Below are positions 1 to 64,000 of a stretch of DNA of 64,000 nt, piece after piece (the stretch's first letter is position 1; the number at the start of each line of letters is the position of its first letter). The position numbers were made by a program, and so were the translations under genes. Source of the DNA: Halodesulfovibrio sp. MK-HDV (GTDB lineage: Bacteria; Desulfobacterota; Desulfovibrionia; Desulfovibrionales; Desulfovibrionaceae); contig NZ_WYDS01000001.1 in NCBI RefSeq assembly GCF_009914765.1, forward strand, positions 248,001 to 312,000. Reading direction: 5' to 3'. The notes beneath the pieces were generated by a model, which saw nothing but the letters and a program-made list of their open reading frames with translations, did not search any database and was not told where the DNA came from.

Positions 1-434
1 GGAGGCGTTATGGCATCTGTTTCCAATGTTATTCTTTTTTTGAAACGGATTGTTTTAAAGAGACGAAAACCGACATAGAGCAGCACACCGCCGACAAATA
101 ATTTAAAGTCTGCGGTGTCGGGAAGGTATGTGATTCGAATAATAGCGCCGATGACAACACCGGGGAGGGTGCCTGCTATGACAGCCCATGTGAGTGGCCA
201 AACCATTCTTCCTTCACGTATGTAGCGCAAGACGCCACTCGGAATAGCAATAATATTAAACAGTTGGTTTGTTGCACTTACAGAAGGCGTGGTGTAGCCA
301 AGAACTGACATTTGGAAGGGAAGCAGCAAAAAAGCTCCTGAAAGCCCACTCATGGACGTGAAAAAGGAAATAACAAAAGCAACAGCTGGGGGGAATAGAG
401 GGTGGACTTCAATGCCGGCAACAGGAAACAGCAT
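1..434 (-). CDS. TauE/SafE family permease, C-terminus cut by window edge
   Basis: An open frame runs from an ATG at 434 to the window edge, giving about 144 residues with no stop, so the C-terminal part lies outside. The translation begins MLFPVAGIEVHPLFPPA and contains hydrophobic segments with the pattern FFTSMSGLSGAFLLLPFQ and SATNQLFNIIAIPSGVLRY. This glycine/serine-rich first helix followed by an 'SATN' stretch is typical of TauE/SafE (formerly DUF81) permeases, which export sulfite, sulfoacetate or related small anions across the inner membrane. The substrate cannot be told from the sequence. The gene is divergent from the chemotaxis receptor at 701. Confidence 0.8.
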   Translation of the reverse strand, partial: MLFPVAGIEVHPLFPPAVAFVISFFTSMSGLSGAFLLLPFQMSVLGYTTPSVSATNQLFNIIAIPSGVLRYIREGRMVWPLTWAVIAGTLPGVVIGAIIRITYLPDTADFKLFVGGVLLYVGFRLFKTIRFKKRITLETDAITP

Positions 435-625
435 AGGCTCTCCGCTGTTAGTGTAAAAGGTCAAAAGTATGAGCTAGGTTGTAAAGATTTTACACTATTC
501 TCCGATAAGAGTGCAACATTTAGCGCCGAAGATTGCGTCATATGCTTTTGCAGTATGTCGTTTTCGTTTTGATTGTAATGGATGTGCGAACATTATGTAT
601 CTCAGCCGCGGCGTTATATGCAAAC

Positions 626-641
626 ACTGATCTGTATCAGT
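626..641. promoter_or_regulatory. Short inverted repeat upstream of the chemotaxis receptor
   Basis: ACTGAT, four bases, ATCAGT: a perfect 6-bp inverted repeat in the divergent region between the permease and the receptor. It could be an operator or a small hairpin in the receptor leader. No assignment is possible. Confidence 0.25.
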
Positions 642-700
642 ACTATTTTCTAATAATAAAGTGTGCCATCGGCATTCGCCTTAAGTAAGGAAGAAATTGT

Positions 701-2257
701 ATGTGGAATTCTAAAAAGATTCAATGTCTCGCAATGAGTGGACTTCTGATTCAACTCGTATCCGGTATTGTTATGTATAATACAAGTGGCACGATTCCAC
801 TTTATTTCTTTATTTCTGGCTTGCTGGTCGTCGCTGTCTTTTTCACTATGTATGTTGCTGGATCATACGTTGAGGCAGACAATGAAAAACTACAAAAATA
901 TATTTCAGAAATCTTGAAAGACAATTTTGATGCTCCTCATCCGCAGTTTTCAGCACAGGATGCAACCTTTGGATTAGTGAAGATGTTGATCGAGGAACTC
1001 AAACGCGAAAAAGGCGTTCTTCTTGGTGTTATTAAAGGGTTACCCGTCCCATATATTCTTGTCGATGCAGATGAAAAGGCATTGTTTACGAACCAGGAAT
1101 GCTTAGACATGCTGGAAATAGACGGAGCTCCTGAAGCGCAGCATGGAAGTACTCTTGGAGAGATTTTCTATAATGACAGAACACGCGAAACCGCGGTTGG
1201 GAAGTCCATTAACAATGGAAAGGTATTTAAAAACCTCGAAGTAACAATTAATGGGCATAAAGGCGGACAGTGTCATGTGCTCGCGAACGTATATCCGCTA
1301 TATAATATAGATGGTATTTGTGTTGGCGGGCTTTGTTTGTATCTTGATATGACACAGCTGAAAAAGCATGAAGAAGATTTAATGGGGCAGCATGAACTTA
1401 TTGCGGCTTCTGCTGAAAAAATTGCAGTTATCACAGATAGACTTACTGCGTCCTGTTCCGAAATTTCCTCACAGGTTGATGAGTCTCTTAAGCTCTCGGT
1501 AACTCAGCAGCACGGTACAACAGATGTTGCAGCTGCAATGGAGCAGATGAATGCATCCGTTATGGATGTGGCTCAAAGTGCAAATGACGCATCCGGTTTA
1601 GCAGAATCAACCCGTGGTAGCGCAACACAGGGAGTTGAAGTAGTTCAACAGGCTCGAGCTGTTATTACGCGTGTGCATGAACATGCCGTTGAGTTGAAAA
1701 ATGACATGCACGAGTTGGGCGGACATGCTGAATCAATCGGAGATATTATTAGCGTAATTAATGATATCGCAGATCAGACAAACTTACTTGCGCTGAACGC
1801 CGCTATTGAGGCAGCACGTGCCGGTGATGCTGGTAGAGGCTTTGCTGTTGTTGCTGATGAAGTTCGCAAGCTGGCAGAGAAAACAATGCAGGCAACAACT
1901 GAGGTTAGTAGAGCGGTTGATGCTATTCAGATTAGTGCAGAAAAATCTATAGGGTCTACAGAATCTGCCTCTGACGCGATTGATGAAAACACAAGACTTT
2001 CTGCTGATTCTGCAGAAGTTCTTGATACGATTGTTTCAATGGCAAATGCTACCGCAGACAGAGTTCGCGAGATTGCCGCAGCAGCTGGTGAGCAATCTAC
2101 GGCAAGTGATCAAATTTCCGCCGCTGCAACACAAATAAATGGCTTAGCTAATGAAAATTCTGCAGCAATGAATGAATCAGCAACTGCAGTGAACGATGTA
2201 GCCCGCCTTGCATCTGAATTAACTGTACTTGTGGCTGAATTACGCGATATTAATTAG
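701..2257 (+). CDS. Methyl-accepting chemotaxis protein with PAS domain
   Basis: This 518-residue transducer has two closely spaced hydrophobic segments near residues 12-29 and 33-53 with almost no periplasmic loop. A PAS-like sensing domain follows at about 105-225, then a long helical signalling domain. The hairpin tip is clear at about 358-395 ([18 protein letters not shown], then [18 protein letters not shown]), which contacts CheA and CheW. The lack of a periplasmic domain suggests it senses a cytoplasmic or membrane-derived cue, perhaps redox through a PAS cofactor; that is inference. The C-terminus has no NWETF-like CheR tether. The ATG at 701 follows an AAGGAAG ribosome-binding site. 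Confidence 0.93.
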
Positions 2258-2341
2258 TAGAAAAAATTGGTTCACCATACAGTGAGAGCTATTAAAGTGT
2301 AGAAAAATCGTGGGCCGAGAGAAATCTGGTGCACTGGTTTA

Positions 2342-2370
2342 TTGACCGATAATCATTCTCAAGGTATATA
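2342..2370 (+). promoter_or_regulatory. Likely sigma-70 promoter of dapL with Fur-box-like spacer
   Basis: TTGACC (2342-2347) and TATATA (2365-2370) are separated by 17 bases, an excellent sigma-70 arrangement. The spacer region 2347-2361 reads CGATAATCATTCTCA, which fits the 7-1-7 Fur pattern TGATAATnATTATCA except at two positions. Transcription would start near 2377 and leave a leader of about 100 nt before dapL. Confidence 0.5.
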
Positions 2371-2410
2371 CAGAAGCGTAAAAGCTATTTGATACGATTA
2401 TGTAAGGAAC

Positions 2411-2435
2411 AGAGCTTATGGCAGAGCTCTTTTTT
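2411..2435 (+). promoter_or_regulatory. Hairpin with T-run in the dapL leader
   Basis: AGAGCT (2411-2416) pairs with AGCTCT (2425-2430) and is followed by a run of T to 2435. It resembles a short intrinsic terminator or attenuator inside the dapL leader. The stem is only 6 bp, so strength is doubtful. Confidence 0.3.
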
Positions 2436-2447
2436 CCCGACCGGTAA
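2418..2447 (+). CDS. Possible leader peptide upstream of dapL
   Basis: ATG at 2418, preceded by AAGGAA at 2404-2409, opens a 9-codon frame reading MAELFFPDR and stopping at 2447. The segment from the ribosome-binding site to the first codons is a near copy of the true dapL start (both read ATGGCAGAG after a TAAGGA motif), and the peptide overlaps the hairpin at 2411-2435. Whether it is translated is unknown. It may be a duplication relic or a leader controlling dapL. Confidence 0.25.
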   Translation: MAELFFPDR

Positions 2448-2478
2448 CGGGATATATACCCTAAGGAGATGCAAAGCT

Positions 2479-3645
2479 ATGGCAGAGTTCAAGCTTGCTG
2501 ACCGTTTGGCCGCAGTGCCACCGTATCTGTTCGCACAGATTGATAAAGTTAAGGCTGAAGTAGCCGCTCGTGGTGTTGATATTATTAGTCTTGGAATTGG
2601 CGATCCGGACACTCCTACACCACAGTTTGTTCTTGATACCATGCGCACAGCGCTGGATGATGCGGCAAACCACCAGTATCCTTCATATGTTGGCATGAAA
2701 GAGTATCGTACCGCAGTTGCTGACTGGTACAAAACTCGTTTTGATGTTGACCTTGATCCAGATAATGAAGTGGTAAGCCTTATTGGCTCTAAAGAAGGTA
2801 TTGCACATTTCCCGCTTGCTTTCGTTAACCCGGGCGATCTCGTCCTCGTGTGTACTCCTAACTATCCTGTATACGGTATCGCAACCGAGTTTGCAGGTGG
2901 TCAGGTTCAGTACGTGCCGCTTTTGGAAGATAATTCTTTCCTTCCTGATCTTGATGCTATTGATGAAGCCACTTGGGTAAAAGCTAAAGCTATCTTCATC
3001 AACTACCCGAACAACCCGACTGCAGCTACTGCGGATGAAGCGTTCTACAGAAAGCTGATTGATCTTGCAAAAGCATACAATGTTATTATTGTTGCGGATG
3101 CGGCGTACACCGAGATTTATTACGATGATAACAACAAGCCTCTTTCTATTCTTCAAGTAGAAGGTGGTAAAGATGTTGCGATTGAGTTTAACTCCTTGTC
3201 CAAACCATACAACATGACCGGTTGGCGTGTAGGTATGGCTTGCGGTAACGAGCAGCTTGTTCGTGGTCTCGGCAAGATTAAAGAAAATGTAGACTCCGGT
3301 ATCTTCCAGGCTGTACAGCTTGCAGGTATTTCCGCGCTGCGTGATGGCGAACCATTTGTCGCAGGTCTTCGTGACATGTACAGAGGTCGTCGTGATCTCG
3401 TTGTAAGTGGTCTGCATAAAGCAGGCATTAAATGCAATATCCCAGATGCAACTTTTTATGTTTGGTCTCACGTTCCTGATGGATATACATCATCTACGTT
3501 TGTTACCAAAGTTCTGGAAGAGACCGGTGTAGTTCTTACTCCGGGTAACGGTTTTGGTACCCCGGGCGAAGGGTACTTCCGTATCTCACTTACCGTAGGT
3601 AATGAGCGCCTCGAGGAGGCGGTATCTCGTATTCAGAACCTGTAG
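2479..3645 (+). CDS. dapL: LL-diaminopimelate aminotransferase
   Basis: DapL converts tetrahydrodipicolinate and glutamate directly to LL-diaminopimelate in lysine and peptidoglycan precursor synthesis, bypassing the acylated intermediates. The 388-residue fold-type I aminotransferase starts MAEFKLADRLAAVPPYLFAQ. It carries the IISLGIGDPDTPTP substrate segment, the NYPNNPT motif, and the PLP-binding lysine in SLSKPYNMTGWRVG (Lys242). I chose ATG 2479 because it follows AAGGAG at 2463-2468 and matches the family N-terminus; a start 30 codons upstream has no ribosome-binding site. folK follows within a few bases, so the two probably form a transcription unit. Confidence 0.95.
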   Translation: MAEFKLADRLAAVPPYLFAQIDKVKAEVAARGVDIISLGIGDPDTPTPQFVLDTMRTALDDAANHQYPSYVGMKEYRTAVADWYKTRFDVDLDPDNEVVSLIGSKEGIAHFPLAFVNPGDLVLVCTPNYPVYGIATEFAGGQVQYVPLLEDNSFLPDLDAIDEATWVKAKAIFINYPNNPTAATADEAFYRKLIDLAKAYNVIIVADAAYTEIYYDDNNKPLSILQVEGGKDVAIEFNSLSKPYNMTGWRVGMACGNEQLVRGLGKIKENVDSGIFQAVQLAGISALRDGEPFVAGLRDMYRGRRDLVVSGLHKAGIKCNIPDATFYVWSHVPDGYTSSTFVTKVLEETGVVLTPGNGFGTPGEGYFRISLTVGNERLEEAVSRIQNL

Positions 3646-3671
3646 TTGCATTTATCTGCCTTGGCTCAAAC

Positions 3672-4130
3672 ATGGGCGATACAGATACAAATCTTGCAAA
3701 CGCGATAACTGCGATTGATTCGCTTGATGGCGTTTCAGTGTCGAAGAGTTCTTCAATTTTTCGTACTGAGCCACAAGAAAAGAAAGACCAGTCATGGTTT
3801 GCAAATCAGGTTGTCTCTGTTACGTGTTCAGAGTATGTAACTGCGCATGACCTTTTGAACAATTTGCTGGAAATTGAGAATACGCTTGGAAGGGTGCGCG
3901 AAGAGCGCTTCGGCCCGCGTGTGATTGATTTAGACGTATTGTTGTTCGGCAATGAAGTAATTGAATCGGAAGACCTTATTGTACCGCATCCGCGAATGAC
4001 GGAAAGAGCATTTGTGCTTGTTCCGCTACATGAGATCGCACCGCAGTTGCAGTTTCCGGATGGTAGGGGGCTTACAGAAGTTCTCGGCAAGCTGGAATAC
4101 AAGGTAGACGCTGATCAGATCTGGCAATAA
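3672..4130 (+). CDS. folK: 2-amino-4-hydroxy-6-hydroxymethyldihydropteridine pyrophosphokinase (start uncertain)
   Basis: HPPK transfers pyrophosphate from ATP to 6-hydroxymethyl-dihydropterin in folate synthesis. The frame holds the family signatures: FRTEPQ, the RVREERFGPRVIDLDVLLFG catalytic segment near residues 75-93, and VPHPRMTERAFVLVPL. The first ATG is at 3672, but the conserved first strand (VVAFICLGSN) is encoded upstream in the same frame from 3642 and overlaps the end of dapL. No ATG, GTG or TTG precedes it in frame. A strong GAGGAGG at 3612-3618 lies five bases before an in-frame ATC at 3624. The true start is probably non-canonical; otherwise the protein lacks its first strand. 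Confidence 0.85.
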   Translation: MGDTDTNLANAITAIDSLDGVSVSKSSSIFRTEPQEKKDQSWFANQVVSVTCSEYVTAHDLLNNLLEIENTLGRVREERFGPRVIDLDVLLFGNEVIESEDLIVPHPRMTERAFVLVPLHEIAPQLQFPDGRGLTEVLGKLEYKVDADQIWQ

Positions 4131-4152
4131 TTTATCGTAAGGGAGAGCTCGC

Positions 4153-4452
4153 GTGATTAAATGGGTAGTTCTTTTAGTTTGTGGCTGGCTGCTTTTTAAA
4201 CTTGTTACTAATGACAACAAGAAGAAAACAGATAAAAAACACAAAGATATGGAAAAGAAAGTTGCAACTGGTGACATGGTAAAAGATCCAGTTTGTGGCG
4301 CTTTTGTTTCCCTTGATCAGGACATTCGTATCCGTGACGGAGAAACCATCCATCGTTTTTGTAGCTACGAATGTAGAGACAAGTTTTTAGCCCGTCTTGA
4401 AGAGTCAGGCCGAGCGATTTCTAAAGAAAGTAAAGAAGAGCCAGCTGATTAG
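4153..4452 (+). CDS. Small membrane-anchored YHS/TRASH-like metal-site protein
   Basis: This 99-residue protein starts at GTG 4153 after GGGAG. A hydrophobic N-terminal helix (residues 3-19) is followed by a lysine-rich linker and a cysteine-containing domain: DPVCGAFV (Cys48) and FCSYECRDKF (Cys70, Cys74). The pattern matches short YHS/TRASH or PP0621-type proteins thought to bind a metal ion. The function is unknown. It lies 22 bases after folK and ends in the terminator at 4470, so it probably belongs to the dapL-folK unit. The domain would face the cytoplasm if the N-terminus is outside; the topology is not certain. Confidence 0.75.
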   Translation: MIKWVVLLVCGWLLFKLVTNDNKKKTDKKHKDMEKKVATGDMVKDPVCGAFVSLDQDIRIRDGETIHRFCSYECRDKFLARLEESGRAISKESKEEPAD

Positions 4453-4469
4453 TTAGCTATAGAAAGATG

Positions 4470-4502
4470 AACCGGAAGCCTTAAAGGGCTTCCGGTTTTT
4501 TT
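4470..4502 (+). terminator. Intrinsic terminator after the dapL-folK unit
   Basis: AACCGGAAGCC, a six-base loop, then GGCTTCCGGTT and a run of T. The stem is 11 bp and perfect. Confidence 0.9.
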
Positions 4503-4577
4503 AGTCTTGTCAGGTCAGCATAATTCAACAGGGTCTGGCAGTTTGTTTTAAGGACATTTTTTTTGGAATTGAACGAA

Positions 4578-4603
4578 CGTTTTCTTTTGGCAGAAAGAAA
4601 ACG
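4578..4603. repeat. 10-bp perfect inverted repeat
   Basis: CGTTTTCTTT, loop TGGCAG, AAAGAAAACG. There is no adjoining T-run, so it is not an obvious terminator. Confidence 0.4.
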
Positions 4604-4985
4604 CGGCTACATTTTTTCTGACGTCATTTTTACGCTGCATGAAGCTATGAACATTTTTCAGAATTACACGGATGAAAACGTAGCTGATTGATTTGAAGAA
4701 AATGGCTTAAGTCATTCGAATCAAGTTTGAACAGTTTTTTCTGTTTTGTGATCACAATGTACTCTTTGGAAAATGAGACATTTTGAAGAGTGCAAAATAG
4801 AATGCGGATAGATAATTTGTAGTGTTAACGGTCTAAAGTTCAAATGACCATGCTCACAGCGACAGAGAGTCATTTAAGATCACAAGATGAGCAAACGGGT
4901 TAAGACTAAAAAATATGCGCTTAAAAAAGCGCAGAGAGAAGTTTGAAAAAATAAGATCTACAAGAAACAAAAAAGCGAGAGAGAA

Positions 4986-5003
4986 TGGTGTGATTTCACA
5001 CCA
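4986..5003. promoter_or_regulatory. Perfect palindrome, possible operator
   Basis: TGGTGTGA-TT-TCACACCA is a perfect 8-2-8 dyad in an otherwise non-coding stretch. It resembles a compact helix-turn-helix regulator site. It is not the CRP/FNR spacing (TGTGA-N6-TCACA), and no candidate regulator is next to it. Confidence 0.3.
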
Positions 5004-5237
5004 TATTTTATGTCTCATAATGTATATTATGTTAACTTTAGTAAAAAAAGACTAAATTATTACAGAACGTTGTCTCTTTGTGGATAACTGTGAAACAACC
5101 GATAAATGTCTTTTTATTGTTTTGTCCAGAATACCCTTTTTAAGGCTTGTTTATTGAAAATGAGGGATACGGCTACGACCGTTAAAAAAAAGATGTGTCT
5201 GGGTGTGGCTCTATGCTGCTTATTGAATAAAAAAAAG

Positions 5238-5275
5238 GAAATCTTTGAACTGTTACTTCAAAGATTTCTTTTTTT
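5238..5275. terminator. Bidirectional terminator downstream of the acyltransferase gene
   Basis: GAAATCTTTGAA (5238-5249) pairs with TTCAAAGATTTC (5257-5268), with an A-run on the left and a T-run on the right. It would end the minus-strand msbA-acyltransferase unit and block transcription from the other side. Confidence 0.8.
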
Positions 5276-5375
5276 CTATTCTATAGCCATTGCCTATTTT
5301 AGGCACAGAAAGCGTATGATTAGGCTTGAGATTGGCATTCTTGTTGGCAACTACAGGACGCTGTCTGGTGCTCTT

Positions 5376-6290
5376 TTAGTTTTGGTCATTCCGTGGAAGA
5401 ATAAAATCGTCAGCCTTCGGCTGAGTTTTCCAGCGCTTGTGCATCCAGAACCATTGTTCTGGGTACTGACGTACTATGCGTTCAACTGCGTCTGTATAGA
5501 ATCTGGTGATCTGTTGGATTTTTTCTTCACGGGTTCCCTCAAGATCTTCGGTACTGAGGGGCTCTTCAACAATGAACTTGTAGCCCCCCTCCTCGTTACG
5601 GACAAGGAACGCTGGCAAGATAACTGCTTTGCCCCTAAGGGCCAGGAAAGCGGGGCCTGAATTTACGGCGGCTATTTCACCTAAGAAATCTGTAAAAATG
5701 GCTTCTTTCCGTTTGGTGTTGTGATCAACTAAAAAGGCAGTGACTCCTTTCTTTTTAAGCGATCTTAAAACTCCAAACACTGCGTTTCTATGGGAAAGAA
5801 TCTTAGCTCCACGCCCGCCTCTAAGTTTAAAAATGAGTTCGTTCATGTTTTCATTCTTATTGGTACGAACAACAATTTGCGGCTGTGCTCTGTGAGGGCC
5901 GACTGCTAATTCGCCTAAAATTCCTGCCATGATTTCCCATGCTCCCATATGCCCAGTTATGGCAATTATTGGTGCATCGGTCGCTACACAGACAGAAAAT
6001 GGATGCCCTGCGTCCTGTGTTATAAGCTCACTAAAGAATTTTTTGTCTACTTTGGGAACTAGGAATATTTCAAGAAAAGAGCGGCAGTTATGCATAAAAC
6101 TTTTTTTTGCAATGACAACGGCCTCTTCATATTCAACATTTAAATGCTGTTGAATAGCGTCTATAGCGAGTTTTCTTCGTTTGGGTAGACTATTCCACAT
6201 TACGGTCCCTAATGCACATCCCAGCACTTTGGAGCTGTTGACGGTCATTTTGGAACCTAATGTGTAAATTGCTGAATATATTGGATTCAC
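5376..6290 (-). CDS. LpxL/HtrB-type lysophospholipid (lipid A) acyltransferase
   Basis: This family transfers acyl chains from acyl-ACP to lipid A precursors at the inner membrane. The 304-residue protein has the catalytic H-x4-E box as H114-MGAW-E119, the GRGAKIL segment, a VDHNTKRKEAIFTDFLG block and the late WFWMHKRWKT motif typical of LpxL/LpxM. Its start is a GTG nine bases after the stop of the upstream acyltransferase gene, within AAGGACAG. Operon order msbA, DUF374 acyltransferase, this gene points to lipid A assembly and flipping. Which acyl position it modifies cannot be told. Confidence 0.88.
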   Translation of the reverse strand: MNPIYSAIYTLGSKMTVNSSKVLGCALGTVMWNSLPKRRKLAIDAIQQHLNVEYEEAVVIAKKSFMHNCRSFLEIFLVPKVDKKFFSELITQDAGHPFSVCVATDAPIIAITGHMGAWEIMAGILGELAVGPHRAQPQIVVRTNKNENMNELIFKLRGGRGAKILSHRNAVFGVLRSLKKKGVTAFLVDHNTKRKEAIFTDFLGEIAAVNSGPAFLALRGKAVILPAFLVRNEEGGYKFIVEEPLSTEDLEGTREEKIQQITRFYTDAVERIVRQYPEQWFWMHKRWKTQPKADDFILPRNDQN

Positions 6291-6299
6291 TATCTGTCC

Positions 6300-6932
6300 T
6301 TAAAGTAATGCTTTAAGTTTATCTTCTAAGCACTTACGTTCTTTTTCAAGATATTCTTCGTTAAGACTTCCTTCTGCCAAGTCATAAGGTTCACCAAAGA
6401 GGATCTTAACTTTTGAGAAAGGTAATGGCACTTGGAATTTGTCCCATGCTTTTTTGAAAACATACGAATTAGACATGGCTATTCTTACAGGAATAACCTT
6501 CGCCTTGCTTCTGTGGGCAATAAATACTGCACCTTCTTTAGCTTCATGGCGTGGCCCTTTTGGTCCATCGACCGTAATACAGCCAAGGTGACGGGACGTT
6601 TTCATGGTCTTAGCTACACGTAGTAATGCTTTTACGCCACCGCGGGAGCTGGACCCTCTACTGGTGAGAAGGCCAAGCTTCTCAAGAACCTGAGCAAGGA
6701 TTTCTCCATCTGTACTTTGGCTTACAACGGCTATTATCTCAAGCTGTCTTCGAACATGCATGAGTGGAAACAGCTCATCGTGCCACAGACAAGCTATCAT
6801 TGGTGCCTGTGCATCCCAGAGTTTATCTATTTTTTCACGCCCTACTTCTTCATATTTTAAAGTCTTACACCAGACTTTGTATAACTGAAAAAGCGTTGAA
6901 GAAATAAGGGGAATTGGCAATGGAATTTTCAT
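6300..6932 (-). CDS. DUF374 lysophospholipid acyltransferase family protein
   Basis: This 210-residue protein has the DUF374 signatures: a hydrophobic N-terminus, ACLWHDELFPLM with the conserved His51-Asp52, the SRGSSSRGG loop and the DGPKGPRHEAKEG segment. These proteins belong to the PlsC-like acyltransferase superfamily and are often encoded with msbA and lipid A genes; the exact acceptor is not established. Its ATG overlaps the msbA stop codon by one base (TAATG), implying translational coupling with the flippase. Confidence 0.87.
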   Translation of the reverse strand: MKIPLPIPLISSTLFQLYKVWCKTLKYEEVGREKIDKLWDAQAPMIACLWHDELFPLMHVRRQLEIIAVVSQSTDGEILAQVLEKLGLLTSRGSSSRGGVKALLRVAKTMKTSRHLGCITVDGPKGPRHEAKEGAVFIAHRSKAKVIPVRIAMSNSYVFKKAWDKFQVPLPFSKVKILFGEPYDLAEGSLNEEYLEKERKCLEDKLKALL

Positions 6933-8698
6933 TAAGCAATCTCCTCATGACTCTCAAACTGTAAGGTGTACAGTCGCTGGTATAATGGGCTGTTTGAAAG
7001 CAAGGACTCGTGAGTGCCCTCGTCTACAACTTCACCGTTTTTCATAACTAAAATTCTATCAGCAGAAATGATGGTGGAAAGACGGTGTGCGATCACAAGG
7101 CTTGTGCGATCCTTCATTAAGTTTTCCAACGCCAACTGAACTACTTTTTCTGATTCTGAGTCAAGCGCGCTTGTTGCTTCGTCTAGAATAAGTAATGGCG
7201 CGTCTTTTAATAAAGCGCGGGCAATTGTTAGGCGCTGCTTTTGGCCGCCGGAAAGACGTACGCCACGTTCACCTACGACAGTGTCGTATCCCTCTGGGAA
7301 GTCACAGATGAACTCGTGCGCAAATGCTGCCTTAGCTGCTTCTTCAATTGCTTCTTTACTGCACTCCTCTGAAGAGTATGCAATGTTGTCAGCAATTGTT
7401 GTATCAAACAGAAAAGCATCCTGAGATACGATTGCTACATTTTTGCGTAACGATTTGAGCGTAAGACTTCGGGAGTCTATACCATTTATAAGAACACGCC
7501 CCTCTTGCTGCTCGTAAAAACGAGGAACGAGGTTTACAAAAGTTGTTTTACCAGCGCCACTCGGGCCGACAATTGCAACTTTTTCGCCTTCTTTAATATG
7601 AATATGAATATCTTTAAGTGCGGGCTGACCGGTCTCATCATAGCTAAATGTCACATTATCGAAGGAAACTTCATGTACTCCTTCAAGTATTTGTGAACCA
7701 TCCTGTTCTACATTGATATCTGGAGAATCGAGAATTTCAAATACACGTTCTGCGCCAGCAAGTGCTTTTTGAAGTGAGTTGTTTGCAGAGGTGAGTTCTT
7801 TGACCGGGTCATACAACATAACGAGTGCTGCAACGAATGAGAAGAATGTACCAGCAGTCTGCTGACCAGCGATTACCTGTGAACCACCGTACCAGATAAC
7901 TAAACCAATACCGAGGGCTCCGATAAGCTCCATGATTGGTGAGGACATTTGTCCAACAACGGTTTGCTTAAGGGCTAGCTTGGCAATACGACTGTTTTCA
8001 ATTCGAAAACCAGCCTTTTCACCCTCTTCATTGGCAAATGCTTTAACAACTCGAATGCCACTGAACTTTTCTTGAAGGAAAATTGTCATTGCAGAGATGA
8101 GGATCTGGTTCTTCTTGCCAAGCTTGCGCAGTTTTCTTCCGAAATGGATAAACGGGAATAAAGCAAGTGGTAAGACAAGCACTGCCCAAGTTGCAAGGTA
8201 CGCATCCTGATAAAAAACAACAAAGAGCAAGGCAATCATTGTAAGGAATTGACGTGTTCCTTTAACTACCGCCGGAAGACTACCACGGATTTCGGCTACA
8301 TCGTTGACGACACGTGACATGAGCATGCCCACCTGCTGTTCTTCGTAGAACTTGAGGGGAAGGCAGATAATTTTATCGAACAGTTCGTTACGCAGCTGTT
8401 CAAGCACCTTAAGACCACAGTAGGTCATAAAGTAGTTTTGTGCGTATCGCCCTGATCCTTTTGCAAGAACAAGAATGAAGTAAGCAAAGGGAATGATCAT
8501 CAAATAGTCACTGTTTTTATTGATGAAAATGTCATCCAGTGCTGGTTTAATTAGGTACGCGGATGCCCCTGTTGTTGCGGCAACAACAGCCATAGCAATA
8601 AGAGAAATTGCAATGGATACCTTGTAAGGCGCAAAGTATCGTAATGTACGTTTTAGAAGTTTACCGCTGTTTTTAGGCAGTTTTTTACGTTTTGCCAT
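6932..8698 (-). CDS. msbA: Lipid A export ATP-binding/permease protein
   Basis: MsbA flips core-lipid A from the inner to the outer leaflet of the inner membrane. The 588-residue half-transporter has six hydrophobic helices in residues 1-310 and an ATPase domain after 340, with Walker A GPSGAGKTT near residue 378, the Q-loop region, signature LSGGQKQR near 484 and Walker B PLLILDEATSALD. The length is normal for MsbA. It heads a minus-strand unit with two acyltransferase genes. The start follows a GGAG site. Confidence 0.92.
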   Translation of the reverse strand: MAKRKKLPKNSGKLLKRTLRYFAPYKVSIAISLIAMAVVAATTGASAYLIKPALDDIFINKNSDYLMIIPFAYFILVLAKGSGRYAQNYFMTYCGLKVLEQLRNELFDKIICLPLKFYEEQQVGMLMSRVVNDVAEIRGSLPAVVKGTRQFLTMIALLFVVFYQDAYLATWAVLVLPLALFPFIHFGRKLRKLGKKNQILISAMTIFLQEKFSGIRVVKAFANEEGEKAGFRIENSRIAKLALKQTVVGQMSSPIMELIGALGIGLVIWYGGSQVIAGQQTAGTFFSFVAALVMLYDPVKELTSANNSLQKALAGAERVFEILDSPDINVEQDGSQILEGVHEVSFDNVTFSYDETGQPALKDIHIHIKEGEKVAIVGPSGAGKTTFVNLVPRFYEQQEGRVLINGIDSRSLTLKSLRKNVAIVSQDAFLFDTTIADNIAYSSEECSKEAIEEAAKAAFAHEFICDFPEGYDTVVGERGVRLSGGQKQRLTIARALLKDAPLLILDEATSALDSESEKVVQLALENLMKDRTSLVIAHRLSTIISADRILVMKNGEVVDEGTHESLLSNSPLYQRLYTLQFESHEEIA

Positions 8699-8820
8699 GA
8701 GTTGGGTTTCTCCACGAAAGGCTCGTATTTAAATATTCGATGGTTTTTTTAAAACTATATTGCTTTTTTCGATTTGACGACTTGCGAGTCTGCGTATCTA
8801 CTAGTATGAGGAGGCTCGCA

Positions 8821-9423
8821 ATGAGTAAAACTGAATTAAATTGTCTTTCCCTGTCCTGTCCTCAGCCTGTCATCCAGTGCAAAAATTTGATCGAACAAGA
8901 AGCTCCATCTGTTTTTACTATATTAGTAGATAATGATGCAGCAAAAGATAACGTAGTACGGTTCCTTTCTGTAAAGGGATATTCTGCAAAATCCGACCAA
9001 ATAGAAGGCGGTTGGCGAATATTAGCCACTGCCTCAGACACTGATATGTGTGAAATTCTTACTGACGACGATTTGGCTTCGGTAGACAGTAGTATATGCG
9101 TTTTCATTTCTTCGGCCACTATTGGCAGAGGTGATGACGTACTTGGTGCTAAGTTGATGAAGAACTTCTTAGCGACGTTGCCAGAACTTGGCAAGTCTTT
9201 GTGGCGTATTGTAATGGTCAATGGTGCTGTTACCCTCGCAACAGAGGATAGCCATGTTTTGGATGAATTAAAAGCCCTTGAAGCCACTGGAGTTGATCTT
9301 TTGGTTTGTGGAACATGTCTTGAACATTTTTCCATGCTAGAAAAAAAAGCTGTGGGCGAAACTACAAATATGCTGGATATCGTAACCAGCATGCAGGTAG
9401 CTGCAAAAGTTATACGACCATAA
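8821..9423 (+). CDS. yedF: YedF-type sulfurtransferase-like protein
   Basis: The 201-residue protein has an N-terminal TusA-like domain with the CPQPV motif (Cys13) and a C-terminal DsrE-like domain containing VFISSATIGRGDD and CGTCLEHF. This two-domain layout is that of the protein linked to selenium metabolism in selenium-using bacteria, and is common in Desulfovibrio. The biochemical role is not settled. I chose ATG 8821 because GAGGAGG lies just upstream and the TusA domain begins there; a longer frame from 8740 lacks support. The next gene starts three bases after the stop, so the two may be co-transcribed. Confidence 0.87.
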   Translation: MSKTELNCLSLSCPQPVIQCKNLIEQEAPSVFTILVDNDAAKDNVVRFLSVKGYSAKSDQIEGGWRILATASDTDMCEILTDDDLASVDSSICVFISSATIGRGDDVLGAKLMKNFLATLPELGKSLWRIVMVNGAVTLATEDSHVLDELKALEATGVDLLVCGTCLEHFSMLEKKAVGETTNMLDIVTSMQVAAKVIRP

Positions 9424-9426
9424 TAT

Positions 9427-11523
9427 ATGTCAGAACAAAATAAAGAAATTTCGTCTCAAGAGACTGAAGACCGACGTGATAGTCGGACTGGCTTTGGTGA
9501 TCGTTCCGAACGTAACCAATCAGGCAAAAATGTAGATCGTCGTGACGACGAGCACACCCCAAAAAAACGTAGCGAACGTTCCTACTTCGACAAAGGTGTA
9601 TACCAAGGTCGTCCTATGGACGATGGTGACGGTGAAGGTAAACGCAATACTTTTAATGACCTACCTAGTCGTTCACCCTCTGGTAAAGATAACTACCGTC
9701 AAGGTGGTCGCAACAGTCAGGGACGTTCCGATTCTCGTGGGCGTGGTGATAACCGTGGCCGTAATGATCGCAATGATCGTGGCGAAAGTCGCACTCGTAA
9801 TGGCTCATGGAGCCGTAAAGATCGTGAAGAACAGACCGGCTCAGACCGTCGCCCACAACGTGATGGTTTTAAAGGGCGTCCAGTAGAACGTGATGAGAAT
9901 AGCCGTAATGCTGCTCCTCGTTCTGATCGTCCTGACTCCCGTCGTTCCGATCGCGATTTCCGTGGCGGAGACCGCCAGCGTGATAATCGCCGTGAAGATT
10001 CTCGTGGTGAACAGTCTGGATCAGACCGTCGTCCACAGCGTGATGGTTTCAGAGGACGTCCGGTAGAACGCGATGAGAATAGCCGTAATGCTGCTCCTCG
10101 TTCCGATCGTCCTGATTCCCGTCGTTCTGATCACGATTTCCGTGGCGGAGACCGCCAGCGTGATAATCGTCGTGAAGATTCTCGTGGTGGCCGTGACAAC
10201 CGTGGTCGTTTCGAATCTCGTGATCGCGGTGAAAGTCGTGACCGCAATGAATCTTGGAACCGTGGCGAACGTGGTGAACAGTCTGGCTCAGACCGTCGTC
10301 CACAGCGTGATGGTTTCAGAGGACGTCCAGCAGAACGTAGCGAAGGTAGCCGTAATGGTTTTGATCGCTCCGATCGTTCTGATTCCCGTCGTCCTGATCG
10401 TGATTTCCATGGCGGAGATCGTCAGCGTGATAATCGCCGTGAAGATTCTCGTGGTGGTCGCGATAACCGTGGCCGTTTTGAATCTTCTGATCGCCGTGAT
10501 TCAGGTCGTCCTTTTTCAGAAAGAAACGATAGACGTGATTCTGGCAAACGTGGCTTTGAAAGCCGCGGGCGCAGTGATCGCCCTAGCCGTCCACAGGAAG
10601 GCAAACGTGATGGCAACGAAGCATTTGGCAAGCGCCCTATGCGTTACGATGCAAGTGCAGAAGGCGCTCCTCGTAACAATCGTCCTGAAGCTAAGGGCAA
10701 ACCAGCAGAGAATCGTCCTCCACGTCCAGAGAAAAAGCCATTTGTACCTGCGAAGCCAAGTGTACCAAACTTAAATGAGCCTTTGCGCATCAATAAAGCT
10801 TTGGCATTTGCCGGTATTTGTTCCCGTCGTGCAGCTGACGATCTGATTGCTCAAGGTGTAGTATTTGTTAACGGCGTAAAAGTAGAAGAGCCGGGATTAA
10901 AAATTATCCCAACTTCTGACGTGCTGGAAGTAAATGCTGAACGCGTTGTGTTTAATACTGAAAAAGCTGAACCGTTGTATGTTCTTCTTCATAAACCAGT
11001 TCAGACTGTTTGTACTGCGAATGATCCGGAAGGCCGCCCTACTGTTTTGGATATTCTTCCAGAAGAGTTTAAAGAGAAGCGTATTTTTCCGGTAGGACGA
11101 CTCGACTTTTTCTCAACCGGTCTTCTTTTGTTGACCAACGATGGTGAGCTGACTCATAGACTCACTCATCCTAAGTGGCACCAGACTAAAGTTTATCGTG
11201 TACGTGTTCGCGGTGATGTTCCAGAAGAAGTTTTGGAAAAATTCCGTAGAGGCATGACTTTGGAAGAAGGCGAAAAACTTGCTCCGATTGAATGTAAAAT
11301 TCTTGCACATGATGAAGGTAACACTCGAGTTGAAATGGTATTGACTCAAGGTATTAACCGTCAGATTCGTCGCATGTTCCGTGATGTTGAGTTGACTATT
11401 CTTAACTTACATCGTGTGAAGATTGGACCAATTCAGATTGGTGAACTCGATAAAGGTGAAAGCCGTGAGTTGACCCCGGAAGAACTTGCTGAACTTTATA
11501 AGGCTACCGGCCTAAGCAGCTAG
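9427..11523 (+). CDS. RsuA/RluB-family pseudouridine synthase with long repetitive N-terminal extension
   Basis: The C-terminal third is a normal 16S/23S rRNA pseudouridine synthase: an S4 RNA-binding domain from about residue 451 (LRINKALAFAGICSRRAADD) and the catalytic domain with GRLDFFSTGLLLLTNDG, whose Asp560 should be the nucleophile, then INRQIRRMF. Residues 1-445 are extraordinarily rich in Arg, Asp, Gly, Ser and Asn and appear disordered. They include a 60-residue unit repeated nearly exactly in tandem, plus a third partial copy. Total length 698 is more than twice the family norm. The tail resembles RGG/RS-like RNA-binding regions. RluB and RsuA cannot be separated by eye. Confidence 0.9.
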   Translation: MSEQNKEISSQETEDRRDSRTGFGDRSERNQSGKNVDRRDDEHTPKKRSERSYFDKGVYQGRPMDDGDGEGKRNTFNDLPSRSPSGKDNYRQGGRNSQGRSDSRGRGDNRGRNDRNDRGESRTRNGSWSRKDREEQTGSDRRPQRDGFKGRPVERDENSRNAAPRSDRPDSRRSDRDFRGGDRQRDNRREDSRGEQSGSDRRPQRDGFRGRPVERDENSRNAAPRSDRPDSRRSDHDFRGGDRQRDNRREDSRGGRDNRGRFESRDRGESRDRNESWNRGERGEQSGSDRRPQRDGFRGRPAERSEGSRNGFDRSDRSDSRRPDRDFHGGDRQRDNRREDSRGGRDNRGRFESSDRRDSGRPFSERNDRRDSGKRGFESRGRSDRPSRPQEGKRDGNEAFGKRPMRYDASAEGAPRNNRPEAKGKPAENRPPRPEKKPFVPAKPSVPNLNEPLRINKALAFAGICSRRAADDLIAQGVVFVNGVKVEEPGLKIIPTSDVLEVNAERVVFNTEKAEPLYVLLHKPVQTVCTANDPEGRPTVLDILPEEFKEKRIFPVGRLDFFSTGLLLLTNDGELTHRLTHPKWHQTKVYRVRVRGDVPEEVLEKFRRGMTLEEGEKLAPIECKILAHDEGNTRVEMVLTQGINRQIRRMFRDVELTILNLHRVKIGPIQIGELDKGESRELTPEELAELYKATGLSS
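9829..10500 (+). repeat. In-frame tandem repeats within the pseudouridine synthase gene
   Basis: Units begin at 9829, 10009 and 10276, each opening with codons for EQ-(T/S)-GSDRRPQRDGF. Units one and two are offset by exactly 180 bp and differ at only a few positions. Unit two carries 29 extra codons (GRDNRGRFES...), a segment that recurs in shortened form after unit three. The high identity suggests recent duplication. Confidence 0.85.
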
Positions 11524-11542
11524 TTTTGGCTACATAAGAAAT

Positions 11543-11577
11543 AAAAAAGCGAGTGGAATTTCCACTCGCTTTTTTTT
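11543..11577. terminator. Bidirectional terminator between the pseudouridine synthase gene and lolA
   Basis: AAAAAAGCGAGTGGA and TCCACTCGCTTTTTT flank a three-base loop. It lies between converging genes and its T-run overlaps the lolA stop codon. Confidence 0.9.
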
Positions 11578-12208
11578 ATTTTTTAGTATTATCTTCTACA
11601 TCCACACCTACTGGTGGGGTGAAGTTGAAAACTAGATCATCCACTGGCTTGTCGAATTGAACATTCTTGAATGTGATGTCATTGATGTTTCCGTAGAAGT
11701 CAACAATGCGGAGTCGTGATATTATCCCAGATTCTTCATTTATCCAAATTTTGGCTTCGGTAAGATTCGCTGTGGGTTCCTTTGGGAAAAGAAGGTAGTT
11801 TCCTTTTGTCTCCCCATCTTCAACGTAAAAGTCGTTATCTACGTTTGCGTCTCCAAGCAAAAAGCGTAATGCATTTTGGCTTTCATCCGCAAGTTCGCGT
11901 GGATACTTGTATACAACTTCTTCATCTTCAAGATAATTCCAGACAGCATCTCTATTTACTATGAGCAATTCGTTGAAAGGCTTGTTTGTTACCCAACGAA
12001 CTAGCTGAGGCCGTTTGATAACAAAATTTCCAGTTCGAACGTCTTTGCCACCACTATCTTTATGGATGAGGGTTTGCACAAAGTCAGCTGTAACTGTTTG
12101 AGCTTTTCCGTATGACTTTGTAAGAGATTCAAGCCCTGCATTCGCAGTTTCTGCGTTTACGAAAAAAAGACAAAACATTAGCAAGCTAGCTGTGATAATG
12201 CGATTCAT
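11576..12208 (-). CDS. lolA: Outer-membrane lipoprotein carrier protein LolA
   Basis: LolA carries lipoproteins released by LolCDE across the periplasm. The 210-residue precursor has a signal peptide (MNRIITASLLMFCLFFVN, cleavage after about Ala24). The mature part shows the family features: TVTADFVQTLIHKDS, a GNFVIKRPQLVRWVT strand, NRDAVWNYLEDEEVVYKYP and IVDFYGNINDITFKNVQFD. It is 14 bases downstream of ftsK, so the two are likely co-transcribed. A second LolA-like gene lies at 52481. Confidence 0.9.
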   Translation of the reverse strand: MNRIITASLLMFCLFFVNAETANAGLESLTKSYGKAQTVTADFVQTLIHKDSGGKDVRTGNFVIKRPQLVRWVTNKPFNELLIVNRDAVWNYLEDEEVVYKYPRELADESQNALRFLLGDANVDNDFYVEDGETKGNYLLFPKEPTANLTEAKIWINEESGIISRLRIVDFYGNINDITFKNVQFDKPVDDLVFNFTPPVGVDVEDNTKK

Positions 12209-12222
12209 ATTGTGTCCTATAT

Positions 12223-14592
12223 CTATCCGGTTGGTTGCTCTTTTTTTGCAAGCACTGTACGCGGCTTGCTACCGTCCGCCGGTCCAACAACACCATCCTG
12301 TTCCATTTGTTCAACAAAGCGGGCTGCTTTGTTAAAACCAATTCGGAACCTTCGCTGGATAAGAGAGATGGATGCTTTGCCATTTTCAATAACAAAAGCT
12401 ACACACTCTCCGTATAATGGATCATCCGGTGTGCCATTGTTTCCGTTAGCACCACCATTCATTGAACCGGATACATTACCGGTTCCTTCCGTTGCCCATT
12501 CTACAAAGTCAACTTTGTACGAAGGTGGAAGTTGTTTTTTCCAGTGGGATACAACAGAAACCACATCGTCATCACTTACGAATGCTCCGTGCATTCGGGT
12601 GATTCTTCCTCCACCTGGTTTGAACAACATATCACCTTTTCCAAGTAAATGCTCTGCTCCAACGGTATCGAGAATAGTTCGTGAGTCGTGCTTGCCGGTA
12701 ACTTGAAAAGAGATTCGGCATGGGAAGTTTGCTTTGATCAAACCTGTTACAACATCAACACTTGGTCGCTGAGTTGCAAGAATGAGGTGGATACCTGCAG
12801 CTCGAGCAAGCTGAGCAAGTCGAACAATGCTGATTTCCACTTCTTTTGCCGCTGTAAGCATGAGGTCTGCTAATTCATCAATGATGATGACCAGATATGG
12901 AATTGGTTGAAGATCAGCAAGGTTTTCCGGCTTCTCATCACCCATCTGTTTTAATTTAGTATTGTAACTTACTACGTTACGTACTCCCATACGGGACATT
13001 GCTTCGTAACGTCTATCCATTTCATATACTGCCCAATCCAAAGCATTTTTTGCTTGAGACATATCGGTAACAACAGGATGTACCAAATGAGGTAGGTCTG
13101 CATAAACTGCAAGCTCAATGCGTTTTGGATCTATAAGCAATAACTGTAACGAGTCCGGAGTCGTTTTGAATAGTAAACTCATCAATACTGAGTTGATGAA
13201 CACACTTTTACCCTGACCCGTAGCACCCGCCACTAGTAAATGCGGCATTTTAGCTAAGTCAGCAGAGAAAGGAATACCCGAGATATCTTTACCAATTGCG
13301 AGAGTGAGTGGGTCTTTGGAGCGGACAAATGAATCCGATGCAAAGAGCTCTTTTAGAGAGACTAACTCTCTTATTTCGTTTGGTATTTCGATGCCTACAG
13401 AGTCTTTTCCGGGAATTGGTGCCTGAATTCTTACAGCAACAGCACTCAATGCCATTGCGATGTCGTTAGATAAGTTTGCAATCTTGCTAACTTTAACGCC
13501 AGGTGCAGGCTTGACCTCAAACATTGTAACGATTGGTCCTGGTGTAATTCGTTGAAGTTCACCTTGTACATTGAAGTCTTCAAGACATTCCATTACTAGG
13601 CGCCCTTTTGCTTCAAGAACTTCCCTCGGGGTTGTTTCAATGTCGTCGTCACTGTTGCTAAACAAATCGAGTACAGGCAAAAAAACTTTTTTGCTTTTCT
13701 TGCTGTTCGCCCTCTTTACTTCAGGAAAATCAAGCTCACCTTCGAATGGATTACTCTCACCTATTAATGATGCTTCATCGCCGCTTTTTACTGGTTCATC
13801 AATAATGACGGAGTTAAATTCAGCGGGAACAGCATCCATTGAAGCAATTTCGTCCCAGATTTCAGGTTCAGTTGTATCACTGGGAATGTCGAGTGCTGGT
13901 AACGTGGTGTCTGCTTCGTCAGTTTTTTTACCAAAGAGTGAGCGTCGCGCTTTCTTCTCTTTGCTGATTTCGGCTGATTTTTTAATCTTTGTTTTTTTCT
14001 TGGTTGTAATGGATTTTTTGAGCAGTGGTTTTTTCACACTGCCAATATGTTCTTTGAGCCATGCGAACATGCCCGCCCACGTGCCACCCATCATAAGCTG
14101 CACTGAACTTAATGTTATGAAAATCCAAAGTAACGTACTGCCTATTGGTCGTAAATAATACCAATTAACACCAAACAGTACGTCGCCCAGCAATCCACCG
14201 CCTTGGATTTCTCCAATAGTTAGTGGTACTGCGGAACTTAACGAACTGATGCTGATGCTGAATAATGCCAAGCCAAGCCAGCGCCACCATTCTATGCATA
14301 TTTTAGCAAAAAAACAGCGGATGCCTGAAGCAAGAAACCCAAGTGCTAAAAGGTACGAGGCTAGACCAAACATATCGACAAGAAGTCCTGAAAGATATGC
14401 TCCAAAAAGTCCTGCAGCGTTGTGAATAGATTTAGGCGAACTTACGATATGGTTGAGGCTAGGGTCAGCCTGACTGAATGTCACTAGGCTGATTGTGAGC
14501 AAGATGCCCCAGAACGTGATGAATAATGAAAAAAGTTCGCGAGTTATACGTTGCGTATTCTTAATACCATCCTCCAGTAGGAGTGCTTCCAA
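12223..14592 (-). CDS. ftsK: DNA translocase FtsK/SpoIIIE
   Basis: FtsK pumps DNA at the septum during chromosome segregation and directs XerCD recombination. This 789-residue form has four or more N-terminal transmembrane helices (residues 20-180), a short charged linker, a RecA-like motor with Walker A GATGQGKS near 457 and the segment LLLIDPKRIELAVY, and a C-terminal gamma winged helix (SISLIQRRFRIGFNKAARFVEQME) that reads KOPS sites. The start is unclear: TTG at 14592 has no ribosome-binding site, while GGAGG at 14575-14571 lies five bases before an in-frame ATT at 14565. Confidence 0.92.
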   Translation of the reverse strand: MEALLLEDGIKNTQRITRELFSLFITFWGILLTISLVTFSQADPSLNHIVSSPKSIHNAAGLFGAYLSGLLVDMFGLASYLLALGFLASGIRCFFAKICIEWWRWLGLALFSISISSLSSAVPLTIGEIQGGGLLGDVLFGVNWYYLRPIGSTLLWIFITLSSVQLMMGGTWAGMFAWLKEHIGSVKKPLLKKSITTKKKTKIKKSAEISKEKKARRSLFGKKTDEADTTLPALDIPSDTTEPEIWDEIASMDAVPAEFNSVIIDEPVKSGDEASLIGESNPFEGELDFPEVKRANSKKSKKVFLPVLDLFSNSDDDIETTPREVLEAKGRLVMECLEDFNVQGELQRITPGPIVTMFEVKPAPGVKVSKIANLSNDIAMALSAVAVRIQAPIPGKDSVGIEIPNEIRELVSLKELFASDSFVRSKDPLTLAIGKDISGIPFSADLAKMPHLLVAGATGQGKSVFINSVLMSLLFKTTPDSLQLLLIDPKRIELAVYADLPHLVHPVVTDMSQAKNALDWAVYEMDRRYEAMSRMGVRNVVSYNTKLKQMGDEKPENLADLQPIPYLVIIIDELADLMLTAAKEVEISIVRLAQLARAAGIHLILATQRPSVDVVTGLIKANFPCRISFQVTGKHDSRTILDTVGAEHLLGKGDMLFKPGGGRITRMHGAFVSDDDVVSVVSHWKKQLPPSYKVDFVEWATEGTGNVSGSMNGGANGNNGTPDDPLYGECVAFVIENGKASISLIQRRFRIGFNKAARFVEQMEQDGVVGPADGSKPRTVLAKKEQPTG

Positions 14593-14768
14593 TTAATAGC
14601 AGAAATGATCAAAACATATCAGATATAAGTAGACGCTCTAACCTGCTAGTTTGTCTAGAATCTGATAACCTTGGTGTACTGTAGTCATATTACTGGAAGC
14701 AATCAACAGCATATTTTTCAATGTGTTAATATGAACAAATTTTTTCATTTGTAAAATAGCATAAAAAA

Positions 14769-14797
14769 AACGCACTTCATATGAAGTACGTTCTTTT
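14769..14797 (-). terminator. Terminator downstream of efp
   Basis: AACGnACTTCAT pairs with ATGAAGTnCGTT, flanked by A-run and T-run, just past the efp stop. It can work in both directions. Confidence 0.8.
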
Positions 14798-14817
14798 TAT
14801 ACAGCAGGTAAGGGAAC

Positions 14818-15381
14818 TTAAGAGTTTTCGCGACCAAGGTACTCACGAGTGCGAGTGTCAATTTTGATCTTGTCACCGATGCTGATAAACAATGGAACGT
14901 TTACTTCCAGACCAGTTTCGATGGTAGCTGGTTTAGTTACATTGGAAACAGTGTCACCTTTTGCACCTGGCTCAGTATGAGTAACTTCAAATACGAGTGA
15001 AGCAGGAAGTTCAAGGATAAGTGGATCGCCATTGTAGAGCATTACTTTTACTTCTTGACCATCTTTAAGGAAGTTTTCTGCTCCTTCGGAATTTTCAGAA
15101 CTCATGTAATGCTGCTCATATGAACCGAGATCCATCAGAACAAGATTGCTGCCTTCCATGTAGAGGTACTGCATTGCTGCATGTTCAATATCTGGACGAC
15201 CAACTTTTTCACCGGAGCGGAAAGTTTTATCAACTACGCGACCAGTAAGAAGGTTGCGAAGCTTGGTGCGGATCATTGCGCCGCCCTTGCCCGGTTTGAA
15301 GTGCTGAAATTCAACAATTTCGAAAGGAGTGTTGTCCAAAAGGATTTTGAGACCACGTTTGAAATCGGTGGTTGAGAACAT
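14818..15381 (-). CDS. efp: Elongation factor P
   Basis: EF-P relieves ribosome stalling at polyproline. The 187-residue protein has the three-barrel layout: an N-terminal KOW-like domain with the tip loop KPGKGGAM (Lys32, the position that is post-translationally modified in several bacteria), and the C-terminal OB domains ending [24 protein letters not shown] chose ATG 15381, which is preceded by GGAGGA; four more in-frame codons start with a TTG that has no site. No EpmA or EpmB gene is in the window. aroQ is 45 bases upstream on the same strand. Confidence 0.94.
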
Positions 15382-15426
15382 GTATTCCTCCAAGTAGTTC
15401 CGATAAGATGACCGGAAAATTAAATT

Positions 15427-15882
15427 CTAATCTTTAAGGTGCTGAAACAGCGACTGCACGGCTAGTGCGTAACTCATCATGCCGAAACCTGCAATAACAC
15501 CAATGACGTGTCGACCAATAAAACTTTTTTGCCGCATTGGTTCGGAGCGAGCAAGTACATTACTTAAATGCACCTCCACCACCGGCAATTCAATCCAAGC
15601 AAGGCAATCTGCTAAAGCAAGGCTTGTATGAGTATATGCACCGGCATTGAACACGATGCCATCGATACCCTCTTCTTTTGCCTGCTCAATTCGATCAATC
15701 AGTTTGCCTTCCGAATTATTTTGATAAAATTCAAGAGAAACGCTTTGGTAATTTTCACCGAGTACTTGCTGCACAAGTTCGGGTAAAATATCCATGGTGT
15801 TTTTGCCATAAATTTCCGGCTGTCGTTTTCCTAATGCTCCTAAATTCGGACCATTAAGGATCAATATGTTGTAACCGGCCAT
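15427..15882 (-). CDS. aroQ: Type II 3-dehydroquinate dehydratase
   Basis: AroQ dehydrates 3-dehydroquinate to 3-dehydroshikimate in the shikimate pathway. The 151-residue protein carries the family motifs: NGPNLGALGKRQPEIYG with the catalytic Tyr25 and Arg20 on the flexible lid, FNAGAYTHTS, and EVHLSNVLAR with His105. The ATG at 15882 follows AGGGAG. It is paired with efp, an arrangement seen in many bacteria. Confidence 0.94.
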   Translation of the reverse strand: MAGYNILILNGPNLGALGKRQPEIYGKNTMDILPELVQQVLGENYQSVSLEFYQNNSEGKLIDRIEQAKEEGIDGIVFNAGAYTHTSLALADCLAWIELPVVEVHLSNVLARSEPMRQKSFIGRHVIGVIAGFGMMSYALAVQSLFQHLKD

Positions 15883-16015
15883 GCGTACTCCCTTTGTCTT
15901 TACACATTGCTTTTATACCATTAGAAATGGTGGAAACAAACGGGTAATATTTTCCAAAGCGCTGCTTGTTGTCAAGCTTGGCGTTGCCTTTACTAACTAT
16001 TACCAAAGGCCTCTC

Positions 16016-16747
16016 ATGCAACCAAATCTTATTTTAGAAGACACAATATATACGCTTGAGCAACTTCAAGAAGTTGATCTACCGCAAATTGCTCTCGCTG
16101 GACGTTCCAACGTTGGCAAGTCGTCTCTTATCAATGCGTTAGCAGGACGTAAAAATCTTGCGCGTATTAGTTCTACCCCAGGTAAAACCCAATCTATCAA
16201 CTTTTATAAAGTTGAGCCTTGGCAATATTACTTGGTTGACCTTCCAGGGTATGGCTACGCAAAAGTATCTAAAGCTGATCGCCAGAAATGGGCGGAGCTT
16301 ATTAACCAATATTTAATTTCTACACCGGGGCTTAAAGCCCTCGCTGTTCTCATCGATAGCCGTGTTCCGCCACAGCAGATTGATATTGAACTGACTAGCT
16401 ATGCTAGGCAGATCGATTTGCCGCTTATTCCGATTCTCACAAAATGTGATAAATGTAAGCAACGTGAACGTGATGCGAAACAAAATGAATGGGCAAAAAT
16501 TCTTGGTGGAATTAGACCAATCATATCTTCTGCTTCTTCAGGGCTAGGACTTGATAAAATCTGGCACGCCTTTGCAGAACATGCAATGGAACCAGAAGAA
16601 TTTACTCGAATCGATGAAGAAGTAAAAAAAGTTAGAGCAGAGAAAAAAGCACAGCGCGCTGCTCGAGCTGAGAAACGTGAAAATGCTAAACCTAAACCTA
16701 AGGTAAAAAAAGCTCCTCTTTCTAAAAAGAAAAAGAAGAAAAAGTAG
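16016..16747 (+). CDS. engB: Ribosome biogenesis GTPase EngB/YsxC with lysine-rich tail
   Basis: EngB/YsxC is a small GTPase required for large-subunit assembly. The 243-residue protein has G1 GRSNVGKSS (29-37), G2 around SSTPGKTQ, G3 DLPG (75-78) and G4 TKCDK. After the G domain there is a basic tail of about 45 residues ending in seven lysines, longer than the usual family end and probably an rRNA-binding extension. I chose ATG 16016 since the G domain should start soon after; the longer upstream frame overlaps the divergent aroQ promoter. Confidence 0.92.
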   Translation: MQPNLILEDTIYTLEQLQEVDLPQIALAGRSNVGKSSLINALAGRKNLARISSTPGKTQSINFYKVEPWQYYLVDLPGYGYAKVSKADRQKWAELINQYLISTPGLKALAVLIDSRVPPQQIDIELTSYARQIDLPLIPILTKCDKCKQRERDAKQNEWAKILGGIRPIISSASSGLGLDKIWHAFAEHAMEPEEFTRIDEEVKKVRAEKKAQRAARAEKRENAKPKPKVKKAPLSKKKKKKK

Positions 16748-16810
16748 CGGCTGTTAGGGCTTTGCTCAAATTTTGCTACGTTGCTTTGCAGCGGAAAGCA
16801 AGAAATATTC

Positions 16811-16845
16811 AAGTGAGTTCGTATATAACGGACTCACTTTTTTTT
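16811..16845 (+). terminator. Terminator after engB
   Basis: AAGTGAGT and ACTCACTT form the stem base with an inner CGT/ACG pairing, followed by eight T. Confidence 0.85.
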
Positions 16846-17366
16846 GACTTACTTTTTTTATTAATTGAAGCGAAAGCAGTTGGGGGCAGTTAAGTTGATC
16901 CTATATAATTAACCGCGTCGCTTCTCGTTCTGAATGTAAAACACTGACAGGCTCGAATAGGAATTATTGTGTTTGAATTGGAAGAATATACAGTATTATA
17001 TTTCTTCTATTGAAAGCATCCAAAATAAAAAACGGGTGTTCAAAAAAGTGTTATAAAAATAAGTTCTAACGAGTTATAAAAGATAATCAGGATTACACGT
17101 TGCGTAGATATGAAGTGCTGTTAGGCGTGGTGTGCGCGTGATTATGCATCTTGCAAGTTTTTTTTTGACGGATAATGCACATTTTTTTTTTATTTTTGCT
17201 GTGTTTAGAAGTTGTTGTGGCGCTCGAAAATGGAATAATTAACAAAAATTGATACTGTAAAGCTTATTATTTGGCGTGCTAGGTGCTTTTTTAATAAAAG
17301 ATTAAGAGGTTTTTCTGTCCTCTATCCATTGTACGACTTGAGTTAGGTATTTATTTTGAAAAGAAA
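16846..17366. other. Convergent intergenic region, nothing recognised
   Basis: About 520 bases between two converging genes. The sequence is AT-rich with several long T-runs (near 17160 and 17190). I see no open frame with a ribosome-binding site, no tRNA and no repeat of note. Confidence 0.5.
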
Positions 17367-17398
17367 AAGGGGACGTATGCTACTGCATACGTCCCCTT
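17367..17398 (-). terminator. Strong terminator of the PEP synthase gene
   Basis: GGGGACGTATGC, loop TACT, GCATACGTCCCC: a perfect 12-bp stem. Read on the minus strand it ends in CCCCTTTTTCTTTT. Confidence 0.88.
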
Positions 17399-17424
17399 CA
17401 CACTTTACTTAATCAATTTTCGCT

Positions 17425-20400
17425 CTACCATTTCTTCTTGCGCTGTGCTTCAAGAGCAATAGCCTGCTCTTCAAAGTTAGCGAAGCCAGCCTGGTGAAGA
17501 GCATCAAGAACGGTTTCTTTCCAGTCCCAACCTGCATAAATTACAGGTTTGTGGAACTTAGCACGGAATTGCTCCAGTTCCTGACGGTAGAATTTTTCTT
17601 TTGGTGTTTCGATGGATTCACGAAGCTGTTCATGTAAACGAGCAATTTCGCCTTCGTACCAATCGAGAATGTCTTGAGCGTTTTTGTACTTCTTGAGAAT
17701 GTGTCCGTATCCATTTTCATTTAACAGAGCACGAATTTTTACAAGGTACTTGTCGCCAAGCCACTGACCAAGTTGTTCGGTTTTAATGTTTTCCTGCTCT
17801 ATTTCTGCCATGTCAATTTTTGTCTGGAAGTATGTATCAGGTACTACTGATGCGGATACGATTCCAGCAATTGCAACAAGGCCACGAAGCACGGTGCTGT
17901 TAGAAACACCCTGACCGCAGAAACCAACTTTTTTACCGTATTTTTGACCAGTGAAGATGGTGCACAGAATTGCCCAAACAACAGCAGGATCTTCTTCATC
18001 GTAGATGTGGGAAAGACTTGCGTTATCTCGGTCTGTTGCCAAAACCATCTGAGTCATATCGTTGGATCCGATGGAGAATCCATCAAATTCCTGAATGAAC
18101 TGTTTTGCGAGAATAGCGTTACTTGGAATTTCAGACATGAGGATGATTTTGAGGCCATCTTCACCACGCTTAAGCTTGTGCACCTGCTCGAGGTAGCGGC
18201 GCATTGCTCTACCTTCTTCAAGAGTACGAACAAACGGAAGCATAATCTGAAGATTAGTTCCACCGTATACACCACGAGACAGTTTGAATGCTTCGATTTC
18301 CCAATCATGAATATTTCGGGAAACACCACGATAGCCAAGCATCGGGTTGTCTTCGAAATGTTCGAACAAGGAGCCACCAAGAAGGTTGCGATACTCGTTA
18401 GATTTAAAGTCAGTGGTTCTGTATATAATGTCTTTTCCGTAGAATGCCATAGCGAACAGTGCGAGTCCCTGTGCAAGGGTCTGCACGTAATGTTCTTTGC
18501 CAGAACGGTATCCGCGAGACTTAATAATCGTGCGGATATTTTCTGGAATGCTACGCATATCACGGATTTCTTTTTCCAAGCCGGAAGTCAGAGCTACTTC
18601 AACACGTACCTGTGTAACTTTATGGATTACGTCCATAACAACAGGATCAGTTGCAGCTTTTGCAGTAAACGCTTTTACGGATGCATCAATCTCTGCCTTG
18701 CGACGAGTGCTTTCTGGGTCAGTACCGGTGAGTTTCATCAACTCATCAGAGAAGCCCATAACAGCGGAGACGTGATCTTCAAGATTTTCAGAAGTCTTGA
18801 GAACGTCAAATCGACGGGTAGCAGTTTCCATGTATGCATCAAGCTTATGATCAAGTTCACGCATGCGACGGTGTACAGCAAGTACTTCGTCAGTGCCGCG
18901 TGGTTGTTCGTTTTCAGTAAGCTTTTCAATTTCTTCGGAAAGACCTGTCAAGTGGCCTACGTATTCACGAAGATTGAAGTCAACACCAACAATACCCAAG
19001 GCAAGCTGTTCTCGAAGTAGCTTTGTCAGCTGGCTTTCAAGATCGTGAACTTTTTTAGCCACTACTCTTTCAAGTTCGCCGGAGTCGTAAGCTTCGAGTG
19101 CTTTTGGATGGATGGAAATGTTACCAAGCATGAATTCTGCACGGAGCAGACCAACTTCAAAATCGGTTACATTTCTGAGTCGTGAAAGGAAGAGTGACTG
19201 TCCAACGTCGGCAAGGATAAGACCAACTTTGGTTTTAGTTTCAGGGAGCTTTGCAAGATTCATTTCGCCGCCAACCTCTTTAAGAGGAAGAAGACCGCGA
19301 TATACCTTGCCGCGAGTACCATCAACTGTAATCTCTTCACCATCAAGGTTGCGAAGAACTTCAAGGCGCTGGATACCGATGATTGCTGGAATACCAAGCT
19401 CGCGAGAAGTAATAGCTGCGTGACTGGTGTCACCGCCAACATCTGCAAGAATGGAAGAAGCAATGCGCATTCCCGGAACCATGTCTGGGTCGGTACGTTC
19501 TGCTGCGAGAATGTCGCCTTTGATAATTTTGTTCAGTTCGAGCGCTGAACGGAGATATTTTACACGTCCTTGCCCTGCACCGCGGGATGCGCCGTTACCT
19601 TCGAGGATAACTTCTGCATTCGCAGCTGCTTTTTCATCCACCTCAAGGCGGCGCATGAAAATGGTATCTGGATGAAGATCGAACTCCTCGTTCCAGCGGG
19701 TTTCAGGACGAGCCTGTACAAACCAGAGTCTGTCAGCATCATCGATACAGAATTCTGTATCCATGATCATGCCGCCGTAGGCAATGGAAATGCCACGAAC
19801 GCCACGTGCTACTTCTTCTGCTTGTGCAAGTGAAAGTGACCAGCGGAATGCTTCAAGATCAGGAACGTCCACCATTTTGGTGCCGCCCTTTTCTTTGTAG
19901 ACAATTTTTTTATCTTTGCAACCCATCTGACGAATAACAACTTCTTGTTTATCGTCGCGCTGGAACACGTAGAATTTGTCTGGAGTTACCATGCCGCCAA
20001 CTACTGCCTCGCCGAGACCGTAACTAGCATCAATGGAAACAAGATCTCTTCTGTCTGTGCCGCGACAACCTGTTGCAGTATCTGCAGAGAATGCAGTACC
20101 GGAAATAACAGGATTAATCATGCGCATAATTACAACAGAGAGAGAGGTGTTCTCAATGGCCCATTCTTCTTTTGCTTTAATAGCAATAGAATCATCGCCA
20201 GTAGCTTCTGCACGCGCCATTGCATCCAGAATAGCTTCACGACGGTAGGTCATTGAGCGAAGGTTATATGCAGATGCGCAATCCCAATGGTATGCTTCAA
20301 TACATCTGTTTTCGCCAACGATGTTCAAGTACGTATCCTGAAGGCCAGCGAATGCTTTTTTACAAGAATCTTCGCCAGCTGCGGATGAACGAACTGCGAC

Positions 20401-21000
20401 AGGAACGTCTTCAAGACCTGCTTCTTTACAAATAGCGTTGTATGCTTCACGTACGCAACCGGTTACACTGTCAGGCAACACTACAGAGAGGATGCCTGCC
20501 TGAACCAATACTGAACGTTTACGAAGCTGGTCAATACCTTCCGGAGAAGTTGCAAAACCTTCAACAACGTTGTTTACAAATGTTCTGGTCTTAAGCGTAT
20601 TCTGAGTACCTTCTGCTTCTGCCTCTGCACGAATTTCTTTAGCGGTATTTCGTACAAATTTCTGCAAAAACTCAGGATCTTTGTTGATCTCAGGATCATT
20701 CCAGTCAATTCGGTTGTACTCTTTGTCAACCATGGAGCGAACAAGTGAAGCGTTCACTTTTGTTTCATCCATGAGCTGGTGGAAGGCTATGGAAGAGATT
20801 GCACGAAATTGCGGAGCCCGAATACCGTCAACCTGACTAATAATAGCGGTGTTGTAGTTTTTACCACCAACAAGAAGCTCAGCTACCTCGCCAATGGCTA
20901 CAATGTCTTCACCAGTAAGAACCATTTTTTTCTGAAGTTCTTCAATCTTAGTCGCTTGTGCTTTAACACTCTTGGAATCGTCAGCCTTTTTCTTGGCCAT
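17425..21000 (-). CDS. ppsA: PEP synthase-like PEP/pyruvate-binding protein, enlarged
   Basis: The protein should phosphorylate pyruvate to PEP with ATP, releasing AMP and phosphate. An ATP-grasp domain includes VPVAVRSSAAGEDS and DASYGLGEAVVGG. The phosphohistidine swivel motif GGDTSHAAITSRELGIPAIIG sits near residue 525, and the C-terminal TIM barrel has GLLRAEFML, GSNDMTQMVLATDRD and GFCGQGVSN. At 1191 residues it is about 400 longer than classical PpsA: there is an N-terminal helical extension (about 170 residues) and a helical, probably coiled-coil insert of about 200 residues after the barrel begins. It follows the pyruvate carboxylase gene on the same strand. Confidence 0.85.
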   Translation of the reverse strand: MAKKKADDSKSVKAQATKIEELQKKMVLTGEDIVAIGEVAELLVGGKNYNTAIISQVDGIRAPQFRAISSIAFHQLMDETKVNASLVRSMVDKEYNRIDWNDPEINKDPEFLQKFVRNTAKEIRAEAEAEGTQNTLKTRTFVNNVVEGFATSPEGIDQLRKRSVLVQAGILSVVLPDSVTGCVREAYNAICKEAGLEDVPVAVRSSAAGEDSCKKAFAGLQDTYLNIVGENRCIEAYHWDCASAYNLRSMTYRREAILDAMARAEATGDDSIAIKAKEEWAIENTSLSVVIMRMINPVISGTAFSADTATGCRGTDRRDLVSIDASYGLGEAVVGGMVTPDKFYVFQRDDKQEVVIRQMGCKDKKIVYKEKGGTKMVDVPDLEAFRWSLSLAQAEEVARGVRGISIAYGGMIMDTEFCIDDADRLWFVQARPETRWNEEFDLHPDTIFMRRLEVDEKAAANAEVILEGNGASRGAGQGRVKYLRSALELNKIIKGDILAAERTDPDMVPGMRIASSILADVGGDTSHAAITSRELGIPAIIGIQRLEVLRNLDGEEITVDGTRGKVYRGLLPLKEVGGEMNLAKLPETKTKVGLILADVGQSLFLSRLRNVTDFEVGLLRAEFMLGNISIHPKALEAYDSGELERVVAKKVHDLESQLTKLLREQLALGIVGVDFNLREYVGHLTGLSEEIEKLTENEQPRGTDEVLAVHRRMRELDHKLDAYMETATRRFDVLKTSENLEDHVSAVMGFSDELMKLTGTDPESTRRKAEIDASVKAFTAKAATDPVVMDVIHKVTQVRVEVALTSGLEKEIRDMRSIPENIRTIIKSRGYRSGKEHYVQTLAQGLALFAMAFYGKDIIYRTTDFKSNEYRNLLGGSLFEHFEDNPMLGYRGVSRNIHDWEIEAFKLSRGVYGGTNLQIMLPFVRTLEEGRAMRRYLEQVHKLKRGEDGLKIILMSEIPSNAILAKQFIQEFDGFSIGSNDMTQMVLATDRDNASLSHIYDEEDPAVVWAILCTIFTGQKYGKKVGFCGQGVSNSTVLRGLVAIAGIVSASVVPDTYFQTKIDMAEIEQENIKTEQLGQWLGDKYLVKIRALLNENGYGHILKKYKNAQDILDWYEGEIARLHEQLRESIETPKEKFYRQELEQFRAKFHKPVIYAGWDWKETVLDALHQAGFANFEEQAIALEAQRKKKW

Positions 21001-21140
21001 CAGTCTTTCCTCCTGGAAGGACTTATCACTTTAAAAACCGGAAACTATAACTTATAGAGTAAAACTCTACGCCCATCGTTAGAATTAGATTTTGATAAAC
21101 AACTTTTTTTATAGGCAATACCTACACGGTGGTTATTTAA

Positions 21141-21166
21141 TGGAGAGTCCCTTTCAGGACTCTCCA
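21141..21166 (-). terminator. Hairpin downstream of the pyruvate carboxylase gene
   Basis: TGGAGAGTCC, loop CTTTCA, GGACTCTCCA is a perfect 10-bp stem. There is no good T-run on either side, so it may be a weak terminator or an mRNA 3'-end/processing structure. Confidence 0.6.
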
Positions 21167-21206
21167 TATTCTCTAATCCTTACTCATGCCGAAGCATGAG
21201 ACCCAT

Positions 21207-24200
21207 CTACGCTTCCAGTTTTTCACCACAGAAGTGGCAGAATGCCATACCTTCCATGGAGAGCGGCTTCTGGCAAGCCTCATTGCTGCAACGGCGCGGG
21301 ATTGGACCAAGCTCAATAAGCAGATCACCCTCTTTTACCGGAACCATCATTTTGGTTTCTTTGTAGTCAGCAGTTACCAGAACACGCTTGACCATAGCGT
21401 CAGCGGGACTAAGTACTGCTTTTTCCTGTTTCATAATTGAAACGTTGAAGAGCTCTTCACCCTTTTTAACTACATCACCCGGGTTAACATACATTACCCA
21501 CAGGTCACCATTTGAAGGTGCAGCTATGTGAAGTGGATTGCTAGAGTCAGCTTTTTCGCTTCCTGCATTTTCCTCTTCATGTGGTGTTGCCACCTGAACA
21601 TCATAACTCATTATATCAGAGTCGAGAACATAACGCACAACACATTTACCATTTTTAGCAGGTTCTGAAATGTGCAAAATGGTCATGGAGTGCGGCTTTG
21701 CATTATCGTCTACAAAGTGCAGTTCTCTACCGGTTTCAAGGCCTTCAAACCAAACATCGAGCGGTATATTGTTCGGGTTGCCGAAGTCGCGTTTGAAATG
21801 AACAGTCTTGAGTGCGTCTGCCGGATGGTTGAGGAACATAATGAATTCCTCTTCTGTCGGCTTACGACGAACCTGATTAATGAAATCAATTTCTTCTGCA
21901 GCAAGATTCATATCTTCCAATGTTGACAATGGAGATACTTCTGTACGGGTTGCAATAGCTTGCTTCCACTCTATACCGAATGCACTCTCGTATACCCAGT
22001 CTGCTGGGAAGCCAAGCGGAAGTTTACCAAACTTGCCGCGAAGCAGATTACGGAACGCATCGTTACTATCTTGATAGATAGCAAGACGTGCTTCCTTCAT
22101 CTCTTCGCTTAATTCATGCTCTGAGAACTTGGTAACGTATTCAAGCACTTCCAACAAGTAGCGAACTTCTTCTTCGCCACCACGTTTGTACGCGTTGGTT
22201 ACAGCAAGGAATGCAGTATTCCATGTGATCTGGGAACCAGGTGTCACGTCATGGTAACGTACAACTTTGCGTGTGCTAGCGAGGAATTTGAGCATGTATG
22301 GAAGAAGGTGAATGTAACCTTGCTTCAATGCGCCTTCCTGTGAGGAAGAAGTCGCACCGCCAGGCATCGCATGTTGTACAACATCATGGTCAATTCCCTG
22401 GAAGAATGGTGCGGTGTATTTGTCGTAATATGGCATGATCTGTTTGAGTGCAAAGTTGCATTCGCGGATCATATCTTTATTAAGATTAGTTTTGAGTCCA
22501 AGTTCATCTTCCATGTACGCCGCTGTGGAGAGTACTTCGCCCTGTCCATACCAACGAACTGCGGCACCAATACCGGTGTCAACAATGTGTGCACCGGCTT
22601 TTGCAGCAGCACCAACTGTCGGAACAAAAAGGCCGTCAGTGTAGTGTCTGTGGTAATGGGTAACAAGGGAAGGCCACTGTTTGCGGATTGCGGTCACAAG
22701 CTCGGTCATAAAGCGTGGTGGGCAAACGCCCGCCATGTCTTTAAGTCCGAGAATGATCAGCTCAGAGGCTTTTCTAGTGCTAACGCCTGCTACATCTGCA
22801 ACCATAGAAAGGATTGCTTCAGTTACCTGCAGGTAGTGTTTAACATCAAAGCCTTTTGCCCATGAAAGTGAGATGGCTGGTTCAAAGACTACTTCACTAC
22901 GGTTAAGAGCTACTTCTGCAAATGGACGCATGTTTTCTACATGGTTCAAGAAGTCGAAACATCTGATAACATCGTAGTGGTCACAAATCATCTCACCAGT
23001 TGCTCTCATAAGGTTCTTTGGCTGCGGTTTGTAGCCAAGAACGTTAGTTGAACGGATAAGTATTTGTTTTAGAGTCTTAGGAGCAAACTGATTCCACTCT
23101 TTGGCTTCTGTGAACGGGTAGGTCATGTTTGCAAGCATTGCTACATGGAAATGTGCACCGCCACCGTTTTCAATAGAGAAGAATCCGCAGTTATCAAGGT
23201 ACGGGCCGATAATTTTGTCTTCTGCAAGACGGAATCGGTTGCCGCTGTTGGATTGCGTGAGGTCACGCGGAGTGGTGTCACAGAAATGTACGTAATCTGA
23301 GTCACGAACGAAATCCAACAGAGCCTTACGGTCACCCTGAGGGTACACAGGCGCTGCCTTTAAAACTGGAAGCTCAATACTAGGCAATACGGGTTTGAAT
23401 TCGCCGACACGTGGTGTGTCTTTGGAACGGTATTCACCAAGCTGGATATGTGGGTTGGAACCCTTTGCAGAAATTTCTGCAACCAATTTGGAGATACGCT
23501 CTGCTTCAGGAGCAAGGTCTGTGTAGCAAAGCAGTTCAGGTGTATTACCAATAAAGTTGGTAGTAAAATCGCCCTGTCTGAACTTAGGGTGACGGATAAC
23601 CTGTTTAAAGAACGGGATGGTAGTTTTAACGCCACCAATGGAGTATTCGTTAAGAGCACGTTCCATTGTTCCCAGAACTTTTTTCCAACCACGACCATAA
23701 GAAATAAGCAGTGCACCTGCTGAGTCGTAGTTAGATGGGAAATCGTAACCGGCAGACAAGTTGGAATCAATACGGATACCAGGGCCACCAGGAGAAATGT
23801 ATCGAGATACAACACCACAGTTAGGTGCGAAATCATCCTGAGGGTCTTCGCAGTTGATACGTAACTGCATTGCCATCTGTGACGGCGGGAAGTCGTCTTC
23901 GTTAAGACGAAGTTCTGCACCGAAAGCAACAGCAATCTGTTCTTCTACAAGGTCGATACCGTAGCGGACTTCGGTAATACCATGTTCAACCTGCAGGCGG
24001 GTGTTAACCTCAATAAGGTATGGCTCACCGTCAGGAGTCACAAGGAATTCAACTGTAGCAAGAGAATCGTATCCAACAGCTTTGACAAGGCTGCGTGAAT
24101 AGCCTTTGAGGCGTGCACGTAACTCTGGAGTAATAAGCTCAGAAGGAGATGGAGTAATTTCAACCAGCTTCTGATGGTTACGCTGAATACTGCAATCACG

Positions 24201-24911
24201 TTCGTCAAATGCGAACACGTTTCCGTGTTTGTCACTGATTACCTGGATTTCAATGTGTCGCGCGTTGGCTAAGAATTTCTCAATGTACAAACGAGGGTTA
24301 CCGAAAGATGCCTGCGCCATAGTGGACGCTTTAACAAAAGCACTTTCCAGCTCATCCTGAGTTTGAATTAAGAAAATACCACGTCCACCGCCGCCGCCTT
24401 CTGCTTTAAGCATGATCGGAAAGCCGATCTCGTCGCAGAATTTACGTGCGCTAGGAATATCCACAGACCCTTCAGAGCCTGGAACAACAGGTACATTAAG
24501 TTTTTGTGCAAGAGCACGAACTTGTACTTTGTTACCAAGCAGGTTCATGGATTCCGCTGTGGAGCCAATAAAGATGAGCCCTTCTTCGGCACATCTTGTA
24601 GGGAATCTGTGATCTTCAGAGGCAAAGCCCCAACCCGGGTGAATAGCAACTGCGCCGCGTTTTTTTGCCAGACTAATAATTCTGTCAATATCAAGGTACG
24701 CTCGAGGGTCAGAACCAAGTAAAAGAAGTTCTTGAGCGGCTGATGCGGCAGGAGACGTTTTATCAATGTCCGTAGCCGTCATAACAGCTACAGCATCAAA
24801 ACGCTCACGAATTGAGCGGCAAATGCGACGGGCAGGAATGCCCCTGTTGGCAACCAGAATTGGTTTGCCTTTCACTTCATCCAAAATCTCTTTAAACGTC
24901 TTAATCGCCAT
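21207..24911 (-). CDS. pyc: Pyruvate carboxylase with C-terminal zinc-ribbon-like tail
   Basis: The enzyme carboxylates pyruvate to oxaloacetate using a carboxybiotin arm. The order is biotin carboxylase (about 16-470, with KAEGGGGGRGI and EVNTRLQVEHGITE), carboxyltransferase (from about 542, DTTPRDLTQSNSG), a biotinyl domain with SIMKQEKA (Lys near 1161) and a tail with Cys1208-x4-Cys1213-x11-Cys1225-x2-Cys1228. Total length is 1234, some 80 above normal. The carboxyltransferase departs from consensus: the usual HxHD metal-site segment reads HYHRHYTDG, and GGAHFHV replaces GGATFDV. Biotin ligase is encoded directly upstream and PEP synthase downstream. Confidence 0.88.
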   Translation of the reverse strand: MAIKTFKEILDEVKGKPILVANRGIPARRICRSIRERFDAVAVMTATDIDKTSPAASAAQELLLLGSDPRAYLDIDRIISLAKKRGAVAIHPGWGFASEDHRFPTRCAEEGLIFIGSTAESMNLLGNKVQVRALAQKLNVPVVPGSEGSVDIPSARKFCDEIGFPIMLKAEGGGGGRGIFLIQTQDELESAFVKASTMAQASFGNPRLYIEKFLANARHIEIQVISDKHGNVFAFDERDCSIQRNHQKLVEITPSPSELITPELRARLKGYSRSLVKAVGYDSLATVEFLVTPDGEPYLIEVNTRLQVEHGITEVRYGIDLVEEQIAVAFGAELRLNEDDFPPSQMAMQLRINCEDPQDDFAPNCGVVSRYISPGGPGIRIDSNLSAGYDFPSNYDSAGALLISYGRGWKKVLGTMERALNEYSIGGVKTTIPFFKQVIRHPKFRQGDFTTNFIGNTPELLCYTDLAPEAERISKLVAEISAKGSNPHIQLGEYRSKDTPRVGEFKPVLPSIELPVLKAAPVYPQGDRKALLDFVRDSDYVHFCDTTPRDLTQSNSGNRFRLAEDKIIGPYLDNCGFFSIENGGGAHFHVAMLANMTYPFTEAKEWNQFAPKTLKQILIRSTNVLGYKPQPKNLMRATGEMICDHYDVIRCFDFLNHVENMRPFAEVALNRSEVVFEPAISLSWAKGFDVKHYLQVTEAILSMVADVAGVSTRKASELIILGLKDMAGVCPPRFMTELVTAIRKQWPSLVTHYHRHYTDGLFVPTVGAAAKAGAHIVDTGIGAAVRWYGQGEVLSTAAYMEDELGLKTNLNKDMIRECNFALKQIMPYYDKYTAPFFQGIDHDVVQHAMPGGATSSSQEGALKQGYIHLLPYMLKFLASTRKVVRYHDVTPGSQITWNTAFLAVTNAYKRGGEEEVRYLLEVLEYVTKFSEHELSEEMKEARLAIYQDSNDAFRNLLRGKFGKLPLGFPADWVYESAFGIEWKQAIATRTEVSPLSTLEDMNLAAEEIDFINQVRRKPTEEEFIMFLNHPADALKTVHFKRDFGNPNNIPLDVWFEGLETGRELHFVDDNAKPHSMTILHISEPAKNGKCVVRYVLDSDIMSYDVQVATPHEEENAGSEKADSSNPLHIAAPSNGDLWVMYVNPGDVVKKGEELFNVSIMKQEKAVLSPADAMVKRVLVTADYKETKMMVPVKEGDLLIELGPIPRRCSNEACQKPLSMEGMAFCHFCGEKLEA

Positions 24912-24974
24912 TCAATCCTCGTTATGCAGCGTCGGTGACTTTTTTGCAAATAAATAACCCATCGGGTGATCTAA

Positions 24975-25865
24975 TCACGGGTGGAGGGAAACACTACCGG
25001 AATGAATGATCCTCTCTCCGTCCGACTGACGAAGGCGAAGACCACCATCTTGAGAAATACCCATTATCCTGCCCGACCGATTGGTTAGATCACTTCCGTG
25101 GATCCATACTTCTCGCCCCAGCCAAGTAAGTTGTTTTTCAACACTCGAAATTAATTTTGCGGTAGTATACTGAACAACCTGTGCGTTGTAGCAAAAATGC
25201 ATGTAGTCTACAAGTGTCTGCCACACCTGTAATATGGGCAAAGTTTGTTCTTTTTTGCACAAACAGCTAGCAGGAACTGCCCATTCATTCCGCAAATGTT
25301 CTGTTGGAGGGTGTGAATGCACGTTTAGACCAATGCCAGCCATCAAAGTGCCGGCTCGTTCTTCCAGCAGAATTCCCCCAACTTTTTTATCATCTACCAA
25401 AATATCATTTGGCCACTTAATCTGTGCATTGTGACCAAGTTTTTGCAAAGCGCTTGCCAACAGAAATCCGATTGCTAGTGAACCAAGCTCGTTTGCAAAA
25501 AAATCTGTCGAAGGAAGTCGCATTGCAGCGTAAATATTCCCTTCTGGCGAGTTCCATGCTCTTCTTAATTGTCCACGCCCACTCTGCTGTCGTATGCCTA
25601 AGATGGAATCCCATTCTTTAAGCAAATGTTTTTCATTAAAAACACGTGCAACGTCCAGTGTTGAGCTACACATTCCGCACAGATAAATGTCTGCTGGGAA
25701 GTATGGGAGATCGGAACTATACATAGCAAGATTACCGTGAGTAGTTTGCTTCCATGACAACTCTTCTAATGATTTCCATCCCGCATGAGCGTTCGTAATC
25801 TGTTCAGGTGTAGTCTCAGAAACAATGTTGGCGATCTGGTCATGTAAAACAAAACAGGTATGCAT
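24975..25865 (-). CDS. birA: Biotin--protein ligase
   Basis: The 296-residue protein attaches biotin to a carrier lysine through biotinoyl-AMP. The ligase core has SSTLDVA, the GRGQLRRAW loop (residues 96-104) that binds the adenylate, KWPNDILVDDKKVGGIL and GIGLNVH. The first 60 residues are not a recognisable winged helix, so it is probably a monofunctional ligase and not a BirA repressor. It lies about 60 bases upstream of the biotin-dependent pyruvate carboxylase gene, its likely substrate. Confidence 0.88.
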   Translation of the reverse strand: MHTCFVLHDQIANIVSETTPEQITNAHAGWKSLEELSWKQTTHGNLAMYSSDLPYFPADIYLCGMCSSTLDVARVFNEKHLLKEWDSILGIRQQSGRGQLRRAWNSPEGNIYAAMRLPSTDFFANELGSLAIGFLLASALQKLGHNAQIKWPNDILVDDKKVGGILLEERAGTLMAGIGLNVHSHPPTEHLRNEWAVPASCLCKKEQTLPILQVWQTLVDYMHFCYNAQVVQYTTAKLISSVEKQLTWLGREVWIHGSDLTNRSGRIMGISQDGGLRLRQSDGERIIHSGSVSLHP

Positions 25866-25920
25866 ATGCCGTCCGTAAGCTTTATGGCTCAGGTAGGTTT
25901 TTCTTGGAAACTATCTCAGC

Positions 25921-27042
25921 ATGCAGTATGACAAAGATATGAAATTTTATTTAGTAGGCGGCGCAGTGCGAGATATGTTGCTTGGTATCTCTCCAAAAGA
26001 ATATGACTTTGTATTCTCAGGAACCGTTAATCAATTTATAAGCTGCAATCCAACAGCACGCAAGGCTGGAAATGATTTTGGAATATGTATTCTTCACGGT
26101 ATTGAGTACGCCCCTATTAGAGGAGCAACTATTGAGGAAGATCTTACATTCAGAGATCTTACAATAAATGCATTTGCTCTTGATGAAGAAGCTCGCCTCT
26201 ATACTCTACCGCAAACTTTGCACGATCTCCAAAATAAAATTCTTCGACATGCCTCAGAAAATACTTTTTTGCAAGATCCGCTTCGAGTTTTTCGGGTAGC
26301 CAGATTCGCTGCTGAATTACCAGATTTCTCGGTTCACTCAGAGACTGTCGATATGATGCGGCATGTGGCGGCAGAAGGATTACTTGATAACCTTACTCCA
26401 GAACGAGTCGGGGCGGAGCTTATAAAGGCTCTGCAATCACCTGTCCCAGGAAGATTTTTAGAGGTGCTAAATGGCGCAGCCTGCTTGAATCCTTGGTTTA
26501 CCGAGCTCAGTAAAATGTCGTTAATACCTGCTGGTCCTATACAGTACCACTCTGAGGACTGTCTTGCACATACCGTGAACACTGTTAATCGTTGTCGAAG
26601 TGATGTAACAGCCCGTTATATGGCGCTTTGTCATGATTTGGGAAAACAAGAGACCAGTGAGAAAGTTCTTCCACGTCATATAGGACATGAAAAGCGTGGG
26701 GAAAGTCTTGCAGAATGTTTAGGAAGGCGTCTTAAGCTCTCAACCCATCTTATTCGAGCCGGAGCTGTCGCGGCACGGCAGCACATGAAAGGTGCACAGT
26801 ACCCCACTCTTCGAGCTGGAACAAAAGTTGATCTTATTTATTCTCTTCATAAGCAGCAAATCTTCGAAGCTTTTTTTATGATGGTAGAGGCTGATTCTGG
26901 CAATAATTATTTATTGCAGGCGCAAGCTGATCTTGAAATTTTACTTTCGGTATCACTGCCGCCTGATCAGCAGAATCTAGGCGAAGAATCTGGCCGCAAG
27001 CTACGTGAACTGCGATGTATGGCGTTAAGCACTCTTAGCTAG
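25921..27042 (+). CDS. cca: tRNA nucleotidyltransferase, class II, with HD domain; catalytic loop shortened
   Basis: The family adds CCA (or part of it) to tRNA 3' ends. The 373-residue protein has the nucleotidyltransferase head (MKFYLVGGAVRDMLLG), the motif FRDLTINAFA (Arg78-Asp79), LQDPLRVFRVARFAAEL, LTPERVGAELIKAL and an HD-type domain (ALCHDLGK, near 236). Two oddities: the catalytic D-x-D position reads Glu27-Tyr-Asp29, and the segment between it and FRD is about 20 residues shorter than in E. coli Cca, removing the flexible loop region. It may therefore be a CC-adding enzyme or a divergent relative. The start could be ATG 25921 or 25939. Confidence 0.8.
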   Translation: MQYDKDMKFYLVGGAVRDMLLGISPKEYDFVFSGTVNQFISCNPTARKAGNDFGICILHGIEYAPIRGATIEEDLTFRDLTINAFALDEEARLYTLPQTLHDLQNKILRHASENTFLQDPLRVFRVARFAAELPDFSVHSETVDMMRHVAAEGLLDNLTPERVGAELIKALQSPVPGRFLEVLNGAACLNPWFTELSKMSLIPAGPIQYHSEDCLAHTVNTVNRCRSDVTARYMALCHDLGKQETSEKVLPRHIGHEKRGESLAECLGRRLKLSTHLIRAGAVAARQHMKGAQYPTLRAGTKVDLIYSLHKQQIFEAFFMMVEADSGNNYLLQAQADLEILLSVSLPPDQQNLGEESGRKLRELRCMALSTLS

Positions 27043-27071
27043 ATGTTTGTTTAACTTGTTTGGATAAATAA

Positions 27072-27102
27072 AAAACCCCGAAGAGAAACTCTTCGGGGTT
27101 TT
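27072..27102. terminator. Bidirectional terminator between cca and ppaC
   Basis: AAAACCCCGAAGAG, loop AAA, CTCTTCGGGGTTTT: a perfect stem between converging genes. Confidence 0.92.
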
Positions 27103-27123
27103 GAAATCAGAGCGGTTTACCTA

Positions 27124-28038
27124 TTATTTGAAAGCTTTTTCAAAGTTAGGAACAACCTGTTTTTTACGGCTCATTACGCCGTCAAGCCATACGGATTCGT
27201 TACCAGCTACACCGAAAGCTTTTTCAACAACGGAAGCGTCATCAGAGCAGATGAGCATTTCGGAGCCTTCTTTCATGATGTCGGTGAGGAGAAGGAATAC
27301 AGAGTGACGACCGTCTGCTTTAACTTTAGCAATTTCTTCTTTCAGGCCAGCTTTAACTGCGTCAAGAAGAGAAAGGTCAACAACTTCAAGCTGGCCGATG
27401 CCAACTTTTTTGCCGTTCATGTTAAAGTCTTTGTAATCACGGAATACGAGTTCTTCCATGGTTGCGCCGTCTACTGCTGACTTAACTTTGAACATGTCCA
27501 TGCCAAGAGCAGTAGTGTCGGAAACGTTAGCCATTTTAGCAAGAGCTTCTACAGCCACTTTGTCAGCGTCGGTGCAAGTTACAGACTTGAACATTACGGT
27601 ATCGGAAAGGATAGCGCAAAGCATGCCGCCTGCAATACCTGCAGGGATTTCAAGACCGTAGTGATCGTAGAAACCTTTGATTGCAGTACAGCTACAACCT
27701 ACAGGCCATACCCACATTTCAAGAGGGTTTGAAGTGGTGATATCACCCAATTTGTGGTGATCGATTACGCCACAGATTTCAGCATCGTCGATGTCTGCAG
27801 GGAGCTGAGTTTTATCAGATGTATCTACGAGCCAAACTTTCTGACCAGCAACAGAAGTCACAACTTCTGGAGCAGCGAGACCAAATTTTTCAAGAACAAA
27901 AGCAGATTCAGGGGTAACTTCGCCCTGTGCTACTGCTTTCGCTTCGATGCCACGTTTATTAAGTGCATCCGCAACAGCGATTGCAGAAATGATAGAGTCG
28001 GTGTCCGGGTTCATATGACCTAATACGAGTACTGCCAT
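27124..28038 (-). CDS. ppaC: Manganese-dependent (family II) inorganic pyrophosphatase
   Basis: The enzyme hydrolyses pyrophosphate, which matters in sulfate reducers because sulfate activation by ATP sulfurylase releases it. The 304-residue DHH-family protein carries HMNPDTDS (His8, Asp12, Asp14), VDTSD, DHHKLGD near residue 100 and the C-terminal DHHA2-type domain with the SRKKQVVP active-site segment. I chose ATG 28038, which follows GGAGGAAAT; the longer frame to 28131 has no site. It lies downstream of the PTS genes but has its own leader of about 100 bases. Confidence 0.94.
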   Translation of the reverse strand: MAVLVLGHMNPDTDSIISAIAVADALNKRGIEAKAVAQGEVTPESAFVLEKFGLAAPEVVTSVAGQKVWLVDTSDKTQLPADIDDAEICGVIDHHKLGDITTSNPLEMWVWPVGCSCTAIKGFYDHYGLEIPAGIAGGMLCAILSDTVMFKSVTCTDADKVAVEALAKMANVSDTTALGMDMFKVKSAVDGATMEELVFRDYKDFNMNGKKVGIGQLEVVDLSLLDAVKAGLKEEIAKVKADGRHSVFLLLTDIMKEGSEMLICSDDASVVEKAFGVAGNESVWLDGVMSRKKQVVPNFEKAFK

Positions 28039-28138
28039 GGTAATTTCCTCCAGAAATTGTTGTAACGCGTTGTTCACGCTTATTTCCAAACTGAGTTTGT
28101 GACAGATAGCACAAACGAAATCCGCTGCCAAGTAGTAC

Positions 28139-28162
28139 TGTGCTACTTAGCACATTTTTTTT
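28139..28162 (+). terminator. Hairpin with T8 reading rightward, upstream of ppaC
   Basis: TGTGCT, ACTT, AGCACA followed by eight T on the plus strand. No plus-strand gene ends here: it lies in the gap between the PTS EIIC gene and ppaC, both on the minus strand. It could stop antisense transcription, or be an operator for ppaC. Confidence 0.4.
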
Positions 28163-28174
28163 ATCAGCAGAATT

Positions 28175-28890
28175 CTACAGATTGGTAATAAGCACCACGG
28201 CAAAGAGGAAAAAAAAGAAGGAATAATAAGCATGGCGGACTCTAAGTGAAAGAACACCTCCAAGTGCTGCAAAGAACCATAAGTAGCTCCAAGTAACACC
28301 AGAACATTCAATAATAGAGCCGTATACATCATATGCAATAGAGATAGTGCTAATTAGCACAAGCAGGTAGGTAAAGAAGAAAACAAAGTTCAAACCCAAG
28401 GTTTGGAGCAATGCTTTGCTAATAATTTTATGTAAAAAAAGTTGCTCGTCAACAACACTTTCTGGGTGTTTGAGTGCCAGCAATTCATTGTGATGAATAT
28501 TGTGGCGTTGTCGTAATGTTTGTTCAAGGTATGGGCAAATTAAAGCCGCAGGCATGGACAGAACCATTGGGATGACGAGCTGTGATGGGAATTCTAATGA
28601 AAAAAAGCTGGCTGCGGCCAAAGTTGCAACCAGCGAGGCGGTTCCGTTGGGCGGTATGTATGTTCCAACCGGAAAAAGGTCGAGCCAGAAGAGCTCAAAG
28701 AAAATGGCGGCTGGGAGGGCTAGTTCCCACTCCCCTGTTATGATCGCCCAAAAAAAGCCGATGGCCAAGGGGCGTTCAACAAAACCTAAATTAACATTAG
28801 TTCGTAGCAGCGCTAGGATGGCAAAAAAAAAGCGTAGCCACTAAGCCAGGGAATTGAGGAAAATTGAATAACAGGAAAAACAGCATCCAT
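28175..28890 (-). pseudogene. PTS mannose-type EIIC permease, frameshifted at an A9/T9 run
   Basis: EIIC of the mannose PTS family forms the membrane channel. An ATG at 28890, preceded by AAGGGG and two bases from the EIIB stop, opens a frame reading MDAVFPVIQFSSIPWLSGY that stops within 80 bases. The homologous continuation (ILALLRTNVNLGFVERP, then AIGFFWAIITGEWELALPAA) is in another frame and runs to 28175. The two frames meet exactly at nine A (28823-28831). One extra base in that run would give an intact protein of about 238 residues. It is a broken gene, a phase-variable or slippage-corrected gene, or a sequencing error. Confidence 0.75.
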
Positions 28891-28892
28891 TA

Positions 28893-29348
28893 CTATAGCC
28901 CCTTGATCTGTAATGGTTGGTTTGGTACGCAGCGGAAATCGAGAATAATTTCATGATTAGCAAAAAATTTAAGGCATTCTTCATCATGGTCGGAAATAGC
29001 AATGTGGTCACAGAGTTGTTTTTTCCCCGGTGCATAATGCAGGTTCCCGATATTAATTGATTCAAAAGAGAAGCCAGCGTCATGGATGCGTTTAGCATCA
29101 TCGCAATCTGCAACGATAATGAGCGTATCCTGAAGATTATTGCTCTGGGCGTAGGTCATAATTTCTGCAATGTGAATAAAATCAGCAGAAATTCGGCTAG
29201 GAATTGCGAGTGTAGCGATTTGTTGACGTAGCACATCATCCGCAAAATCATCATTTACGACGAGTAAATGTTTGGCATTAGTGTATGGAATCCAAGTTTC
29301 AATAACTTGTCCATGAATCAAGCGGTTGTCGATACGAATCCAAGCCAT
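28893..29348 (-). CDS. PTS mannose/fructose/sorbose-type EIIB component
   Basis: The 151-residue protein matches the EIIB fold of the mannose PTS family: MAWIRIDNRLIHGQV places the phosphorylatable His at position 12, followed by LLVVNDDFADD and INIGNLHYAPGKK. It would pass phosphate from EIIA to a sugar held by EIIC. It lies three bases after the EIIA gene and two before EIIC. No EIID gene is adjacent, so transport competence is uncertain and a regulatory role is possible. Confidence 0.9.
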   Translation of the reverse strand: MAWIRIDNRLIHGQVIETWIPYTNAKHLLVVNDDFADDVLRQQIATLAIPSRISADFIHIAEIMTYAQSNNLQDTLIIVADCDDAKRIHDAGFSFESINIGNLHYAPGKKQLCDHIAISDHDEECLKFFANHEIILDFRCVPNQPLQIKGL

Positions 29349-29351
29349 AAT

Positions 29352-29786
29352 TTACTCGTTAACCTTACTACGCAGGATTTCACCAGCCATAACAATGCCC
29401 TTTCCACCAGCATCTTTTGCTTCAATAGCAAGACGGTCAAGCGCCATTGTACGACACCCAAATACTTTTAACAGCATTGGAAGGTTTACGCCTGTAAGAA
29501 CTTCTAAATGTCTGGTTCCGAGTAAAGATAGACTCAAGTTTGTCGGAGTCCCACCAAACATGTCGGTCAAAATGAGTACACCGCGACCTTCGTCTACATT
29601 CTCAACCATGTTTTTAATGACTGTGACTGTTTCCGAAACATCTTTTTCGCTATCAACGCTTACAGTTTCGCAGGAAGGTTGTTTGCCCATGATAACTTCT
29701 GCCGCACTTAACAGTGCCGCACCGTAGTTGGTATGGGTGACAATAACTACACCAATATTTGTTTCTTCAGGAAATGTGGTAGACAT
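29352..29786 (-). CDS. PTS mannose-type EIIA component
   Basis: The 144-residue protein has the EIIA-Man features: GVVIVTHTNYGAALLSAAE with His18 as the likely phosphorylation site, VLILTDMFGGTPTN and the GVNLPMLLK loop. In Desulfovibrio-type genomes such proteins sit with rapZ and ptsN, as here (rapZ ends about 30 bases upstream). Substrate unknown. Confidence 0.9.
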   Translation of the reverse strand: MSTTFPEETNIGVVIVTHTNYGAALLSAAEVIMGKQPSCETVSVDSEKDVSETVTVIKNMVENVDEGRGVLILTDMFGGTPTNLSLSLLGTRHLEVLTGVNLPMLLKVFGCRTMALDRLAIEAKDAGGKGIVMAGEILRSKVNE

Positions 29787-29815
29787 GAGATTATATATAA
29801 GTGGTTAGCTTAGGC

Positions 29816-30706
29816 TTACGCCAAGTTAATATGACGATGCTCTTTGGAAACAGCAAAGTCAGATTTTTTCAAAAATTCGAAAATGGCCTCAGTTACCGCA
29901 ACAGAACGATGCCGTCCACCAGTACAGCCAAAGGCTATGGTGATGCGATACCGCCCTTCTTTTTCCATTTGCAGAAGCGTAAAGTGCAATAAGTCTTCAA
30001 GCTTTTTTAAATACGTCTGCCCCATACTGTTCTCTAAAACGTAGGCAACAACTGGGTCATCTTGTCCACTGTATTTGCGTAGTTCAAGATTATGGTATGG
30101 GTTTGGTAAAAAGCGTAAATCAAAAATCATGTCTGCTTCAGAAGGAGTACTGTGCTTGAACCCAAAGCTCATGATATGAACTTTAAGACCTTTTGCATTG
30201 TTTTCTTCTGACTGCCATCTGCGTTGCAACACACGGCGCAAGTCATGAATGGAATACTCTGATGTATCAAAAATAAAATCTGCTTCTGAACGTGCAGGTG
30301 CCATAAGAGCACGCTCATTTGTCATGGCCTGTTCAAGGCCGATACCGTTTCCTTCAAAAGGATGCGGTCGTCTTGTTTCTTTGTATCGGCGCAGGATAAT
30401 ATCTGCACGTGATTCAAGAAATATGACAGTAGGCGAATATCCGGCTGCAACTAATGTATTAATAGTCGTTGCCCATTCATTTTTGAATGAGCACTGCCGG
30501 CCATCTACTCCAAGTACAATCCCTTTATAGCTCTCAAGTCCACAGCCTGTAAGAACTTCCATGAATTGCGATGTCATAGACATCGGAAGTCCGTCAATAG
30601 TGTAGTATGCCATGTCTTCAAAGACTTTTAGCGCGCTACTTTTACCAGCTCCGGAGAGTCCAGCAATAATGATTACAGGAATAGTACGTTGAGATGAAGA
30701 AATCAT
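29816..30706 (-). CDS. rapZ: RNase adapter protein RapZ / nucleotide-binding protein YvcJ family
   Basis: The 296-residue protein has Walker A GLSGAGKSS (16-24), GVDGRQCSF, the RRPHPF segment and the C-terminal signature GCTGGRHRSVAV that binds small RNA or metabolite in RapZ. In E. coli RapZ steers RNase E to the GlmZ small RNA to control glucosamine-6-phosphate synthesis; whether that holds here is unknown. The place between ptsN and PTS EIIA is the classical rpoN neighbourhood. Confidence 0.92.
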   Translation of the reverse strand: MISSSQRTIPVIIIAGLSGAGKSSALKVFEDMAYYTIDGLPMSMTSQFMEVLTGCGLESYKGIVLGVDGRQCSFKNEWATTINTLVAAGYSPTVIFLESRADIILRRYKETRRPHPFEGNGIGLEQAMTNERALMAPARSEADFIFDTSEYSIHDLRRVLQRRWQSEENNAKGLKVHIMSFGFKHSTPSEADMIFDLRFLPNPYHNLELRKYSGQDDPVVAYVLENSMGQTYLKKLEDLLHFTLLQMEKEGRYRITIAFGCTGGRHRSVAVTEAIFEFLKKSDFAVSKEHRHINLA

Positions 30707-30718
30707 AAATTACTCATG

Positions 30719-31168
30719 TTACGCAGCAGATAAAAGGTTCCACAAAGTTTCCTGACTATCAGATTCCATAAATAATTGTTTGAAATCCTCATCTTTCAGG
30801 AGTCGCGAAATTTGGGCAAGGATGCGCAGGTGTGTACCTGCTACGTTTTCCGGAGCAAGCACCATGAAGAAAATCTTACAAGGTTTTTGATCAAGTGCAT
30901 CAAAGTCCAGCCCATCGAAGCTTCGACCGGCTACTACTACTATTTTATCGAGTGCTGGAAGTTTTCCGTGAGGAATGGCAATGCCATTACCAATACCTGT
31001 GGTTCCGAGAGCTTCTCGTTCCATAAGCACGTTAAAAACTTCTTCAGCATCAAGGGATGGGTTTTTTTCAACGACAGGAGCCAAGAGCTCCGCCAGCGCC
31101 TCTTGTTTGGTGCTGGCGGTTAGCTCTGGCAATACAAGTTCTTTTTCTAGGTATTCACCCAGTTTCAT
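30719..31168 (-). CDS. ptsN: Nitrogen-type PTS EIIA, PtsN
   Basis: The 149-residue fructose/mannitol-type EIIA domain has the phosphorylation motif GIGNGIAIPHGK (His67) and ends LLKDEDFKQLF. PtsN is a regulator that reports PTS phosphorylation state and does not transport. It lies nine bases downstream of hpf and 12 upstream of rapZ, the standard rpoN cluster order. Confidence 0.92.
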   Translation of the reverse strand: MKLGEYLEKELVLPELTASTKQEALAELLAPVVEKNPSLDAEEVFNVLMEREALGTTGIGNGIAIPHGKLPALDKIVVVAGRSFDGLDFDALDQKPCKIFFMVLAPENVAGTHLRILAQISRLLKDEDFKQLFMESDSQETLWNLLSAA

Positions 31169-31176
31169 TACTTTTC

Positions 31177-31713
31177 CTAGAAAACGGGGTCAATCAGTCC
31201 GAAATTGTTATCTTTTCGGCGGTAGATCACATTTACCCGTTCAGTTTCAGCATTTAGAAAAACAAGGAAGTCATAATCAAGTGCATCAAGCTGCATAGCG
31301 GCTTCGTCAAGATCCATCGGTTTCGGGATAAAATTATCCATACCAATGATGGTTCGTTCTGCCTCTACTGCTTCTTCTAGAGGCATGTCACCTTCTAGAA
31401 CAAACTTCTCTGCACCCTTGCGTTTCGTTTGCAGTTTTTCCGTACGACGTATGATCTGTGCTTTAAGTTTATCGCGAACAAGATCAACGGTTGCATACAT
31501 GTCTTCAGACTGTTCGGTAGCGGATAAAGTTAAGTTATCCGATACAAGTGAAATTTCGGCTTTGTGGCGGAAATTGTCAACAGAAAGTGAGACTTGCATT
31601 TCCAAGTGTTCAGGGTTCGGTAAGAATCTGCCAAGCTTGTTGAAGCGTCGTTTGGCATAAGCTTTTAGGTGATTGGAAGGCTCAAAGTTTTTGAATGTGA
31701 ATGCGATGTTCAT
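31177..31713 (-). CDS. hpf: Long-form ribosome hibernation promoting factor
   Basis: The 178-residue protein has the N-terminal S30AE domain (MNIAFTFKNFEPSNHLKAYA) and a C-terminal dimerisation domain (FIPKPMDLDEAAMQL, DYDFLVFLNAETERVNVIYRR). The long form alone makes 100S ribosome dimers in stationary phase. It lies 53 bases downstream of rpoN, as in many proteobacteria. Confidence 0.94.
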   Translation of the reverse strand: MNIAFTFKNFEPSNHLKAYAKRRFNKLGRFLPNPEHLEMQVSLSVDNFRHKAEISLVSDNLTLSATEQSEDMYATVDLVRDKLKAQIIRRTEKLQTKRKGAEKFVLEGDMPLEEAVEAERTIIGMDNFIPKPMDLDEAAMQLDALDYDFLVFLNAETERVNVIYRRKDNNFGLIDPVF

Positions 31714-31766
31714 GGTGCCTCCTAATTGGATACTTTTGAAACCCTGTGAGTCAGCTGGTTTCGCTT

Positions 31767-33194
31767 CTAGAATACCACCTTTCTCTTGGATGATGAAGGG
31801 ATATTCATTGCGGTACGGTATTTAGCTACAGTTCTTCGTGCAATGTTAACCTGCAGTTTTTCTTTCAAAATCTCACCGATTTTTTCATCGCTGAGCGGTT
31901 TTTTTGTATTTTCTTCACTAATAAGCTTTTTAATGAGTGCTTTTACGCTCTCCGATCCGACCTGACTACCATCATCAAGGCCAATTGCACTGTTGAAGAA
32001 GAACTTCAGTTCAAAAATACCGTGCGGGGTCGAAATGTACTTACTTGTGGTGATACGGCTTACCGTTGATTCGTGCATGCCAATATCATCTGCAATATCT
32101 TTAAGAATCAGCGGCTTTAACGATGTAACACCGTTAAGGAAGAATTCTCTTTGATATTTAACAATACTCTCAACTACTTTATATAAAGTTCGTTGCCGTT
32201 GGTACAGACTTTTTATCAGCCAGGAGGCAGAGCGCATCTTGTCCTGATAATAATCTTTTTCTTCAGCATTAGTAGTTTTCGGGAGTTGTTCTGTTAATTC
32301 ACTGAGTTGTAATTGTGGTAAACCATCTTCATTGAGGACGATAACGAATTCTTTTTCGTACTCATAGATGTAAACATCCGGAGAAACATACTGTGCTTCT
32401 CCTCCACCGAACCGTGCCCCCGGCATAGGGTCAAGGCTCTGGATTACATCTAGGTACTCTCTGAGATCTTCAAGGGAAATTTTGTATTTTCGAGCAAGTG
32501 GTTTGTAACGACGCTTCTCTAGGTCTTCAAGATGATTAGTAATAATATCTACAAGAATTGGGTCACGGTCGTAATTGAGAGCTTTTACCTGAACGAGCAG
32601 GCATTCCTGCGGAGTGCGAGCAGCAACTCCAATAGGGTCAAATTGTTGAATATGCTCAATAAGTTGTTCGACTGTTTCAGTATCGCTTTGAGCAATCTGT
32701 GCCAGCTCTTCTGTAGATACATGTAAGTACCCATTAGAGCTGATGCTGCCAATGATGATTTCTCCAACGCGAATTTGCTCTTCAGAGAATGGAGAAAGCA
32801 TTAATTGCCAGTACAGATGACCGTCTAACGTTGGAGCAGGAGCAAGACGAGCTTCAAATGAGCTCATTTCCTCTAGTGCTTCAGTTTCTCGCATTGAAAC
32901 CTGTTTGGTGGTACTTGAGAAATCCCCCAGATAGTCTTCCCAGTCAGCGTTAGTAGAGAGCTCTTTGTCGTAAGCTTCCTGTTCATCTTTACGCTGCTCT
33001 TTAGCAGAAGTTTTGTCTGGATTAGCGGTTTCTTCCAAGGACTCTTCCAAAAAAGGATTCTCCAGCAACTCCTGCTGAACGGTTTCAGCAAGTTCCACGC
33101 GAGAAAGCTGCAGCAGTTTAATTGCCTGCTGCAATTGCGGGGTCATTACAAGCTGCTGGGCAAGCTTTAATTGTTGGCGAAGTTCAAGAGCCAT
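31767..33194 (-). CDS. rpoN: RNA polymerase sigma-54 factor
   Basis: The 475-residue protein has the glutamine-rich region I (LRQQLKLAQQLVMTPQLQQAIKLL motif split across residues 5-28), the acidic region II, the core-binding domain, a helix-turn-helix (DIGMHESTVSRITTSKYI) and the RpoN box ARRTVAKYR at 452-460 that reads the -24 element. A terminator lies between it and lptB upstream, so it probably has its own promoter in 33195-33330. Confidence 0.96.
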   Translation of the reverse strand: MALELRQQLKLAQQLVMTPQLQQAIKLLQLSRVELAETVQQELLENPFLEESLEETANPDKTSAKEQRKDEQEAYDKELSTNADWEDYLGDFSSTTKQVSMRETEALEEMSSFEARLAPAPTLDGHLYWQLMLSPFSEEQIRVGEIIIGSISSNGYLHVSTEELAQIAQSDTETVEQLIEHIQQFDPIGVAARTPQECLLVQVKALNYDRDPILVDIITNHLEDLEKRRYKPLARKYKISLEDLREYLDVIQSLDPMPGARFGGGEAQYVSPDVYIYEYEKEFVIVLNEDGLPQLQLSELTEQLPKTTNAEEKDYYQDKMRSASWLIKSLYQRQRTLYKVVESIVKYQREFFLNGVTSLKPLILKDIADDIGMHESTVSRITTSKYISTPHGIFELKFFFNSAIGLDDGSQVGSESVKALIKKLISEENTKKPLSDEKIGEILKEKLQVNIARRTVAKYRTAMNIPSSSKRKVVF

Positions 33195-33330
33195 ATATAA
33201 GAATGTCCTATGTGGTTCGACTAGCTAAAAAGCTGAAATATAATGTACGAGTACTGCCTATCAAAAAACATTCCAAATCAGATAACTGACCTCTTTTTTG
33301 CCACATAGGAAAGTTATATGCAACCAAGAA

Positions 33331-33353
33331 AAAAGCCCGTTGGACGGGCTTTT
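33331..33353 (-). terminator. Terminator between lptB and rpoN
   Basis: AAAAGCCCGT, loop TGG, ACGGGCTTTT. It separates the kds-lpt unit from rpoN and its followers. Confidence 0.88.
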
Positions 33354-33393
33354 CTTTATTGCGAGGGTGCAAATTATATTTTTTATCAAGATA

Positions 33394-34116
33394 CTAGAGA
33401 CTAAAATCTTCTCCAAGGTAGACGCTACGCGCCTTTGGGTTCTCAACTATCTCTTGCGGCGTACCGGAAAGAATTATTTGCCCTTCATAAACAAGGTTAG
33501 CTCTATCGCAAATTTTTAATGTTTCCCTAACGTTGTGGTCGGAAATGAGTACGCCCATTCCTTTGTCACGCAGTTTACGGATGATGTCCTGAATGTCATC
33601 TACAGCGAGTGGGTCAATGCCTGCAAATGGCTCATCGAGAAGAATAAACTTAGGGTCTCTGATTAATGCGCGGGCAATTTCAAGACGGCGGCGTTCACCA
33701 CCGGAAATATGCATGGCATGGGTATCACGAATATGTGTGATACCGAATTCTTCCATCAGTTCTTCTTCACGTTTTTTCTGGTCATCACGGGAAAGTGCTG
33801 TTTGTTCCAAAATTAATTGCAAGTTCTGAGAGACTGTGAGTTTTTTGAAAACAGAACTTTCCTGAGGAAGATAGCTCAGGCCGATTCGTGCACGTTCGTG
33901 CAATGGCCAGTCTGTGACTTCCATATCATCTACACGAACCACACCGGCATTTGGTTTAACAATACCAATGAGCATGTAGAATGTTGTTGTTTTACCAGCG
34001 CCGTTAGGGCCAAGAAGTCCCACAATTTCACCCTGCTGCATTTGCAGATTGATATTGCGGACAACCTCACGCTTGCCGTAAATTTTGCAAAGTCCTTCAG
34101 CTTGGATAATAGACAT
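33394..34116 (-). CDS. lptB: LPS export system ATP-binding protein LptB
   Basis: LptB powers LPS extraction by LptFG and transfer through LptC and LptA. The 240-residue ATPase has Walker A GPNGAGKTT (36-44), signature ISGGERRRLEIARAL, Walker B PKFILLDEPFAGIDP and the H-loop DHNVRETL. Its ATG abuts the lptA stop (TAAATG). LptF and LptG are not in the window. Confidence 0.95.
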   Translation of the reverse strand: MSIIQAEGLCKIYGKREVVRNINLQMQQGEIVGLLGPNGAGKTTTFYMLIGIVKPNAGVVRVDDMEVTDWPLHERARIGLSYLPQESSVFKKLTVSQNLQLILEQTALSRDDQKKREEELMEEFGITHIRDTHAMHISGGERRRLEIARALIRDPKFILLDEPFAGIDPLAVDDIQDIIRKLRDKGMGVLISDHNVRETLKICDRANLVYEGQIILSGTPQEIVENPKARSVYLGEDFSL

Positions 34117-34644
34117 TTATTCTTTTGCCTTACCTGGTGCTGAAAAAATTGCTTCAACAGGCTGGTTGGAAGAACCGAGTACTTCACTGCGGTTTTCTTT
34201 TACCCAGAACTTGATGACGTTGCCGGCGATAGTGTTTTTACCTTCACTTAATTTTGGTGAACCAGTCATAACAAGCAGTTCATCCTTGAGAGTATAAGTT
34301 GCGACATCACAGGTGCCTCGTCTGTTCTGCTCCATTTTGATGCGAACATTACCTTCAGAGACAATTTTTTCGATTTTACCCGGATTGACGTCACCAGTTG
34401 CATCGGATTTTTCTGCGTTCTTATCACTTTGCAGATAGACGGTAACTTTATTTGCCCACATATCAGCTTCTGGGTGTTTAACAATAACATTTCCGGTAAA
34501 CACGACGGTTTGTCCGTCTGCGCTGTACGTCATTTTTTCAGAGGTGACTTTAACGTCATCTCCAGCGGGTGCTGCCATGGCGGCGGTGTTTGTGATTGTA
34601 AAGAGGCAAATAGATAACACCAGAATTCGGAACAGAGCTTTCAT
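34117..34644 (-). CDS. lptA: LPS transport periplasmic protein LptA
   Basis: The 175-residue precursor has a signal peptide (MKALFRILVLSICLFTITN, cleavage near AMA-APAG) and an OstA-like jellyroll with repeated strands (DGQTVVFTGNVIVKHPE, ADMWANKVTVYL). LptA forms the periplasmic bridge for LPS. Its ATG overlaps the lptC stop by one base (TAATG). Confidence 0.92.
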   Translation of the reverse strand: MKALFRILVLSICLFTITNTAAMAAPAGDDVKVTSEKMTYSADGQTVVFTGNVIVKHPEADMWANKVTVYLQSDKNAEKSDATGDVNPGKIEKIVSEGNVRIKMEQNRRGTCDVATYTLKDELLVMTGSPKLSEGKNTIAGNVIKFWVKENRSEVLGSSNQPVEAIFSAPGKAKE

Positions 34645-35231
34645 TATTTTTCTCCACCAGTCGCGTCGGTCAGCTGTTTAGCACGGAATTTTACAACTAC
34701 ATTACCGGTTGCTGTGATCGTATTTTCATTTAAATTCCAACTTGCATCGTCGGAAGAACCGTCAAAACCTTCACCAGTGAAGACAACATTACCTGTCATA
34801 ATGAGCAGTTTCTTTTTATCTTCAAAAGTAAGCTCACTACTTGTAATTGTGCCTTTCTGGTTGGTTACTTTCACATCACCCCATAAGCGGGCGACACCTT
34901 TTTTTTGGTTAATGGTGCCGTTTGGTGCCACAATGTGCACTTGGTCACGGTCCGGTTGAACAAAGTACATGATGTCCGGCTCAGCAAGATCAATAATGCT
35001 CTTGTCTTTCTGATACCAGCCGTTAGTCGCTTTCAGCGTCCACAGTTCTTTGCCTGCTTCACCCTGCTTCAGCTCAATACCTTTTAAAGAAAGATCAACA
35101 TTTGTTTTAGCATCATTACCAATGGCTTCACTTACCTTATCTGCAATTTCCTCTTCTACAGAGCTTTGCAGATAGAATAAGCCGCCGCCAAGTAAAGCTA
35201 ACAATGCCCCCCAAATCAACCACTTTCTCAT
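34644..35231 (-). CDS. lptC: LPS export protein LptC
   Basis: The 195-residue protein has one N-terminal membrane helix (WLIWGALLALLGGGLFYL) and a periplasmic OstA-like domain with repeated strands such as GVARLWGDVKVTNQKG and LLIMTGNVVFTGEGFDG. It joins LptBFG to LptA. The ATG directly abuts the kdsC stop (TAAATG), showing tight coupling. Confidence 0.9.
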   Translation of the reverse strand: MRKWLIWGALLALLGGGLFYLQSSVEEEIADKVSEAIGNDAKTNVDLSLKGIELKQGEAGKELWTLKATNGWYQKDKSIIDLAEPDIMYFVQPDRDQVHIVAPNGTINQKKGVARLWGDVKVTNQKGTITSSELTFEDKKKLLIMTGNVVFTGEGFDGSSDDASWNLNENTITATGNVVVKFRAKQLTDATGGEK

Positions 35232-35753
35232 TTAACCACCTATAGAGTTAACAATACCCTCAAGTTTTCCTTGAGCGTTCATAATAAAATTGAGCGCTTC
35301 GCGAACAGCACCGTGCCCGCCAGCGGTTTTGGTTTCTAACACGGCGACCTCTTTTACTTCTGGCATTGCGTTTGCCACAGCAATTGGGAGCCCTACTTTA
35401 CGCATTGGCGCTAAGTCAATCCAGTCATCGCCAACATAAGCAATTTGTTGCCACTCAAGATTGTATTTTTCTCTGATTTCTTCAATGCATACCATTTTTT
35501 TTAAATGACCGGCATAATAATCAGTAATTCCGAGATCGTTCATACGAGTCGCAACAGATTTGGCATCTAGCCCTGTGATTACTCCGATTACAAGATCGGA
35601 AGCTTGAGCGGCTTTAATACCAAGTCCATCAAGCACGTTGAACCGTTTGGTCACGTTGCCTTCATGGTCGTAGTATAGCCCACCATCGGTGAGCACGCCA
35701 TCACAATCAAGGACAATGAGTTTAATATCCTTGGCTAGGCTCTTAGCATTCAT
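35232..35753 (-). CDS. kdsC: 3-deoxy-D-manno-octulosonate 8-phosphate phosphatase
   Basis: KdsC removes phosphate from Kdo-8-P. The 173-residue HAD-family protein has the nucleophile motif [11 protein letters not shown] (Asp16, Asp18), VITG, and [12 protein letters not shown] as the late acidic motif. It has no cap domain, as is normal for KdsC tetramers. It overlaps kdsA by 11 bases. Confidence 0.94.
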
Positions 35754-36567
35754 AATTCATGCTCCAGAGTGCAGAAAGATCACGCAGAAGATGAGGTAAT
35801 TTAGCAACAGGCCAGCTGTTAGGGCCATCGCAAAGTGCATTGTCAGGATCAGGGTGTGTTTCAATAAATACGCCGTTAACGCCTGCGGCAACAGCAGCTC
35901 GGGATAGGCGAGGTACAAAAGAGCGGTCACCGCCGGAAGTGCCACCCTGTCCGCCCGGAAGCTGAACTGAGTGTGTTGCATCGAATACTACAGGCACGCC
36001 GTAAGACTGCATGATAGGGAATGAGCGGAAATCTACAACAAGGTTGTTATACCCAAAAGATGCGCCACGTTCTGTGAGCATGATATTTTTGTTGCCCGTT
36101 GAGAATAATTTGTCCAGTGCTGGCTTCATATCCCACGGAGCAACAAACTGCCCTTTTTTAACATTTATAACGCGGCCAGTTTTGGCTGCGGCAATAAGCA
36201 GGCTTGTCTGGCGGCATAAGAATGCCGGAATTTGCATTACATCTGCGACTTCGGCAACAGGTGCAGCTTGTTCCGGTTCGTGAATGTCTGTTACGACAGG
36301 CAGACCGGTTTCTTCTTTAATACGTGCCAACCATTCGAGGCCTTTAGCGAGTCCCGGGCCTCTGAAGCTGGAAAGAGAGGTTCGGTTCGCTTTATCATAT
36401 GAGCTCTTGAACACAGCTTTCAGTCCGGCTGCCTCTGCTGCTTCTTTTACAGCATGTGCTGTTTCCAAAGCAAGTTCAAAACTTTCAAGGGCGCAAGGGC
36501 CAGCAAAAACAAAAGGTTTTGTTGTCAGTTCTGCGTATAAAGCAGAACCGTTTTCGATATGTTTCAT
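35743..36567 (-). CDS. kdsA: 2-dehydro-3-deoxyphosphooctonate aldolase (Kdo-8-P synthase)
   Basis: KdsA condenses PEP with arabinose 5-phosphate to Kdo-8-P. The 275-residue TIM barrel shows [65 protein letters not shown] and [15 protein letters not shown] chose ATG 36567 because the enzyme begins there; 29 upstream codons lack homology. pyrG lies about 200 bases upstream on the same strand and supplies the CTP for Kdo activation. Confidence 0.95.
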
Positions 36568-36764
36568 TGCGGTAATCCTATTTGGGAATGTAAAGCGTAA
36601 AATTACTCGAATAAATTGGGGATTGAAAGAGAAAATCGGGACATACTGACGCATGCCCCGATTTTAATCGCTAATAACCCTGTACATCGCAGTGCAGCAG
36701 CAAAAAGTCAAAATTTCTTTAAGTTGAAATCTTGTTTTTTCTGTTCGTTGCAGTGATGCAGGCG

Positions 36765-38399
36765 CTATTTTTTATTCGTTTTAGAAGCCTTAACGAACTC
36801 GCGGAAAAGCGGATGCGGGTTCATTGGTGTGGACTTGAATTCTGGGTGGAATTGACAAGCGAGGAACCAAGGATGGTCTTTCACTTCAACAATTTCAACG
36901 AGAGTTTCGTCTGGAGAAACACCAGAGAAGCTCATTCCTGCTTCTTCTAAACGTTTGTAGTATGCGTTGTTGAATTCGTAACGGTGACGGTGACGTTCAG
37001 AGATTAACTCTTCGCCGTACGCAACCTGAGCGTTGGTTTTTGGACGAATTTTACAAGGGTATGCACCAAGACGCAGTGTGCCGCCTTTGTCTGTACCTTC
37101 GTCACGTTTTTCAATTGCTTCTTTACGGAAATCGTACCACTCAGTCATAAGGTAGATGAGAGGTTCTTTTGCGTTTTCATCAAATTCAACAGATGTTGCT
37201 TCTTTAATGCCAACAACGTTGCGAGCATATTCGATTACAGCAAGCTGCATACCGAGGCAAATACCGAAGAACGGTATTTTTTTCTCACGTGCATAGTTGA
37301 TAGCAAGCATTTTTCCTTCAATACCACGATGACCAAAGCCACCCGGTACGAGAATGCCGTCGAGACCTTTAAGCTTGGTAGCTACGTTCTTAGTATTAAC
37401 TTCTTCAGAGTTAACGTACTCGAACTCAACTGTAACACGGTTAGCAAGGCCGCCGTGTACCAGTGCTTCATGAAGACTTTTGTATGCTTCTTTAAGGTCA
37501 ACGTATTTACCGACGATGCCGATTGTTACGCTACCCTTAGGGTTGTTAAAGTTATGGATCAGGTTTTGCCAAGGGACAAGATCCGCGTTTTTCGCTGGAA
37601 GGCGAAGCATAATAGCAATTTTCTGGTCGAGGCCTTCGTCATAAAATGCGAGAGGTACTTCGTAGATGTTATCAACGTCTGCGCAGGAAAATACTGCGTC
37701 ACGGTCTACGTTGCAGAAAAGAGCGATCTTGTGTTTGAGGTGTTCCTGAATTGGTTTTTCACAACGACAGATGATCATATCTGGCTGAATACCAATAGAA
37801 CGAAGTTCTTTTACGCTGTGCTGGGTTGGCTTAGTTTTGTGTTCGCCTGCAGCTTTGAGGTAAGGAACCAGAGTAAGGTGGATGTACATGCAGTGTTCGC
37901 GGCCGAGGTCTGTGCGCAGCTGGCGAATCGCTTCAAGGAATGGAAGACCTTCAATATCACCAACTGTACCACCGATTTCGATGATTGCAACATCGAGATC
38001 GTCACTCGCAAGGCTGAGAACACATTTTTTAATTTCGTCAGTAATGTGCGGGATAACCTGTACGGTACCGCCAAGGTAGTCACCGCGACGTTCTTTGGTG
38101 ATAACTTTGTGGTAAATGGAACCGGAGGTGTAGTTGTTCTTCTGAGAAAGAGGAACGTTGAGGTAACGTTCGTAATGACCGAGGTCGAGGTCAGTTTCAG
38201 CACCGTCATCCGTTACATACACCTCACCATGCTGAAACGGGTTCATAGTACCCGGGTCAACGTTGATATAAGGGTCGAGTTTCTGAATGGTTACATTTAA
38301 ACCTCTAGCTTTAAGGAGGACACCAATGGATGCAGCTGAAAGGCCCTTCCCTAAAGAAGACAAAACCCCACCAGTAACGAAGATAAACTTAGTTTTCAT
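36765..38399 (-). CDS. pyrG: CTP synthase
   Basis: PyrG aminates UTP to CTP with glutamine. The 544-residue protein has the amidoligase domain from its N-terminus ([43 protein letters not shown]) and a C-terminal class I glutamine amidotransferase (GGFGHRG, nucleophile in GICLGMQ near residue 382, FHPEFKSTP). Length is standard. It starts the Kdo/LPS series. Confidence 0.96.
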
Positions 38400-38512
38400 T
38401 CTTTCTCGCCTACGACGTAGTTATTAAAAAATTAGTTCAATGACCAAAGTCACGTATATTTGTTTCGAACGTATCTCGTCCGTATACACTTTTTTTGAAG
38501 TTACGTCAGCCG

Positions 38513-38541
38513 TTGACTGTTATCGCCGACGCAACTATAAC
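38513..38541 (+). promoter_or_regulatory. Likely sigma-70 promoter of purQ
   Basis: TTGACT (38513-38518), 17-base spacer, TATAAC (38536-38541). It lies about 140 bases upstream of purQ, leaving a leader that contains the nearly repeated stretches AACGGTGACTA and ACCGTGAGTCACTA. Confidence 0.5.
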
Positions 38542-38678
38542 TATCAGTCCCGAATTATTAAAACGGTGACTATTTTTTTGCTTTCAAAAACCGTGAGTCA
38601 CTACCCGAACTATTTGGATATGTAAAGCGACTTTTTGTAAAGCCCCGTGTTAATCTTTTTTTAGGAGAAACTTGAGCA

Positions 38679-39488
38679 ATGACCCAGGTTAATACTCTGG
38701 TTATTACCGGCTATGGGACGAACTGCGAGGTTGAATGCGCGCACGCTGCAAAGATTTCTGGAGCGGATCGTGTTGAAATTAAGCATTTTTCTGACCTTAT
38801 TTCCGGTGACACCAGTTTAACAGATTTCAATTTTTTGATTCTGCCGGGTGGTTTTCTTGATGGTGATGATCTGGGTGCTGCTCAAGCTGCCGCTAACCGC
38901 TGGCGGCATGCAAAAACAGAGCAAGGCGAACCGCTTCTCGATCAACTGAAAACCTTTTTTACCAATGGCGGCATCATATTCGGTATTTGCAACGGCTTCC
39001 AGCTGCTTGTAAAACTTGGATTATTGCCTGCGATTGACGAATTGTACTTTGAGCGCCAGGTTTCCTTATCACATAACGATTCTGCCCGATATGAAGATAG
39101 ATGGGTACATCTTGCAGCTAATGCAAAAAGCCCATGTGTTTTTACAAAGGGTATTGAAACGTTGTACATTCCTGTGCGCCATGGCGAAGGAAAAATTATC
39201 GCTAAAGATGAAGCAACACTTACTGCTCTACAAGAAAATAACCTGATTGCTCTGCAATACATTGATCCGGACTCCGGTGAAGTTACGCAGGAATACCCAA
39301 TGAACCCGAACGGTTCTCCTTTGGGCATTGCGGGTTTAACAGACCCTTCCGGACGTATTTTGGGCATGATGCCACATCCGGAAGCATATAACCACCCTAC
39401 CAACCATCCAGGCTGGACTGCTGGTAAAGAAGCAGAACTCGGCACCGTTTTAGTTAAAAACGGCATAGACTACTTAAAGAGTCTGTAG
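38679..39488 (+). CDS. purQ: Phosphoribosylformylglycinamidine synthase, glutaminase subunit
   Basis: PurQ supplies ammonia for FGAM synthesis in purine biosynthesis. The 269-residue class I amidotransferase has ITGYGTNCEVE, ILPGGFLDGDDLGA, the nucleophile elbow GIICFGICNGFQ-type segment (Cys104), and late His-Glu in MMPHPEAYNHP. It is longer than Bacillus PurQ (about 227) and resembles the C-terminal domain of large PurL proteins, a variant frequent in deltaproteobacteria. AGGAG lies before ATG. The partner PurL is not in the window. Confidence 0.9.
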   Translation: MTQVNTLVITGYGTNCEVECAHAAKISGADRVEIKHFSDLISGDTSLTDFNFLILPGGFLDGDDLGAAQAAANRWRHAKTEQGEPLLDQLKTFFTNGGIIFGICNGFQLLVKLGLLPAIDELYFERQVSLSHNDSARYEDRWVHLAANAKSPCVFTKGIETLYIPVRHGEGKIIAKDEATLTALQENNLIALQYIDPDSGEVTQEYPMNPNGSPLGIAGLTDPSGRILGMMPHPEAYNHPTNHPGWTAGKEAELGTVLVKNGIDYLKSL

Positions 39489-39512
39489 CAGCTTTGTGAT
39501 ATAATATCAGTT

Positions 39513-39550
39513 GGCTCCGACTCTGGTCGGAGCCACTATTTTATTTTCAG
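39513..39550 (+). terminator. Terminator after purQ
   Basis: GGCTCCGAC, loop TCTG, GTCGGAGCC, then a weak T-rich tail (ACTATTTTATTTT). Partial read-through to the next small gene is possible. Confidence 0.7.
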
Positions 39551-39558
39551 GAGCGGAT

Positions 39559-40014
39559 ATGATTCCATGTTTTATTTGTAAAAAAGATTCTGTTGGAGGT
39601 TTTACATATGGCCTCCCCACCACTCCCTTGACCCAGCATGTCGGGTTATGTCAGGAACACAATACACTCGAAAATAAAAAAGCTGCAATATTACATTGGA
39701 TTGAAACAACTCAAGCCAGTGTCACTGCATTTAATGAAGCCAATCTGGCGCGCTATGCAGAGCCTGTTGAGTATTCCTTAACGGTGTTCTACCTTGCAGG
39801 CGGTTCTGCTAATTTTCGATGCACAAAATGGAATGTGCCGGATAAAGCGACATTGCAAATCATGGGCATAGATGGTCGTAGCACATTTGTTCCTCTTACT
39901 CACATCGAACTATTTGAAGTTGTTCCAGTCAATGATCCCAATAAATTTACATCAAATACCGTTGCAAACGAAAGATACTCTGTCGTAGGGGGCGTTCCTA
40001 CCTTACAAAGGTAG
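39559..40014 (+). CDS. Uncharacterised protein with N-terminal CxxC...CxxH motif
   Basis: I do not recognise a named family. The 151-residue protein begins MIPCFICKKDSVGGFTYGLP and has Cys4-x2-Cys7 and Cys31-x2-His34, a likely small zinc site. The rest is a mixed alpha/beta domain including a conserved-looking segment IMGIDGRSTFVPLTHIELFEVV that may bind a ligand. No signal peptide or membrane segment. ATG 39559 follows AGGAG eight bases upstream; a longer frame would cross the terminator. surE lies 53 bases downstream. Confidence 0.75.
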   Translation: MIPCFICKKDSVGGFTYGLPTTPLTQHVGLCQEHNTLENKKAAILHWIETTQASVTAFNEANLARYAEPVEYSLTVFYLAGGSANFRCTKWNVPDKATLQIMGIDGRSTFVPLTHIELFEVVPVNDPNKFTSNTVANERYSVVGGVPTLQR

Positions 40015-40067
40015 CCGTATATCTATTATAGCATAAACAATCGTTGGTTACAAAGGGGTGTTCAATT

Positions 40068-40868
40068 ATGCAGTCACGTTTGCCTAGAATTTTAATTACA
40101 AATGACGATGGGGTGCATTCCCCCGGGATTTTGGCTGCTATTGAAGCTGTTTCATCTTTTGCAGAAGTCACTGTGGTTGCTCCGGCATCACAGCAGACTG
40201 CAATGGGGCGAGCTTATCGCGGTGATCCGGATGCTTGTTTAATCGAAACAACGCTAACCGTTTGCGGGGTTCCATATAAAGCCTTTTCATGTGAGGCATC
40301 CCCTGCACGTACTGTTGACCATGGCTTAAAAGTTTTGACTGGATATAAGCCCGATTTTATTATTTCCGGAATTAATTACGGCGAGAATCTTGGCTCAAGT
40401 ATCACTAGTTCCGGTACGGTAGGCGCTGCAATGGAAGCGGCATATCGAGGTATTCCTTCTATTGCCGTTTCGTTGGAAACACCGATTAATACGCACCTTA
40501 CGTACACCGAACAAAACTGGGCTGCCGCAACATATTTCTTACAGCATTTTACTAAACGAGCCATCTCAGAAGGTTTTCCTCGCGGTATCGATTTGTTGAA
40601 AATTGATGTGCCAAGTTGTGCATCTATTGACAGTTCATGGCGAGTAACCCGTCTTTCACAAAACTCTTATTATCGCTCTCTCCTTCCAAATGCCTGTATG
40701 GAGAGTCGTTTAAGAGATTCGGTGATAACCAAAGGACATATGCAAGATGAGCCGACAGATACAGATATTTACGCTATTTCTGTAGATAAGGTTGTTTCTG
40801 TCACGCCGCTTTGTCTCGATTTTACAGCTCATGGGAGCTTGAAAGACCTGCATAAGTGGGGAATTTAA
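40068..40868 (+). CDS. surE: 5'/3'-nucleotidase SurE
   Basis: SurE dephosphorylates nucleoside monophosphates in survival under stress. The 266-residue protein has the metal motif TNDDG (11-15), VVAPASQQTAMG, and SGINYGENLGSSITSSGTVGAAMEA, then GIPSIAVSL. I chose ATG 40068, ten bases after AAGGGG. A terminator follows directly. Confidence 0.94.
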   Translation: MQSRLPRILITNDDGVHSPGILAAIEAVSSFAEVTVVAPASQQTAMGRAYRGDPDACLIETTLTVCGVPYKAFSCEASPARTVDHGLKVLTGYKPDFIISGINYGENLGSSITSSGTVGAAMEAAYRGIPSIAVSLETPINTHLTYTEQNWAAATYFLQHFTKRAISEGFPRGIDLLKIDVPSCASIDSSWRVTRLSQNSYYRSLLPNACMESRLRDSVITKGHMQDEPTDTDIYAISVDKVVSVTPLCLDFTAHGSLKDLHKWGI

Positions 40869-40870
40869 TA

Positions 40871-40905
40871 AAAAATGCTCTTCAGTATCACTGAAGAGCA
40901 TTTTT
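40871..40905. terminator. Bidirectional terminator between surE and the MBL-fold gene
   Basis: AAAAATGCTCTTCAGT, loop ATC, ACTGAAGAGCATTTTT: a perfect 16-bp stem shared by converging genes. Confidence 0.93.
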
Positions 40906-41741
40906 TATTGAAATTTGAGAGCATCACCGGTTGTAATTGGTGTATTTTTCGGTAACCAGAAAGATCCCCATTTTCCTGTACAGTGGCAAGCATAGGAACG
41001 TCGTACTCCGGTATGTTGGAAGAATTTTCGGATTTGGTATAACTGAGGTATTGGCGCTGTTCGAAGGTGCAAGCCGCCAACAATTGCAGCGATTCTTTTT
41101 TCTCCAGTAAGCTCTTGCGCCCTTTCGATGATGTTGCAAATACCCGAATGACTGCATCCTGTTATTATGACCAGCCCGTCTTTTCCTTCCCAAACAATTC
41201 CCGTATCGTCGTAGAGAGAGTCATTGGTAAAGTGTCCGTTATGCTTGGCTATGCCGAATGAACCGCCACCCTTGAACTTGGGGTTTCTTGGAATTTCTCC
41301 GAGGAACAGAAATTTCGAGCCAATTTTCTGTGGTTCTCTTGAATCATGCATTACAAAGCTTGCTCGTACGGCAGCTTCATCTAGTCCAGCATCAAGTTTT
41401 TTTACTAGAACTGGGCATCCTCCGGCGACTTTCCCGACATGGCGTTCAATAAAGCAGTCTGGATGACATGTGAGGGTCGGCGGCTGTTCTCGATCTGCAA
41501 TCAATTCGCAAAGTGCCGGAACACCACCAGCATGGTCATAATGACCGTGTGAAAGTGCGACGTGTTCAATGTCTTTCAGTGAGATACCTAGCGTCTCAGC
41601 ATTTTTTAGAAATGCACCGTCAGTTCCGGTATCTAAAAGCACCCTTTCTGCACCATCTTCCAGAAGAATGGACAGCCCCTTTGCTGGAATAAGGTCATCC
41701 CTTCGCGATATATTTTCAATAAGAACAGTCAATGTAAGCAT
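40905..41741 (-). CDS. MBL-fold metallohydrolase (COG1237-like)
   Basis: The 278-residue protein has the metallo-beta-lactamase metal motif HGHYDH (residues 65-70), VLLDTGTDGAFLKNAE before it, the segment GCSHSGICN and late GGLHL, which together match the COG1237 group that includes the archaeal dihydropterin ribofuranosyl-aminobenzene phosphate synthase. The true substrate in this bacterium is unknown. No signal peptide. It stands alone on the minus strand. Confidence 0.85.
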   Translation of the reverse strand: MLTLTVLIENISRRDDLIPAKGLSILLEDGAERVLLDTGTDGAFLKNAETLGISLKDIEHVALSHGHYDHAGGVPALCELIADREQPPTLTCHPDCFIERHVGKVAGGCPVLVKKLDAGLDEAAVRASFVMHDSREPQKIGSKFLFLGEIPRNPKFKGGGSFGIAKHNGHFTNDSLYDDTGIVWEGKDGLVIITGCSHSGICNIIERAQELTGEKRIAAIVGGLHLRTAPIPQLYQIRKFFQHTGVRRSYACHCTGKWGSFWLPKNTPITTGDALKFQ

Positions 41742-41889
41742 GCGTAACTTCCTTTATATGCAAAGAATAGTAATGTTATACTTTGGATGAGTAAACACTA
41801 TTATCCTGTCGCTTAGTTTCTTTCTGCGAGTTGGCATGCTAGCTTTTGGCTGTTTATACTTTTGTTAGTCTGTTGCCTGTGTTGATTAG

Positions 41890-42972
41890 TTATAGACTTA
41901 CCTGATCGGAGTTTTTTTCCAAAACGGGGAGTTTATATTTTTTAAAAGCTTCAACATCGGGTTTGTATGCTCGGATCAGGTAATTCCAACCATCTTTTGG
42001 TGTGTACAAAAAATTTGGTGCCAAGTTTTTGCAAATTGTATCACCAAAGACCACCGTAAATGTTCCATCATTATTCATAGATATATTATGATTTGAGCCA
42101 ATTACGTTGTTGTCATCTGACATTAGATATTTGTCAGGACCGTAGACCGTGATTGAGAAAAAAGCTTTCGCTTGTATGGGCTGAAACGTTGCTGTGTAGC
42201 AAGTTTTACCCTTAAGTTTGGGATCGGAATATGGTTTATACATTGCATTTTCGTCTGCTGAAAGTCCCCACCCGCCTGCGGTTACGTATGTAAATTTTTC
42301 CCAGTCATGAACTAGATCTGTGCTTTTTTGCATCGCATTGAATGTGTCGGGCAATTTGTTGTATGCAGAAAGTAACGCCTCTCGTACTACCAACATTTTT
42401 TTTGTGTCGGGGCGAATCAGAGTATCTTCGTTTTTTGCTCCTTCAATGAAGTATTTGGGCTGCAATTTATCGACAACATACTGGACATCTTCTTTTGTTC
42501 CGTTGGTACCCATCCGAACTCCAACTGCTACAAAATCTGAATCAAAATCTGAAGCTTTGAATGTGTGACTTCCACCACCATAGAAATAAAATGGAGTCAT
42601 GTGATTCTCAGTAATAATTTGTACAGAAAGGAACCTATCTTCAACTTCAGGTAGCTTGAGAGTGAAGCCATCTTGTACATTTACCGTTGCGATAGAATAG
42701 ATCGTGTCGAGGTTTGGAGATACAACCCATTTATCTTCCGCGGTTGCGAGAGTCTTAAAGTGATGAAATTTATTCAGCTCTGCACGTTCAATAAAGTTTG
42801 CTAAAAAAGCTCTTGATTCTGCCTGAATATATTCTTTGGGCGACATTTCATATTTTTGGGGATCAACGGCCCATTTGCTTGTATCCATATTTGGGATTTC
42901 AGCAGCAGCAAAGGTAGAAAAACCGATGAAAAAGGTAACTAAGAATAGTTTAAATATGTTGTTGGTGCTCAT
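41890..42972 (-). CDS. Secreted DUF1254/DUF1214 protein
   Basis: The 360-residue precursor starts at ATG 42972 after GAGGGAA, with a signal peptide (MSTNNIFKLFLVTFFIGFST, cleavage after about AAA-EIP). The mature part contains the DUF1254 N-terminal domain (SPNLDTIYSIATVNVQDG, DRFLSVQIITENHMTPFY) and a DUF1214 C-terminal domain (KAFFSITVYGPDKYLMSD). Function unknown; such proteins are periplasmic and scattered by transfer. It stands alone. Confidence 0.85.
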   Translation of the reverse strand: MSTNNIFKLFLVTFFIGFSTFAAAEIPNMDTSKWAVDPQKYEMSPKEYIQAESRAFLANFIERAELNKFHHFKTLATAEDKWVVSPNLDTIYSIATVNVQDGFTLKLPEVEDRFLSVQIITENHMTPFYFYGGGSHTFKASDFDSDFVAVGVRMGTNGTKEDVQYVVDKLQPKYFIEGAKNEDTLIRPDTKKMLVVREALLSAYNKLPDTFNAMQKSTDLVHDWEKFTYVTAGGWGLSADENAMYKPYSDPKLKGKTCYTATFQPIQAKAFFSITVYGPDKYLMSDDNNVIGSNHNISMNNDGTFTVVFGDTICKNLAPNFLYTPKDGWNYLIRAYKPDVEAFKKYKLPVLEKNSDQVSL

Positions 42973-43026
42973 TAGTGTTCCCTCATGAAATTCTTTCTTA
43001 CATACGTACAAAAAAAGACACTTCAA

Positions 43027-43510
43027 AAGGCATCATATCTTTTGCTGGTGAAACGCGACAATGATACCCCCCCTATCACAGAAAGAAATGTAGTTAGTTT
43101 TTTGGGAGATTGATTCTAGAATGATCGTTGCTGTCGACTCTATCATTTTAGAATTTTTACTGATGAGTTGTGAAAATACATTTTTATTATGTGAGTTTTG
43201 AATAATTTTGTAATTTCTATTCAGTGTTAATCTTTTGATGATATTTATTCTGAATCAAATTGGTGTTTGCTCTTGTTTACGATTTCTAGTTTTGGATAAT
43301 TATGGAGGAGCACTTACTAACAATGACAGTTTGATTTGGTTTGCCAAAATGCTTTTGTGTCAAATAGTTAGAATGAGAACTATACTTTTTCAGTAGTAAA
43401 ACAAGCTGGTTGAATATCAAAATACCTTCATTTTTCCATTGACATACAAACTCTATGCGCTGATTTTACCCACATATTATTTAACGTATAATTTGTTTGT
43501 AGGGGTCGTT
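43027..43510. other. Long AT-rich intergenic region before wtpA
   Basis: About 480 bases between divergent genes. It holds an imperfect 12-bp inverted repeat (43114-43125 with 43142-43153, one mismatch, followed by TTTTT) and a TATAAT at 43487-43492 that could be the -10 of wtpA with a poor -35. No ModE-type box was recognised, and no gene. Confidence 0.4.
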
Positions 43511-44494
43511 ATGTGTAATAAATGGTTATTCCGTGTCTGTGCTTTGTTTTTGCTAGTTTTTGGTTTGATCTGCACTCCAAATATTTCGTTTGCTCAGCCT
43601 TCCGGAAAATTAGTGATTTTCCATGCGGGTAGTCTTTCTGTTCCTTTTGCCGCAATGGAAAAAGCTTTTGAAGCAAAATACCCAGAGGTTGATGTTCAGC
43701 GTCAAGCTGGTGGCTCTACTAAACTTGCTCGTCTTATTTCCGAAGTAGGTCAAAAAGCAGATATTATGGCATCTGCCGACTACGTTGTGATTAACAAAAA
43801 CCTTATCCCGAAATATGCATCCTGGAACGTGCGTTTTGCATCTAACCAGATGGTGCTCTGCTACACTGATAAATCAAAATTTGCTGATACAATTTCCAGC
43901 AAGAACTGGTACAAAGTTTTACAGAACAAAGATGTAGTATGGGGACATTCTGACCCTAACCTTGATCCTTGTGGCTACAGAGCATGTATGGTGCTGCAGC
44001 TTGCTGAAAAATTCTATGGGGTCAAAGGATTAAACGACAAATTGGTTGCTAACCGCCCTGCTAAAAACGTTCGCCCTAAGTCCGTTGAACTTATTTCATT
44101 ACTCCAGTCCGGACACATGGATTATGCTTGGGAATATCGCTCTGTTGCAGTGCAGCACGGTCTTAAATTTATTACTCTTGACCCGCACATGAACCTTGGT
44201 GATTACAAACTTACTTCGTTTTACAAAAATGCTGTTGTCAAAGTTACTGGTAAAAAACCGGGAACCTTTATTAACCGCAAAGGTAAGTCCATCACTTACG
44301 GTATCACCATGTTAGATGGTGCTAAAAACAAAGAAGCTGCTGAACTTTTCCTCGCGTTTATGCTTTCTCCAGAAGGCGGCATGCAAGTTCTTAAAGATAA
44401 GGGCCAGCCACCATTCATTCCTGCACGTACCACTGCTGAAGGTATGAATGATGTTCCGCTTTCACTTAGAAAATTTGTTGAAGTTCGTGACTAA
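43511..44494 (+). CDS. wtpA: Tungstate/molybdate ABC transporter substrate-binding protein WtpA
   Basis: WtpA captures molybdate or tungstate for molybdopterin enzymes such as formate dehydrogenase. The 327-residue precursor begins at ATG 43511 after TAGGGG and has a signal peptide (cleavage after about Ala28). Mature motifs are [34 protein letters not shown] and [15 protein letters not shown], which distinguish WtpA from ModA. The permease gene begins two bases after the stop. Confidence 0.92.
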
Positions 44495-44496
44495 GT

Positions 44497-45327
44497 ATGA
44501 GCTTTGATCGCACTGGTCGGAGAAGGAGCTCGCTTTTGCGAGCCTTCTTCGGCTTTCTTCATAATTTTTGGTTTGCTTTCTCTTCTCTTTTAATCATTCT
44601 TTACATTGCCCTCCCGTTGGGAAAAACCATTACAGCTCCAACGATGGAAAGATTGTTGGAAACGCTGCGTGACCCCGATGTCATAGCTTCTGTGTGGCTC
44701 TCTATGTCTACCGCTGCTACGGCGGGGTTGCTTGCGCTTGTGTTCGGAACGCCACTGGCCTACTTACTTGCGCGTTCAAAATTTCCCGGAAAACGTATTG
44801 TTGAAAGTCTTATTGATCTGCCGATTATGATTCCCCACCCGGTAATAGGCATATCTATTCTTACTATTACTAATCCCAACACATACTTTGGCAGTATTTT
44901 AGAATCTCTCGGAGTTGAGATAATGGGGACGCGTACGGGGATCGTTAGTGTGTTGTTTTTTGTAGGACTGCCCTTTTATATTTCAGCAGTTAAGACAGGC
45001 GTTGAATCTATTCCCGTTCGTCTAGAAAAAGTTTCACGTTCTCTTGGCGCAAGTAAGGCGCAAACCTTTTTACGGATAACTTTACCTCTTTCGTGGCGTC
45101 ATATGCTGGTGGGCATCATCATGTGTATGGCTCGTGCATTAAGCGAATTTGGTGCTGTGATTATCGTCGCGTACCACCCTATGATTGCACCAGTCCTGAT
45201 GTATGAACGGTTTACAGCCTACGGTTTGGCATGGTCACAGCCTGTAGCTGTCATTCTTATTCTCGTCAGCTTGCTCTTTTTTATTGGTATGCGGGCAATA
45301 CCATTACCGGATAGAGATCAAATATGA
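44497..45327 (+). CDS. wtpB: Tungstate/molybdate ABC transporter permease WtpB
   Basis: The 276-residue protein has six hydrophobic segments and the ABC importer loop with EAA-like sequence KVSRSLGASKAQTFLRITLPL, then GIIMCMARALSEFGAVIIVAYHP. It belongs to the CysTW/ModB type permease family. It overlaps the ATPase gene by four bases (ATGA). Confidence 0.92.
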   Translation: MSFDRTGRRRSSLLRAFFGFLHNFWFAFSSLLIILYIALPLGKTITAPTMERLLETLRDPDVIASVWLSMSTAATAGLLALVFGTPLAYLLARSKFPGKRIVESLIDLPIMIPHPVIGISILTITNPNTYFGSILESLGVEIMGTRTGIVSVLFFVGLPFYISAVKTGVESIPVRLEKVSRSLGASKAQTFLRITLPLSWRHMLVGIIMCMARALSEFGAVIIVAYHPMIAPVLMYERFTAYGLAWSQPVAVILILVSLLFFIGMRAIPLPDRDQI

Positions 45328-46382
45328 TTGTAATAGATAATCTTTCCATAGAGCTGCCGAATTTTTCCGTATCGGATGTCTCGTTGCATATTCGCCGAGG
45401 AGAGTTTTTTGCGATTATGGGACCTACTGGTTCTGGTAAAACTCTAGTAATGGAAAGCATTGCGGGTATTGCTCCGCCGTACACTGGTTCTATTGCGATT
45501 AATGATGTGGATATCAGCAGTGCGCCGCCGGAAGATAGAAAAGTGAGCCTCGTGTATCAGGATCACTCACTATTCCCACACCTTACTGTGTTGCAGAATG
45601 TTATGTACGGCCAGCGATATCAGCAGATAAAAAAGGCTGAAGGGGAACGAATAGCACGAGATTTGTTGGAAACGCTGAATTTATCTCATGCGGTTGATCG
45701 GAAGCCTATGCGGTTGTCTGGTGGAGAGAAACAGCGTGTTTCTATCGCACGTGCACTCGCATGCAAGCCTGATGTGTTGCTGCTTGATGAACCTTTGTCG
45801 TCTCTAGATCCGCAATTTAAAGCCGATTTTCGTGCGGTATTGAAAAACATTCATACTCAGACAGGTATTACTATAGTTATGGTCACACATGACTTTGTGG
45901 ATGCACTTACATTGGCGGAGCAAGCGGCAGTTATTCATAAAGGTAAACTTTGTCAGCAAGGAGCTGTGCACGATATTTTCCACCACCCTGTTTCGTCTTT
46001 TGTAGCAGATTTCGTGGGCATTTCTAATGTGCTTCCTGCTTCGTTTACTGAGAACTCCTGTCTACTTTTTGATGGAGCATTGCGGATTCCGTCTGTTCGG
46101 CACGAATCTATGACACAGGGACTTGTAGCGATTAGGCCGGAGCATGTTTCGGTTCGTGAGCAGGATACGTTTGATCCGGATTGGGTTCGTTTTACCGGTA
46201 CATTAAAGCATCTTGATAAATATGGCTTAGCATGGCGCGGTATTGTTGAGTGCAAGGATCAAATATTAACGACAACACTTGATTCAAATGCTGTTTTCGC
46301 CAACACACTCCACCCCTCCATGACGGTTCATATTGGTTTCCCTGAAGCCGCAATTCACTATATGAGGGACGAGGCCGTTTAG
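45324..46382 (+). CDS. wtpC: Tungstate/molybdate ABC transporter ATP-binding protein WtpC
   Basis: The 352-residue ATPase has Walker A GPTGSGKT (33-40), signature LSGGEKQRVSIARAL, Walker B DVLLLDEPLSSLDP, the H-loop VTHDF, and a C-terminal regulatory/TOBE-like domain of about 120 residues (GLVAIRPEHVSV). This completes a wtpABC operon. Confidence 0.92.
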   Translation: MIVIDNLSIELPNFSVSDVSLHIRRGEFFAIMGPTGSGKTLVMESIAGIAPPYTGSIAINDVDISSAPPEDRKVSLVYQDHSLFPHLTVLQNVMYGQRYQQIKKAEGERIARDLLETLNLSHAVDRKPMRLSGGEKQRVSIARALACKPDVLLLDEPLSSLDPQFKADFRAVLKNIHTQTGITIVMVTHDFVDALTLAEQAAVIHKGKLCQQGAVHDIFHHPVSSFVADFVGISNVLPASFTENSCLLFDGALRIPSVRHESMTQGLVAIRPEHVSVREQDTFDPDWVRFTGTLKHLDKYGLAWRGIVECKDQILTTTLDSNAVFANTLHPSMTVHIGFPEAAIHYMRDEAV

Positions 46383-46455
46383 ATTCCTTGCGCTACGCAG
46401 ACTTCTTCTGTATCCCATAAAAAGATTTCGTATTTTTTATTCAGGAGAAGTTTTT

Positions 46456-46674
46456 ATGAAGGTTGTTAACCTATATCTCATGTTCACTGCTGCATGTATT
46501 GCTGGCGGCATATATCTGTTTCATCCCGAATTTGTGATGCAATATTTAGATACATTTGTAGTCGGCTTTGCAGCTCTTGCGTATTTTTTGTTTTTCCGTC
46601 CTTGGATGAAACAAAAACTGACTGGGAATAAGACTAAAAGAAACGAAACGAATGAAGATGATAAAAGCGAGTAG
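46456..46674 (+). CDS. Small membrane protein after wtpC
   Basis: The 72-residue protein has two hydrophobic helices (about 5-22 and 30-48) and a charged tail of about 20 residues (KQKLTGNKTKRNETNEDDK). A CAGGAGAAG site precedes ATG 46456. I do not recognise a family. It lies 73 bases downstream of wtpC and its stop codon is inside the terminator stem. It may be co-transcribed with wtpABC. Confidence 0.65.
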   Translation: MKVVNLYLMFTAACIAGGIYLFHPEFVMQYLDTFVVGFAALAYFLFFRPWMKQKLTGNKTKRNETNEDDKSE

Positions 46675-46696
46675 TGCTTCGGCACTACTCGCTTTT
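46663..46696. terminator. Bidirectional terminator overlapping the end of the small membrane gene
   Basis: AAAAGCGAGTAGTGC, loop TTCG, GCACTACTCGCTTTT. The stable TTCG tetraloop and perfect stem make this very strong; it also serves the minus-strand gene ending at 46729. Confidence 0.94.
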
Positions 46697-46728
46697 TTAT
46701 AGGGAAGACTTTTAGTCTGTAAGAGTCG

Positions 46729-47826
46729 TTACTTTGCTTGCTTCGTTATGTCTTTGTATTCTGGTTTGGAGTTCCACATAGGAATGGTGAGTATTTGGTC
46801 GCTTTCAAGTGGTAACTTATCAAGTTGTACCATGCGAATATCTTGGTTGTCGTATGTTCTAAAATAGCAACGATGACGTTTCAGATCGTATACAGCCGTC
46901 CATTGTGTGTAGTCTGCAGAAACTGAATCGTCTGGCTTAATATCTACAGCCACTCCTTTTACAATAGAGATGTTGTTAATAAGCAGAAAAGCCTGATTGA
47001 CAGCTTCATCCGCTGTTGCAATCGACTCTACAGAGTTGCTAAGCAAGGCCATACGTACGAATCGGGACGGTGGTGTGAAATCGCCGGGGAGCCCGACCAT
47101 TCCAGATCCTTGTCCAATTGGTGCCACATTATAATCACGAATGGTTGTAGGGGCGCTGTTTCTCGAAGTTAGATTTGCGTAGTTTGATAGATTCTGCAGG
47201 TGCCATGCGAATGGTGGAGAATTTGTAAATACGTTTACGGGGTTGTCTGCAACTACAATTTTACCATTAATTGGTTCTACGACAATGGATTTTCCTGTTT
47301 TATCCATTATGATCCAATGCATAGGTAAGATCATTCCCATTTTTTTAAAAGTGACACCTACAAGCTGAATTTTAGAAATTGCTTTTCTTACTTCATCCAG
47401 AGTAGCACATGTTCCTAAAATGAATGCACCAAATGCTTGAGGTGCAATAATATTGGCGGCATCATTATCTGTCGCTTTTGGGAAGCTTGCAATTCCGGGA
47501 AACCAAAATCCCCCGAGATAAAGCTCCTTCTCATTTATGCCATCAACAAACATTTTTTCGCCAAAAGCGTTGGGGCCAAGAAATGCATATTTGTTTTGCC
47601 ATGTCATGCCATCATTTCCGTCTGGTGCAGGGCTTACCCAGTCTTGCCCACGCGGTACAAATAGGATGTCGGACTTGAGAGGGGTACCAAATTCTAACGT
47701 ACGGGCAAAAGCAACGGCTCCGTCTGTAGCTTGAGTTTTTACTCCAGTGCAGGCCTGAGCAATTGTTGCATTGGAAACTAAGATTGCACAACAGAATAGA
47801 ACTAATAACCATTTAATCTTTAGCAT
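46729..47826 (-). CDS. Secreted linear-amide C-N hydrolase, choloylglycine hydrolase family
   Basis: The 365-residue precursor has a signal peptide ending AQA just before Cys26; that Cys becomes the N-terminal nucleophile after cleavage, as needed in Ntn hydrolases (CTGVKTQATDGAVAFARTLEFG). Further family motifs are GGFWFP, IIMDKTGKSIVVEP and FTNSPPFAWHLQNL. The family includes bile salt hydrolases, penicillin V acylases and acyl-homoserine-lactone acylases; the substrate here is unknown. A periplasmic location is implied. Confidence 0.88.
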   Translation of the reverse strand: MLKIKWLLVLFCCAILVSNATIAQACTGVKTQATDGAVAFARTLEFGTPLKSDILFVPRGQDWVSPAPDGNDGMTWQNKYAFLGPNAFGEKMFVDGINEKELYLGGFWFPGIASFPKATDNDAANIIAPQAFGAFILGTCATLDEVRKAISKIQLVGVTFKKMGMILPMHWIIMDKTGKSIVVEPINGKIVVADNPVNVFTNSPPFAWHLQNLSNYANLTSRNSAPTTIRDYNVAPIGQGSGMVGLPGDFTPPSRFVRMALLSNSVESIATADEAVNQAFLLINNISIVKGVAVDIKPDDSVSADYTQWTAVYDLKRHRCYFRTYDNQDIRMVQLDKLPLESDQILTIPMWNSKPEYKDITKQAK

Positions 47827-47921
47827 AGTTTTACCTTTTATAGCTCTAAATTTGAGTCTTTGGGATGAATTGTAGCATAAAGTTTGGTTTTAGACCGATG
47901 AGTTCTAAGTGATTGGGCAAG

Positions 47922-47950
47922 AAAAAAGGCAGCACTGAGTGCTGCCTTTT
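47922..47950 (-). terminator. Terminator of yhhQ
   Basis: AAAAGGCAGCA, loop CTGAG, TGCTGCCTTTT, 34 bases past the yhhQ stop codon. It can work in both directions. Confidence 0.85.
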
Positions 47951-47983
47951 ATTGATCATAAATGAGTTTGCTTTGTTACGGTC

Positions 47984-48616
47984 TTATACGACCTCTGCGG
48001 CTTGAGTTTGTTTCCGCAATGCATGGCACAGTATGTACACTATTGGAGTATCAAGAGCAGCAATTGCTAATTTAACCAGCCATTGGCCGAGTATTACTTC
48101 GCCAACAGGTAAAATTCCCCAAAATGCGATAGTCACAAATATTGTTGAATCAATGAGTTGGGAGACAATAGTGGACACGTTATTCCGTAACCATAGGTGC
48201 TTGCTGTTTGTCTTTTCTTTAAGAAGATGAAAAAGCCAAATGTCGTGCTTTTGGCTTACGATATAAGCAACCAATGAAGCTGCAACAATGCGGGGAGTAT
48301 TTCCGATAACAGCAGAAAAACTGTCTTGTCCGCCCCAGAAAGGAGCAGCCGGCCATGCAACAGCAATCCATGCAAGCGCGGATGTCATAACTAATGTAAT
48401 AAAACCACATTGAACAATATCGTTGGCGCATTCTTTGCCCCAGACTTCACTTATCACGTCAGAAACAATAAAAGTCAGAGAGTATGCTAGCACCCCTGCT
48501 GGCACAGCAAATCCTGCAACCATAATAATTTTACTGGAAATAAGCGCCGCAACAACAAGTCCGCCAACAAACAGGCTTAACAGCAAAGCAAGCGCTTTGC
48601 GGTCAAAAGAATCCAT
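47984..48616 (-). CDS. yhhQ: Queuosine precursor transporter
   Basis: YhhQ-type (VUT/ECF-like) transporters import preQ0 or preQ1. The 210-residue protein has six hydrophobic segments and the family patterns ALISSKIIMVAGFAVPAG, SLTFIVSDVISEVWGKE, VAASLVAYIVSQKHDIWLF and QLIDSTIFVTIAFWG. I chose ATG 48616, which follows AAGGAGTTT; a longer frame lacks a site. The gene is divergent from queF, which supports the role. Its 5' leader has two adjacent hairpins. Confidence 0.9.
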   Translation of the reverse strand: MDSFDRKALALLLSLFVGGLVVAALISSKIIMVAGFAVPAGVLAYSLTFIVSDVISEVWGKECANDIVQCGFITLVMTSALAWIAVAWPAAPFWGGQDSFSAVIGNTPRIVAASLVAYIVSQKHDIWLFHLLKEKTNSKHLWLRNNVSTIVSQLIDSTIFVTIAFWGILPVGEVILGQWLVKLAIAALDTPIVYILCHALRKQTQAAEVV

Positions 48617-48653
48617 ACGTAAACTCCTTGGGATCAACAGTCCTAAAGATGGG

Positions 48654-48700
48654 CATAACAGCCCTTCGCGATCGGGAAAACAGCCCCGGGCGAATAAATT
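48654..48700 (-). promoter_or_regulatory. Two tandem hairpins in the yhhQ leader
   Basis: On the minus strand CGGGGCTGTTTTCCCG is followed about 7 bases later by GGGCTGTTATGCCC; both are stem-loops with the same GGGCTGTT core. They lie 40-85 bases before the yhhQ start. A queuosine-precursor riboswitch would be expected here, but I cannot match a known preQ1 class by eye. Confidence 0.3.
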
Positions 48701-48775
48701 GCCAGTGCCCCCCTTGCCATTTGTGTTTTCCGAAGTCAAACTAACGTGCTTAATTAATGATAAGGAGAAGACAGC

Positions 48776-49279
48776 ATGTCTATTACCAAAAGTCAGGATA
48801 AAACAGACCACCTTCAAGCATTAGGCAAGGGTGGAGAAACTACATATCAGCTCGATGGACCACATTCTGGAATTCTTGAAACATTTCCGAATAATTACCC
48901 TAATCGACCATACATTGTGAGCGTAGAATTTCCCGAGTATACCTCACTTTGTCCTATGACCGGCCAGCCGGACTTTGGCTTGATCATCGTGGAGTATATT
49001 CCTAAAGAACGTATTGTGGAGTCTAAAAGTATCAAGTTGTATTTCTTCGCATATCGTAACCACCAGTCTTTTATGGAGACCATAGCGAACACGATGCTTG
49101 AAGATTTTGTTGAAGCGCTTGACCCGCTTTGGTGTCGTGTGAAGGGGCTGTTCAGCCCGCGTGGCGCGACCACGTTGCATGTATTTGCTGAGCATTTTGA
49201 TACTGGAGCTGATAATTTAGATGAAATTAAAGTAATAGTTTCAGAATGGAAGCAGGAAGCTAGCCGTCATTCTTCGTAA
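48776..49279 (+). CDS. queF: NADPH-dependent 7-cyano-7-deazaguanine reductase
   Basis: QueF reduces preQ0 to preQ1 in queuosine synthesis. The 167-residue unimodular form has the motif EFPEYTSLCPMTGQPDFG with the thioimide-forming Cys59 and Asp66, ESKSIKLYFFAYRNHQ (NADPH-binding QueF signature) and a late FSPRGATTLHVF. The ATG follows AAGGAGAAG. It is divergent from the transporter yhhQ. Confidence 0.95.
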   Translation: MSITKSQDKTDHLQALGKGGETTYQLDGPHSGILETFPNNYPNRPYIVSVEFPEYTSLCPMTGQPDFGLIIVEYIPKERIVESKSIKLYFFAYRNHQSFMETIANTMLEDFVEALDPLWCRVKGLFSPRGATTLHVFAEHFDTGADNLDEIKVIVSEWKQEASRHSS

Positions 49280-49301
49280 TATTTTTTCTGATTATGATAT
49301 G

Positions 49302-49330
49302 AAAAAGGGAGCAACACTGCTCCCTTTTTT
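49302..49330. terminator. Bidirectional terminator after queF
   Basis: AAAAAGGGAGCA, loop ACAC, TGCTCCCTTTTTT between converging genes. Confidence 0.9.
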
Positions 49331-49362
49331 ATATCGAAGTTTTCTTATTATGTTCAAAGTGG

Positions 49363-49899
49363 TTATTCTTTTTTTCGCTTATAACGCGTTTGAACAAGTG
49401 CATTGAGAAGTACTTGAGTTTCCATATGTTCAAAAGAAAGATGTGCCGGGAGCATTCCAAACAGTTTCGTCCCTCCCCCAAGCAACATTGGAACTGTGGA
49501 AATAATGACTTCATCGATCATATCTTTTTTAAGAAAGCTCTGAATGACGTTAGCGCCATCAATATAGAGCCTACTAAATCCTCTTTTATTCAAGGCAGTG
49601 ATGATGTCATTAATTTCACCCTGCATGATTTCTACGTTATCTTTGAGTTTGTCAGGGACAGAAGTTAAGGACGAGCTAAGAACAAATACTGGCTTTGAGT
49701 AATGCCATTCCCCACCAAATCCGAGTATTGTCTCAAATGTATTTCTTCCCATTATGACACAATCAACGCTCTGCATAAAATCTTGAAATCCAAAATCTAC
49801 GTTTTCAGGATTTGGGATGCACTCAAGGAAATCCAATTTATTATTTCTGTCAGCAATGTATCCATCGATGCTTGCACCAATAAAAACGAAGTTTGGCAT
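49363..49899 (-). CDS. Dihydrofolate reductase family (RibD C-terminal-like) protein
   Basis: The 178-residue protein starts MPNFVFIGASIDGYIADRNN and contains VIMGRNTFETILGFG, KPVFVLSSSL and RLYIDGANVIQSFLKK, typical of the YwjB/YyaP branch of the RibD C-terminal/DHFR-like family. These are putative NADPH-dependent reductases of unknown substrate, unlikely to be the cellular DHFR. I chose ATG 49899 with AGGAG five bases upstream; a GTG two codons earlier overlaps that site. Confidence 0.85.
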   Translation of the reverse strand: MPNFVFIGASIDGYIADRNNKLDFLECIPNPENVDFGFQDFMQSVDCVIMGRNTFETILGFGGEWHYSKPVFVLSSSLTSVPDKLKDNVEIMQGEINDIITALNKRGFSRLYIDGANVIQSFLKKDMIDEVIISTVPMLLGGGTKLFGMLPAHLSFEHMETQVLLNALVQTRYKRKKE

Positions 49900-50103
49900 T
49901 TTCACTCCTGTCTATTTCTATATTTGCTTTTTCTTTTATTTTAAAGAAAGCAAGTTACCTTTTTCCTTTGAGTTCGTCAGGTTTTGATATTCTGGAACAC
50001 GATTTTGATACATCGAAAAATTCAAGTCTTATCTCTTATTTGCCTAATTTGATGAAATTATTTCCCCTGTCTTAGTCGTTGCTCTTTTCTTTGACCTTGC
50101 TGC

Positions 50104-50117
50104 CTACCTTCTGGTAG
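50104..50117. promoter_or_regulatory. Operator-like palindrome 1 upstream of the OYE gene
   Basis: CTACCTTCTGGTAG: arms CTACC/GGTAG around TTCT, extended by one more pair (CCTACC/GGTAGG). It matches palindrome 2 in 12 of 14 positions. The centres are 70 bp apart. A TetR-family gene follows the OYE gene and is the natural candidate regulator. Confidence 0.5.
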
Positions 50118-50173
50118 GTAGAATTTAATCGCTGTTTTCAGCGTTGAAAAAGTATTTTGGACAAACAAGAAAT

Positions 50174-50187
50174 CTACTTTTTGGTAG
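50174..50187. promoter_or_regulatory. Operator-like palindrome 2 upstream of the OYE gene
   Basis: CTACTTTTTGGTAG, 22 bases before the OYE start codon. It shares CTAC-Y-TT-Y-TGGTAG with the copy at 50104. Confidence 0.5.
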
Positions 50188-50209
50188 AAACAAATCAGGA
50201 TAGGATATT

Positions 50210-51316
50210 ATGAAAAAAATTTTTGAGCGTACCCAGATTGGTAAGATGTCATTAAAGAATAGACTGGTTCGTGGTGCCACATGGGAAAATCTTGCAGAAT
50301 ATGATGGGCGGATGACAGAAAAGTTGTCCACTCTTTATGGAGAGCTGGCTCAAGGTGGTGTCGGGATGATTATTACCGGTTATGCGTTTGTAATGCCGGA
50401 TGAACAACCGAATCCCGGGATGATGGGAATATCTGATGACAAATTTATTGAGCAGTACAAAGCGCTCACCGATATGGTTCATGAACATGACTGTCGTATT
50501 GCTATGCAGATTGCATACGGTGGCTCTCAAACAAATTATCGAGTAGATGAGCGTACTATTTGGGGGCCTTCAGAGATACCTGACCCTGCTTTTGGCGTTA
50601 CACCAGTTCCCATGACTAAGGCAGAGATCAATGATCTTGTTATTGCGTACGGTAATGCTGCGCAGCGCGTTGAAGCAGCAGGTTTTGACGGTGTGGAAAT
50701 TCACGCAGCACATGGCTATCTGCTGAGCCAATTTTTAACTCCGCATACAAATCGTCGTACTGACGAATATGGTGGAAGCATCGAAAATCGATCACGCATT
50801 CTTGTTGAAGTGTATGCAGAGATTCGACGTCGTGTTGGCGATTTTCCTGTATTTCTTAAAATTAATGCTGAAGATTTTATTGAAGACGGTTTAACCTTTG
50901 AAGACAGTATGTACGTAGCGAAACTATTTGATACTTTGGGAATTGATATTCTCGATATCTCAGGTGGAACTTTTGCTTCGGGTAAAAAGATTCCCTGCCG
51001 TGGAAAGATCTCTGGGCCGGAAAAAGAAGCATACCACGCACAATATGCGGCTAGAATTGCCGAGGAAGTTAGCGTGACTGTTTTGGTGAGTGGTGGTATT
51101 CGTACGCCGCAGGTTATTGAGAATGTGTTGAACACAACGGGCATTCAGCTTGTCGGAATGGCAAGGCCTCTGCTTGCAGAGCCAGAATTGCCAAATCGTT
51201 GGCTTTCCGGTGATGAAGGTTCTCCGAAATGTATTTCTTGTAATGGCTGTTTCTCTCCAAAACCTAAGGGTAGCTACCCATGTGTGCTGCGCCCTTATGT
51301 AGCTTTTGAAGCATAA
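50210..51316 (+). CDS. Old yellow enzyme family NAD(P)H:flavin oxidoreductase
   Basis: The 368-residue FMN TIM barrel should reduce activated C=C bonds. It shows GVGMIITGYAFV, HAAHGYLLSQFLTP (His165 and His168 bind substrate, Tyr170 is the proton donor region), NRRTDEYGGSIENR and GMARPLLAEPELP. The end carries Cys341-x2-Cys344-x2-Cys347-x10-Cys358, close to but not identical with the 4Fe-4S pattern of dienoyl-CoA reductases, yet no second flavin domain follows. RBS AGGATAGGA precedes the ATG. A TetR regulator gene follows 30 bases downstream. Confidence 0.9.
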   Translation: MKKIFERTQIGKMSLKNRLVRGATWENLAEYDGRMTEKLSTLYGELAQGGVGMIITGYAFVMPDEQPNPGMMGISDDKFIEQYKALTDMVHEHDCRIAMQIAYGGSQTNYRVDERTIWGPSEIPDPAFGVTPVPMTKAEINDLVIAYGNAAQRVEAAGFDGVEIHAAHGYLLSQFLTPHTNRRTDEYGGSIENRSRILVEVYAEIRRRVGDFPVFLKINAEDFIEDGLTFEDSMYVAKLFDTLGIDILDISGGTFASGKKIPCRGKISGPEKEAYHAQYAARIAEEVSVTVLVSGGIRTPQVIENVLNTTGIQLVGMARPLLAEPELPNRWLSGDEGSPKCISCNGCFSPKPKGSYPCVLRPYVAFEA

Positions 51317-51346
51317 TTTATTAATATTTAAATCAATAGTTACGCA

Positions 51347-51913
51347 ATGCAAGATACAAAAAATACTATTCTAGATGTAGCTGAAGACTTTATTCGGCGA
51401 AACGGGCTTAATGCTGTAAGTTATAAGCATATCAGCGATGTTGTTGGTATTAAGAAAGCCAGCATTCATTACCATTTTCCGCAAAAAAAGGATTTGGTAA
51501 ATGCCCTTCTTCTCCGTTGTGAACAAACATACGGCTGTGAGTATCAAAGCATTGTGTCCAGTGCCTTGTCTGCACCGGAAAAACTTCGCAAGATTGCGGA
51601 TGTTTTCAAGCAAGGTACTGTTGCTGGAAAAGTTTGCCTAATGGGCGTTCTCAGTTCAGACCTGACATCACTTGATGAAAGCTCTCGGTTGATTCTAGAA
51701 AAGACCGCAGAAAGTACTGTTGCAACGTATGCAGCAATCTTCGAACAAGGACGGATAGAAGGATCAATGCATTTTGATGGTTCTGACTATAATGCAGCCT
51801 ATGCCTTCTTTTCAATGCTCATTGGTGCACAGATTATGGCACGAGTAAAAGGTGGAGCTGAGGCTCTACAGGCTGCGTCTGATGCAGTGATTGACGGATA
51901 TCTTAAAAATTAG
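51347..51913 (+). CDS. TetR/AcrR family transcriptional regulator
   Basis: The 188-residue protein has an N-terminal TetR helix-turn-helix (FIRRNGLNAVSYKHISDVVG, then IKKASIHYHFPQKKDLVNAL) and an all-helical ligand domain with Cys residues at about 64, 91 and others. It is 30 bases after the OYE gene and lies in the same orientation. Pairing of an OYE reductase with a TetR repressor recalls E. coli nemRA, in which the repressor senses electrophiles through cysteines. That function is inferred here. Confidence 0.88.
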   Translation: MQDTKNTILDVAEDFIRRNGLNAVSYKHISDVVGIKKASIHYHFPQKKDLVNALLLRCEQTYGCEYQSIVSSALSAPEKLRKIADVFKQGTVAGKVCLMGVLSSDLTSLDESSRLILEKTAESTVATYAAIFEQGRIEGSMHFDGSDYNAAYAFFSMLIGAQIMARVKGGAEALQAASDAVIDGYLKN

Positions 51914-51930
51914 CATTGCGAATACTATAA

Positions 51931-51966
51931 AAAAAGCCCCATACATTGTATGTAAGGGGCTTTTTT
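51931..51966 (+). terminator. Terminator after the TetR gene
   Basis: AAAAAGCCCC and GGGGCTTTTTT close a stem with an inner ATACA/TGTAT pairing. Confidence 0.9.
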
Positions 51967-52480
51967 AAACTAATATGCTTTTCTACATGAATTTTTGTAT
52001 GGAATTTTATGATGTGTGTTTTTATTTAGTTAATGAAATTAAATATAAGTTACTTCACAAATATCCTCTCGCTTCCCTGAATGCATAGGTATCGTTCTCT
52101 TTTATGTGAGAAAATGCAGCCTGATCTCTTTACATTATTGCTACTTTTTCATAGATAAATTGTGCTAATGGTTTAGTTTTTCTACAATATCATTGACAAA
52201 GAGCGCCGCAAGAGATTTTTAGCAGCTCCGCTACTTTATTTTTACGATGTTAAAGACAAAAAACGCGAAATTTCCTTTCGCCTGCTGGTTCTTTTGGCTT
52301 TTAACAGAGACGGTCAATAACCCTGCAAGATGATTTATCTGCAGTAGCCATGATCTTCACACCAAAATTAAAGGTAAGCATTCGTTTTACCGATTCTTTT
52401 TATAGCTTGTGGCTCGTTTTCACACGGAACATGCTGCTCATGGATGAGACACTCAAACTTTTTATTCCGGAAACAATGTG
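51967..52480. other. Long intergenic region before the second lolA
   Basis: About 510 bases without a supported gene. TTGTGC (52160-52165), 17 bases, TACAAT (52183-52188) is a fair promoter candidate on the plus strand. The rest shows no clear repeat or RNA. Confidence 0.4.
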
Positions 52481-53104
52481 ATGCGAACATTTTTTATGAG
52501 TTTATTGGTGCTGATTCTTTTGACAGCGCCCTCTACTTCGTTTTGCAAAGAGACCTCTCTTTTTGAACGTATCAAGCTTGCCAATGCAAATGTTTCAGTT
52601 ATCAAAACAGCCTTTACCCAATGTACCAATCTGGCACTCTTCGATGAACCCTTGATGGTATCGGGTGATCTTATTGTCGAAAAGCCACAGAATTTACGCT
52701 GGGAGTATAGTCAGCCTACTTCATCAGGTTTTATTTTAAATACTGATGGTGGATTACAATGGAGCAGTACTGGAAAAAATTGTTCTGTTATGCGTACTGA
52801 ACTTTCCCCTTCTCTTCGCATGATGGCTAACCAGATGTTGCGTTGGGTAAATATTGATGAAGAAGCTTTGTCTAAAGATTTTCACATTAAGGTTACCGAA
52901 TCCGATAAGCCAACTATTATGTTGCGCCCTAAAGATGGCGACCTGGCAAGGTTTATTAAGTGCATTTCTATTGAGCTTCCTGCATCACTAATTGGTGTTA
53001 AAACTATCGTGGTTACTGAGGCGAATGACAGTTTAGTTACTTTAGCATTTCAGAAGGCAGAAATTAATCTGAAACTGGAACCGACTACATTTAAAAAGCC
53101 ATAA
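52481..53104 (+). CDS. LolA-like periplasmic lipoprotein carrier, second copy
   Basis: The precursor of about 207 residues has a signal peptide (MRTFFMSLLVLILLTAPSTS) and LolA-type strands: VIKTAFTQCTNLALFDEPLM, VSGDLIVEKPQNLRWEYSQP and GGLQWSSTGKNCSVMRTEL. It is clearly different from the canonical lolA at 11576. Such paralogues occur with dedicated lipid or lipoprotein export systems, for example aryl polyene clusters, where a LolA and a DUF3261 lipoprotein pair up. ATG 52481 is preceded by CGGAAA; a GTG is one codon earlier. Confidence 0.78.
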   Translation: MRTFFMSLLVLILLTAPSTSFCKETSLFERIKLANANVSVIKTAFTQCTNLALFDEPLMVSGDLIVEKPQNLRWEYSQPTSSGFILNTDGGLQWSSTGKNCSVMRTELSPSLRMMANQMLRWVNIDEEALSKDFHIKVTESDKPTIMLRPKDGDLARFIKCISIELPASLIGVKTIVVTEANDSLVTLAFQKAEINLKLEPTTFKKP

Positions 53105-53253
53105 TCCTCTATTTGGGAAGGCTTATCTCGTTTAATGCATGGCATCCAAAAGATGTTTCATCTGGGATGGAATTAAATGCGATGATGGGGTCTGCTAGTA
53201 TTATTTGCGCGCTTTTTGCTTTCCTAGCCTCACTCTCAAAGGAGACTTAGCTC

Positions 53254-53928
53254 ATGAAATTCTTTTTGTGCACACTCGTGATCTTATTAGCAGGATGCGC
53301 TCAGACATTGCCACCGCCATTGCCTGCAATGCCTAATATGAAGCCTGAATTACTCGGACAGAACTGGCCGGAAAATGAAGCTCAATTTCAAGTAAGTGGT
53401 TCATTGTGTCTTTATTTCATTACTATCCCTGTTCAGGGCATAGTTTCTATGGAAGAAGATGGAAGTGCAGTTTCTATCGCACTACTAACGCAAATGGGTA
53501 CTTCTATTTTTGAAGCTAGACTAACTCGTGACGGCTATGAAATGTTCACTGTTTCTCCAATGCTTAAAAAACATCCACAATTAGAGCCAATGCTTATCCG
53601 TATGGCAAAAGCTCTATATCTTCCAGAACCGGTTTCGACTGTGTGTACTTCAGAAGGTAAAAAGAATATCGCGCAACTTCGTTGTCCTGAGCAGAACATT
53701 TTATATAGCTATACGGTTGTTCCTCAACGGTCTGACAAGATTCAGCTTCGCCGCCGTATCAATGCAGAAAATGAAACTACTGTATATTTGAAAAATTGGC
53801 AGGATGAACATGGTACGACTTACCCTACCCGCCTTTATTACAAGGATGCAGGGTGTGGTTTTGTGGCGAAACTGTCGCAAAAGCCGATTTCTTGTCCTCA
53901 GAGTATTATGGCCGAAAAAGCTTCTTAG
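53254..53928 (+). CDS. Putative outer-membrane lipoprotein (DUF3261- or LolB-like)
   Basis: The 224-residue precursor has a lipobox LLAGC (lipidated Cys15) and no aspartate at +2 (Ala follows), so outer-membrane sorting is likely. The mature chain is beta-rich: SLCLYFITIPVQGIVSMEED, SIALLTQMGTSIFEARLTRDG. This resembles DUF3261 lipoproteins, which are LolB-like, though I cannot confirm the family. GGAG lies upstream of ATG 53254. It follows the LolA-like gene by 150 bases and probably works with it. Confidence 0.7.
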   Translation: MKFFLCTLVILLAGCAQTLPPPLPAMPNMKPELLGQNWPENEAQFQVSGSLCLYFITIPVQGIVSMEEDGSAVSIALLTQMGTSIFEARLTRDGYEMFTVSPMLKKHPQLEPMLIRMAKALYLPEPVSTVCTSEGKKNIAQLRCPEQNILYSYTVVPQRSDKIQLRRRINAENETTVYLKNWQDEHGTTYPTRLYYKDAGCGFVAKLSQKPISCPQSIMAEKAS

Positions 53929-54135
53929 TTTTGAGCAAAGAGTCGTTAGCTAATTTAGCTCATGATGATGACAGTCACATCTGAAAATTAGGCAATAGTT
54001 ATAGTCAGCTATGGATCGAGCCTGTCTATAGGATAGTGTGATAGTGATAGTTTTTTTCGATTTGATTTTATTCCGCATAATTACGTACAAGTACATCTGA
54101 TTGCTCTTATGATCCCTAACTAGAAGGACTATCGG

Positions 54136-54966
54136 ATGAAATTTACCTATAAAGTTTTTGCACTTCTATTCATATTTTCCTTATGCATCAGCATGCCTTC
54201 TCATGCATCCGGTTTGGATGTTTTTGCGAATCAGTCTGGCACAATAGCCATTGCAGGGGGCACCGCCCATATTCCTGTTATGAAGGCCGCAGCAAAGCGC
54301 ATAATGATGAAAAACGCTGACATTCGCATCACTATTGCAGGTGGTGGTTCCGGCGTTGGGATTCAAAAGGTGGGTGAAGGTCTTGTTAATATAGGTAACG
54401 CTGGTAGAGCTGCTAGTAAGAAAGAAAAAGCAAAATACAACCTGACTTCTTTTCCATTTGCAATTGACGGTGTTGCCACAGTTCTTTCTGCTCACAACTC
54501 TGTAACTGCCCTGACTACAACGCAGATTCAGAATATTTTTTCTGGTAAAATTACGAACTGGAAAGAATTAGGCGGCGAAGATGCTGCTATTCATATTTAC
54601 ACTCGCGATGAAGCTAGTGGAACCAGAAGCGTTTATTGGAAAAAATTACTCAAAAAGGGAAAAATTGTTGATTCTGCGAATGTTGTAGCATCTAATGGCG
54701 CCATGAAAGTAGCTATCGCTCAAGATCCTCATGGTATAGGCTTTATTGGTATTGGCACATTAGACAGTACCGTTAAAGCCCCTGCTCTGGATGGCGTTAG
54801 TGTATCACAGGAAACAGCTAAAAATGGTACATACAAAATTGTTCGTAAACTTTACATGAATACGAACGGTACCCCTTCCGGCATTGTAAAATCATTCATT
54901 GACTATATTCTTTCAGATGATTGCACGGATATTATCGTTTCCAGTGGATATTTACCACTACACTAG
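54136..54966 (+). CDS. pstS: Phosphate ABC transporter substrate-binding protein PstS
   Basis: The 276-residue precursor has a signal peptide (cleavage after about Ala24) and PstS motifs: TIAIAGGTAHIPVMKAAAKR, GGGSGVGIQKVGEG, NIGNAGRAASKKEKAKY and TRDEASGTRSVYWKKLL. It is the first gene of pstSCAB and is preceded by AGAAGGAC. PhoU is not nearby. I see no clear Pho box upstream. Confidence 0.92.
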   Translation: MKFTYKVFALLFIFSLCISMPSHASGLDVFANQSGTIAIAGGTAHIPVMKAAAKRIMMKNADIRITIAGGGSGVGIQKVGEGLVNIGNAGRAASKKEKAKYNLTSFPFAIDGVATVLSAHNSVTALTTTQIQNIFSGKITNWKELGGEDAAIHIYTRDEASGTRSVYWKKLLKKGKIVDSANVVASNGAMKVAIAQDPHGIGFIGIGTLDSTVKAPALDGVSVSQETAKNGTYKIVRKLYMNTNGTPSGIVKSFIDYILSDDCTDIIVSSGYLPLH

Positions 54967-54974
54967 GACGTGCC

Positions 54975-55839
54975 TTGCATAGCGTCAGAATCAGCCGTTT
55001 TATAACTAGCACTCTTTTTGTAGCAACCACTGTTTCCTGTATAGCAGTGGTTGCTATTTTCTCTTTCCTTCTTTATTTCTCCCTCCCCCTTTTTTCCCTG
55101 ACCCAATTGCAGCATGTCTTTACGTGGTCATGGCAACCCTTCGAAGGAAATTTCGGTATACTCCCTATGATTATGGGCAGTGTATTGCTTTCCGTGTTTT
55201 CTTTAGTTCTAAGTTATCCACTAAGCTTGGGTGTTTGTTGCTATATTCACGGCTCAGATAAGTCTTTTCTACGTAAAGGAATGCTGATCCTCGTACAATT
55301 TATGACGAGCATTCCGACGGTCATCTACGGCTTTGTTGCTGTGTTTTTATTGGTGCCCTTTTTGCGTTCTTTTTTTCAGATACGGCACAGGTTTTTCCCT
55401 CCTCGCAGCCGGACTTATTTTGAGCTTACTTATTCTACCTACTATTGTGCTTATTTTACACAGCCAGTTCTCGCAGATTGAGCCGAAAATACGCTTAACA
55501 GCGAAGGCGCTAGGTATGTCTGAAGCACAAAAGTTTATCTACATTGTTTTTCCGAATGCTCGAAAAGGGATGCTTACAGCTGCTGTCCTTGGTTTTGGAC
55601 GTGCTGTGGGTGATACACTTATTCCTTTGATGCTTGCAGGAAACGCCGTGAGTCAGCCGGAGTCTGTTTTAGACTCTATTCGTACTCTTACTGCACATAT
55701 TGCCCTAGTTGTTGCGACGGATAGCCAAAGTGATGCGTATCTTTCGCTGTTTGCATGCGGGCTAGTCTTGTTTTCTTCTACTATTGCAGTGAACGTAGGG
55801 CTTCGATGGATTGCAGGTCAGGAGGCTTCTCATGAGTAG
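54975..55839 (+). pseudogene. pstC: Phosphate ABC transporter permease PstC, frameshifted at a T7 run
   Basis: The N-terminal frame, probably from TTG 54975 (AGGA six bases upstream), reads through several membrane helices to VIYGFVAVFLLVPFLRSFF. The C-terminal frame continues RYGTGFSLLAAGLIL and carries the permease loop TAKALGMSEAQKFIYIVFP up to 55839. The join lies at seven T (55370-55376); removing one T gives an intact protein of 287 residues, normal for PstC. The flanking pst genes are intact and overlap properly, so this is a recent mutation, a slippage-tolerant site, or a sequencing error. Confidence 0.85.
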
Positions 55840-56704
55840 AATTAAAGAACATCTGCTTTCTATAGTTACGTATGCGGCTCCGATTATTGTTGTAGGAGCT
55901 GTTGTTCTGCTATTGGGGTTTCTTTGTGTTAAGGGGGTACCTTCATTATCCGTAGCTCTTATTTTTGGAGACGCCTCTCCCTATGATGTCTTGTTTAGTG
56001 GAGTACCTGTTTTTGATGGGATATGGCCAGCGTGTGTTGGGACACTGTACCTCGTATTGCTGTCTTGTAGCCTCTCGATTCCCGTTGGGATTATGACGGG
56101 GATCTATCTTACTGAATTCGCGCCAGAGAAGTTGAAAAGACCTGTTACGTTTTTGACAGATTTGCTCGCAGGTATTCCATCGATTATTATGGGACTTTTT
56201 GGTTTTTCACTTATCTTGCTTGCGCGGAAGACCATTTTTCCACAGGCTGTCACAGGGCTTTGGCTTTCTGCGTTATGTATTGCGGTGCTTATACTGCCCT
56301 ATTGTATAAACTCTACCGTAATCGCACTTTCCAGTTTGCCTGAAGATCTCAAACTGATCGGACCATCTCTTGGCTTTAGTCCTGTACAAAGTACATTTTA
56401 CATCCGCATTCCATTGGCTTTGCGCGGGATAATGAGCGGTGTAATTTTATCTATCGGTCGAGCCTCAGAGGATACTGCGGTCATCCTTTTAACCGGTGTA
56501 GTGGCAAACGCTGGGGTACCTCGGAATATTTTTGATAAATATGAGGCTCTGCCATTTAAAGTATACTATCTTGCTGCTCAATTTCAGAGTCAGGCAGAGC
56601 TGGCGCAAGGTTTTGGGACAGCCTTAATTTTGTTGTTACAGACGACTTGTCTCTTTCTGGCTGCTCATTACTTACGCCGAACAATGGAACGAAAATGGCT
56701 CTAA
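55832..56704 (+). CDS. pstA: Phosphate ABC transporter permease PstA
   Basis: The 290-residue permease has six hydrophobic helices and the motifs FLTDLLAGIPSIIMGLFGF and SLPEDLKLIGPSLGFSPVQS, then SIGRASEDTAVILLTGVV. ATG 55832 overlaps the pstC stop and follows GGAGG. This depends on ribosomes arriving from pstC or on its own site. Confidence 0.92.
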   Translation: MSRIKEHLLSIVTYAAPIIVVGAVVLLLGFLCVKGVPSLSVALIFGDASPYDVLFSGVPVFDGIWPACVGTLYLVLLSCSLSIPVGIMTGIYLTEFAPEKLKRPVTFLTDLLAGIPSIIMGLFGFSLILLARKTIFPQAVTGLWLSALCIAVLILPYCINSTVIALSSLPEDLKLIGPSLGFSPVQSTFYIRIPLALRGIMSGVILSIGRASEDTAVILLTGVVANAGVPRNIFDKYEALPFKVYYLAAQFQSQAELAQGFGTALILLLQTTCLFLAAHYLRRTMERKWL

Positions 56705-57468
56705 CAAAAATTACACATCAAGCTATTCAAACAGAGAATGTCTCGATTGCTTTTAATGGACTGCCGATTGTTAAAAACCTTACGGCCTCATTTCCTAAGA
56801 ACAAACTTTCTGTCCTTATCGGACGTTCTGGTTCCGGAAAGACAACATTACTACGCAGTTTTAATAGGTTAAATGAATGTCTGGAGGGAAGTCATACAAC
56901 GGGAAAAATTACTGTGACTTTGAGTGATACAGAGCACGATATTTATTCCGGCACAATTTCGTGTGAAGAGCTTCGTCGTCGAGTTGGAATGGTATTTCAA
57001 ACACCAAACGTACTGCCGACTTCCATACAGAATAACCTTATTATCCCGCTAAAGCTTGCCTTGCAGATTCAAGGTAGTGAAGCTGAAGCCCGTATGGAAC
57101 ATGCTCTAAAACAAGCTGCACTGTGGGGAGAGGTTAAAGATAGACTTAAATCTCCTGCCTCTCATCTTTCCGGTGGTCAGCAGCAGAGATTATGCATCGC
57201 AAGAGCGATGGTTTTGCAGCCTGAAATTTTATTATTGGACGAGCCTAGCGCTTCTTTGGATTTTCATGCAACCCGGACCATTGAGGATCTACTTGAATCT
57301 CTTTCGGCTGATTATACAACGATTGTTGTTTCTCACAGTCTGGCGCAGGCACAGCGTCTAGCAGATAAACTTTACGTGTTTTCTGCTGGTGAGCTGGTTC
57401 AAACCCTCTTGAAAGATGAGGTGCAAGATAGTTCTGTCATGCAGCGTACAATAGACAGCTTACTATAA
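56695..57468 (+). CDS. pstB: Phosphate ABC transporter ATP-binding protein PstB
   Basis: The 257-residue ATPase has Walker A GRSGSGKTT, GMVFQTPNVLPTSIQNNL, signature LSGGQQQRLCIARAM, Walker B EILLLDEPSASLD and the H-loop VSHSL. ATG 56695 overlaps the end of pstA by ten bases. An upstream ATG in the same frame lies inside pstA and lacks homology. Confidence 0.92.
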   Translation: MALTKITHQAIQTENVSIAFNGLPIVKNLTASFPKNKLSVLIGRSGSGKTTLLRSFNRLNECLEGSHTTGKITVTLSDTEHDIYSGTISCEELRRRVGMVFQTPNVLPTSIQNNLIIPLKLALQIQGSEAEARMEHALKQAALWGEVKDRLKSPASHLSGGQQQRLCIARAMVLQPEILLLDEPSASLDFHATRTIEDLLESLSADYTTIVVSHSLAQAQRLADKLYVFSAGELVQTLLKDEVQDSSVMQRTIDSLL

Positions 57469-57552
57469 CTGGTCAGATATTTTCTCTGACTTCTGTGTGT
57501 GCCGCCCCGCTATTCCTTTTCATCATGCCTAAAACATACGTTTTATGAATTC

Positions 57553-57566
57553 TGACAACATTGTAA
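57553..57566. promoter_or_regulatory. CusR-box-like inverted repeat upstream of the response regulator
   Basis: TGACAA-CA-TTGTAA matches the CusR/PcoR-type half sites TGACAAnnTTGTCA except at two positions. It lies about 165 bases before the response regulator gene, as expected for autoregulation. Based on memory of the E. coli consensus. Confidence 0.35.
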
Positions 57567-57729
57567 TCAAATTCTGTACGCTATACCGATATTATTCGTG
57601 TATAGGCGACACTCGTGCTTTTAGTTTACAATCAAAGCCGGACGCGTTCTTAAGAGTAAACTCTTTTTTGAATAGATACGGGTTGTGAGGCTGAGATGCT
57701 TTTGAAGGTTAAGAATAGGAAAATATTGT

Positions 57730-58425
57730 ATGTCCACCAACGCTACTAAAATTCTCTTGGTTGAAGATCAGGAAACTGCCGCCACATATATTGCCAAAGG
57801 CCTTCGGGAAGAAGGTTTTGTTGTGGATGTTGCCCATAACGGTCCAGACGGGTTGCACTACTTTTTGACTGAAGAATATTCGTTGGCGATTCTTGATATT
57901 ATGTTGCCTGGTATTGATGGGCTTACCATTCTTGAAACTGCTAAAAAGGCAAATAGAAAATCAGCCGTTTTATTTCTTACTGCTCGAGATGGTGTAGAAG
58001 ATCGTGTTCGTGGGCTTGAGCTTGGTGCGGATGACTATCTAGTTAAACCATTCGCATTTGCTGAACTATTGGCTCGAATTAGGGCATTATTACGACGTTG
58101 TTCACCTATTATTACTGCTGAAACGGACTTGATTGTCGGCGATTTAACATTAAATCTTTTGACGCATCAGGCATCGCGAGCCGGAAAAATTATCGAGCTT
58201 ACTCCTAAGGAATTTGCCCTGCTGCAACTTTTTATGCGACGCAAAGGTGAGGTTCTCACACGTACCGTGCTTGCTGAACAACTTTGGGGAATTAGCTTTG
58301 ATTGTGACACCAATGTGGTTGATGTGGCTGTAAGCAGGTTGCGAATTAAAATAGATGCTGATGCAACGCAGAAACTTATTCATACACAGCGGGGAGTCGG
58401 GTATGTTCTCAAAGCAGAAGGATAA
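57730..58425 (+). CDS. OmpR-family response regulator, CusR-like
   Basis: The 231-residue protein has a receiver domain (LLVEDQETAATYIAKGLREE, phospho-acceptor Asp56 in ILDIMLPG, LVKPF) and a winged-helix domain (ELTPKEFALLQLFMRRKGEVLTR type, ending VSRLRIKIDADATQKLIHTQRGVGYVLKAEG). This tail and the partner kinase point to the heavy-metal (CusR/CopR) subgroup. It overlaps the kinase gene by 23 bases. Confidence 0.9.
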   Translation: MSTNATKILLVEDQETAATYIAKGLREEGFVVDVAHNGPDGLHYFLTEEYSLAILDIMLPGIDGLTILETAKKANRKSAVLFLTARDGVEDRVRGLELGADDYLVKPFAFAELLARIRALLRRCSPIITAETDLIVGDLTLNLLTHQASRAGKIIELTPKEFALLQLFMRRKGEVLTRTVLAEQLWGISFDCDTNVVDVAVSRLRIKIDADATQKLIHTQRGVGYVLKAEG

Positions 58426-59818
58426 GTTTAGCGTACTTCGTACCTGCTCGTTACAGGCTCGCCTTGCCATATCGTTTGCAATCATAACAACGATGATTGT
58501 TTGTGCGACATCTTTTTTGCTTTATTCCGGTCTCAAAGATCAGGTAAGAAATGAAGACAAGATGGAGTTTATCGAAGCCACCTCATTTATCCGTAAAGCT
58601 GTTAAAACTCTTTCTATTACAACCAATTCTGAAAGTTGGCAGCTTATTTGGGAATATGCCGTAAATGCTCATGGTCGATTGGGTGTTCGCGTCTTTTCTA
58701 CAAATAAAGAACTTTATCTCACCACCCCGAATATTAATATCCCCCCGGATGTATTCTCTCTATCTGATCCTCCAAAGTATGGTGTCTGGATTGATCCCAA
58801 ATCTAATATTGAATACCGAATTACATCGTTTCAGGTGGAAACTGAACCGGGACATGTCTGGCGAGTTGATGCTTCATATGATTTGAGTCCAACAAGCAGC
58901 CTTCTTAGCGCTTATCGATGGAATTTGATGGTACTTCTGCTTGCCGGAATATTACTTTCTGTTGCCATAAGCTGGTTTGTCAGTGGATACGGTTTGCGTC
59001 CGCTACGGCATGTAACAACTGCCATGCAGGGGATTTCTTCTGAGCATCTTTCGGAGCGCATAGGTGATCAGCCGTGGCCTAAAGAGCTTGCAGGGCTCGC
59101 TCAATCTTTTGATGCTATGCTTGAACGTCTGGAAAAGGCGTTTACAGTTCTAAGCCAATTTTCTGCTGATATTGCACATGAAATGCGCACGCCGGTAAGC
59201 AATATGCTTTCAGCTGCCAGTGTGACCCTTAATAGGGATAGAGATGCTGCAGAATACAAGCAAACATTGGAAACAATTGAGCTTGAGGCAACACATCTTT
59301 CTAAGCTTGTTGAAAACATGCTTTTTCTGGCTAGGACTGAACATATGCAACAGTCTTTGCATATTGAAAAATGCTCCATTGCTGAAGAGTTTCAATTTCA
59401 GCAAACGCTGTTGGAAGCTCTAGCAGAAGAAAAGCAAATTGAAATCAGATGGCGTGGTCAGGGCTTTGTGACTGCCAATAAAGATCTATTACGCCGTGCC
59501 CTACTCAACCTTGTAAGTAATGCCCTGCGATTTACTTCAGCGGGTGGGCTTATTCAGCTTGTATCAGAGCAACTTGATGGTTTTGTAAAAATTACGGTGT
59601 CTGATTCTGGAACGGGAATAGAGCCCCAGCACCTTCCACATATTTTTACCCGTTTCTATCGTGCCGATTCAGCTCGTGCTGACCGTTCGAATACAGGGCT
59701 TGGGCTTGCCTTTGTACAAATGATTATGACTGTGCATGGGGGCAGCGTTTCTGTTGAGACTGAAGTAGGGAAAGGAACCACGTTTACCCTGTTGTTTCCT
59801 ACCATAACAACACTGTAA
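58403..59818 (+). CDS. Sensor histidine kinase, CusS-like
   Basis: The 471-residue kinase has a first helix at about 20-42, a periplasmic domain of about 125 residues, a second helix near 172-192, a HAMP domain (GYGLRPLRHVTTAMQGIS), HisKA with FSADIAHEMRTPVSNML (His259) and HATPase with NLVSNALRFTSAGG and RSNTGLGLAFVQMI. The closest general match by eye is the CusS/heavy-metal sensor group. It starts inside the regulator gene with GGGGAG upstream. The ligand cannot be known; copper, silver or another envelope cue are options. Confidence 0.9.
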   Translation: MFSKQKDKFSVLRTCSLQARLAISFAIITTMIVCATSFLLYSGLKDQVRNEDKMEFIEATSFIRKAVKTLSITTNSESWQLIWEYAVNAHGRLGVRVFSTNKELYLTTPNINIPPDVFSLSDPPKYGVWIDPKSNIEYRITSFQVETEPGHVWRVDASYDLSPTSSLLSAYRWNLMVLLLAGILLSVAISWFVSGYGLRPLRHVTTAMQGISSEHLSERIGDQPWPKELAGLAQSFDAMLERLEKAFTVLSQFSADIAHEMRTPVSNMLSAASVTLNRDRDAAEYKQTLETIELEATHLSKLVENMLFLARTEHMQQSLHIEKCSIAEEFQFQQTLLEALAEEKQIEIRWRGQGFVTANKDLLRRALLNLVSNALRFTSAGGLIQLVSEQLDGFVKITVSDSGTGIEPQHLPHIFTRFYRADSARADRSNTGLGLAFVQMIMTVHGGSVSVETEVGKGTTFTLLFPTITTL

Positions 59819-59940
59819 TGTTTCTGTTTGAGATTTGAGGAGTACTTTTTTGTAGTTTGTTTCCATTGCATATGACCTGTTGCAAGAGCTTGATGTTAAG
59901 CAACTGTGTCGTTTTATCAAAAATGCTATGGAGAATCGCG

Positions 59941-60312
59941 ATGAAAATGGCTCCCAAATTTGTAACAGTTGTTATCTTTATTTGTCTCAGCGTTGGTGCT
60001 GTGCTGACGGTGTTCGCCAGCGATAATGACCATTGGCCTGCACTTAAAGGTAAAATAGTTTCTGTTGATGCTAAACGTGCAGTTGTCACTATTAAAAATG
60101 TTCAGGGACAGCAGATGACGTTTCAGGTTCTGCCTACTTCCGAAATAAAAATAAAAAGTCATGGCCTGCTTAAATGGAACCGTGACGCAGCCTTTAAAGA
60201 TCTTAATGTCGGACAGTGGATTACGTTAACCTATTACGGTTCCGGTGAAGTAAAGATAGCGAGGGACATAAAGATTTTTTTGGACGGAAAGGCCGTGAGT
60301 GCTTCCCTTTAA
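59941..60312 (+). CDS. Small secreted OB-fold-like protein
   Basis: The 123-residue precursor has a signal peptide (MKMAPKFVTVVIFICLSVGA, cleavage after about VFA-SDND) and a beta-rich mature part: GKIVSVDAKRAVVTIKNVQG, MTFQVLP, FKDLNVGQWITLTYY, KIARDIKIF. The order of strands resembles CusF and other small OB-fold periplasmic proteins (DUF5666-like), but CusF copper ligands are not evident. GGAG precedes ATG 59941. It follows the two-component genes by 122 bases. Confidence 0.7.
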   Translation: MKMAPKFVTVVIFICLSVGAVLTVFASDNDHWPALKGKIVSVDAKRAVVTIKNVQGQQMTFQVLPTSEIKIKSHGLLKWNRDAAFKDLNVGQWITLTYYGSGEVKIARDIKIFLDGKAVSASL

Positions 60313-60374
60313 TTTTAGTACTTATGATTCGGGCAAAATTAGCCTCGTACCGATAAGAAATGATGTCATAAATC

Positions 60375-60407
60375 AAAAAAGCCAGCAGACCCTCTGCTGG
60401 CTTTTTT
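60375..60407 (+). terminator. Terminator after the OB-fold gene
   Basis: AAAAAAGCCAGCAGA, loop CCC, TCTGCTGGCTTTTTT: perfect 15-bp stem. Confidence 0.94.
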
Positions 60408-60530
60408 GATTTTTCTAACTTTGAATAACAACTTTGTAATCCACCAGTAAGCTCTTTGAAATGTGCCGAAGAGTATCCTTCTTGAATATCGAAACAATGT
60501 TCCAGCTACATGGAGTTAAAGAGAAAAGTT

Positions 60531-60599
60531 ATGCGCACAACGTTAGCTTTCTCTGTTTTCAACTCGATGGTAACACTTTATTCTTGTTGGATAAAATAA
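60531..60599 (+). CDS. Possible 22-residue leader peptide abutting the glycosyltransferase gene
   Basis: ATG 60531, preceded by AAAGAGAAA, opens a 22-codon frame that begins MRTTLAFSVF and ends SCWIK. Its TAA is directly followed by the ATG of the glycosyltransferase (TAAATG), an arrangement that favours translational coupling. Whether it is made is unknown. Confidence 0.35.
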   Translation: MRTTLAFSVFNSMVTLYSCWIK

Positions 60600-62228
60600 A
60601 TGAGTATGCAAAGAGTTTGTACATATTTTGAAGCAAAACTACGCTACAGGTATGTTCCCTTATTTCTACTTGGTTTGTTGGTGATAATTACCACTACAAC
60701 ATATTTGAATCAGCTTGATCCCGACATAATGGAAGGAAGAAATTTTATAACAGCAAGTGAAATTGTGGAGACAGGGAATTGGCTTGTACCAAGACTTTTT
60801 GGCGAGTTACGTATCGCAAAACCACCACTTCCAACATGGATGACTTCAGCTGTAATGGTTTTGGCTGGCACTGATACAAACTTGTTTGTAAACAGAATTC
60901 CGTCTGCCTTTGCCGGACTGTTTTTAGCAATGGCTTTTTTTGGTCTTACCAAATCCGTGACAGGTTCTTCACGTATCTCAATAATAAGCACCGCAGTTCT
61001 GGCAACCAGTTATCTACATATATTTATGGTGCGACGAGGCACATGGGACATACATGCTGTTGCCTATATGACTGCAATGATATGGGCACTAGACGTATTG
61101 CTGAAATCCAAAGAATTTCGACCATGGCTATGCTTATTGGCAGGGGTGCTGTTTGGGCTGTCATTTTTGAGTAAAGGGCCTGTGGCTTTTTATGCGTTGT
61201 TACTGCCATTTTTATTTTCAGAACTAGTTGTTAACGATGCAAAAAAAATGGGCAGACAGTGGAAGAAGCTTCTTCTTGTAACTGGATGCGGAGTAATAAT
61301 CTCTGTAAGCTGGTACCTCGTTATTATGCTAATGCATCCAGAGGCTATGGCGGCGATGTTTTCTCAGGAAACAGCAGCCTGGGCAGGAAGACATGTTCGA
61401 GTTTGGTGGTATTACTTACCTCAAGTTCCGGCGATGTTGGGACTCTGGGCTATTCCTGCGGTACTCGTTTGTATTCCGATGTTTGCTTTTTCGCGTTTGC
61501 AAGATTCCATTCCATATAAAAAACTTTTGCTTTGGACACTCGGAATTGTTGTACTCCTTTCTATTATTCCCGAAAAGAAAGTGCGTTACTTATTACCAGT
61601 CATTATTCCTTTGTCCATGCTTGTTGGCGGGTATTTGGATTACTGTTTAAAGCGTGGTTTTTCTTTTTCCGGCAGCAGAAGAATATTTCAACTTTATCTT
61701 GTATTAGGCGTGATAATTACACTTGCGGCGATAGGAATTATCTGGAGTTCTGGAGAAATCACCTCGCCAGCTTTAGCTCATGATCCTTCAGAATTACTTA
61801 TCGTGGCCTGTTACGTTTTGCTGGCAGCGACACTATGTGTAACCTATATGTGTCGTAAGCCTAACCTACTTTTGGGATGTGTTTTTGGTTTGGTGGCTTT
61901 TGTTCTTATTACTACCCCGCCGCATATCAAAACCCTATTACCCAAGAGGGGAATACTTCCTATTCAAGATGTGCGTAGCTTTGTCGGAAAAGCTGAAAAA
62001 ACTGTGCATACTCTTACGTCGTTGAAGCTCCAGACTCAGTGGGTTCTTGGTAAGCCTGCAACACGAATTGTTGCAAAAGATCTTACTACGCTCTCACCCG
62101 GAGAGCATATTGTTATAGCAGCTTACCCAACAGCTTTTCCAAAGAATGTACTTGTCGAAAAAGAATATTTAGCTCGATATATTAAGCGTGACCCCCTGCT
62201 GATATATCGGGTAACTGTCCAGAATTAG
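60600..62228 (+). CDS. ArnT-like glycosyltransferase family 39 protein
   Basis: The 542-residue integral membrane protein has about eleven helices and the GT39/PMT features in its first loop: LDPDIMEGRNFITASEIVET, GNWLVPRLFGELRIAKPPLP (usual pattern SGDWLVP..KPPL), FLSKGPVAFYALLLPFL and PEKKVRYLLPVIIPLSMLV. Members move sugars such as L-Ara4N from undecaprenyl carriers to lipid A. The usual DE-R of the first loop is replaced by a DIMEGR sequence. A leader peptide frame abuts its start. No other arn gene is seen in the window. Confidence 0.87.
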   Translation: MSMQRVCTYFEAKLRYRYVPLFLLGLLVIITTTTYLNQLDPDIMEGRNFITASEIVETGNWLVPRLFGELRIAKPPLPTWMTSAVMVLAGTDTNLFVNRIPSAFAGLFLAMAFFGLTKSVTGSSRISIISTAVLATSYLHIFMVRRGTWDIHAVAYMTAMIWALDVLLKSKEFRPWLCLLAGVLFGLSFLSKGPVAFYALLLPFLFSELVVNDAKKMGRQWKKLLLVTGCGVIISVSWYLVIMLMHPEAMAAMFSQETAAWAGRHVRVWWYYLPQVPAMLGLWAIPAVLVCIPMFAFSRLQDSIPYKKLLLWTLGIVVLLSIIPEKKVRYLLPVIIPLSMLVGGYLDYCLKRGFSFSGSRRIFQLYLVLGVIITLAAIGIIWSSGEITSPALAHDPSELLIVACYVLLAATLCVTYMCRKPNLLLGCVFGLVAFVLITTPPHIKTLLPKRGILPIQDVRSFVGKAEKTVHTLTSLKLQTQWVLGKPATRIVAKDLTTLSPGEHIVIAAYPTAFPKNVLVEKEYLARYIKRDPLLIYRVTVQN

Positions 62229-62241
62229 GCCTCTTTATGTT

Positions 62242-62276
62242 AAGTGCTCTCACAATATTTTGTGAGAGCACTTTTT
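62242..62276 (+). terminator. Terminator after the glycosyltransferase gene
   Basis: AAGTGCTCTCACAA, loop TATT, TTGTGAGAGCACTT and a T-run: 14-bp stem. Confidence 0.93.
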
Positions 62277-62368
62277 TGCTGCAGAGTGTTGAAAACTGCA
62301 TTGCAACAGAGTTTGGATTGCTGGGTTTTTAATAAGAAGATCAGTCTGGCTATTCGGGCAGAGTATCA

Positions 62369-62557
62369 TCATTGTTTTTTGTTGATGCTCTGCGCGTTAT
62401 GCTGAGCTATGGATAGCTCAAGGGAAGGAGCTTTTGTTGTAGGTAAGGCCTTTGAGGCAACGAGAAGAAAGGCAAGTAGGCACAAGGCGCAAATAATCCA
62501 CAGCATAGCAGTATGGAAGAATGAGGTATTGCGCATGAACGTTCTCTCTTTTTGCAT
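62369..62557 (-). CDS. Possible small single-helix membrane protein
   Basis: A 62-codon frame (or 55 from an internal ATG at 62536 after AGAGAGAA) encodes one strong hydrophobic helix, TAMLWIICALCLLAFLLVAS, with a short polar tail. No family recognised. It lies alone between two other genes; whether it is expressed is unknown. Confidence 0.4.
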   Translation of the reverse strand: MQKERTFMRNTSFFHTAMLWIICALCLLAFLLVASKALPTTKAPSLELSIAQHNAQSINKKQ

Positions 62558-63046
62558 ACTCTGTGATAATTTTATTGTGGATCAACTCTTTTAGATCTTG
62601 GCTTATACCACGTAACCACTGTTCTATGACAGTTTCATGTTAAGTAGTTCAAGCGCTGTTAAGAACTTTCGCTGAATCGCACCTTGGGTTTCCTTGGATT
62701 CACACTCTACTTCTTTATATGGAGCCCTGAGTGAAGATCATGGAGTGTTTTTCGGTATTGAGGATTTCACAGTCTGGAACATCTGAAGGCAAAAGGTCGG
62801 GCGTGAATTTTACACGCCCTATTATGACCTTTAATGCTTTCGCTAAGCTTTTTACTGCACGAATTATTGCGGTATTGGGAATACTTTCAAGAAGCACATA
62901 ACCATTCGTAATAAGCCCAGTATAGTGTCTGTACTACAGAGTTCTGATCGTCTATTTATCTTGCGGTCTTTCTTTGAGCTGAACAATGGATATTACAAGC
63001 GCTTCCAGAAAATTTCCATACTTTGATGGTCGTTCATGCTATTGAT
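62558..63046. other. Intergenic region with possible gene remnant
   Basis: About 490 bases. On the minus strand an open frame at 62715-62918 reads YTGLITNGYVLLESIPNTAI and then IRAVKSLAKALKVIIGRVKF without a good start (GTG 62897 only); an in-frame stop lies just upstream. It looks protein-like and may be a decayed gene tail. Nothing else is recognised. Confidence 0.3.
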
Positions 63047-64000
63047 TTATTTTTTCTTAATACCGGTACCTCTTGAACCACCGGGGCCAACGCCATAATC
63101 TTCATAGACTTCTTCACTGGCGTTGCCGATTGAGAAACTGTCTGGGCGTTGACTTGGTGGGTATTCTTCGTATGTTTTTAGTTCTTCAAAGATAAGAGCG
63201 TTGGCTTTGTAGAATACGAATAAGTGGTTGATGTACCAATTCCAATATGTGTTTGAGTTATAGTCTGCCCGTTCAAAGGGGTCACGACGCAGGTTAAATA
63301 TTTTAGGAACTCGTAACCATATAAAAGGTTCGGCCCAGAGCGCTAATGTGTGTTTTCTTTGTTCACCGTAAATCACTTTCCAAGCGGTTGTGTGTACTTC
63401 TTTAGACTCTTTACCGATGCTTGATTTGCCAACTTCAGCCATGCTGCCGGAGCTGGTGTTGTAATCGGATTGGTCATAACGGATGGCCACAATTTGTGCA
63501 TCCGCATTGAAGTAGATGAAGCTTTTGCGTGGAGACTCGTCTGTTTTACCTGCAAAGTAATCTGCTTGGTTAAATCCATCTAAATGGATTTTAAATTTCT
63601 TACCGTTCGCCCTGTAGCCTTTGAGAAGCTTTTCTTTAATATCTGGATCACCAGCAGCAGCAAGCAGTGTTGGCATCCAATCTAGTGCAGAAACAATACC
63701 ATTTAAGACTTTGCCACCCTTCCAGTTACCTTGTGGCCAACGTACAAATGCTGGCACTCGGTAAGCGCCTTCCCAGTTAGTTTCTTTTTCTGATCGGTAG
63801 TATGTACTTGCTGCATCTGGCCATGCGTTGCCGTGAGGGCCGTTGTCGGTTCCGTAATAGACTATGGTATTATCTGCGATCCCTTTCTCATCAAGGTAAT
63901 CAAGTAGCTTACCAACGTGCATGTCATGTTCCATCATGCCGTCATTGTAGAACCCCTGACCTGAAATGCCGATAAGTGAATCTTTAATGTAGGTGTAGAG
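63047..64000 (-). CDS. Arylsulfatase family protein, N-terminus cut by window edge
   Basis: The frame stays open to the right edge of the window, so only the last 317 residues are seen. Typical sulfatase features are MMEHDMHVGKLLDYLDEKGI, YYGTDNGPHGNAWPDA and AYRVPAFVRWP followed by a C-terminal subdomain with INHLFVFYKANALIFEELKTY. The Cys/Ser that becomes formylglycine lies outside the window. The C-terminus ends GPGGSRGTGIKKK. Substrate unknown; the usual location is periplasmic or secreted. Confidence 0.9.
   Translation of the reverse strand, partial: LYTYIKDSLIGISGQGFYNDGMMEHDMHVGKLLDYLDEKGIADNTIVYYGTDNGPHGNAWPDAASTYYRSEKETNWEGAYRVPAFVRWPQGNWKGGKVLNGIVSALDWMPTLLAAAGDPDIKEKLLKGYRANGKKFKIHLDGFNQADYFAGKTDESPRKSFIYFNADAQIVAIRYDQSDYNTSSGSMAEVGKSSIGKESKEVHTTAWKVIYGEQRKHTLALWAEPFIWLRVPKIFNLRRDPFERADYNSNTYWNWYINHLFVFYKANALIFEELKTYEEYPPSQRPDSFSIGNASEEVYEDYGVGPGGSRGTGIKKK

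Follow-up and report, generated by a model that had tools for sequence, protein, structure and literature searches.

The window, the 64-kb stretch of DNA that was analysed, carries a gene cluster in the order rpoN-hpf-ptsN-rapZ-EIIA-EIIB-EIIC, and its last member, the membrane subunit EIIC of a phosphotransferase system (PTS) of the mannose/sorbose family, is divided between two reading frames that meet at a run of nine T (T9). The features of the locus are:

31767 to 33194, minus strand: RpoN (sigma-54), Pfam match
31177 to 31713, minus strand: S30AE protein, Pfam match, which we take to be hibernation-promoting factor
30719 to 31168, minus strand: PTS_EIIA_2 protein, Pfam match, presumably PtsN-like
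29816 to 30706, minus strand: RapZ, Pfam match
29352 to 29786, minus strand: EIIA (EIIA-man), Pfam match
28893 to 29348, minus strand: EIIB (PTSIIB_sorb), Pfam match
28899 to 28904, minus strand: ribosome-binding site of EIIC, AAGGGG, found by eye
28813 to 28890, minus strand: start frame of EIIC, with ATG, 25 codons and TAG, encoding the N-terminal half of the first helix and a short out-of-frame tail
28823 to 28831, minus strand: T9, candidate slippage site, read GCT TTT TTT TTG in the zero frame and TTT TTT TTT GCC in the downstream frame
28175 to 28831, minus strand: remainder of EIIC, offset by one base and EII-Sor-like, in whose frame the first possible start is TTG 28768

The ATG of EIIC at 28890 directly follows the EIIB stop codon (28893-28895) and is preceded, at a distance of 8 bases, by AAGGGG. 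The start frame passes through T9, which lies inside EIIC and reads as nine A on the plus strand (28823-28831), and then ends at a TAG at 28813; the rest of the gene lies one base off, from T 28831 to the stop ending at 28175, and the two halves joined give 238 residues. These positions bear out the original prediction, which placed the start at ATG 28890 after EIIB, had the two frames meet at nine A and expected one added base to restore about 238 residues. It had also described EIIA, EIIB and rapZ as intact, and all three lie well above their Pfam cut-offs, with the PtsN-like EIIA, the S30AE protein and RpoN likewise matching above cut-off in the genes adjoining EIIC. The EIID subunit is encoded on another contig (L207, 1498-3519), together with open reading frames (ORFs) read by eye as HPr and EI, in a cluster separate from that of EIIA, EIIB and EIIC; the genome thus appears to encode a complete mannose-type PTS of which EIIC alone is split. 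The EIIC T9 is the sole run of at least nine bases inside a gene of the window. The other runs, a T9 (17158-17166) and a T10 (17182-17191), are 15 bases apart and both intergenic, flanked by an EngB-like ORF and a large PpsA-like ORF (names given by eye). A scan for promoters and terminators added nothing.

The downstream part of the window's EIIC matches Pfam PF03609 with an E-value of 4.6e-5 and 23.4 bits (22.1 in another run), against a cut-off of 26.3, and profile A1 matches the mannose-specific EIIC of 6k1h (chain Y) with an E-value of 1.1e-4. Since the window's EIIC cannot be read in one frame, an in-frame relative (L097) was modelled as a stand-in (mean pLDDT 87.5). VIA-align superposed this model on 6k1h with a Z of 14.3 over 213 residues (rmsd 5.5), the first unrelated entry scoring 5.4; Foldseek returned no match to the model at E of 0.001 or below, its best being 9.8e-3, with Man-PTS chains ranked first. 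Profile and model together indicate that EIIC is related in fold and sequence to the solved mannose EIIC. In the model the first helix, which probably crosses the membrane, spans residues 5-25, and the T-run codons correspond to residues 14-16, in the middle of that helix, so that the unshifted product would end inside it.

Two sets of class genomes, of 162 and 30, were read at this site, 192 in all. An EIIC match was present in 51 of 59 relatives, in 225 of 297 genomes of the class and in 48 of 79 genomes of genus g40, these sets overlapping; in the 72 class genomes and 31 genomes of g40 without a match, the subunit is either missing or too divergent. The 192 rows come mostly from the better-scoring end of the matches, so variants lacking T9 may be undercounted, and they leave out one genome represented by a piece without the site (G023) as well as L032-L043, which duplicate some of these genomes. 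In 181 of the 192, spread over 39 genera, T9 occupies the same codon position; T10 occurs in 2, T8 in 3 and no run in 6. Ten or seven T throughout the relatives, the pattern that the original prediction associated with an assembly error, is therefore not what these genomes carry. T9 is preceded by C or G in 180 genomes and by A in one, and followed by G in 179 and by A in two. The 181 T9 genes span EIIC GC contents of 22 to 73%, with a median of about 61%. Retention of the run in 181 of the 192 excludes chance. A search of the phylum gave a match in 86 of 297 genomes, 11 of them from the window's class; outside the class, T9 occurred in none of 29 EIIC genes (read in 29 of the 75 matching genomes), and each of these had a possible start in frame with the rest of the gene. 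Judged from these comparisons, the split of EIIC at T9 is a trait of this class. Runs of at least nine T or A are not otherwise absent, numbering 7-143 per genome in the 11 genomes counted. A look at 18 other sites with T9, A9 or longer runs (6 in G077 and 12 in G195) was too coarse to tell which are coding.

Codon usage at the run points to selection on its length. Across all 192 rows, the three phenylalanine columns at the run use TTT in 183/183, 187/189 and 187/189 cases, and the other phenylalanine codons of the same genes divide into 1579 TTT and 1399 TTC; in the 95 T9 genomes whose EIIC has a GC content of at least 60%, the other phenylalanine codons even favour TTC (759, against 476 TTT). 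The T that closes the preceding zero-frame codon (GCT, GGT, AGT or TGT) is present in 180 of 180 offset genes where codon usage predicts about 30, a constancy that is partly a matter of definition, as rows were first grouped by run length. What stands free of this grouping is that wherever a gene among the 192 is offset, its run is neither shortened nor interrupted. On this pattern of codons we conclude that T9 is under selection as a nine-base run. Synonymous identity between genera is somewhat raised over about the first eight codons past the run, beyond which it lies mostly at background, with scattered high columns elsewhere, and codons 4-8 show somewhat more synonymous constraint than expected. 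Upstream of the run, substitutions at zero-frame positions 1, 2 and 3 number 514, 308 and 863 (187 within-genus species pairs, non-independent). Both halves of EIIC, as their sequences indicate, evolve like coding sequence.

Run and frame are closely coupled. Of the 181 genomes with T9, 180 have a start codon in the offset frame. Among these 180, no ATG, GTG or TTG is within reach in the other frame in 129, and the remaining 51 also have one there. The sole exception (G218) carries T9 with an extra A before the run and is in frame. All 11 genomes without T9 have an in-frame start, and 4 of them also have a possible offset-frame start; with starts in both frames in 51 of the 180 offset genomes and in 4 of these 11, the start test alone is indecisive for some rows. 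Furthermore, the N-terminal peptide of in-frame variants equals the offset-frame peptide of their sisters in four comparisons (L097/L081, L201/L200, L140/L162 and L108/L158); for the remaining in-frame variants, the sister is too distant or the likeness weak. On a FastTree phylogeny of the 192 proteins, in which many branches are weakly supported, at least 10 changes of frame state and 9 of run state are needed. The supported branches yield 8 independent pairs: the run and the frame changed together in 7, in opposite ways in none, and the run stayed unchanged in 1 (p = 0.016), the last presumably being the pair of G218. The sequence comparison thus indicates that T9 and the frame offset have been retained as a pair across the class and lost as a pair. 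The sole T10 genes among the 192, L097 (in G278) and L201 (in G297), are both in frame; they may represent genuine escapes, strain switches or errors in the homopolymer of a draft assembly. In genera g3 (L025 and L095) and g48 (L130 and L118, the latter with T8) the run is eroded or shortened and EIIC lies in one frame, which makes these lineages useful natural controls.

We propose that EIIC is probably produced by programmed transcriptional slippage (U9 to U10) at the conserved T9. RNA polymerase would slip on the run, adding one U (or dropping two) in a fraction of transcripts; slipped transcripts would yield the full-length EIIC of about 238 residues, and faithful U9 transcripts would yield only a peptide of about 25 residues ending within the first helix. 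The likely effect is that EIIC would be held at a fraction of the EIIA and EIIB made from the same cluster, and this lower dose would perhaps match that of EIID, encoded in the other cluster with HPr and EI. The locus has the features expected of a slippage site, namely an A/T homopolymer of at least 8-9 bases at the junction of offset ORFs, in an arrangement kept in 180 of 192 genomes; the offset is dispensable, as 12 of the 192 do without it. Published work reports that bacterial polymerases slip efficiently on nine A or T (PMC5009743) and that runs of such length are selected against in a large proportion of genomes (PMC1088944). A nine-A cassette in E. coli gave 40% frameshifting with polymerase and ribosome not separated (PMC3711429, excerpt), so that sequence alone does not decide between the two.

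The rival that survives best is programmed -1 ribosomal frameshifting on T_TTT_TTT or T_TTT_TTG, by which the mRNA would stay U9 and the ribosome would slip back one base; we regard it as unlikely, if well worth weighing. It would act in the same direction and give an identical product, slippery heptamers stand in phase within NNT TTT TTT TTG, and the slight synonymous constraint just downstream of the run could be a weak ribosomal signal. However, a heptamer from T4 to T9 and the following G needs no T1 and one from T1 to T7 needs no T9, yet neither base is missing in any offset gene among the 192. Moreover, no stimulator, whether a 3' structure or a Shine-Dalgarno-like motif, emerged among 76 representatives: local, pseudoknot-free RNA structure was absent downstream (mean z of 0.05 in a 60-nt window placed 5 nt after the run), and at most 5 of the 76 carry such a motif 8-14 nt upstream of the run. 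No upstream hairpin was found before the run either. Some known -1 frameshifting sites do lack a strong stimulator. We favour slippage by the polymerase because all nine T are kept though either heptamer would free T1 or T9, because no ribosomal stimulator was found, and because nine A/T slips efficiently with bacterial polymerases.

Other explanations fare considerably worse. EIIC might start internally, downstream of T9, with the upstream ORF as a leader peptide, and the window does contain TTG 28768; this is very improbable, as the first downstream ATG, GTG or TTG lies anywhere from 0 to 82 codons past T9, in-frame relatives carry the upstream peptide fused to the rest, and the run falls in the middle of the first helix in the model of the in-frame relative. 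Just as doubtful is phase variation by replication slippage, in which T9 would be the OFF and T10 the ON state. The two T10 genomes are indeed in frame, but both are many-contig assemblies in which the tenth T may be an error, and a contingency tract would vary widely where we count 181 T9 against 2 T10 (a comparison between genomes of the class). A pseudogene or an error of sequencing or assembly, as a single genome by itself would suggest, has practically no chance of being the explanation and is ruled out for the group by conservation and coding pattern, the same state recurring in 180 genomes, of which no fewer than 38 are assembled in 1-3 contigs, and both halves showing coding-type evolution. 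Among the readings that the original prediction had offered, transcriptional slippage is the best supported; the broken gene and the sequencing error find no support, and phase variation is improbable.

Comparison with known slippage systems places the EIIC site among them. In Shigella flexneri mxiE, the offset ORFs mxiEa and mxiEb are likewise joined by one added U and the long product needs slippage (PMC1088944), which occurs with an efficiency of 20-30% (quoted in PMC4256274); here, in contrast, the gene encodes a PTS membrane subunit, the site recurs in most of the genomes read across a whole class, the run lies about 20 codons past the start and a second product is not evident. Citrobacter rodentium tssM1 (A11) is also an interrupted membrane-protein gene rescued by slippage, at 20-25% (PMC4256274), but its run is of A and both of its products are needed; among tssM genes only one other case, in Yersinia pseudotuberculosis, is given (PMC4256274). 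Thermus thermophilus dnaX (A9) shares the nine-base run, and slippage there fixes a product ratio (PMC1088944, PMC5009743); unlike EIIC, which needs slippage for its full length, dnaX gives the shorter product by slipping. Genes of IS elements with A/T runs also have overlapping ORFs that slippage fuses at a conserved run of nine bases (PMC1088944), whereas EIIC is a chromosomal transporter gene, matched once in nearly every genome searched. Our literature search found no record of the EIIC T9 case, which is possibly present, unnamed, in the GeneTack supplementary cluster list; it does not appear in the excerpts of PMC3711429, PMC5009743, PMC1088944, PMC2405797, PMC10102598, PMC4641369, PMC4066793 and PMC5723342. 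The kind of mechanism is already known, and our verdict is that the EIIC T9 would be a new, unusually well conserved case of it. By all the sequence evidence, it would be a real programmed recoding site, class-wide, in a chromosomal transporter gene.

Why the offset is kept is a question separate from how it is read through, and the natural reading is that T9 may act as a throttle on EIIC dose. The alternative is a neutral lock-in, in which slippage rescued the gene after an ancient one-base deletion and T9 has since persisted solely because its loss would cost the cell EIIC, with no regulatory benefit. We give this a substantial, though smaller, share of our belief. In-frame genes with open frames arose in several lineages (at least 10 state changes on the tree) and a second functional product is not evident, both of which are compatible with lock-in. 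The out-of-frame tail of the short product extends for 0-37 codons after the run and for nine in 86 of 180 offset genes, a length that may simply result from overlap with conserved EIIC codons; nothing in these sequences points to a second functional protein from the short frame. On the other hand, one inserted base restores the frame, yet 180 of the 192 keep the offset, over EIIC GC contents of 22 to 73%. T runs readily gain bases. The rarity of this one-base escape (12 of 192 in frame) suggests that the in-frame state is usually selected against.

We also consider, as a rather improbable extension, that slippage at T9 might serve as a sensor, such that the in-frame fraction of EIIC mRNA would follow the UTP level or the speed of RNA polymerase, a dependence on UTP being expected since the added base is U. 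If so, nucleotide or nitrogen status would set, with no regulator protein, the level of a PTS membrane subunit encoded beside rpoN, ptsN and rapZ. For Desulfovibrio vulgaris, co-fitness is described for PtsI and a putative EIIA, with defects on alternative nitrogen sources, in an excerpt that leaves EIIC unmentioned (PMC10102598).

If transcriptional slippage at T9 is confirmed as the means by which EIIC is made, a PTS membrane subunit would, in most members of a bacterial class, depend entirely on recoding at a run of exactly nine T. This would rank, in our own judgement rather than by a census, among the most widely conserved uses of homopolymer slippage in a non-mobile bacterial gene. The EIIC genes of these genomes are liable to be annotated as pseudogenes or as truncated, and the natural in-frame variants would offer a ready comparison for why a cell would keep such a throttle.
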